From Micavibrio sp. (GTDB lineage: Bacteria > Pseudomonadota > Alphaproteobacteria > Micavibrionales > CSBR16-224), in assembly GCA_027047045.1 (NCBI GenBank), contig JALTWL010000301.1:1-33862 (forward strand): a stretch of 33,862 nucleotides of DNA, read 5' to 3'. The translations under genes were made by a program, and so were the position numbers. Position 1 is the stretch's first letter; each line of letters starts with the position of its first letter. Below are positions 1-33,862 of the stretch, one piece after another. The notes beneath the pieces were generated by a model. It ran no database searches and was not told the DNA's origin. It saw nothing but the letters and a program-made list of their open reading frames with translations.

Positions 1-2
1 TA

Positions 3-89
3 CTAAATGATGTATCTATAAAAGAAAATGAATTATTAGAGGCTTTAAAATCTCTGGGATATGCCATTTTAAATGATAAAGATGGATAA
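3..89 (+). CDS. 3' end of an unidentified gene (truncated by window edge)
   Basis: An open frame enters from the left edge and stops at TAA 87-89, giving the last 28 residues, which end LKSLGYAILNDKDG. The short helix-turn-strand character (LLEALKSLGYAIL) recalls the tail of an ACT-type or similar small regulatory domain, but that is only an impression. It lies about 75 bases upstream of efp on the same strand. Too little is visible to name it. Confidence 0.5.
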   Translation, partial: LNDVSIKENELLEALKSLGYAILNDKDG

Positions 90-93
90 AATA

Positions 94-122
94 TTGCATA
101 TATTTATATAAACTGTTATGAA
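94..122 (+). promoter_or_regulatory. Possible sigma70-type promoter for efp
   Basis: TTGCAT at 94-99 and TATGAA at 117-122 are separated by 17 bases and lie 43 bases before the efp start codon. A small inverted repeat, AACTGT (111-116) and ACAGTT (124-129), brackets the -10 region. It could also be a weak hairpin at the end of the upstream gene. Seen by eye only; AT-rich DNA gives many false matches. Confidence 0.3.
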
Positions 123-164
123 CACAGTTAATAATATTTTCTAAAAAAGTTGGAGCGTAAAATT

Positions 165-731
165 ATGAAAGTCAATGCAATTACTATTCGTGCAGGTAAT
201 ATTTTAGATTACAATGACAAACTTTGGGTAGTTTTAAAGAGCGATATTAACCAGCCAGGCAAAGGGGCGGCAGTCATACAGGTTGAGATGCGTGATATTG
301 CCAGTGGTAATAAAACGAATGTTAGATTTAGAACTCAAGAAGTTGTAGAAAGAGTGCGAGTTGATGAAGTTGAATATCAATTTTTATTTGCTGATGGTGA
401 TGATTTTACTTTCATGAATAACAATACTTATGAGCAAATTATAATTTCTAAAGAAATGATAGGTGATGCGGCTGTTTACTTACAAGATGGTATGATGGTA
501 ATGGTTAAAATACATGAAGGAAAACCACTAGGTGTGGAGCTGCCCACCCAAGTTACAATGAAAATTGTTGAGGCAGACCCTGTTGTTAAAGGACAAACTG
601 CATCTTCATCGTACAAGCCCGCAATGCTTGAAAATGGGGTTAGAATTTTGGTGCCTCCCCATATTGAGGCGGGTACAAAAATTGTAGTTAAAACAGCTGA
701 TAATAGCTATGTAGAGCGGGCTAAAGACTAG
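165..731 (+). CDS. efp: Translation elongation factor P
   Basis: EF-P binds the ribosome between the P and E sites and relieves stalling at consecutive prolines. The 188-residue product has the normal family length and three-beta-domain layout: an N-terminal KOW-like domain (MKVNAITIRAG start), a central OB domain and a C-terminal OB domain ending in the PHIEAGTKIVV region. The tip loop reads PGKG at residues 31-34, so Lys33 matches the lysine modified in E. coli (Lys34). I chose the ATG at 165 over the in-frame TTG at 150 because GGAG at 152-155 lies 9 bases before the ATG and the family starts at this methionine. No EpmA/EpmB-type modification gene is in the window. It is followed 36 bases later by the monophosphatase gene, so co-transcription is likely. 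Confidence 0.97.
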   Translation: MKVNAITIRAGNILDYNDKLWVVLKSDINQPGKGAAVIQVEMRDIASGNKTNVRFRTQEVVERVRVDEVEYQFLFADGDDFTFMNNNTYEQIIISKEMIGDAAVYLQDGMMVMVKIHEGKPLGVELPTQVTMKIVEADPVVKGQTASSSYKPAMLENGVRILVPPHIEAGTKIVVKTADNSYVERAKD

Positions 732-767
732 TTACTAAATTTTTAAATAAAAAGGATTTTACAAGAT

Positions 768-1574
768 ATGGTTATGGCTAAATACTCAGCAAATATCAAT
801 GTTATGGTCAGGGCGGCTGAAAAAGCCGCACGTAGCCTGCTCCGTGACTTTGGAGAAGTAGAACAATTACAAGTATCAAAAAAAGGACCTGCTGATTTTG
901 TATCTGCTGCAGATATTAGGGCGGAAGAAATAATCCAAAAAGAATTAAGCCGAGCAAGACCAGATTTTGGCTTTTTGATGGAAGAAAAAGGTTTAATTGA
1001 GCCAAAAAATTCATCTAATAGCAGATGGATTATTGACCCTTTAGATGGCACAACCAATTTTTTACATGGAATACCGCATTGGGCTATATCTATTGCTTTG
1101 GAAGAAAATAATATTATTATCGCAGGTGTTATATATGACCCAATAAAAGATGAGCTTTTTTGGGCAGAAAAAGGCTCTGGCGCTTTTATGAGCAACAAAA
1201 GGCTTAGGGTTTCTGGGCGTCGCAATATACAAGATACAGTAATTGCAATTGCCACCCCCAATATAGGGCATGAAGAAAATATCCATAGCGAATTTGCCAC
1301 GCAACTAGCATCAGTGATAAAAGCGGTTACTGCGACTAGACGTTTGGGTGCGGCCGCCCTAGATTTGGCATATGTTGCAGCTGGGCGTTTTGATGGTTTT
1401 TGGGAAATGAACTTAAGCCCATGGGACGTTGCCGCAGGCTCTATAATAATCAAAGAAGCTGGTGGATATATTACTGATATTGATGGTATGAATAATTACA
1501 TATATGGAAAATCTGTTGTTGCTGCCAATCCAAATATACAAAAAGACCTGCGGGCAATGGTAAATAATAAATAA
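768..1574 (+). CDS. Inositol monophosphatase family protein (SuhB-like)
   Basis: A Mg2+-dependent sugar/inositol phosphate phosphatase of the FIG superfamily, cytoplasmic, 268 residues as usual. The metal-binding motifs are clear: the EEKG pair near residues 72-75, the DPLDGTTNF motif with Asp90 and Asp93, and the second motif WDVAAG near residue 220. The start is supported by AAGGA at 752-756, 11 bases upstream of ATG 768; a second ATG two codons later is also possible. It follows efp with a 36-base gap, an arrangement common in alphaproteobacteria. Substrate (inositol-1-phosphate, histidinol phosphate or another) cannot be decided from sequence, and SuhB proteins also act in rRNA processing, so the exact role is open. 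Confidence 0.92.
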   Translation: MVMAKYSANINVMVRAAEKAARSLLRDFGEVEQLQVSKKGPADFVSAADIRAEEIIQKELSRARPDFGFLMEEKGLIEPKNSSNSRWIIDPLDGTTNFLHGIPHWAISIALEENNIIIAGVIYDPIKDELFWAEKGSGAFMSNKRLRVSGRRNIQDTVIAIATPNIGHEENIHSEFATQLASVIKAVTATRRLGAAALDLAYVAAGRFDGFWEMNLSPWDVAAGSIIIKEAGGYITDIDGMNNYIYGKSVVAANPNIQKDLRAMVNNK

Positions 1575-1596
1575 AAGTTTTTAAGATTATTAGGCT

Positions 1597-2394
1597 ATGA
1601 ATTTTTTAAAAAATAACAATAAATTACACATTAAAACCATACTAAATTTTTACAAATTTTTTGGAATTTTAGCTTTATTATTTGTGTTTTTTATCTCTTC
1701 TAAAAAAAAAAAAAAAAAAAAAAAACAAATAAATAAAATGGGGCCTCTTTTAACTATCCCATATATTTTACAGGAACAAGAACAAAAAAACACCAATCAA
1801 TTACAGAAAAAAAAGCTTTTAACTTTACCTTTTTATGATACAGATATTACAAATCCGATAAAAAAAACTAATAAAAACGATATTTATTGGGAATATAAAA
1901 AGCCATCTTCAAAGCCCAAATATAAAGTTAAAAATAAATTTATAAACCAACCTAAAAATACTGTGAATAAAATAAATATAAAAAAAGCACCTCTTTTACC
2001 AGTAAAAAAGGTAGAATTACCAGTGCCAGAACTGCCCCCAACTTCTATATTAGAAACTTTTGACAACAAAAATATCAAAAAAGATGAAATTTTAAACAAT
2101 ATTATTTTTGAGAGAAACAGCACTGATATCACACCAAATATTGAAGACAAGCTACAAAAACTTATAAAAAAATTAAATAACAATCCAAATTTAAGGGTAC
2201 AGCTACACGCCTTTGCAACTGGTATAGATGGTAATCTTAGTAGTGCTAGGCGAATATCACTTTCCAGAGCTTTGGCTATTCGTGAATATCTAAAATCAGC
2301 GGGTATTAGAACCACACGTATAGATGTAATGGCATTAGGGGACAACACAGACAAACAGCCAATAGATAGAGTGGATTTTATTTTTATTAAATAA
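1597..2394 (+). CDS. OmpA-family C-terminal domain protein with N-terminal membrane anchor
   Basis: A 265-residue protein. Residues 1-20 are polar and basic, residues 21-35 form one hydrophobic segment, and residues 36-43 are eight lysines encoded by 24 consecutive A. A long Lys/Pro-rich low-complexity stretch (about 44-160) precedes the C-terminal OmpA-like domain (about 165-265). In that domain NIIFERNSTDITP starts the fold, and SSARRISLSRALAIREYL and the closing GDNTDKQPIDRVDF match the peptidoglycan-binding helix and loop. Family knowledge suggests it tethers the envelope to peptidoglycan in the periplasm. It follows the monophosphatase gene by 22 bases. Oddities are the homopolymer and eight lysines directly after the membrane segment, on the side expected to face the periplasm. 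The ribosome-binding site is weak (only AGG near 1590), so the start is moderately certain. Confidence 0.85.
   Translation: MNFLKNNNKLHIKTILNFYKFFGILALLFVFFISSKKKKKKKKQINKMGPLLTIPYILQEQEQKNTNQLQKKKLLTLPFYDTDITNPIKKTNKNDIYWEYKKPSSKPKYKVKNKFINQPKNTVNKINIKKAPLLPVKKVELPVPELPPTSILETFDNKNIKKDEILNNIIFERNSTDITPNIEDKLQKLIKKLNNNPNLRVQLHAFATGIDGNLSSARRISLSRALAIREYLKSAGIRTTRIDVMALGDNTDKQPIDRVDFIFIK
1702..1725 (+). repeat. A24 mononucleotide tract inside the OmpA-family gene
   Basis: Twenty-four uninterrupted A make codons 36-43, all AAA (Lys), in frame between a membrane segment and the rest of the protein. Because the frame is intact on both sides, the count is consistent with a full-length protein. 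Such a run is a strong site for replication or transcription slippage. Confidence 0.97.
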
Positions 2395-2607
2395 CTATTC
2401 ACAAATATTTATAAGTAAACAATTATCCTAATCCCCTCCTTTTTTTGGTTATATTATAGTCATTTTTAAAGTTATATAGATATTCTTAAAATTATTTAGA
2501 CTATTGGTTTAAGCCTGCATGTACTAGATTATGCGAAATTACATTTCTGGGGGGAGAGTAAGTAATGTAAGTGGTTTTAAAAATAACTACAAAAGCTAAT
2601 TATAAAA

Positions 2608-3300
2608 TTATGGCCTAAAGCTAGTCTTTTTATCATTTTGTTTTTTGTATCCGCTAGAAATAATATTATTAGCTTTTAATTTAGCTATTTTTCTTGCAAT
2701 TTCTTTTAAGTCTATTTCTACTGTATATCCTTTTTTAATATATGGTTTTACTTTTTCCATTTCTCGCAGAACATCTTCTTTGAACTGCTTGTCTTTATGC
2801 CAATCCTTCCTTGCAACAGGATAGTAATTAGGGGCGGTAAACATTTTTATAACCTCTGGCCAATGTCTTTCCAACGTCATTACAAAGCGCCTAGATGCGT
2901 GTATTTGCCCAATTGCAACTAAAGAATTAACATTTTTAAGCCCTATTTCTTTATCAATCAAATCCATGGAATAAATTACATTTTCACCAGTATTTGTTGC
3001 CTTGTCTTCAACAATTATATTTTCTTTTGGAATACCCCAACCAATTAAACGAGCCTGCATTCTATCAGCTTCCATAGTACCATCATCGGTTGCAACACCA
3101 CCAGATACAATAATTTTTTTAAAAAATCCCTGCTTATATAATTTAGCTGCGTGATCTGCAAGTTGATCCGCTTTCATTCCACCGAAAATTATACAGATAT
3201 CAGCCTTTACAACTTCTGTTTCAATTAGCATATAACTGGCTATTTTTTTTGCTATAAATTTACTAACGTTTTCCATAATGCCCAATAATAGCACAAGCAT
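2608..3300 (-). CDS. YdcF/DUF218-family protein
   Basis: The DUF218 (YdcF-like) family has a Rossmann-like fold, contains envelope-associated and nucleotide-binding members, and has poorly known biochemistry. Visible hallmarks are the first strand and glycine turn ADICIIFGG, the second strand IIVSGG, the helix carrying EADRMQ, the motif EDKATNTGENV and the late strand SLVAIGQIHASRR. Length is 230 residues, normal for soluble members; no clear membrane segment. An in-frame ATG at 3276 (MENVSKF) may be the true start because family similarity begins there; neither site has a strong ribosome-binding sequence. It lies 70 bases after the second response regulator on the same strand, so it could be the last gene of that run or a separate unit. 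Confidence 0.82.
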   Translation of the reverse strand: MLVLLLGIMENVSKFIAKKIASYMLIETEVVKADICIIFGGMKADQLADHAAKLYKQGFFKKIIVSGGVATDDGTMEADRMQARLIGWGIPKENIIVEDKATNTGENVIYSMDLIDKEIGLKNVNSLVAIGQIHASRRFVMTLERHWPEVIKMFTAPNYYPVARKDWHKDKQFKEDVLREMEKVKPYIKKGYTVEIDLKEIARKIAKLKANNIISSGYKKQNDKKTSFRP

Positions 3301-3370
3301 TAAATCCGAGTCAAGATTTTTATGTGAAAAAATTTTTACTTGGATAATTCTTTAAATAAAATAAATCATA

Positions 3371-3781
3371 TTAAATTATATTTTCTATGATTTGACTATT
3401 TAGTTGAGATTTTACAAAAGCGTAATTGGCACCTGCTTTTTTAACTTCTTCAAAAGTTATATTGCCAGCAAGTCCTGTCAATACCACCAGTTTAGTTGCC
3501 CCACATTTTTTCTTCATAGTCCTAACAGAAGACACTCCATAGTCATCGGGTAAATTTAAATCCAGAAATATTATATCAAAATCTTCTTCTTTTATACAAT
3601 TATATGCACAATACATAGTTTCTGCATGTGTTACTAATATGTCATAGTTTTTTATTTGTGATACCAAATCTTTAAATAAAATCACATCTCCTGGATTATC
3701 TTCAACCAGTAAGATTTTTTTTGTAAAATTTGTTGAAAATGAAATATTAAAATGACCTACGTCTTCATAATTATTGCTCAT
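3371..3781 (-). CDS. Single-domain response regulator (second of pair)
   Basis: A stand-alone receiver domain of 136 residues without an output domain. After a 22-residue N-terminal extension come the acidic pair VEDNPGD, the phospho-acceptor aspartate in FLDLNLPD, the conserved Thr in VVLTG and the conserved Lys in AFVKS, so the phosphorylation machinery looks complete. The product stops early in the last helix, making it slightly shorter than typical at the C-terminus. The gap to the preceding receiver gene is 27 bases, with AAGG seven bases before the start. The VEDNPGD and LDLNLPD wording is that of Rcp1-like regulators paired with phytochrome-type kinases. It probably takes phosphate from the kinase at 4274-5917; with no output domain it must act by protein contact or as a phosphate sink. 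Confidence 0.92.
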   Translation of the reverse strand: MSNNYEDVGHFNISFSTNFTKKILLVEDNPGDVILFKDLVSQIKNYDILVTHAETMYCAYNCIKEEDFDIIFLDLNLPDDYGVSSVRTMKKKCGATKLVVLTGLAGNITFEEVKKAGANYAFVKSQLNSQIIENII

Positions 3782-3808
3782 ATCTTTTGCCTTATATATC
3801 TTTAAATA

Positions 3809-4246
3809 TTAAAACTTAGATGGTCTTTCAACCACCCTAAACCAAAATTTTTCTATAGTTTTTACAATATATTCTAATTTGTCTGGATCTGATGGTTTGA
3901 CTATATAGCCACTAACATAATTATCATATGCACAAGAAATATCTTGTTTTGTAGCAGAGCTACTCATAATCAATACAGGTATTTTTTTTAATTTTGGAGT
4001 AGCTTTTATATATTTTAGTATATCATGTCCTTCCATATCAGGTAAATTTAGATCTAACAATACAATATCCGGTGTTGGTGTATTTTCTTTACCATTTTTT
4101 TTATTTAATATGTCCAAAGCCTCAAAGCCATTATTAGCGATTTGTATATTATGCATTAGCTTTAGCGTCTTAAGCGCTGTTATAAATAAAATTACATCTC
4201 CTGGATTATCTTCAATAATCAATATTTCTATTGGTTCTTGTTCCAT
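3809..4246 (-). CDS. Single-domain response regulator, Rcp1-like (first of pair)
   Basis: A 145-residue receiver domain with no DNA-binding output. Seen in order: IIEDNPGDV near the N-terminus, phospho-acceptor in VLLDLNLPDMEGHD, the Ser/Thr switch region in VLIMSSSA, the lysine in YIVKPSDP, and the C-terminal helix ending EKFW. This is the Rcp1 pattern known from cyanobacterial phytochrome partners and many stand-alone kinases. It lies 27 bases after the kinase gene and 27 bases before the next receiver gene. GGAA lies about 6 bases before the ATG. It is likely the main phosphorylation partner of the adjacent kinase. Confidence 0.95.
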   Translation of the reverse strand: MEQEPIEILIIEDNPGDVILFITALKTLKLMHNIQIANNGFEALDILNKKNGKENTPTPDIVLLDLNLPDMEGHDILKYIKATPKLKKIPVLIMSSSATKQDISCAYDNYVSGYIVKPSDPDKLEYIVKTIEKFWFRVVERPSKF

Positions 4247-4273
4247 GTATTTTCCATTATTTAGTGCTTTTAC

Positions 4274-5917
4274 TTAAGCTAGTTTATTATTTAATTTTGG
4301 TATAGTAAATCTAAATATTGCACCTTTGTTAATTTCACCTTCTGCCCATATTTTTCCACCATGAGCATTTACTATCTTTTTACACATAGCAAGCCCAATA
4401 CCTGTGCCTGGATATTTGGCTTGAGTATGCAATCTTTTAAATACTTTAAATATTCTATCTGCTTGGTTGGGGTCAAAGCCAATTCCTCTATCTTCTATAG
4501 TAAATATATATTCGTATTCATTTTCTGTAGCCGATATTTTTATTACTTGCCTTTCATCTGTTTTTATATATTTTAAGGCGTTTCCTATTAAATTTTGAAA
4601 AACTCGCATAATATTTACCTTATTGCCATATATTTTGGGTAATTTAGAAACTTTTATACATGCATTTGTTTCATTTATTTGCTCAGTTAGATTTTTAGTA
4701 ACAATTTCAACTATATCATTACAGTTAAGTAGATCATAACTAACAGCCTCTTGCCCCAATCTAGAGTAAGCAAGTAAATCAACTATCAATTCTTGCATTC
4801 TAACTGCTGCATTGCAGGCATAATCTATATATTCTCTGCCCATATCATCTAACTTATCGTTATAATCGCGTTTTAACAATTTTGTAAAACTAGATACCAT
4901 TCTAAGTGGCTCTTGCAAATCATGTGATGCGGCGTATGCAAATTGCTCTAATTCTTCGTTTGTTTGGTTTAATTTATCTAAAGTTTTTTCTAAGTTATTT
5001 TGTGATTTTTCCAACGATTTATATGTTTTGATATGCAAAAGCACCATTCCTATAAAGGGGATAGCATATGAAAATATTTTCAATATATGGGCAATATAAA
5101 AATCACTGTCATATAGTTCAGTTGAGCCAAATGCCATATGTATTTCTAAAATAATAGATGGTATCACCATAAGTAATATTGCAAAGCTAAGATAATTATT
5201 TAATTTTTTATGCAATGATAAAAAAATAGGAATAGCAAAAATCGATATAATAATCGGTACAATATCAAAAGGTCTAGAAATAACAAAATCAGGATATATT
5301 GCTTGTGGTAAATTTAAATTTATAGACATTAAATAATTAAAAATATAAGCAGCTACTGCAAACAATATACATAGTAATATTATTGTTCTAAATTCATAAT
5401 TATTATTCTTTTTTTTATTTTGGGATTTATTTAAGCTAACCATCGCAAAAACAGCCCCCATAACTAATATAAATATATTAAAAATGCGAGAAACCGCCCA
5501 AGTAACTGCTATAAGTTCACCATTGCCAATAGTAGCTTCTAATATTCGTAACGATGAAAGTGCATTAAGTGCATCTGTTATGCTAGAAAAGAAAAGTGTC
5601 ATGCCTATTATTTGGGTTGTTACTGCTTTAGATATTTTAAAATATGAAAAAGCAAGTATCATACTTACCATAGCAATAATTACAGCTGTCCACTCTAAAA
5701 TACCGTGCAATATTTGGTTTTTCAGTAAAGGAAGTAATGTATCTTCATTTATTTTACCATCATTATATAAATTTATATTTTCCAATGGTGGAGTTTTAAA
5801 ATTAAAATTCACCCCCAATATTTTTAATAAAAATGGTGTCAAAGATATAGCAAATACAGCGATTATAATAACAGTATTATTGGTATAATTTAGTTTATTT
5901 GAAAGTTTAAATTCCAT
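4274..5917 (-). CDS. Membrane sensor histidine kinase with eight-helix N-terminal sensor
   Basis: A 547-residue inner-membrane kinase. Hydropathy by eye gives about eight membrane helices: near residues 14-35, 75-94, 102-118, 136-162, 178-197, 217-235, 243-262 and 274-296. A short coiled coil (about 300-325) follows, then HisKA with AASHDLQEPLRM and the phosphorylated His332, then HATPase_c with N-box NLIGNALKY (442-450), G1 motif DRGIGF (476-481) and G2 motif GTGIGLA (504-510). The DLQEPLR signature fits Rcp1-partnered kinases. The sensor resembles MASE-type integral membrane sensor domains, but I cannot assign the subtype. The gene sits between an AHL-synthase operon start and two receiver genes, so a role in sensing a hydrophobic signal is possible but unproven. 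The ribosome-binding site is weak (AAAAGA). Confidence 0.95.
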   Translation of the reverse strand: MEFKLSNKLNYTNNTVIIIAVFAISLTPFLLKILGVNFNFKTPPLENINLYNDGKINEDTLLPLLKNQILHGILEWTAVIIAMVSMILAFSYFKISKAVTTQIIGMTLFFSSITDALNALSSLRILEATIGNGELIAVTWAVSRIFNIFILVMGAVFAMVSLNKSQNKKKNNNYEFRTIILLCILFAVAAYIFNYLMSINLNLPQAIYPDFVISRPFDIVPIIISIFAIPIFLSLHKKLNNYLSFAILLMVIPSIILEIHMAFGSTELYDSDFYIAHILKIFSYAIPFIGMVLLHIKTYKSLEKSQNNLEKTLDKLNQTNEELEQFAYAASHDLQEPLRMVSSFTKLLKRDYNDKLDDMGREYIDYACNAAVRMQELIVDLLAYSRLGQEAVSYDLLNCNDIVEIVTKNLTEQINETNACIKVSKLPKIYGNKVNIMRVFQNLIGNALKYIKTDERQVIKISATENEYEYIFTIEDRGIGFDPNQADRIFKVFKRLHTQAKYPGTGIGLAMCKKIVNAHGGKIWAEGEINKGAIFRFTIPKLNNKLA

Positions 5918-5996
5918 AAAATATCTTTTATATTGATTTTAGAAATACTAAAATAATATAATTATGATATAGCTCATGTAAAATCTTATCAAGTAG

Positions 5997-6260
5997 CTAT
6001 TCTATATCTTTTAAGGTTAATATTTTATTATTTGTATCTCGGTCATTTATATTTTTTAATATCATTTGGTAAAGTTGATCGCATTTTTTCCATATTTCTT
6101 TAGAGCTGTGAGTTTTTTCATATTCTGCTATAATTTTAATTATAGCCTCATCTAGTATTTTAACTATATTTTCCATTTTATATATGTCTGCCTCTGCTAG
6201 CGCATATAGTACTAAAGATAAAATATGTTCCGTTATTTTTTCTGTTATTGCATCTGTCAT
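5997..6260 (-). CDS. Small helical protein of unknown function, downstream of the AHL synthase
   Basis: An 87-residue product I do not recognise. It is predicted helical throughout, with heptad-like hydrophobic spacing in residues 8-50 and many Glu and Lys residues; no signal peptide or membrane segment. It begins 14 bases after the AHL-synthase stop and ends 79 bases before the kinase start, all on one strand, which supports a real gene translated as part of the signalling operon. A helical partner protein of the kinase or of the synthase would fit the context, but nothing in the sequence shows this. It could also be an unused frame; its base composition does not separate it from its neighbours. 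Confidence 0.6.
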   Translation of the reverse strand: MTDAITEKITEHILSLVLYALAEADIYKMENIVKILDEAIIKIIAEYEKTHSSKEIWKKCDQLYQMILKNINDRDTNNKILTLKDIE

Positions 6261-6274
6261 TTGATTTTCTTTCG

Positions 6275-6901
6275 CTAATAATGTTTGTTATAGGGTATTT
6301 CTTGAAGAACTGGATATTTAATATTTGTTTTATTTCTAACATTTTGGAGAGTCTTTTTTGATATATGCAACATTCCTGCTATATTTTTTCGCCCGCCTCC
6401 ATAAGGTTTATTTTTACCCAAAAAATCAATGGACCAGCCATTTTTTATAAAAACAGAGCGCCATATTCCAATTGGCATCATACCTATTATAGCTTTAATT
6501 TCGTGACTAATTGCGTATTCCAAATATGCGCAAACTATTTCTTTTATAATCAGCTCTCTCAAAGAGTTACAAATTTGACTATCAACACAAAATCGTGAGC
6601 CTTCCCAAATTTTAGAAGAATTGGGAAGTTTAATTTTATCTACACTTTCAGGCCATAAATCCTTTATCATATATGGTCTATTTGTTGGAATTAACCTAGA
6701 TGTTCCTCTAACCGTTCCATTTTTGTCTTGCCAAACCAAATATGTAGTTGCTGGATTATCATATATGTCATATTCCATACCCTCCCATTCTGACAGCCCC
6801 CAAGCCTGCCTTTTTATAAAAGATTTATATCTAAGTTCATATTGTGAAGATAAAGCTTGTCCAAAAAAATGAGATGTTTTGCACGTAATACAGTTAATCA
6901 T
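6275..6901 (-). CDS. luxI: LuxI-family acyl-homoserine-lactone synthase
   Basis: Makes N-acyl-homoserine lactone signals from S-adenosylmethionine and an acyl carrier or CoA thioester in the cytoplasm. The 208-residue protein keeps the family's invariant residues at almost the canonical LuxI numbering: Arg24, Phe28, Trp34, Asp45, Asp48 and Arg69, with Glu100 and Arg103 in the WEGSRF segment. The middle strand region RGTSRLIPT is also typical. AAGGAG (plus-strand 6912-6917) lies 10 bases before the ATG. The gene leads a same-strand run with an 87-residue unknown, a histidine kinase and two receiver genes. No LuxR-type receptor is encoded anywhere in the window, which is unusual for the family. 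Acyl-chain preference cannot be read from the sequence. Confidence 0.93.
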   Translation of the reverse strand: MINCITCKTSHFFGQALSSQYELRYKSFIKRQAWGLSEWEGMEYDIYDNPATTYLVWQDKNGTVRGTSRLIPTNRPYMIKDLWPESVDKIKLPNSSKIWEGSRFCVDSQICNSLRELIIKEIVCAYLEYAISHEIKAIIGMMPIGIWRSVFIKNGWSIDFLGKNKPYGGGRKNIAGMLHISKKTLQNVRNKTNIKYPVLQEIPYNKHY

Positions 6902-6904
6902 TAC

Positions 6905-6963
6905 TGTGATTCTCCTTAACTCTTAGATAGTTTTTAAAAACCAATCGGTTAAGTAAAATCACA
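6905..6963 (-). promoter_or_regulatory. Leader of the AHL synthase with inverted repeats
   Basis: Two exact complementary heptamers, TGTGATT (plus 6905-6911) and AATCACA (plus 6957-6963), flank the leader. If transcribed on the minus strand they could pair and close a loop holding the ribosome-binding site at 6912-6917. Between them lies a 4+4 repeat, AACC-N4-GGTT. I saw no classical 18-20 bp lux box. Function is inferred only. Confidence 0.3.
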
Positions 6964-6974
6964 ACAAATTATTT

Positions 6975-7020
6975 GTATTTAGAAAACTACAAGTTTTTGT
7001 AGTATTTTTTTTGCAAATAC
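6975..7020 (-). terminator. Hairpin terminator after the secretion operon
   Basis: ACTACAA (6986-6992), a 4-base loop and TTGTAGT (6997-7003) form a perfect 7-bp stem. It is surrounded by A/T-rich flanks that also pair, and by outer arms GTATTT (6975-6980) and AAATAC (7015-7020). It lies 43 bases past the HlyD stop and before the AHL synthase promoter region. The T-run is longer on the plus strand than on the minus strand, so efficiency for the secretion operon is uncertain. Confidence 0.55.
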
Positions 7021-7062
7021 TAGTTTAGAATCATGCCTATTTTTTAAGTGTAGTTGTAACAA

Positions 7063-8409
7063 TCACCGCTCATGAAGTGAATTTTTAAGAGCTTTTTTAA
7101 ATGGAGTAATTATATAACTCATAATAGTTTTTTTTCCCGTCATAATATCAACACTTGCGGTCATACCTGCAATTATAGGTAATTTTTCTTGATTATATTC
7201 AATTGCTTTTTTATCACTTTCAAGGGTAACTCTATAGAAATTTTCTCTATATTCGTTAACAATTGTATCTGCGCTTATTTCTTTAACAGTTGCCTCTATT
7301 CCGCCATATGTTTCATAGTCATAGGCGGTAATTTTAACTATTGCTTTTTGTTCTGGATAGATAAAAGCAATATCCGCAGGAGAAATAGAGGCCTCAATTA
7401 TCAAATTATCATTCGAAGGTACGATTTCCATTATCGTTTCTCCTGGCTTTACGACTCCACCAATTGTAGTGATTTTTATATCTTTAATTTTACCATCAAC
7501 TGGGGATAAAATCTCTGTTCTATTTGCTCTATCTTGATAGCTCAGTAGAGCCTCTGTCAAGCTAGCCAGCTCAGTTGTTTTTTGTGATATTTCTTCTTTT
7601 ATTTTAGCCACCTCAGCACTATTTAGGCTTTTTATACGTTCTTCTGCCTCTTTTAGAGCTGATTTTGCTTTTTTTAGCCTAATTTTGGTATTGTTCACTT
7701 CGGCTTGTTGGGCGGCAATTTTACTATTTAATTGTAACAGTTCTATTTTAGATACAGTTCCTTTTTTCTCTAATGGAGCAATAACCGCATGTTCTTCTTT
7801 GGTCAAAGATAGAATTTTAATCGCCCCATTTAAAGTTTCTTCTAGCTCTTTAATTTCTTGTTTTTTCTGCTCTTTTTGCTGTTTTAAAATTTCTAGTTGA
7901 TTTTTATGTTGTTTTATATATGCGTAATAATTTTCTTTTTCAATTTTTACTATATTAGGAGCAGATAAAGTTAATTCTTCAGAAAATTGTGGCTCAGTAT
8001 TTTGTACGATTGCTTTTAGCTTTGCAATTGTTGCTTTCAGGGCAAAAGCTCTGTTTAAATTGGCTTGATATTCCGCATCTGCTTGTACATTTTTAATATT
8101 TACAAGTTTTTGCCCTTTTTTAACACTATCACCCTGTTTTACCAGTATTTTTTCTATTATTCCACCTTCTAAATTTTGTACAAGTTGAATTTTACTTGAT
8201 GGCACAACTTTGCCAACACCTCTTGTAACTTCATCAACTGTTGCAAAATTTGCCCATATTAAAAAGCTAAAAACTATAATTAAAATAGCATAAAGCAAAG
8301 CATAATCTTTCCAGCTGACTGTATTATAAGTGGCAAGTTTATCGTCATATTTATCGCCTAGCTCCATTTTTTTTAAATCTTGTTCTTTAATTTCCATTTT
8401 ATCCACCAT
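7063..8409 (-). CDS. HlyD-family periplasmic adaptor of type I secretion system
   Basis: The membrane-fusion protein linking the inner-membrane ABC exporter to the TolC channel. It has 448 residues: a short cytoplasmic tail, one membrane helix at about 38-57 (YALLYAILIIVFSFLIW), the first lipoyl half with the family motif NLEGGIIEKILVKQGD, long paired coiled-coil helices (about 120-280), the second lipoyl half with ILSPVDGKIK, and a C-terminal beta-barrel region ending in VDIMTGKK. Start ATG 8409 is preceded by GGAG inside the last codons of the ABC gene with 8 bases spacing, so translation is coupled. It is the last gene of the exporter operon, followed by a hairpin. Confidence 0.96.
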   Translation of the reverse strand: MVDKMEIKEQDLKKMELGDKYDDKLATYNTVSWKDYALLYAILIIVFSFLIWANFATVDEVTRGVGKVVPSSKIQLVQNLEGGIIEKILVKQGDSVKKGQKLVNIKNVQADAEYQANLNRAFALKATIAKLKAIVQNTEPQFSEELTLSAPNIVKIEKENYYAYIKQHKNQLEILKQQKEQKKQEIKELEETLNGAIKILSLTKEEHAVIAPLEKKGTVSKIELLQLNSKIAAQQAEVNNTKIRLKKAKSALKEAEERIKSLNSAEVAKIKEEISQKTTELASLTEALLSYQDRANRTEILSPVDGKIKDIKITTIGGVVKPGETIMEIVPSNDNLIIEASISPADIAFIYPEQKAIVKITAYDYETYGGIEATVKEISADTIVNEYRENFYRVTLESDKKAIEYNQEKLPIIAGMTASVDIMTGKKTIMSYIITPFKKALKNSLHER

Positions 8410-8414
8410 TTATC

Positions 8415-10649
8415 TTACTCCATATCCTTGAGGTTGGCGGGGTGGTATTGTTTTTCTTGTAGAGCTTTTATAACCTCATCTCTTTTGCCATAATCAATTA
8501 TATGTCCCTTATCCATAAGGGCAAGTTTATCTATTAGCCCCAACAAAGTTGTTCTGTGAGTAATTAGTATAACTGTTTTATTTTTACAAATTTTAATCAG
8601 TTTTTTATAGAGTATTTTTTCTGACCTTGGGTCTATTGAGGCGGTCGGTTCATCTAAAATTAAAATTGGTGGGTCATACAATAATGCCCGTGCAATTGAA
8701 ATTGCTTGTCTTTGCCCACCAGATAAAAGCTCTCCTCTCTCACCAATATGGGTATCAAGTCCAGTTGCTGTGCCTTTCATAAATTCATTTATGCCAGATA
8801 ATTCTGCTGCTCTTAAAATAGCTTCTTCTGGCACTGCTTCATGCCCCATTATTATATTATCCCTAATTGTGCCATAAAACATATATGCATCTTGCTGAGC
8901 CACCCCAATATTGCGCCTAAGGTCGCCAAGCTCTATTTGTCTAACATCAAGCCCATCTATTTCAACCGAGCCCTCAGTTGGCTGATACAAATTAAGAATT
9001 AACCTTTCAAGCGTTGTTTTACCGCAACCAACCGCACCAATGATGCCTACTTTATCGCCCGCCATTATTTCCATATTCACCCTTTTAATAGTGTCGCTTT
9101 GTTGGCTGGGATACCTAAAAGATACATTTCTAAAATTTATATGGCCTTTTAGGGTAGGTTTTGAAACTAATGCTTTTCCAGCCTTACGTTCTACTGGTGA
9201 TGACATAAGCTTATCTAGTCTTTTTAGGGCTGTTTTTGACTGATTAAATTTAGTAATTATCTGAGCCAATTGTGCCAAAGGCGCAATTACTCGCCCAGAT
9301 AAAATGACGCATGCAATCAAAGCACCTGTTGTTATGCTTGCATCTGCAACTAAATAAGCCCCATATATAACCACAAATATTGAACAAAGCGCCGCAACAA
9401 ATCCTGTAAAGCTAACTGCCAAAGCAGATATATGACGTGACTTTACGCTTGTTAGGGAGGATTGTTCAACTATTTCTTCCCATTTTCTTTGGTTATGTCC
9501 TTCGGCTGCTTGTATTTTAATGGTTTCAAGCCCATTTAATGTTTCTATTAAAACGCTACTTTTAAATGCACCTTCCCGTGCATATTCGTCCATTATTTTT
9601 GCTAGTGGTTTTTGCAAAAAATAACCAAAGGCAAAAATAATTATCATTAAGCTAATTGGAACTATGACTAAAGGCCCGCCAATTAGCCATATTAAAAATA
9701 CAAATAGCAAAACAAAAGGCAAATCAACGATTGCCGCCACCGTTGCTGAGGTAAAAAAATCTCTAAGTGTCTCAAATTCCCGCATATTGTCCGCAAGCAT
9801 TCCAGAGCTTGGTGGACGGGCGCACATTTGCATATTTTGAATATGTTCAAATATCCTAGAAGATATTCTAATATCTGCTTTTCTACCTGCGGCATCTAAA
9901 AAATGAGCTCTTAGATTTTTTAAAATGAAATCAAATAACATAGCAACAATCGCCCCAATTCCCAGTACCCAAAGAGTATTAAAAGACTTATGAGGTAACA
10001 CTCTATCATAAACATTCATAATAAAAATCGGACTAACAAGGGCAAACATATTTATCAATAAGGCGGCAAGTACCACTTGTTTGTATAGGTTTGTGTGTTT
10101 TTTAATAGCACTCCAAAACCAATTTTTTTCTGCCTCTATTGCTTTTGGACCTGCACGATCATCAATATTTATCTTAGCGCTAACAAAAAAGCTATATCCT
10201 ATATATTTGCTTTCAAGTTCATCTTTGCTAAGAGTGATTTTTTTTTCTGCAGCCTCAGGAAAGGTAAGACTAGCCCCCGTATCTTCAGAAAATTCATGTA
10301 AAATACATGCATTTTTATCTTTTAATATCAATATACAAGGCAAACTTGGAGATTTTAATATATCACATAGCGGACGCCTTAACAATCTAGCCGACATATT
10401 AACCCGCTCTGCTGCCCTTATAAAAAGCCCAGGTGAAGCAAAGCCATCTTTAGAAAGAGGCAACCCAGCACTAATCGCTGCAATACTTGTTCTTCTACCG
10501 TTCATTTTGGCTAAAATAACCAAACATTCCAGCAGTGGGTCTTCTAAAGACAGTATAGCCGTTTCCGATGCCCAGCTAGAAAAACTTGCTTCAGCCTTAA
10601 TGGTGAATTCTTCCCCCCCCATATTACTTATATCGCTATTGCTTGACAA
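8415..10649 (-). CDS. LapB-like type I secretion ABC transporter (ATPase/permease)
   Basis: Inner-membrane exporter of RTX proteins, 744 residues. The N-terminal 20-150 region is a C39-peptidase-like domain of the LapB type (PLLECLVILAKMNGR) that appears catalytically inactive: no peptidase Cys-Gly motif is seen. The membrane domain of about six helices spans about 190-470, and the nucleotide-binding domain about 500-735, with Walker A GAVGCGKTT, signature LSGGQRQA, Walker B ILILDEPT and switch ITHR. The start is a TTG at 10649-10647: GGGAGGGG sits 7 bases before it inside the end of the TolC gene, far better than anything before the ATG nine codons later (10622). It overlaps the TolC gene by 14 bases, implying translational coupling. 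The LapB class usually exports large RTX adhesins, matching the two RTX genes across the intergenic region. Confidence 0.96.
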   Translation of the reverse strand: MSSNSDISNMGGEEFTIKAEASFSSWASETAILSLEDPLLECLVILAKMNGRRTSIAAISAGLPLSKDGFASPGLFIRAAERVNMSARLLRRPLCDILKSPSLPCILILKDKNACILHEFSEDTGASLTFPEAAEKKITLSKDELESKYIGYSFFVSAKINIDDRAGPKAIEAEKNWFWSAIKKHTNLYKQVVLAALLINMFALVSPIFIMNVYDRVLPHKSFNTLWVLGIGAIVAMLFDFILKNLRAHFLDAAGRKADIRISSRIFEHIQNMQMCARPPSSGMLADNMREFETLRDFFTSATVAAIVDLPFVLLFVFLIWLIGGPLVIVPISLMIIIFAFGYFLQKPLAKIMDEYAREGAFKSSVLIETLNGLETIKIQAAEGHNQRKWEEIVEQSSLTSVKSRHISALAVSFTGFVAALCSIFVVIYGAYLVADASITTGALIACVILSGRVIAPLAQLAQIITKFNQSKTALKRLDKLMSSPVERKAGKALVSKPTLKGHINFRNVSFRYPSQQSDTIKRVNMEIMAGDKVGIIGAVGCGKTTLERLILNLYQPTEGSVEIDGLDVRQIELGDLRRNIGVAQQDAYMFYGTIRDNIIMGHEAVPEEAILRAAELSGINEFMKGTATGLDTHIGERGELLSGGQRQAISIARALLYDPPILILDEPTASIDPRSEKILYKKLIKICKNKTVILITHRTTLLGLIDKLALMDKGHIIDYGKRDEVIKALQEKQYHPANLKDME
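10613..10620 (-). repeat. G8 mononucleotide tract near the ABC transporter start
   Basis: On the coding strand the in-frame ATG of codon 10 is followed by seven more G, giving eight G in a row in codons 10-12. A change of one base would shift the frame after about ten codons and remove the transporter. Confidence 0.95.
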
Positions 10650-12372
10650 TGAAACACCCCTCCCATTTAAGCGCTGTAATTTCTTTGCAAATATTTAACG
10701 CATCGCCTTTAGAAACAGGACCTGCTTGCACCCTAAAATAAGTACCTTTTTTCTTTAAATTTGCTTTTTGAATTCTTTTTGTTAGATTTTTAAGTAAATT
10801 AGAGTATCTCTTGTTAATTATAGATAATTTTTCCTCTGCCTCCAAGCTATCTTTATATGCCCCCAGTTGGATAAAATAATTTTTTGGACTAGAGCTCAAA
10901 TCTATAACTTTAGTTGCAGTTTTTTTATCTACTACTTTTATATAATCCTCAGATTTAGGCAAAGATAATTCTGCTTTTTTAGGGGCTTTTGCTGGAATTA
11001 ATTTTATTTCTGTGAAAATCGGGGCTTTTTGTGGTGGTTTTTCAACTATTATTTCTTGCAGGCTGGGGATTTTTATTTTTAGAATTTTAAGCAAATCACC
11101 CCTAAGTGCAATTAAGCGATAATCTGCAAATAGCTTGCTATAAAATACATTGGTTAAGTTGCTTTTTGATATAAATAATTCATTTTGAGTGTTAAGCAAA
11201 TCAAGCAAAGTTCTGCGATTTAATTTAAATTGGTCGTAATATACCTCTACTACCTTTTTATTGGCTTTAACTTGCTCTTTAAATTCGGCTAATTGTTTTA
11301 TTGCCGATTTTCTAGCTGCCCATGTACTTCTAATATCACGCTCTAAACTGCGAATAGCGGCGGCTTTATTATTTTGTGCGATATCTTTTTGATAAAAACT
11401 TTCTTTTATGCGAGCCTTATCCCTGCCACCACGAAATAAATTCCACCTCATCACCATTAGAGCTGAGCCTAAATCTTGCCCTCCTTCAATGCCACTTATA
11501 TCTTCCCCCTTTGTACCAGAAACTTGGAGTTCAACTGTTGGGAAATTTATCCCGTGCGAGCTTTTATAATCTGCCTCTGCTGCCTCTATATTATTGCTGA
11601 GCGATGAAATAGTGGGATTTTTTTCTTTTGCTTGCTCTATTAACTTGGATAATTTTTCAGGTATATAATCCTCCAAAGAATGAGGTATATACATATTCGT
11701 AGGTGGGGCTATACCAACAGTATTTTTATAATTTGCCTCAGCATCTGCTAGACTTTGTTTAACTGATTCAAAATTTGCCCTTGCACGCGCCACTCTTGAT
11801 ATTGCTTGCGCTAAATCACCTTTATTAAATTTACCTCCCCTAACTCCATCTTTAATTCTAGCTAACATATCTGTATGAGCCTTAATATTTTGTTTGGCAA
11901 TATTCAAAAGCTCTCTGCGTCTTAGGACGTTTAAGTAGCTGTTAGTTACACTCAAAGCAGTAAATTCACCTGCTTCAAATAATTTATAGTCTGCTGCTTT
12001 TGACAGTATTTTATCACGTTTTATATTATTTATTGTTGTCGCCCCGTCAAATAAAAGCTGAGTCATAGTCAAGGTTACTTTCCTTCTAAGCAATTCTTCA
12101 TCATTTATAACGGGAGTATCAGTAAATTCAAAACCGCTTTCTGCATTTAAGTCTAATGTAGGAAAAAAGGAAGATTTACTCTGTTTTAGGCGTTGTTCGG
12201 ATATAAGTTTTTGCTTAGCCACCGTGCTAAATTCAGGATTGGTTCTAAGGGTCAGTTCAATTGCCTTTTTTATTGTCAATCCCTGTCCTTCTTTTGGAGA
12301 AGAGTAAGCCCCCCCCCAAAAAAAAAGCCAAATTAAAACAACAAATACCAACAATATCGCAATTTTGCGCAT
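10636..12372 (-). CDS. TolC-family outer-membrane channel with C-terminal SPOR domain
   Basis: Outer-membrane exit duct of the type I system, 578 residues, longer than ordinary TolC (about 430-500). Residues 1-26 look like a signal peptide (MRKIAILLVFVVLIWLFFW, then small residues). The two TolC/OEP repeats span about 30-450, with the typical TNSYLNVLRRRELL in the first half and RRTLLDLLNTQNEL in the second. After a Pro/Lys/Ala linker (about 455-500) comes a SPOR domain (about 503-578: YFIQLGAYKDS to GTYFRVQAGPVS), which in other proteins binds denuded septal peptidoglycan. It is the first gene of the exporter operon and overlaps the ABC gene by 14 bases. The coding strand carries nine T followed by nine G within the signal-peptide codons. 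Confidence 0.94.
   Translation of the reverse strand: MRKIAILLVFVVLIWLFFWGGAYSSPKEGQGLTIKKAIELTLRTNPEFSTVAKQKLISEQRLKQSKSSFFPTLDLNAESGFEFTDTPVINDEELLRRKVTLTMTQLLFDGATTINNIKRDKILSKAADYKLFEAGEFTALSVTNSYLNVLRRRELLNIAKQNIKAHTDMLARIKDGVRGGKFNKGDLAQAISRVARARANFESVKQSLADAEANYKNTVGIAPPTNMYIPHSLEDYIPEKLSKLIEQAKEKNPTISSLSNNIEAAEADYKSSHGINFPTVELQVSGTKGEDISGIEGGQDLGSALMVMRWNLFRGGRDKARIKESFYQKDIAQNNKAAAIRSLERDIRSTWAARKSAIKQLAEFKEQVKANKKVVEVYYDQFKLNRRTLLDLLNTQNELFISKSNLTNVFYSKLFADYRLIALRGDLLKILKIKIPSLQEIIVEKPPQKAPIFTEIKLIPAKAPKKAELSLPKSEDYIKVVDKKTATKVIDLSSSPKNYFIQLGAYKDSLEAEEKLSIINKRYSNLLKNLTKRIQKANLKKKGTYFRVQAGPVSKGDALNICKEITALKWEGCFIVKQ
12309..12326 (-). repeat. T9-G9 double homopolymer in the TolC signal-peptide codons
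   Basis: The plus strand shows nine C (12309-12317) then nine A (12318-12326), so the TolC coding strand has nine T then nine G covering codons 16-22 (Leu-Phe-Phe-Trp-Gly-Gly-Ala). Length change in either run would frameshift the protein inside its signal peptide. Confidence 0.96.
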
Positions 12373-12408
12373 AATTTTAACACTCTAATTTTTTAAATAA
12401 TTGCCCCT

Positions 12409-12438
12409 ATTCTATCCTACTTTTTTACTAAATAACAA
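12409..12438 (-). promoter_or_regulatory. Candidate promoter of the secretion operon
   Basis: On the minus strand TTGTTA (plus 12433-12438) and TAGAAT (plus 12409-12414) are 18 bases apart, 37 bases before the TolC ATG. A fair sigma70 match found by eye. Confidence 0.4.
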
Positions 12439-12455
12439 TCTTTTAGTGGCTTAAA

Positions 12456-12485
12456 TTTACACTTTTCTAACATTTATCATATAAA
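12456..12485 (+). promoter_or_regulatory. Candidate promoter of the first RTX gene
   Basis: TTTACA (12456-12461), an 18-base spacer and TATAAA (12480-12485) lie about 87 bases before the TTG start. The segment contains ACTTTTCTAA followed by TAAAATTATA, which recurs before the second RTX gene, suggesting common control. Confidence 0.4.
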
Positions 12486-12571
12486 ATTATATATAGGTAG
12501 AAATATGTCTGTTTTAGAAAATAATAGCATATTTGAATAGCCTGAGATAACTTACAATTAAGGGTTTTATA

Positions 12572-15500
12572 TTGGCTAATAGTTTTTACATTATAATTGA
12601 GGCGAGCTCAAATTATCTAAGCAATGCACCAATTTTAGAAATACTTATCAATGGTGCTGTTGTAAAGAGTGCAACTATTACTACCAAAACTGGTACTGGT
12701 AGTGATAATTTCACCTTTTTGCTTGATTATCCTATTTCCGACTTATCACCTTCATCTATTAGTTTTAGATTTAATGATAACTCTGTTGAAGGTGGACGCA
12801 ATATTACAATTGAAAATGTTAGGATAAATGGTCAGCTAATAGACAGTGCTGATTTATCACAACAGCAACTGTTACAAAATGATATATCAAACCTAAATAT
12901 ACCCAACAATGACCACCTATTCGGTAGAATAGACCCAACACAGGCAGATTTTGATCCAGTTACCATAACTGGCACAGCAGGCGATGATAAATTACAAGCA
13001 GGAATTGGTGATGATGTAATAGATGGTGGTGCAGGTAATGATAGAATACGTGGTGTTCATGACGATGATGCAATAGATGGTGGCGATGGCAATGATACAA
13101 TATTTGGAGAGGCAGGTAACGATATTGTAATTGGTGGTAACGGTAATGACTTAATATTTGGTAATGCTGGTGATGATATATTATTTGGACAGGCTGATAA
13201 TGATGTTTTACTTGGCGGTGCTGGCAACGATGTTCTAAATGGTGGGATTGGCAACGATAGTGCGATAGGCGGGGCTGGTGATGATATTATATTTGGTGAA
13301 GACGGAGATGATACTTTAGTTGGTGTATCAGGTAACGATATTTTATATGGCGATGCTGGCAATGATACGATTGCTGCAGGTACAGGTGATGATACTATGT
13401 ATGGTGGCGATGGTGCAGATGACATTATTGCAGCTAGCGGTAATGATGTTGCCTATGGCGGCATAGGAAATGATTTCATTACAGCTGATGCGGGCAATGA
13501 CTTTGTTGATGGTGGCGCAGATAATGATATGGTATATGGTGGCACAGGCAATGATCAATTAGAAGGTGGCACAGGTAATGACCAAGTTTTTGGTGATAGT
13601 GGTAACGATATCATTGATGGCGAAGATGGCAATGACTTAATTGTTGGTGGTGTTGGCTCTGATAATATTGCAGGTGGCGCAGGTGAAGACATAATTTATG
13701 GCAATGGGCTAGATTCTGTTACCATTTCTGCAATTCTTCGGAGCAATGCAGGACTTGTATATAGCGAATATACAAATAGCTTTTACAAGCTAGTAACTAA
13801 TGCTGTTGATTACTATACAGCCTCTAATGCAGCCAGTGTCTCACTTATCAATGGTGTTAAAGGTAGTATAGTTTCTATTACTAGCGCCGTTGAAAATTCT
13901 ATTGTCCAAAATATTGCTGCTGGCAATGAAATATGGTTAAGTGCAACGGATAGCTTTGCAGAAGGTGAGTGGCGTTGGCAGGGGGGAATAGAAGACAGTA
14001 AACAATTTTGGCAAGGTGATGGCTCTGGTGGTGCTGTTGGTAATATGTACAATAATTGGAATACTGGTGAACCTAACGATTGGGGAAGCGGTGAAGACAA
14101 TGCTGTAATGTATACAAATGGAACATGGAATGATTTAAACGGTATAACAAATAATAGGTTTTATGTAATAGAATGGGAAGCATCTTTATTTTCAGATGAC
14201 AATGCTACAGATTTTATAAATGGCGATGCTGGCAATGATATAATTTCTGGTGATGGAGGAAATGATACCATCTATGGTGGTTTGGGGGTTGATATAATAT
14301 ATGGTGGTTTAGGTGATGACACTATTTATGGGGCAGGCAAAACCAATTATACAAATCCAGAATTTCCTGATACATCTGCTCTATCATCTTATGGAGGTGG
14401 ACAAGATGCAGGTGGAAAAGTAGAAATTATAGATAATGGAGAAGGATTTTCACTAGAGGGCAATTTATGGAAAAAAATTCCCGTAAATTATAATGTAACC
14501 ACAGATACCATCTTAGAATTTGAATTTAAAAGCACAGGAGAAGCTGAAATAAGCGGAATTGGTTTTGATAATGATAATAGTATATCTTCAAGTGCAACAT
14601 TTAAGCTTTATGGAACTCAAAATTGGGGCATAAGTGATTTTGATAATTATAATGGCAGTGGTAATTGGCAGAGCTATTCTATAAATGTTGGTAATTATTA
14701 CACTGGAACATTTTCTGACTTATTTTTTATAAATGATGATGATGCCGGTGGTGTTAATAGTACAGATAATTCTTGGTTTAGAAATATTAAAATTTATGAT
14801 GCAACTGCAACTGATAGTGGTGCAAATACTCTTAACGGCAATGATGGTAATGATACTATTTATGGGGGCTCACAAGATGATATAATATATGGTGATGCTG
14901 GCAATGATACACTTAATGGTAATGATGGTAGAGATATAATATATGGTGATAGCATATCTAAAGTAGTTACTATGGAAGCTGGCGAAATTGCTGTTAGCCA
15001 ATCCAATTCTTCTCAATGGCACAGTATTAGCTTTAGCAGTAGCATTACCAGCCCAATAGTAAAAATGTTTGGACAAGATGTAACGGGCGACCCATTTACC
15101 TTGCGTGTTAGAAATGTAACTAATGGTGGATTTGAATTTCAAATAGATGAATATGACTACCAAGACGGCTCTACTGGTCTGGAAAATATATCTTGGTTTG
15201 CCGTTGCCAGTGGTAGCTACACATTAAGTAATGGTACAAAAATAGAAGCTGGTACAACAACACTAGAAAATGAAATTACTACCAACATATCTTTTAGCGA
15301 TAGTTTTTCTAGCCCTATAGTTTTCTCACAAGTGATGTCTGACAATGAAATGACTGCAGTTGTAACAAGAAATTCCAATGTAAATAGCAATGGTTTTAGA
15401 GTTAGAATGCAAGAAGAAGAAGCAAATCCAAATTTACATAGTCCAGAAACTGTTGGTTGGATTGCTATGGAGGCGGGAGGAACGGCGGCAAATGGTTTTT

Positions 15501-16957
15501 TAATCGGCGAAACAGGTAATAATGTAATACATGATAATTTCACTGTTAATTTTGATACCGCCTTTGATAGCACTCCAATTTTTGTAGCTGATATGCAAAC
15601 TATTGATGGGGGCGATACGGCAAATACAGCCGGTATTTCTATCTCAACGACATCGGCTGTGATATTGATAGATGAAGAAACCTCCAGAGATGCAGAAATT
15701 GGACATACAACAGAAAATGTCGGCTATATAGCCTTAAATGCTGGTACATATACGGCCATAAACGATACTGTAAATGGTAGTGATACAATTAAGGGGGGCT
15801 CAGGTAATGATATATTATACGCCGATAGCAAAGTTGATAGTTCAATATCAACAGGAAATACAGCAAACCCCCTATCAGGCTTGATAATGTCTGACAATGC
15901 AGATGCTTACTGGGATTTATCAGAAATTACAGGAACTACAGCGGATAATCAAGGAAGTTTAGGGGCATCTGTTGATGGAAGAATTTACGGCTCTCCCAAT
16001 ATGGGGGCAACTAAATTATATACATCTGGTAGTACATCAATTGAATTTGATGGTATAAATGATGGTATTAGAATACCAGATAGTGTCGGCATTAACACTG
16101 CTAGTAAATATCCAGAACGCACAGTAGAGCTAGTCTTTAATGCCGATGATATAGATACACGGCAAGTTTTATACGAAGAAGGAGGCACAGTAAATGGTTT
16201 TACAATATATATAGACGGTGGCAGAGTTTATGTTACAGGTGAGGATGATGGTAATTGGGTTGATGCAAATATCAATGCGGAAATATCTGTAAATACAACT
16301 TACCATGTAGCTTTTGTATTTGACCAACCCAATAATAGCTTTACAGGGTATCTTAACGGGGTGAATATTGGTTCTGTTAGTGTTGGCAATCAGCCATTTC
16401 CTTCCCATGGTGCAGATATAGGTATAGGATATGCTCCCGATGGAGTACAATTTGCTGATGGTGAAAGTGGTGGTGGTGTATTTTTCTATTTTGATGGTAA
16501 AATTTCAGATGTTGCTCTTTATAACCAAGCTCTAACACAAAGCCAAATACAAGAACGTGCCAATATTGTAAAAGATATTTTCCCACCCGCAAGACCAATT
16601 GATGATACAATATATGGTGGGGACGGTTTTGACCAAATGTATGGTGGAGATGGTGGACGCGATGTATTTGTCTTTGAATCAGTAAGTGCTTTTAATAATA
16701 TTGATCAAATCAATGGTTTTGATGTGACAGAACAAGATGCACTGGATATAACAGACATACTTACTGGTTACGATCCTATTGCTGATAGTATAGCTGATTT
16801 TGTTCAAATCACAGAAAATGCTGGAAATAGCATAGTTGCCATTGATGCAAATGGTACTGTTGGAGGTAGCAACTATACAGATATGGTTCAAATAAATGGT
16901 GTAACAGACTTAAATGTAGAGGTAATGGAAATAAATTATAACTTAATAACCTCATAA
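12572..16957 (+). CDS. Giant RTX adhesin with C-type lectin and LamG-like domains, type I secreted
   Basis: A 1461-residue secreted calcium-binding protein. Domains by eye: a CBM36/60-like domain (1-115, PILEILINGAVV to NVRINGQLID); GGxGxD repeats (about 138-378); a C-type lectin-like domain (about 382-537) with E500-P501-N502 and W519-N520-D521, the mannose-type calcium-site wording; more repeats (545-590); a jelly-roll-like domain with ILEFEFKSTGEAEISGIGFD (597-743); repeats (750-793); two or three H-type-lectin-like repeats (798-1066, VRNVTNGGFEFQIDEYDYQDG); a LamG-like domain (1097-1330); and the VC_A0849-type secretion signal (1343-1461, DALDITDILTGYDP). It has no N-terminal signal peptide. 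Start is TTG at 12572: AAGGG lies 7 bases upstream and the paralogue's ATG aligns exactly there. Likely exported by the divergent TolC-ABC-HlyD genes; carbohydrate target unknown. Confidence 0.93.
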   Translation: MANSFYIIIEASSNYLSNAPILEILINGAVVKSATITTKTGTGSDNFTFLLDYPISDLSPSSISFRFNDNSVEGGRNITIENVRINGQLIDSADLSQQQLLQNDISNLNIPNNDHLFGRIDPTQADFDPVTITGTAGDDKLQAGIGDDVIDGGAGNDRIRGVHDDDAIDGGDGNDTIFGEAGNDIVIGGNGNDLIFGNAGDDILFGQADNDVLLGGAGNDVLNGGIGNDSAIGGAGDDIIFGEDGDDTLVGVSGNDILYGDAGNDTIAAGTGDDTMYGGDGADDIIAASGNDVAYGGIGNDFITADAGNDFVDGGADNDMVYGGTGNDQLEGGTGNDQVFGDSGNDIIDGEDGNDLIVGGVGSDNIAGGAGEDIIYGNGLDSVTISAILRSNAGLVYSEYTNSFYKLVTNAVDYYTASNAASVSLINGVKGSIVSITSAVENSIVQNIAAGNEIWLSATDSFAEGEWRWQGGIEDSKQFWQGDGSGGAVGNMYNNWNTGEPNDWGSGEDNAVMYTNGTWNDLNGITNNRFYVIEWEASLFSDDNATDFINGDAGNDIISGDGGNDTIYGGLGVDIIYGGLGDDTIYGAGKTNYTNPEFPDTSALSSYGGGQDAGGKVEIIDNGEGFSLEGNLWKKIPVNYNVTTDTILEFEFKSTGEAEISGIGFDNDNSISSSATFKLYGTQNWGISDFDNYNGSGNWQSYSINVGNYYTGTFSDLFFINDDDAGGVNSTDNSWFRNIKIYDATATDSGANTLNGNDGNDTIYGGSQDDIIYGDAGNDTLNGNDGRDIIYGDSISKVVTMEAGEIAVSQSNSSQWHSISFSSSITSPIVKMFGQDVTGDPFTLRVRNVTNGGFEFQIDEYDYQDGSTGLENISWFAVASGSYTLSNGTKIEAGTTTLENEITTNISFSDSFSSPIVFSQVMSDNEMTAVVTRNSNVNSNGFRVRMQEEEANPNLHSPETVGWIAMEAGGTAANGFLIGETGNNVIHDNFTVNFDTAFDSTPIFVADMQTIDGGDTANTAGISISTTSAVILIDEETSRDAEIGHTTENVGYIALNAGTYTAINDTVNGSDTIKGGSGNDILYADSKVDSSISTGNTANPLSGLIMSDNADAYWDLSEITGTTADNQGSLGASVDGRIYGSPNMGATKLYTSGSTSIEFDGINDGIRIPDSVGINTASKYPERTVELVFNADDIDTRQVLYEEGGTVNGFTIYIDGGRVYVTGEDDGNWVDANINAEISVNTTYHVAFVFDQPNNSFTGYLNGVNIGSVSVGNQPFPSHGADIGIGYAPDGVQFADGESGGGVFFYFDGKISDVALYNQALTQSQIQERANIVKDIFPPARPIDDTIYGGDGFDQMYGGDGGRDVFVFESVSAFNNIDQINGFDVTEQDALDITDILTGYDPIADSIADFVQITENAGNSIVAIDANGTVGGSNYTDMVQINGVTDLNVEVMEINYNLITS
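12983..13705 (+). repeat. Main RTX nonapeptide repeat block of the first RTX protein
   Basis: About 25 tandem units of nine codons with consensus GGxGNDxhx (h hydrophobic), each folding as half a calcium-binding beta-roll turn outside the cell. The nucleotide period is 27. The purine-rich Gly/Asn/Asp codons create long open frames on the opposite strand, which are not genes. Confidence 0.93.
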
Positions 16958-17005
16958 CAATAACCTCTTAATATATGGTTGGTAATCATACAGTCTTATA
17001 ATTTT

Positions 17006-17033
17006 TTTAACTTTTCTAATGTAAAATTATAGT
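17006..17033 (+). promoter_or_regulatory. Candidate promoter of the second RTX gene
   Basis: TTTAAC (17006-17011), 16 bases, then TATAGT (17028-17033), 42 bases before the ATG. It shares ACTTTTCTAAT and TAAAATTATA with the region before the first RTX gene, suggesting co-regulation or an origin by duplication. A TATAAT at 16997-17002 is an alternative. Confidence 0.35.
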
Positions 17034-17074
17034 TAGATGGTTGTATCTTAAATTTTTAATAATAGATATTTTTT

Positions 17075-20000
17075 ATGCCCAAATTTTATTTGACAATTCA
17101 AGCAAACGCTACTTACAGCTCCGACGCACCAGTTTTAGAAATACTAGTCAACGGTGCTGTTGTTGACAGCGCAACCATATTGTCAAACAGTAATAATTAC
17201 GTATTTTTACTAGACTATCCAGCTGGCACTAACTTCCCAAGCTCTCTTAGCGTTAGATTCAATGACGGTTCTTCTGAAGGTGGTAGAAGCATTTCTATTT
17301 TAGATTTTCAAGTAAACGGACAATCTGTTGATAGTACCGACCTTTCCACAAATTTTTTAACACAAAATCAATCAGCAATTTTAAATACCAATAATACTGA
17401 CCATTTATTTGGTAGAACAGAGCCAACACAAGCAGATTTAGGAACAGCAACAATTACTGGAACGGCGGGTGATGATAAACTAAATGGAACTATTCAAGAC
17501 GATATAGTTGATGGCAGTAGCGGTAATGATTATTTAAGAGGTGTGCAAGGTGATGATGCTATCAATGGAGGGACTGGCAATGACACCATATTTGGTGAAG
17601 ACGGTAATGATATAATAATTGGTGGTGCTGGCAATGATGTTATCTTTGGTAATGCAGGGGAAGACTTACTTTACGGTGGGCTAGATAATGATGTTTTAAT
17701 AGGTGGTTCTGGTAATGATGTTTTAAATGGTGGTTCTGGCAACGATAGCGCAATAGGTGGGGCTGGTGATGACATTATATTTGGTGAAGACGGCGATGAT
17801 ACACTAGTTGGGGCTACGGGTAATGATTATTTATATGGTGATGATGGAATTGACAGCCTAATTGGTGGGGCTGGTAACGATAATCTTTATGGTGGTTTGG
17901 GCAATGATACCTTAATAGGCGGCGCAGGAGTAGATACCATATATGGTGAAGATAACGATGACTTTATCATGGGTGACGCTGGTGACGATAACTTAAACGG
18001 CAATGGTGGAATTGACTTTATATATGGTGGCACAGGCAACGATACCATTAGTGGCGGTTCTGGCAATGATACCCTATATGGTGATGATGGAAATGACACT
18101 ATCAGTGGTGATACAGGCAATGATACCGTTGTCGGTGGGCTTGGTAGTGATACCTTAAATGGTGGTGATGGTATAGATTTAATTTATGGACAGGGGCTAG
18201 ATTCTTTTACGATTTCTAGTATATTGCGCTCTAATTCAAATATTGTCTTTTCTGAAGAAACTAATTCTTTTTACCAATTTGTCCAAACCACAGCGACTTT
18301 TAATGAAGCTAGAAATGGTGCAAGCTCTACCACATTAAATGGGATAGATGGGCATTTAGTTACAATTACCTCTCAAACAGAAAATGATTTCATAAATAAT
18401 CTGGTTGGAACAAATCAGATATGGATTAACGCCACAGATGCAAATAATGACGGGCAGTGGCAATGGGCGGCTGGCGATGAAGATGGTTTAGTATTCTGGG
18501 AAAGTGGTAATGCAGCAAATGGATTTTATACCAATTGGAATACGGGGCAACCAAATCTCTCAACAGGTGATAATGCTGTTACTATGTTAAGCGGTGGGCT
18601 TTGGGATGATTTAAGCTTTAGCACAGCAAATTTTTATGTAATAGAATGGGAACTAGGGAAATTTTCGGATGATAGTGCCGCAGATACTTTAAATGGTGAT
18701 AATGGCAATGATATTTTAACTGGTTATGGAGGTAATGATACTTATAATGGTGGCAATGGTTCTGACCAAATATATGGTGGTGCTGGCAATGATACTTTAA
18801 ATGGTGATGCTGGTGATGATTATATATATGATGCTGAGGGAAGTAATAATTTTAATGGTGGGGCTGGTAATGATTTACTTGACGCCAGATTCACAACAGC
18901 AACTGCCTCTATTGATGAGCAAATAGCCGATATTTTAGCTAATAATCCTGGGGTTACATATAGCTCTAATACGGGTAGTTTCTATAAATATGTATCTACT
19001 TCTACAGATTATCATTCAGCTCTTGCAGCTGCGAAATCTTCTACTATTAAAGGTGTGGCTGGATACCTAACTAACATAACCTCACAAACAGAGCAAGATT
19101 ATGTTTGGGGATTAACTGGTAGCAATAGCATTTGGGCAGGCGGTACAGATGCCAGTATTGAGGGAAATTGGGTATGGACAGATGGGGCAGAAGCAGGAAC
19201 ACAGTTTTGGTCTGGTGGACCTAGTGGCTCTGCCGTTGGTGGCATGTACACTAATTGGATATCAGGATATGAGCCGGGTGATTCTAATGATAACTATGAT
19301 TATTTTGTTTTACATGCTGGTAACTTAGGGAAATGGTATGCTGATTTTGGAACTGTAAATTACAATTATGTAATTGAGTGGAATGAAGATAATATTTTGG
19401 TAACTCCGACGGCTAGTTCTCCCTCGCAATCGGCAAATACTATGAATGGTGGCGATGGTAGCGATACAATTTACGGCGGCACTCAAAATGATACTATTAA
19501 CGGTGATAATGACAATGATTATCTATATGGCGAAGATGGCAATGATACAATAGATGGTGGTGCTGGCGCTGATATAATATATGGCGGTATTGGCAGTGAT
19601 AATATCACTGGTGGTACAGATAATGATACATTGTGGGCATCTGGTTTGGTTGAAGGAACGTCTGACTTAATTAGTGATGATAGCGCTACAAATACTGTCA
19701 GTGGTGGTATGGGTAACGATACAATACATGGTAGTGATGGCACTGATACCTTAAATGGTGGTGCTGGAAATGATATAATTTATTCTAATTCAAAGGCTGG
19801 GGTGGCAGCATACACGGTTGCTGATGCCTTGGCTGAAAATCCTAACGCTGTTTATAATTCTACAACAAATAGTTTTTATGAATATGTGGGGTCTTCTACA
19901 ACGCATAGTCTTGCATCATCTGCAGCGGCTTCTTCTACTTTAAATAATGTTGCCGGACATCTAATTAACATAACCTCGCAAACAGAGCAAGATTATGTTT

Positions 20001-20671
20001 GGAGCTTAACCGGTAGTAATAGTGTTTGGGCGGGTGGTACTGACTCTGTTATTGAAGGGGATTGGGTATGGACAGACGGAGTTGAAGCGGGAATACAATT
20101 TTGGTCTGGTGGACCTAGTGGCTCTGCCGTTGGTGGCATGTACACTAATTGGATAGCAGGATATGAGCCGGGTGATTCTGATGATAACTATGATTATTTT
20201 GTTTTGCATGCTGGCAACTTAGGGAAATGGTATGCTGATTTTGGAACTATGTATTACAACTATGTCATAGAATGGGACGGTGCAAATGTAATCACATCTG
20301 GCACTCCTGCATCTCAAACAATTTTAAGTGGTGGTGATGGGCTGGATAAAATGTATGGAGGCGCTGGAGCTGACACATTTTTATTTGAGGCAATATATGC
20401 ATATAACAATATAGATGAAATTTACAATTTTGATACAACCGATAAAGATGCGCTTGATATTTCTGATATTTTAAAAGGATATGATCCTGCAACTGACGTG
20501 ATTACAAACTGGGTGGAAATGAGAGATTCGGGAAGTAATACTATTGTTAATGTTGATAAAACAGGTAGCGGTCGTTTTGGAGCAAATACACAAATTGCCA
20601 CCTTATTCGGTGTAACTGGGCTTACAGATGAGGTATGGCTTGAAGATAATGGTAATTTAATTACCTCATAA
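17075..20671 (+). CDS. Giant RTX adhesin with three C-type lectin domains, type I secreted
   Basis: A 1198-residue paralogue of the preceding gene. It opens with the same CBM36/60-like domain (1-110). Then follow GGxGxD repeats (129-372), lectin 1 (376-526, with Q492-P493-N494, a galactose-type-like variant), repeats (530-605), lectin 2 (609-770), repeats (786-906), lectin 3 (907-1067) and the VC_A0849-type secretion signal (1079-1198, DALDISDILKGYDP), which ends LITS exactly like its paralogue. Lectins 2 and 3 are nearly identical in their second halves and have EPGDS in place of EPN/QPN. No signal peptide. It begins 117 bases after the first RTX stop, with its own possible promoter; no strong ribosome-binding site is visible. 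Likely a substrate of the adjacent type I system and a surface or matrix adhesin. Confidence 0.93.
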   Translation: MPKFYLTIQANATYSSDAPVLEILVNGAVVDSATILSNSNNYVFLLDYPAGTNFPSSLSVRFNDGSSEGGRSISILDFQVNGQSVDSTDLSTNFLTQNQSAILNTNNTDHLFGRTEPTQADLGTATITGTAGDDKLNGTIQDDIVDGSSGNDYLRGVQGDDAINGGTGNDTIFGEDGNDIIIGGAGNDVIFGNAGEDLLYGGLDNDVLIGGSGNDVLNGGSGNDSAIGGAGDDIIFGEDGDDTLVGATGNDYLYGDDGIDSLIGGAGNDNLYGGLGNDTLIGGAGVDTIYGEDNDDFIMGDAGDDNLNGNGGIDFIYGGTGNDTISGGSGNDTLYGDDGNDTISGDTGNDTVVGGLGSDTLNGGDGIDLIYGQGLDSFTISSILRSNSNIVFSEETNSFYQFVQTTATFNEARNGASSTTLNGIDGHLVTITSQTENDFINNLVGTNQIWINATDANNDGQWQWAAGDEDGLVFWESGNAANGFYTNWNTGQPNLSTGDNAVTMLSGGLWDDLSFSTANFYVIEWELGKFSDDSAADTLNGDNGNDILTGYGGNDTYNGGNGSDQIYGGAGNDTLNGDAGDDYIYDAEGSNNFNGGAGNDLLDARFTTATASIDEQIADILANNPGVTYSSNTGSFYKYVSTSTDYHSALAAAKSSTIKGVAGYLTNITSQTEQDYVWGLTGSNSIWAGGTDASIEGNWVWTDGAEAGTQFWSGGPSGSAVGGMYTNWISGYEPGDSNDNYDYFVLHAGNLGKWYADFGTVNYNYVIEWNEDNILVTPTASSPSQSANTMNGGDGSDTIYGGTQNDTINGDNDNDYLYGEDGNDTIDGGAGADIIYGGIGSDNITGGTDNDTLWASGLVEGTSDLISDDSATNTVSGGMGNDTIHGSDGTDTLNGGAGNDIIYSNSKAGVAAYTVADALAENPNAVYNSTTNSFYEYVGSSTTHSLASSAAASSTLNNVAGHLINITSQTEQDYVWSLTGSNSVWAGGTDSVIEGDWVWTDGVEAGIQFWSGGPSGSAVGGMYTNWIAGYEPGDSDDNYDYFVLHAGNLGKWYADFGTMYYNYVIEWDGANVITSGTPASQTILSGGDGLDKMYGGAGADTFLFEAIYAYNNIDEIYNFDTTDKDALDISDILKGYDPATDVITNWVEMRDSGSNTIVNVDKTGSGRFGANTQIATLFGVTGLTDEVWLEDNGNLITS
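17470..18190 (+). repeat. Main RTX nonapeptide repeat block of the second RTX protein
   Basis: About 25 nine-codon GGxGNDxhx units. A stretch at about 17750-17815 is close in nucleotide sequence to 13255-13320 of the first RTX gene (SAIGGAGDDIIFGEDGDD in both), showing shared descent or exchange between the genes. Confidence 0.92.
18901..20285 (+). repeat. Tandem duplication of a 298-codon lectin-RTX module
   Basis: Positions 18901 and 19795 start corresponding units offset by 894 bases (298 codons). The best-conserved part is exact for 57 bases (19205-19261 versus 20099-20155), and similarity stays high to the end of the lectin domain, while the first third is diverged. The second copy ends in the secretion signal instead of a further module. 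Confidence 0.9.
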
Positions 20672-20678
20672 CAACAAT

Positions 20679-21185
20679 CTATTGAAATACAGCATTTACC
20701 GTAAATTGACCTTGATAATCCCCACCAGTTGGGGACGCGCCAACCTGCAATGTTGCGCCAATTGGTACTGTTATAAATGGAAGTGATGTTGTATAAGTTG
20801 GACCATTTGCATCAGTTACTATATTAAAAGAAACAAGAGGCATAGTCTCAGTCCCCGCAGTTCTGGTTATTTGACTATTCGCAGGAACACTTATTTGTAT
20901 CAGCTGAAATGGAAAACTTTGCGATACGTTACAAGAGGCATTGTTAAATGGCGCCCCGCCAGTAGTTAGACAACCGCTAACACTACGATTTCCGCTTGGG
21001 GTTAAAACAGCTGTACTAGCCGCCCCACATGTAACTGTAAAATTACCAAATAACATAGGTTGCGGACAGCTAAGAACTTGAGCCTTAGCAATATTGGAAA
21101 GAGCAATATTAGAAAGCGCAATTGCAGATATGCTAACCGCTAAACCCAAAGGTAACTTTTTTAAAATTTTTTTATTCTTTTGCAT
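20679..21185 (-). CDS. DUF4402-like secreted, pilin-like protein
   Basis: A 168-residue exported protein. The signal peptide covers about residues 1-35 (KKILKKLPLGLAVSISAIAL, then IAKAQ as a likely cleavage site) and contains a doubled ALSNI unit. The mature part is a beta-rich domain with three or four cysteines and the terminal pattern PIGATLQVGASPTGGDYQGQFTV, typical of DUF4402 proteins, whose C-terminal strand resembles fimbrial subunits. The gene follows a PapD-like chaperone gene by 61 bases on the same strand, which supports a surface-fibre or coat role. No usher gene is visible. It converges with the second RTX gene with only 7 bases between stops. The family's exact function is unknown. 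Confidence 0.75.
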   Translation of the reverse strand: MQKNKKILKKLPLGLAVSISAIALSNIALSNIAKAQVLSCPQPMLFGNFTVTCGAASTAVLTPSGNRSVSGCLTTGGAPFNNASCNVSQSFPFQLIQISVPANSQITRTAGTETMPLVSFNIVTDANGPTYTTSLPFITVPIGATLQVGASPTGGDYQGQFTVNAVFQ

Positions 21186-21246
21186 CTATAAAATCCACTT
21201 ATATATTTAACAAAAATTATTTTTAAATTCAACTACTCAATTTTTA

Positions 21247-22059
21247 TTAAAAATTTACTTCTTTTCTTGCCCAAATTTTATTTGGTGAGTTATATTTTAT
21301 CGTTGATATATAAGCCAACTCTATTTTTTCACATTTATTTTTATGTTCATCTGTATCTGCAAAATTAAGAGAAACCTCTTTATTTGTTAGCTCTTTGTAA
21401 ACGGCAAGCCCATAAATCTCTTTAATGATTACTTTTTCCTTGCCTGTTAGGCAAGAAATTTTAATTTTACCATATATGCTTTTATTGCCCTCTCTGGTGA
21501 TATTAAATTTTAACTTATATTTGCCTGCATCAATATTAGTTAATGTTATATTTTTAATATCTACATCGGCGTTAAAGCTACCATATCTAATAAATACAGG
21601 ATTTATCATACCAACGACAGCATCTGCAGAAAAGTTAGTTTGTTTTTTATCATCGGGTACAGTTTGAACTAATATATGGCTTCTATATTCAATATTTTCT
21701 TCTATTTTTGCATTATTTTTTACAGATATTTTAACTTCTGCCTCTTTACCTGCGGGAATTGTTAAAAATTTAGGTGATATTTCAATAAAATCATCAGCCC
21801 AATTTACATTTTTTATATTTTCATCTATTGAAATTTTTTTTAATGTGCCTAATTTACCGTGCATATAGTAATGCACTAGCTCTATTTTATAGCTTTTCTC
21901 ACTATTGCTAGAATTTTTAATTGTCATTAAGGCTGTTTTATTTTTATCACTTAAAATAAGCCGATTACTTTCAACCGAAATTGCAAAAGACGACTTTGCC
22001 AATATGGCAAAAGACAACAAAAACACACTAAGTAAAATAATATAATATTTATTTTTCAT
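21247..22059 (-). CDS. PapD-like periplasmic (fimbrial-type) chaperone
   Basis: A 270-residue protein with a clear signal peptide (KYYIILLSVFLLSFAILAKSSFA, about residues 4-26). The mature N-terminal domain has the immunoglobulin-like pattern of pilus chaperones: VESNRLILSDKNKTALMTIKN, then FLTIPAGKEAEVKISV and YRSHILVQTVP, the region corresponding to the chaperone's subunit-binding strand. The second domain (about 145-270) is more divergent. It presumably holds beta-strand-incomplete subunits such as the DUF4402 product encoded next. It is transcribed divergently from the sulfotransferase gene across 74 bases that hold a shared palindrome. An alternative is a general surface-protein chaperone unrelated to pili. 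Confidence 0.75.
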   Translation of the reverse strand: MKNKYYIILLSVFLLSFAILAKSSFAISVESNRLILSDKNKTALMTIKNSSNSEKSYKIELVHYYMHGKLGTLKKISIDENIKNVNWADDFIEISPKFLTIPAGKEAEVKISVKNNAKIEENIEYRSHILVQTVPDDKKQTNFSADAVVGMINPVFIRYGSFNADVDIKNITLTNIDAGKYKLKFNITREGNKSIYGKIKISCLTGKEKVIIKEIYGLAVYKELTNKEVSLNFADTDEHKNKCEKIELAYISTIKYNSPNKIWARKEVNF

Positions 22060-22076
22060 TGCTTAAATTATCACTA

Positions 22077-22124
22077 TTTACACTAATATTGTGAATATTA
22101 TATACTCCATTTTATAAATTACAA
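22077..22124. promoter_or_regulatory. Overlapping divergent promoters with a shared palindrome
   Basis: Plus strand: TTTACA (22077-22082), 18 bases, TATACT (22101-22106), toward the sulfotransferase gene. Minus strand: TTGTAA (plus 22119-22124), 16 bases, TATAAT (plus 22097-22102), toward the chaperone gene. A perfect 17-bp inverted repeat, TAATATTGTGAATATTA (22084-22100), fills the plus-strand spacer and overlaps the minus-strand -10. A repressor bound there would block both genes. Confidence 0.45.
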
Positions 22125-22133
22125 GGAAGCTGT

Positions 22134-24497
22134 ATGTTAAGCCACCAAAATATAAATACCAATGATGCACTTAAACTAGCTCAAGAACAAATGCTACTTG
22201 GTAACCATTTGGTTGCAAAGGATATTTTGCTTAAAATAAAAGATATAACAAATGATGCGCAAGATATAAAATATATGCTTGCCATTGTTAATTATAATCT
22301 AGGAGATATAAAAGAAGCGGTTAGAATTTTGCAAAATATAGTTAATTCTAACAATCAAATAGGGGCAGATATATGGTGTAATTTAGCTTGTTTTCTAGCA
22401 GAGCTTAAAAATTACGATAAAGCAAATGATGCTTTTGACCAAGCAATTGCAATAGATAAGAACTATCCAGATAGCTATTGGAATAAAACAAATCTTCTTT
22501 GTTTGATGGGGCTATATGAAGATGCCCAAAAATATGGCTTAAAAGCCACAAAACTCACCCCAAATAGGGAAGAAGCATGGCTTAACTTAGGTGTGGCAGA
22601 GGCTAAATTAAATAATTTTCAAAAAGCAATTCTTGCTTGGGAACAGGCTCTTAAAATCAATCCATATAACAGCATTGCGCTTAGTAATTTGGGCAATATT
22701 TGGCGTGAGGCTGGGGATTTGGATAAGGCAAAGAAATATTGCGAAGATGCTTTAAAACTTGATGGCAACAATGCGCAAGCAATGAATAATTTAGGCAATA
22801 TATTATTTGATTTAGGGCAGTTAAACGATGCTGTTGATTGGTATAAAAAAGCAATTACAAAATCTCCCAATTATGCAGAGGCTCACAATAATTTAGCCGT
22901 GTCTTTGATGCAGTTGCAAAATTTTACAGATGCTATAATTGAGGCAAAATATGCTTGTCTTTTTGATGAAAATTACTCAGATGCTTATATGAACCTTGCG
23001 ATTGCTCTAAAATCAATAGGTAATATCCAAGAGGCTGAACAAGCGCTAAGCAAAGCAATATCCATAGAAAATAATAATCCTATTATTGAAATTGAATATA
23101 TTGACATGTTGTTTACGCTTGGACGGATAAGTGATGCAGAATTATTGCTTAGCCGTATAAAAAGCCAAAATTTTACAAAAGCGCAAGAATATATAAAATT
23201 TGCTACTATATTAGAAAAAATGGGTAAATTTAAAGATGCAATTACGATAGCTAACAAAGCAATTGAACTAAACCCAAAACTACCAGAATCTTATATTAAA
23301 AAGGGACAAATATACCATATGTATGGTAACGCTGATGAGGCAGAAAAATGCTATAATAAGGCAGCCCAAATAAACCCCAACAACCTATCTCTACTTACTG
23401 CTATGGCAGATTTACAGCAAAGCAAAGGCAATAAGGAAAAATCTGAAAAACTAGCAAGAAAGGCAAAAGCCATAAAAGATGATTTACCTGGAATTTACGG
23501 ACTTATTAGTAAAGTAAAAAAATTCACCTCAATAGATGATAAAGATTTAAAAGATATGCTAAAAATTGCTAAAAATGTTGAAGATAAAGGCTTTGAGGCT
23601 GCAGCTACCTTACATTTTGCCATATTTTCTGCGTTTGATAATTTACAAGAATATAAGCTAGCATCTAAACATTTAAAACTGGCAAATGAATATAAAAGAA
23701 AACTTGTTCCCGATATAAAAGTTCAACCACATTTTAATATTATTGATAATTTAAAGCTGGAATATCCAGTTGAAAAATTCTCTGAGCTTCAAAATTTGGG
23801 ATATATGTCTAATATTCCGGTATTTATTGTTGGCATGCCACGTTCTGGCACAAGTTTAACTGAACAAATACTAGCTGCTCACCCCGATATATATGGCGCA
23901 GGAGAAATATTGGATTTTGGTCAAGCAGAGCAAGCCTTTGGCGAAGTGATAAATTCAAATAATTGTTACAAAATAGGCAAATATTATACAGACAATATTA
24001 AAAAGTACGACAAAAGCCAAACAGCTCTTAGAATTGTAAATAAAATGCCTGGTAATTTTATGCGTATTGGACAAATTTTATCTAGCTTGCCCAACGCAAA
24101 AATAATTCATTGCCGAAGAAATGCTCATGATACATCTTTTTCATGTTATAAGCAAAATTTTGCCAAGGGACATGAATGGGCATATGATTTAAATGAAATT
24201 GCAAAATATTATAAATCTTATGAGGAAGTTATGGCTTATTGGCAAAAAACACTTCCCCCAAATAGCTTTTTGGAAATTTTATATGAAGACTTGGTCTATG
24301 ATTTAGAAAAAAATGCAAAAAAACTAATTAAATATTTGGGATTAAGATGGAAAAGTAGTTGCCTAAAGCCACATTTATATAAACGAGATGTATTTACAGC
24401 CTCTAAAAATCAGGTAAGAGAGCCAATTTACACCAGCTCTGTTAACGCTTGGCAGAAATACAGCCCATATTTAACTGAGCTTCAAAATATTTTATAG
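22134..24497 (+). CDS. TPR-repeat sulfotransferase
   Basis: A 787-residue cytoplasmic-looking protein: TPR repeats across about residues 5-450 (several with the clear pattern EAWLNLGVAEAKLNNFQKAI), then a PAPS-dependent sulfotransferase domain (about 558-787). The 5'-phosphosulfate-binding loop is GMPRSGTSLTEQIL (near 566-579), and the 3'-phosphate motif is RRNAHDTSFSCY (near 660). The motif spacing resembles the tyrosylprotein sulfotransferase/Sulfotransfer_3 group, so the acceptor may be a protein tyrosine or a glycan. AAGGAAGC lies just before the ATG. It sits beside the chaperone/DUF4402 pair and two type I secreted RTX proteins, suggesting modification of a surface protein. No PAPS-synthesis genes are in the window. 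Confidence 0.93.
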   Translation: MLSHQNINTNDALKLAQEQMLLGNHLVAKDILLKIKDITNDAQDIKYMLAIVNYNLGDIKEAVRILQNIVNSNNQIGADIWCNLACFLAELKNYDKANDAFDQAIAIDKNYPDSYWNKTNLLCLMGLYEDAQKYGLKATKLTPNREEAWLNLGVAEAKLNNFQKAILAWEQALKINPYNSIALSNLGNIWREAGDLDKAKKYCEDALKLDGNNAQAMNNLGNILFDLGQLNDAVDWYKKAITKSPNYAEAHNNLAVSLMQLQNFTDAIIEAKYACLFDENYSDAYMNLAIALKSIGNIQEAEQALSKAISIENNNPIIEIEYIDMLFTLGRISDAELLLSRIKSQNFTKAQEYIKFATILEKMGKFKDAITIANKAIELNPKLPESYIKKGQIYHMYGNADEAEKCYNKAAQINPNNLSLLTAMADLQQSKGNKEKSEKLARKAKAIKDDLPGIYGLISKVKKFTSIDDKDLKDMLKIAKNVEDKGFEAAATLHFAIFSAFDNLQEYKLASKHLKLANEYKRKLVPDIKVQPHFNIIDNLKLEYPVEKFSELQNLGYMSNIPVFIVGMPRSGTSLTEQILAAHPDIYGAGEILDFGQAEQAFGEVINSNNCYKIGKYYTDNIKKYDKSQTALRIVNKMPGNFMRIGQILSSLPNAKIIHCRRNAHDTSFSCYKQNFAKGHEWAYDLNEIAKYYKSYEEVMAYWQKTLPPNSFLEILYEDLVYDLEKNAKKLIKYLGLRWKSSCLKPHLYKRDVFTASKNQVREPIYTSSVNAWQKYSPYLTELQNIL

Positions 24498-24680
24498 CTG
24501 TCTTACTTATACTTTGCTTATTTTATAGCTATTTTCAAAATCACTTACTTTTTTACCCCCCCATTTTAAAATAACAGTTAAGTAATTAAAAACATGCTTA
24601 ACTGCTAAAATCAGCATAATAGCTTGTTTTGTAAGAATAATTTTTGGGGAGTTAATAAAATATAACCTATAAATAATATT

Positions 24681-25511
24681 TTATTTTTTTATGAAACGTT
24701 TTTTAGGTGCTATAAATCTTCTGTTTTTTTGAATTAAGCAATATTTTAATTTATCTTCGTCTATTTTGCCTCCTTTAGCAATCAAAGCCTCTTTTGCATC
24801 TAGTATGTCCAAAACAGCAACCTTACTATCTTCAAAAGATAGTTCAGCCTCACCATTATTGTCAGTGTCAAAATATTTAAATATTTTAGTAACGCTCATA
24901 GAAGAAAAATTAAAAATTTGTGTTATTCCCATATCGGGTGCTAGCAACTGTCTTTGCATTATTGTGTGGTTATTTATTTTTTTCCAATTACCCTCTGCAT
25001 GCTCTAACAAGATGGCAATTTTCTTATGTCCCCGACTAAGCGCCACTTCAGTCGGAGTTAGCTTTCTTTGATTTTTTAATTTGGGATTAGCCCCTCTATT
25101 CAATAAAATATGTACTATATCCTCATGCCCCAAATAAGCCGCCCAATGCAAAGCCGTTCCACCCCAATTTTCATTAAGATTGATATCTACCTCCTCAGCC
25201 GCAAGCAAAATACTCACTGCAGGCATGTTATTTTTTGATACAGCATATATAAGGGCATTTCCTCCATATTTATTAACCCAATTAACATCAGCCCCATATT
25301 TGATAAGTAATTCTAATATTAAAACTCCTTGATTTTTAGAGGACTCTGCGGCTAACATCAAAGGAGTCTTTTCATCAAGATCCACTTTATTACTAACAGA
25401 ATAAAAATTAGGCGATACTCCAACCTTTAAAACATTGGCTACTTCTTTGTAATCACCGCTGTAAACAGCCTCTAACAATTTCATTTGTAGTTTTTTTTCT
25501 TTATTGGACAT
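24681..25511 (-). CDS. Ankyrin-repeat protein with C-terminal EF-hand-like loop
   Basis: A 276-residue protein, apparently cytoplasmic (no signal peptide). Ankyrin repeats occupy about residues 10-170, with typical TPLMLAAESSKNQG, NALIYAVSKNNMPAVSILL and TALHWAAYLGHEDIVHILLNRGANP. The C-terminal part (about 205-225) contains DTDNNGEAEL, which fits a calcium-binding EF-hand loop (Asp-x-Asp-x-Asn-Gly), followed by a basic tail ending RFIKK. The partner is unknown. It lies between the sulfotransferase gene (convergent, 183-base gap) and pyrE on the same strand. The pairing of ankyrin repeats with an EF-hand is uncommon in free-living bacteria; ankyrin proteins are also seen in host-associated ones, but no secretion signal is evident. 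Confidence 0.8.
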   Translation of the reverse strand: MSNKEKKLQMKLLEAVYSGDYKEVANVLKVGVSPNFYSVSNKVDLDEKTPLMLAAESSKNQGVLILELLIKYGADVNWVNKYGGNALIYAVSKNNMPAVSILLAAEEVDINLNENWGGTALHWAAYLGHEDIVHILLNRGANPKLKNQRKLTPTEVALSRGHKKIAILLEHAEGNWKKINNHTIMQRQLLAPDMGITQIFNFSSMSVTKIFKYFDTDNNGEAELSFEDSKVAVLDILDAKEALIAKGGKIDEDKLKYCLIQKNRRFIAPKKRFIKK

Positions 25512-25541
25512 GACAATCAGGCAGCCTTAAACAAATTTTAA

Positions 25542-25557
25542 TACTAATAAATTAGTA
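25542..25557. promoter_or_regulatory. Perfect palindrome upstream of the ankyrin gene
   Basis: TACTAAT and ATTAGTA are separated by two bases, 31 bases before the ankyrin gene start. The two-base centre is too tight for a transcription terminator, so an operator is more likely. In AT-rich DNA it may be chance. Confidence 0.25.
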
Positions 25558-25592
25558 GAATAATAACCACCCGCATACAATATGTCAATAGC

Positions 25593-26276
25593 TTATTGAT
25601 TTTTCTTTTGCCAAATTTCAGGACTCTGTAAAAAATCTTCTACCGTTTTGATGGCAATATCATTAAAAAGATTTTCTTGCTTGATAAATTCAATAATCTT
25701 TTGCCAGTTTGTAAGATAATGCATAGTAAATTTATTATCTTCAAATATTTTTATACTATTTGGAAAAATATCATAAAAAAATGGGCAAAATACATGCTCT
25801 ATCTTGCCACCTGCTTTTCTAATTGCCTCAGTAAATAGAATCTTACTGCCCCCATCGGTTGCCATATCTTCAACCAAAAGCACATTTGGAGATGATTTTT
25901 CTTTAAAAAAATCTCCTTCTATTTGAGCCGTTTTACCAAAAGATTTAGGCTTTTTTCTTATATATATCATTGCTTTGTCAGTTAAATCTGCTATCCATGC
26001 GGCATATGGTATCCCTGCAGTTTCCCCGCCTGCAATAAAATCTATTTTATCCAAATCAATAGAGTTTTTAATATATTCAACACTATAAAATATTATCTTT
26101 TTTCTTTCTTCTGGATAAGATATTAAACGTCGGCAATCCACATATACAGGGCTTTTTTTACCAGAAGTAAGTGTGAAATATTTGTCCCTATCCTCAGCTA
26201 TTGCAACACAGCCTGTCTTAAGAAAAATAGCGGCAGTATTTATTGCTACACTATTTTCTGCCATTTTTTTTAGCAT
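25593..26276 (-). CDS. pyrE: Orotate phosphoribosyltransferase
   Basis: Converts orotate and PRPP to OMP in pyrimidine synthesis. The product has 227 residues, near the longer alphaproteobacterial form. Evidence: the early FTLTSGKKSPVYVDCRRL segment, GGETAGIPYAAWIAD, the basic flexible loop YIRKKPKSFGKTAQIEG, and the PRPP-binding signature VLLVEDMATDGGSK (near 132-145). The start may be ATG 26276, which directly abuts the TAG of the upstream small membrane gene, or ATG 26264 four codons later (MAENS); neither has a strong ribosome-binding site, and coupling to the upstream stop favours the first. The small membrane gene upstream shares its strand and probably its transcript. Confidence 0.93.
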   Translation of the reverse strand: MLKKMAENSVAINTAAIFLKTGCVAIAEDRDKYFTLTSGKKSPVYVDCRRLISYPEERKKIIFYSVEYIKNSIDLDKIDFIAGGETAGIPYAAWIADLTDKAMIYIRKKPKSFGKTAQIEGDFFKEKSSPNVLLVEDMATDGGSKILFTEAIRKAGGKIEHVFCPFFYDIFPNSIKIFEDNKFTMHYLTNWQKIIEFIKQENLFNDIAIKTVEDFLQSPEIWQKKNQ

Positions 26277-26603
26277 CTACCAACGCCCACGTTTATAAAA
26301 ATTTTGTGATGAACTTCTAAATAAGTAAAAATTCCTAACTAAAAGAGTGACTATTGATATTACCGCAAATAATATAAATGAGCCACAAAGTGCCATAAAT
26401 AGCCACCATTCATCATCTATTGTACCTTGGTAGTTAAATTTCATATATAAAAAAAACATCAAGGTAATAAAAACATTTATAGTAATCATTGTAATATTAT
26501 AGACGCTAATTGCCCGCTTATTCGGGTAGTCTGGCTGAAAAAATATAAACGCTGCTAAGGATATAACTGCAAGTAAAAGCAAAAATAAAACTATAAAATC
26601 CAT
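26277..26603 (-). CDS. Small inner-membrane protein, three predicted helices
   Basis: A 108-residue protein I cannot assign to a family. Three hydrophobic segments are seen at about 3-23, 37-57 and 70-90, the last followed by a basic tail (NFYKRGRW), so a cytoplasmic C-terminus is expected. GGAGG lies 11 bases before the ATG and a TATAAT is 49 bases upstream, supporting real expression. Its stop directly abuts the first ATG of pyrE, so the two are probably co-transcribed. No catalytic motif is visible. Confidence 0.7.
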   Translation of the reverse strand: MDFIVLFLLLLAVISLAAFIFFQPDYPNKRAISVYNITMITINVFITLMFFLYMKFNYQGTIDDEWWLFMALCGSFILFAVISIVTLLVRNFYLFRSSSQNFYKRGRW

Positions 26604-26651
26604 AACTTATACAGCCTCCATAGCTACTGATAAATTTCAAAATAATAATGA

Positions 26652-26657
26652 TTATAC
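26652..26657 (-). promoter_or_regulatory. Possible -10 element for the small membrane gene and pyrE
   Basis: A perfect TATAAT reads on the minus strand, with G then T-rich sequence before it; no clear -35. It lies 49 bases before the start codon. Confidence 0.3.
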
Positions 26658-26808
26658 AAAAAAATATCTAAAAATAAAATATATAATAGCAACCATTTTT
26701 AATTTGGAATTTTTTCTTGTTTGGGATTACAACAATTTCTAATTACTCTGAGTTCAAATGCAAAATTTTTCTTCATAGCAAGTAAGAGTTAATTTAGAAA
26801 ATTCAATA

Positions 26809-28290
26809 TTATTTAATAGTTCTATAATTAGGAGCCTCTCTGGTTATATGAACATTATGGACATGGCTTTCGTTTACACCTGAATGGGTAATTGCCACAA
26901 ATTTTGCTGTATTTCTAAGAGTATCTATATCTGCTGAGCCTGTATATCCCATAGCAGAGCGAAGGCCTCCCACCAATTGATATAAAATATTTGCAACAGG
27001 CCCCTTATAAGGAACGCGTCCTTCAACGCCTTCTGGTACAAGTTTGCCCGCTTGTATATTACTATCTTGCCCGTATCTATCCGCAGAGCCGTCAACCATA
27101 GCCCCCAAAGACCCCATACCGCGATAGCTTTTGTAAGAACGACCTTGATAGTAGATAATATCACCCGGTGCTTCATCTGTACCTGCTAAAAGAGAGCCAA
27201 CCATAACCACATTTGCCCCCGCGCCTATTGCTTTTGCAATATCGCCAGAATATTTAATACCACCATCGGCAACAACTGGAATATCACGTGTTTGGCAAGC
27301 AAAAGCTACTTCTTTAATGGCGCTTAGCTGTGGTATTCCAACTCCTGCGACTATTCTAGTTGTACAAATAGAGCCAGGCCCAATGCCAACCTTAATTGCA
27401 TCAGCCCCCGCATCAATTAAGGCTGACGCCCCATCAGCTGTTGCAACATTGCCAGCCAGTACTTGAATATTATTAGAGCGAAGCTGTCTTATTTCAGATA
27501 CAGTGTCCAACACGGCCTTTGAATGACCATGCGCTGTGTCAACCACAACAAGGTCAAGCCCAGCATCTGCCATTGCCATAGCCCTGTCCACTCCGTCCTT
27601 GCCAACACCAACGGCTGCTGCAACTCTAAGTCTACCCTCACTATCTTTGTTTGCATTTGGGTTTAATATAGCTTTTTCTATATCTTTAACAGTAATCAGC
27701 CCAGCACACCGCCCCATATCATCAACAACGATTAAACGTTCTATTCTATGTTCATGTAGCAGTCTTTTAACCTCAGCACGTTCAACATTTGGTCTAACCG
27801 TTATAAGATTTTCATGCGTCATAAAGTCTTTAACTAAAGCCTCGCTACTATCTTCAACAAAGCGTACATCACGGTTAGTGATAATACCGACCACCTTTTG
27901 AGATTTGCTGTCAATTACAGGTATTCCAGAAATTGAATATCCTTTCATTAAATCTAAAACTTCGGCCAGACTAGTTTCTGGAGCAACCGTAATTGGGTCA
28001 GTTACCATACCAGATACGAATCTTTTCACTCGTCTAATTTCTTCAACTTGTTTGCCAATTGGCATATTTTTATGAATAACTCCAATACCGCCAGCTTGTG
28101 CCATGGCAATTGCCATGTTGCTTGTTGTAACTGTATCCATTGCTGCCGATATAAGAGGAATATTAAGTTCAATTTCTTTGGTAAGGCGTGTTTTAACACA
28201 AACATCTGATGGTTGTACTTCTGATAGTTGTGGTACTAGAAGAACATCATCAAAAGTAAATGCTGCTGGCGGTATAAATTCATTCATCAT
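26809..28290 (-). CDS. guaB: Inosine-5'-monophosphate dehydrogenase
   Basis: Oxidises IMP to XMP with NAD+, the committed step to GMP. The 493 residues are normal for the CBS-containing form. Visible in order: [15 protein letters not shown], two CBS domains (about 95-215: [17 protein letters not shown] and [14 protein letters not shown]), [15 protein letters not shown], the catalytic loop [15 protein letters not shown] with its cysteine, the GGIKYSGD phosphate site, and the mobile flap [23 protein letters not shown] lies 10 bases before the first of two adjacent ATGs. It follows rlmE by 51 bases on the same strand, so an rlmE-guaB transcript is likely. Confidence 0.97.
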
Positions 28291-28341
28291 TTTATTGTTA
28301 CTCCCACTTTATATAAAAATTTAAATCCACTATTGAATATA

Positions 28342-29034
28342 CTACCCCCGAAATCCAATAGCTACAACATAGATTTCCGAAGAATCTTTTCTGCTTGCAT
28401 CAGGCTTTATATGTTTTACTTTTTGAAAATCTTTTTTCATTTGCTCAAGCAAGCTTTTTTCTGCGCCACCTTGAAATAATTTAGCCAAGAATATCCCATC
28501 TTTTTCTAGCACATCTATAGCAAAGACATAAGCCATTTCAACTAGACCAACTATACGTAAATGGTCAGTCTTTTTATGCCCAATAGTTGGCGGTGCCATA
28601 TCGCTCATAACCAAATTTGCTTTTCCACCTAGCGCCTTTTTTAATATTTCTTCAGCATCATCATCAGTAAAGTCTTTTTGTAAAATAGTTGCGCCTTCAA
28701 TATTTGGCATTTCTAAATAGTCTATTGCAACCACCTTTCCTTCTGTTTCATTTGGTTTTATCTTTTCAATTGCAACTTGTGTCCAACCACCAGGAGCAGC
28801 GCCCAAATCAACTACTTTGTCCCCTATTTTAAATAGCCCAACTGCCTCATCTAACTGTAAAATTTTAAAAGCTGCCCTACTATTGTAGCCTAGTTTTTTA
28901 GCCTCTGCCACATATGGGTCGTTTAACTGTCTTTTAAGCCAGCGCGTAGAGGCAGCAGAGCGTCTTTTAGCTGTTTTTACATGTTTTTTCCTTTGTTGGC
29001 CTCTTGGATTTTTACTGGAATATTTATCTTTCAT
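28342..29034 (-). CDS. rlmE: 23S rRNA 2'-O-ribose methyltransferase RlmE (RrmJ/FtsJ)
   Basis: Methylates U2552 in the A-loop of 23S rRNA, a late step in 50S assembly. The 230 residues show an N-terminal basic tail with STRWLKRQLNDPYV, the catalytic Lys in SRAAFKILQLDE, SAM motif I DLGAAPGGWTQV, the Asp-containing VMSDMAPPTIGHKKTDH, the third catalytic residue in LAKLFQGG and the final Glu in DSSEIYVVA. This completes the K-D-K-E tetrad. It is located upstream of guaB on the same strand and divergent from the hypothetical gene at 29150, as often seen in alphaproteobacteria. Confidence 0.96.
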   Translation of the reverse strand: MKDKYSSKNPRGQQRKKHVKTAKRRSAASTRWLKRQLNDPYVAEAKKLGYNSRAAFKILQLDEAVGLFKIGDKVVDLGAAPGGWTQVAIEKIKPNETEGKVVAIDYLEMPNIEGATILQKDFTDDDAEEILKKALGGKANLVMSDMAPPTIGHKKTDHLRIVGLVEMAYVFAIDVLEKDGIFLAKLFQGGAEKSLLEQMKKDFQKVKHIKPDASRKDSSEIYVVAIGFRG

Positions 29035-29076
29035 CTTTTTCCGTAATCATTAACTTTTTAATAAGATTCTTAAGTT

Positions 29077-29105
29077 ATTATAATGCTTAAATGATGATAC
29101 AAAAA
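29077..29105 (-). promoter_or_regulatory. Candidate promoter for rlmE-guaB
   Basis: On the minus strand TTTTTG (plus 29100-29105), 17 bases, then TATAAT (plus 29077-29082), 43 bases before the rlmE ATG. A TTAAG/CTTAA pair flanks the -10. The intergenic region also faces the divergent 29150 gene. Confidence 0.35.
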
Positions 29106-29149
29106 CAATAATAAATAATAATATATAATATAGAGGGGTTATTTAAATC

Positions 29150-29665
29150 ATGGATTATACTTTAGAGGAACTTTCAAAAAAACTTGGTATTCCAGACTTT
29201 CCAGAGCGTGAAGAAATGCTCTATTACTATAATGATGAAAATAATACACGCATTGGTGGGCATGGGGAAATAAGATTAGAAGATGGTGGCCGTCTTTTCA
29301 CTGCTAACTTATATCACGCTCGTAAAGATTATATAGATGATGAGGGCGTAGAACATAAACTTTATGAAGAAACCATGCAAATAAATGCTTGTCGCATGGG
29401 AGGTGGAGATATTTTCCGTATAGTCCATATAGAAATAGATGGCAAAGAACAATCACCAACTGACCCTGCTTTGGTTGAGCTTAGTTTTGCAGTTTTTTAT
29501 AGCCGTATTATTGATATAAATTTTGGTATGGTAAAACAAAGCTTTGGTCTATTAGATACAAAACGTGAAAATAAAATTAACAACTCTCAAAATTTAGATA
29601 TATCTCAAAAAACTGGTGGAGTTGTCGTTCCATTCCCAAGTAAAAAGCGTGGGCTTGCAATATAA
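29150..29665 (+). CDS. Conserved-looking protein of unknown function
   Basis: A 171-residue soluble acidic protein that I do not recognise. GAGGGG is placed about 11 bases before the ATG, giving a convincing start. The N-terminal region (MDYTLEELSKKLGIPDFPE) looks helical. The middle is rich in beta strands (GEIRLEDGGRLFTANLYH, FRIVHIEIDG), with a Cys and a Gly-rich turn (CRMGGGDI). The C-terminus becomes polar and low-complexity and ends VVVPFPSKKRGLAI. No signal peptide, membrane segment or known catalytic motif. It is divergent from rlmE and convergent with pgsA (31-base gap), so it appears to be a stand-alone gene. Confidence 0.75.
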   Translation: MDYTLEELSKKLGIPDFPEREEMLYYYNDENNTRIGGHGEIRLEDGGRLFTANLYHARKDYIDDEGVEHKLYEETMQINACRMGGGDIFRIVHIEIDGKEQSPTDPALVELSFAVFYSRIIDINFGMVKQSFGLLDTKRENKINNSQNLDISQKTGGVVVPFPSKKRGLAI

Positions 29666-29696
29666 TTGATTGATATATAGATATGATAGGGTTTCG

Positions 29697-30263
29697 CTAC
29701 TTATCTAATTTTTGAACGGTGGCGTAACCACCTTTCATATATTCCCAACCAGTAATAACAGTAATTATAGCCGCTGCAACCAACCCCCAATTGCCTATTT
29801 CAACGGCAAAAGGCACAAGTTTTGGTCCATATTCACCCGCCATTATAAAGCCAATGAATAACATTTGAATTGTTGTTTTCCATTTTGCAAGTTTAGTCAC
29901 TGGAACTTGCACATTATATGGACCTAAAAATTCTCTAAGCCCAGATACCATAATTTCTCTGATAATAATTATAAGTGCAGCAAGCACCCAATAGCCCTGT
30001 AAATGTTCAAAAGCAATTACCAAAACCAAAGATACAACCACAATTAGCTTATCTGCGATTGGGTCTAAAAATTTACCAAAAGCAGATGTTTGTTCTAAAT
30101 ATCTAGCTAAATAGCCATCAAAAAAATCGCTTGCCCCAGCCAAGGCAAAAATTACAACTGCAGACCAAATAGCAACTTCACTGCCTATATAAAATAAAAT
30201 AACTATAAGTGGAACGGCAATTATTCTAAATATAGTCAAAAGATTTGGGATTTGTGTTAGCAT
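29697..30263 (-). CDS. pgsA: CDP-diacylglycerol--glycerol-3-phosphate 3-phosphatidyltransferase
   Basis: Inner-membrane enzyme that makes phosphatidylglycerophosphate, the first committed step to phosphatidylglycerol and cardiolipin. The 188 residues are the usual length. The CDP-alcohol phosphatidyltransferase motif (DG, then AR, then G, D and D) is complete in FFDGYLARYLEQTSAFGKF followed by LDPIADKL (near 46-72). Four to five membrane helices are visible, and the N-terminal LTQIPNLLTIFRIIAVPLI is typical. It lies 72 bases downstream of uvrC on the same strand, a pairing common in proteobacteria. Confidence 0.95.
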   Translation of the reverse strand: MLTQIPNLLTIFRIIAVPLIVILFYIGSEVAIWSAVVIFALAGASDFFDGYLARYLEQTSAFGKFLDPIADKLIVVVSLVLVIAFEHLQGYWVLAALIIIIREIMVSGLREFLGPYNVQVPVTKLAKWKTTIQMLFIGFIMAGEYGPKLVPFAVEIGNWGLVAAAIITVITGWEYMKGGYATVQKLDK

Positions 30264-30335
30264 AATTTTATATATTTCTTCAAAATTTAGTTAAAGCTCC
30301 ATTATTATAATCAAAATATTAAATACAAGCTTTAT

Positions 30336-32171
30336 TTAATGAAAATAATCATATATTTTTTTCGCGATATCAGCAGATATTCCCTTAACTGCTTTTAAAT
30401 CAGCAATATTTGCCTCTGCTATTGCTCGACTAGAGCCAAAATGTCTAAGTAATCGTTGTTTTCTAACTTGCCCAATTCCTGTAATTTCATCAAGGGGTGA
30501 TTCGTAACTTTTCTTTTTTCTTCTAATCCTGTGAGAACCAATTACAAATCTATGTGATTCATCTCTAAGCCTCTGTATAAAATGTAAAAGACTATCATCT
30601 TTTGCAAGAATTATAGGCTTTGTCCTATTTGGAACAAAAATTTTTTCTTCACCTGCGTTTCTTTTAATGCCTTTGGCAACGGCAATTATTGGTATTTTAT
30701 CTATTTTTAACTCTTTTAAAACTTTAAGCCCTATTTGCAACTGCCCTTTACCGCCATCTAGTATAATTAAATCTGGGAAGTTGTTTTCTTCCTTTGCTCT
30801 TTTAAAGCGCCTTGTTAGCATTTCCGCCATCATTGAATAGTCATCTCCACCATGCCCTTCCATATTGAATTTTCTATATGCAGGCTTCAAAAAACCAGCC
30901 TCTGTTGCAACAATCATAGCGCCAACTGCATTGCTTCCAGATATGTGGCTGTTGTCATATACTTCTATTCTTGTTAGTTTTTTGCCTATATTTAGTAATT
31001 TTGCCAGCTCAGCTAGTAGTTGTTTTTGTAATTTTTTATCTGTAATAGATTTTTCTAACTTTGCGATTACTTGTTGTTTTGCTTGTTTTAAGCTTTCTTT
31101 TTTACGTCCCCGTTTTGGGAATATTATCTTAAAATTACTATCCCAACTTTGTTGCCAAGCCTCTGTAATTAGATTTTTATTTTCTATATCTTCATTTATA
31201 TAAATATTTTTAGGAGGTGGATTATTAGCATAAAATTGTACTATAAACGCCTCCATAATCTTTGTTGGCATTTCAGCTTTATCATGTTTTGGAAAGCTTG
31301 CATAGTTGCCGTAATAATTACCGCCTCTATAAAATAGTGATAAAATACAGCTTTTTCCCTCTTTCATTGCAATTACATGTATATCAGCATTGCCCCAAAT
31401 ATCACCCGCAATATTTCTATATGATTGTACAGAAGTTAGAGTTTTTATTTTATCTCTATAAATAGCGGCCTTTTCAAATTCTTCTTTGTTGCTTGCCTCT
31501 TGCATTTTTTTTGCAAATATTTTTTGTATGTCTGATGTTTTGCCACTTAAAAAATCAACCGCCATTTTAACTTGTTTTAAATATTCATCTTTTGTTACAA
31601 AGCCAACACAAGGCGCAGTACATCTTTTTATTTGATATTGCAAACAAGGTCTTGTTCTGCTTTTAAAGACATTTTTATTACAATCTCTAAGCTGAAAGGT
31701 TTTTTGCAAGATTGCAATAGTTCTATTTACATCACCAGCTGAGGCAAAGGGACCAAAATATTTATATTTTTTTTGTTTTTTGCCTCTGTGTTTTAGAAGT
31801 CTTGGAAAATCATCACTGCTTGTAATTGCGATATGAGGAAATGATTTATCATCGCGCATTAAAATATTGTATTTTGGCTTTAGCTTTTTAATTAGATTAG
31901 TTTCAAGTAATAGCGCCTCTGCCTCAGTTGCAGTTTCTATTATTTTCATTGTAGCGGTTTGCGCAATCATACGCTGTAGGCGAATAGGTTGTTTTTCTAT
32001 ATGAGTGTAATTTGCTATTCTCTTTTTTAGATTTTTTGCTTTGCCAACATAAAGCACTTTACCACCTGCGTCCTGCATTTGATAAACGCCTGCACGCTCA
32101 GAGCTGTTATTTTTAAATTTTTTAATAACAGCTAGCCCATTTTTAATAGAATTTTTTATTTTTTTTATCAT
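30336..32171 (-). CDS. uvrC: Excinuclease ABC subunit C
   Basis: Makes both incisions in nucleotide excision repair together with UvrA and UvrB. The 611 residues show: the GIY-YIG nuclease domain (about 26-103, AGVYQMQDAGGKVLYVGKAKN); the cysteine-containing region (CNKNVFKSRTRPCLQYQIKRC); the UVR domain binding UvrB (about 210-245); the RNase-H-like C-terminal nuclease with EVYDNSHISG and DLIILDGGKGQL; and the terminal helix-hairpin-helix pair (DEITGIGQVRKQRLLRHFGS to VKGISADIAKKIYDYF). It is separated from acs upstream by a strong hairpin terminator, so it must have its own promoter in the AT-rich 117 bases between. pgsA follows. Confidence 0.97.
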   Translation of the reverse strand: MIKKIKNSIKNGLAVIKKFKNNSSERAGVYQMQDAGGKVLYVGKAKNLKKRIANYTHIEKQPIRLQRMIAQTATMKIIETATEAEALLLETNLIKKLKPKYNILMRDDKSFPHIAITSSDDFPRLLKHRGKKQKKYKYFGPFASAGDVNRTIAILQKTFQLRDCNKNVFKSRTRPCLQYQIKRCTAPCVGFVTKDEYLKQVKMAVDFLSGKTSDIQKIFAKKMQEASNKEEFEKAAIYRDKIKTLTSVQSYRNIAGDIWGNADIHVIAMKEGKSCILSLFYRGGNYYGNYASFPKHDKAEMPTKIMEAFIVQFYANNPPPKNIYINEDIENKNLITEAWQQSWDSNFKIIFPKRGRKKESLKQAKQQVIAKLEKSITDKKLQKQLLAELAKLLNIGKKLTRIEVYDNSHISGSNAVGAMIVATEAGFLKPAYRKFNMEGHGGDDYSMMAEMLTRRFKRAKEENNFPDLIILDGGKGQLQIGLKVLKELKIDKIPIIAVAKGIKRNAGEEKIFVPNRTKPIILAKDDSLLHFIQRLRDESHRFVIGSHRIRRKKKSYESPLDEITGIGQVRKQRLLRHFGSSRAIAEANIADLKAVKGISADIAKKIYDYFH

Positions 32172-32289
32172 AAAAGCTAAAATAACATTTTTTTTTAAGA
32201 AAATAATAACTTTTTGATGTTTTAATTACAGTCATGAGTGCAATAAAATGGACAAACGGTAGATTGTCATTGATTTTATTGGGGGTGTA

Positions 32290-32330
32290 AAAAAACCGAG
32301 ATGCTAAATAAAAAAGCATCTCGGTTTTTT
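32290..32330 (-). terminator. Strong hairpin terminator of acs
   Basis: AAAAAACCGAGATGCT (32290-32305) and AGCATCTCGGTTTTTT (32315-32330) form a perfect 16-bp stem with a 9-base loop, 14 bases past the acs stop. The stem ends in A and T runs, so it can work in both directions, though only the minus strand has a gene reading into it. Confidence 0.9.
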
Positions 32331-32344
32331 ATTGTCTAATTTTT

Positions 32345-33862
32345 TTAAGCCGCAACATTACCCATCAAGTTAAGATGACCCGCTACAAGCTCTTCAACTA
32401 TTGCAGGTTCTGCCAAGGTAGATGTATCGCCTAACTGGTCATGTGCGCCTTCAGCAACTTTGCGAAGTATGCGACGCATAATTTTACCGGACCTTGTTTT
32501 TGGAAGGCCTGATACCCATTGTATAACATCTGGGCTTGCGATTGGACCTATTTCTTTTCTAACCCAAGTAATTAGCTCTTGTCTTAGCTCCTCACTTGGC
32601 TCTGCTCCATTTACTAAAATAACGTAAGCATAAATTCCCTGCCCCTTAATATCGTGAGGATAGCCAACAACTGCAGATTCTGCAATTTTAGAATGAGCAT
32701 TAAGGGCTTCTTCAATTTCAGCTGTACCAAATCTATGCCCAGATACATTAATTACATCATCAACACGCCCAGTTATTCTATAATAACCGTCCTTATCACG
32801 CTTTGCGCCATCACCTGTGAAATACATACCCTTAAATGTAGAAAAATAAGTTTGTACAAAACGCGCATGGTCTTTGTAGACTGTTCGCATTTGTCCAGGC
32901 CAGCTGTCTAACATAACTAAATTGCCCTCTGCTTCTGTTTCCTCAATTATATTGCCATCACTATCAACAAGGGCGGGCTTTACACCAAAAAATGGCTGCG
33001 AGGCATAGGCGGGCTTAAGGTCAGTTGCGCCTGGAAGTGGTGAGATTAAAATCCCACCCGTTTCAGTTTGCCACCAAGTATCAACTATCGGACAACGCCC
33101 CTCGCCTACAATATCATAATACCAAAGCCAAGCCTCCTCATTTATTGGCTCTCCAACTGAGCCTAAAATTCTAAGACTTTTTCTAGAAGTTGCCTTCACA
33201 TATTCATCGCCCTCCTTCAGCAAAGAGCGAATAGCAGTTGGCGCTGTATAAAAAATATTTACTTGGTGCTTATCAACTACTTGCCAAAAACGACTCCAAT
33301 CTGGGTAATTTGGTACACCTTCAAACACAAGAGATGTCGCACCATTGGCAAGCGGACCATAAACAATATAGCTATGCCCAGTTACCCAACCAACATCTGC
33401 AGTGCACCAATAAATATCGCCTTTGTGATAGTCAAATATATATTCATGTGTCATAGAGGCATAGACCATATAACCTCCCGTTGTATGAAGAACCCCTTTT
33501 GGCTTACCTGTAGAGCCAGAAGTATAAAGAATAAATAGTGGGTCTTCTGCCCCCATCTCCTCACAAGGACAATCATTTGACTGCTTAGAGCATATTTCAT
33601 GATACCAAATATCGCGCCCATCAACCCAATTTATCTCATCACCAGTTCTTTTTAGAACTATAACTGTATGCACATCTGGACAATCCGCAAGCGCAAGGTC
33701 AGCATTATTTTTTAGGGGAATTTTTTTGCCTCCACGAATGCCAAAATCAGCGGTAATTAAAACATCTGATTCGCAATCCAAAATTCTATCTTTTAAAGAT
33801 TGTGGAGAAAATCCGCCAAATACAACCGAATGTACCGCACCAATCCTAGCACAAGCAAGCAT
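32345..33862 (-). CDS. acs: Acetyl-CoA synthetase (5' end outside window)
   Basis: AMP-forming acetate activation to acetyl-CoA. The visible 505 residues lack about the first 145 of the usual 650; the methionine at the window edge lies inside the conserved [19 protein letters not shown] segment and is not the start. Motifs: nucleotide loop [12 protein letters not shown], the core [10 protein letters not shown], hinge and adenylate region [20 protein letters not shown] with GTAEIEEAL, and the C-terminal TRSGKIMRR holding the lysine that is reversibly acetylated in homologues. It terminates at the hairpin 32290-32330. Confidence 0.96.

Follow-up and report, generated by a model that had tools for sequence, protein, structure and literature searches.

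Coding homopolymers that act as contingency tracts have been described in bacteria, and the accessible text of PMC2831843 gives the poly-A tracts of swrA in B. subtilis and of inlA in L. monocytogenes as examples. At the level of translation, the available part of a second report (PMC4363877) describes the sliding of E. coli ribosomes on eleven consecutive A (A11) in a cell-free system, which leads to a robust truncated product. The window considered here, namely the whole stretch of 33,862 nucleotides of Micavibrio sp. DNA that was analysed, constitutes contig C298 in an assembly that totals 2,171,169 bases over 342 contigs, and it carries 24 consecutive A (A24) within the gene of an OmpA-domain protein. 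Judged from the sequence comparisons, the balance of probability tips slightly towards A24 filling in for sequence left unresolved in the gene of an ordinary exported protein, that is, an assembly flaw rather than a genetic switch. An artefact had been mentioned in the initial annotation only as what would refute slippage, and it is the comparisons with relatives that now make it the leading explanation.

The A24 tract and its host gene

The features concerned are the following:

768 to 1574, + strand: inositol monophosphatase (suhB-like) gene directly upstream (profile match; gene order common to the same-genus genome)
1597 to 2394, + strand: gene of the OmpA-domain protein carrying A24, 265 aa (ORF; Pfam OmpA score 46.7 bits, cut-off 27.2)
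1597 to 1701, + strand: hydrophobic N-terminal segment, probably a signal peptide that lacks the cleavage region (hydropathy; likeness to the same-genus signal peptide ending ...LFINSS)
1702 to 1725, + strand: A24 tract, eight AAA codons, K36-K43 (sequence, ORF)
1726 to 1740, + strand: TAA at 1730-1732 and 1734-1736, which end the two shifted frames, and behind them an in-frame ATG (M48) at 1738-1740 (sequence)
2107 to 2349, + strand: OmpA-like domain (PF00691), residues 171-251 (profile score exceeds the curated threshold; all 21 conserved columns kept)

The run, which is flanked by TCT TCT on the 5' side and by CAA on the 3' side, had been counted and placed exactly by the initial annotation, and its description of eight AAA codons in an OmpA-family gene, adjoining a hydrophobic segment, is borne out by the ORF, the Pfam match and hydropathy. 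In the window, the G+C content of which is 34%, A12 is matched 13 times, all of these overlapping matches lying within A24, against a mean of 0.53 and a maximum of 6 in dinucleotide shuffles, and a first-order model with the window composition predicts about 0.0001 runs of A24 or longer genome-wide. The assembly as a whole contains 103 runs of A9 or longer, four of A12 or longer and a single one of A16 or longer, which is A24 itself; the three remaining runs of at least A12 measure 12-13 and are sited outside any ORF or at an ORF end, and no run intermediate between A13 and A24 was found in this genome. A24 is well past chance and has no companion in its own genome.

The elongation factor P gene is also located upstream of the OmpA-domain gene. 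Within the domain, the window matches all 21 columns in which one residue occupies at least 80% of the 28 other rows (counted without the locus L021), pN/pS against the same-genus relative is 0.36, which is a rough sign of constraint because pS is near saturation, and the remaining 222 codons contain neither a frameshift nor a stop. On these sequence grounds, the gene downstream of A24 is sound rather than decayed. When the domain is aligned to the structure 6top, AT of the window stands opposite AD of the structure, at what we take to be the place of the peptidoglycan-binding aspartate in OmpA/Pal domains; none of the 28 other rows has D at this place, where T, S, A, Q, K or another residue is found instead. 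The OmpA-like domain thus belongs to a divergent subfamily, in which the usual mode of peptidoglycan binding may be absent. A nearly invariant SARRxSLSRAL stretch is shared among its homologs, and elsewhere in the window (3371-5917) two single-domain response regulators adjoin a histidine kinase whose membrane sensor domain is MASE3.

The N-terminus in relatives

Matches to the protein were obtained in 47 of 55 genomes, the own genome counted, and the 49 matches gave 30 loci for use, namely the own locus and 29 others. Three of them (L021, L031 and L034) end before the N-terminus and therefore stand outside the 26 readable N-termini, that of L021 being regained as L152. The frame pattern applied found no frame in the distant match of G004 (L153) nor in L154 and L155, from the G053 and G046 loci, and G005 gave no match to the protein.

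In the same-genus genome G001 (L010, L156; identical to the public record JAJFGX010000038.1), the OmpA-domain gene follows suhB as it does in the window, the suhB match being located at 3312-4115 of L156. The hydrophobic segment ends in ...LFINSS in G001 and in ...FFISS in the window, and past the signal peptide G001 continues with NLYANNSSLNPAFEVNYDVL, a lysine-rich linker and then PLLTAP. The distance from the end of the hydrophobic segment to PLLTxP amounts to 49 residues in G001 versus 14 in the window, which suggests that about 35 residues (about 105 nt) are missing at A24 and that the place, with the eight lysines, would span about 43 codons (about 130 nt). The figure of 35 residues depends on anchoring at the hydrophobic-segment end and at LLTxP; in an unforced global alignment the signal segments are left unaligned, and the window N-terminus slides onto residues 25-60 of the relative. 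The linker of the same-genus protein is lysine- and A-rich at the place corresponding to A24. Two spaced LLTxP motifs are present in the lysine-rich linker of both genus members (L010 1181-1340; window 1726-1830) and absent from the three other same-family proteins read.

Of the 26 N-termini readable across the order, 22 have an EVNxDVL-type motif, and each of the four same-family genomes read (G001, G002, G003 and G006) has it as well; the window protein has neither this motif nor the cleavage region, and the gap falls exactly at A24. Over the 18 residues after the hydrophobic core, the net charge is +9 in the window versus -4 to +1 in the 29 others, apart from one outlier of +3 that reflects a misplaced frame start. 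An AxA-like site after the core was detected in 26 of the 29 others by a crude search, which missed the likely LYA of G001, and the same search found no such small-x-small site in the window, where a weak cleavage site between ISS and K is conceivable. The initial annotation had pointed to tract length in relatives as a check on the run, and they contain nothing similar at this place: the longest A run is A7, in the G001 gene, and the longest homopolymer in the 29 other homologous frames is 9.

These comparisons change how the segment preceding the run is to be read. The membrane helix of the initial annotation stands as a hydrophobic segment but is doubtful as an anchor, being more likely a signal peptide because the hydrophobic segment of the relatives runs into a cleavage region. 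The clash of eight lysines with the positive-inside rule is therefore more likely a symptom of the absence of the cleavage region and the early mature region than a trait of the family, and it speaks for lost sequence, not for an unusual protein.

Competing readings of the run

If the run is indeed an assembly flaw, the real gene would code for an ordinary exported protein of the cell envelope in an alphaproteobacterium of the Micavibrio order: a Sec signal peptide with its signal-peptidase site would be followed by the short, conserved EVNxDVL motif, then by the lysine-rich linker and the OmpA-like domain. Measured on the same-genus relative, A24 would replace or bridge 43 codons (about 130 nt) left unresolved by the assembly, and this stretch would hold the cleavage site and the EVNxDVL motif. 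We infer both the replacement at this A24 and the assembly step behind it. An artefact is preferred because one event suffices for it, where the natural route requires a deletion to coincide with an expansion, and because the downstream domain is intact and other long A tracts behave alike. The conserved block missing at the tract speaks for it, although a natural deletion would look alike, as do the lack of A13-A24 intermediates in the genome and the adapter-derived poly-A present in other assemblies. Several findings count on the opposite side: the frame is open through the tract, which would happen by chance in one case out of three; no second run of A16 or longer exists in the assembly, hence no systematic filler; the A-rich lysine linker of the same-genus relative is a place where a real run could grow; and the window falls short of the relative by about 105 nt, while the length changed by no more than 3 nt in the five replacement tracts.

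Two specific routes to an artefact were tried and rejected. For adapter read-through, the best 16-mer matches in the flanks of A24 reach 10 and 11 of 16, against 9-12 in random 50-mers and 15-16 of 16 in three control tracts. That the genome store turns N into A was rejected for the record L093, whose N27 run, the single N run encountered, kept all 27 N in the whole-genome copy. A search of the own assembly for a stray true N-terminus gave no match to the first 63 residues of the relative, a weak result as it had no positive control, and no second copy of the A24 flanks was found there, the other matches being short and A+T-rich; both outcomes also count against an artefact. The scan of viral contigs with the right flank returned nothing, and the literature search, at the level of its results, returned nothing plainly on poly-A assembly artefacts or N-to-A conversion.

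A real tract is a serious possibility, albeit a tentative one of clearly less than even chance. An in-frame deletion would have taken the cleavage region and the motif, and A-rich lysine codons would have grown to A24 by replication slippage, producing a contingency tract, designed or not, other lengths of which in cells or messages would give stubs of 44-46 aa. The run consists of exactly eight codons in an open frame, and both shifted frames stop at once: a gain or loss of one or two A gives products of 44-46 aa, with a TAA within five codons after every such slip, although two stops so close by are probably unremarkable in A+T-rich DNA. The A-rich lysine stretch at the matching place in the relative and the low G+C content of the window also fit a real tract, as does the tendency, stated in the accessible text of PMC2831843, of longer prokaryotic coding poly-A/T tracts to sit nearer gene 5' ends, the poly-A of swrA and inlA being variable. 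Slippage alone would nevertheless be insufficient because slips lengthen a tract, whereas the window lost a conserved block, so that both a deletion and an expansion are needed at one point. Features kept in all four same-family genomes read would have to be lost, the relatives have no long run at the place (at most A7, in G001), and for none of the 27 other long A tracts was an insertion demonstrated. Slippage is to be expected of a real A24, since E. coli ribosomes slide already on A11 according to the available part of PMC4363877, and the mixture of full and shortened products expected in the initial annotation holds only on the condition that the tract is real.

An unlikely extension is that a real A24 would yield mixed products, namely a membrane-held OmpA-domain protein with a periplasm-facing lysine patch, short signal-K peptides and perhaps a cytosolic form that arises from a restart at M48, and would thus operate as a slippage-set switch of protein location. 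If this were true, most slips would give the short signal-K peptides, the lysine patch would be oversized, the restart at M48 would lie a few bases past two out-of-frame stops, and the whole would occur in a relative of predatory bacteria. M48 is not retained in the same-genus relative, and it is disfavoured as the true start, given that the segment upstream of it resembles the signal peptide of the relative and has the same placement after suhB.

Still more improbable is a gene in decay, that is, an export-defective allele whose A tract is passive and has no regulatory role, perhaps partly rescued by transcriptional slippage as described for insect endosymbionts, for which the missing cleavage region and motif, together with the very high positive charge behind the hydrophobic core, can be adduced, but which is at odds with the full set of conserved columns, the constraint on the domain, rough as its measure is with pS near saturation, and the uninterrupted 222 codons.

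Long A tracts elsewhere and known systems

Runs of A17 or longer occur in 9 of 142 genomes of the order, and runs of A20 or longer in 7 of 398 genomes of a phylum sample, the own genome being included in both counts. All 27 other places with long A were inspected: 3 follow adapter, 6 belong to contig ends or low-complexity debris (L126, L127, L130, L133, L135 and L145), 5 are replacements and 13 were assigned to none of these kinds, and slippage insertion was demonstrated for none of the 27. In the five replacements (L123 and L128 of G046; L136, L138 and L139 of G090), ordinary sequence was exchanged with nearly unchanged length. In G090, the K run of RmlA faces EEKPLE of the solved RmlA in a gapless alignment and that of Der is also gapless across the tract (0 residues' difference in both), and the histidine kinase shows one residue's length difference in a weaker alignment. 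In G046, the T20 and T21 tracts differ by 0 and 2 bases from non-repetitive G053 sequence; for a third G046 tract (L131), the shared domain alone was aligned with G053, and L134, L124 and L121 gave no matches in the solved-structure comparison.

Illumina adapter followed by poly-A is found inside assembled genomes at L137 (G047) and at L143 and L147 (G169). Replacement A/T runs of 17-21 hit partly conserved coding sequence in public genomes, among which G046 is a single contig, and G090 carries seven such tracts, every one A17 or A19.

Should A24 be an artefact, it illustrates that a long homopolymer in a public draft genome can mask an envelope protein's functional N-terminus yet leave a plausible open frame, and isolated A17-A24 coding runs would need checking against relatives before being called switches. 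Should it be real, it would constitute an unusually long coding A tract and allow a direct test of slippage-controlled export.

Compared with the contingency tracts in the accessible text of PMC2831843, the window likewise has poly-A in a gene near its 5' end (codons 36-43 of 265), and its shifted lengths would give short products, but the tracts analysed there measure 5-10 bases, far less than A24; unlike in such systems, the relatives have no such tract and a conserved block is missing beside it. As regards the sliding of E. coli ribosomes, the eight AAA codons exceed the A11 that gave a robust truncated product, although the available part of PMC4363877 concerns reporters, whereas here there is sequence alone and the tract itself is in doubt. 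The window departs from assembly poly-A artefacts in its flank without adapter and in being about 105 nt shorter than the relative, against at most 3 nt in the five replacements, yet it resembles them in that its assembly is fragmented, the long run stands isolated and conserved residues are lost where it lies.
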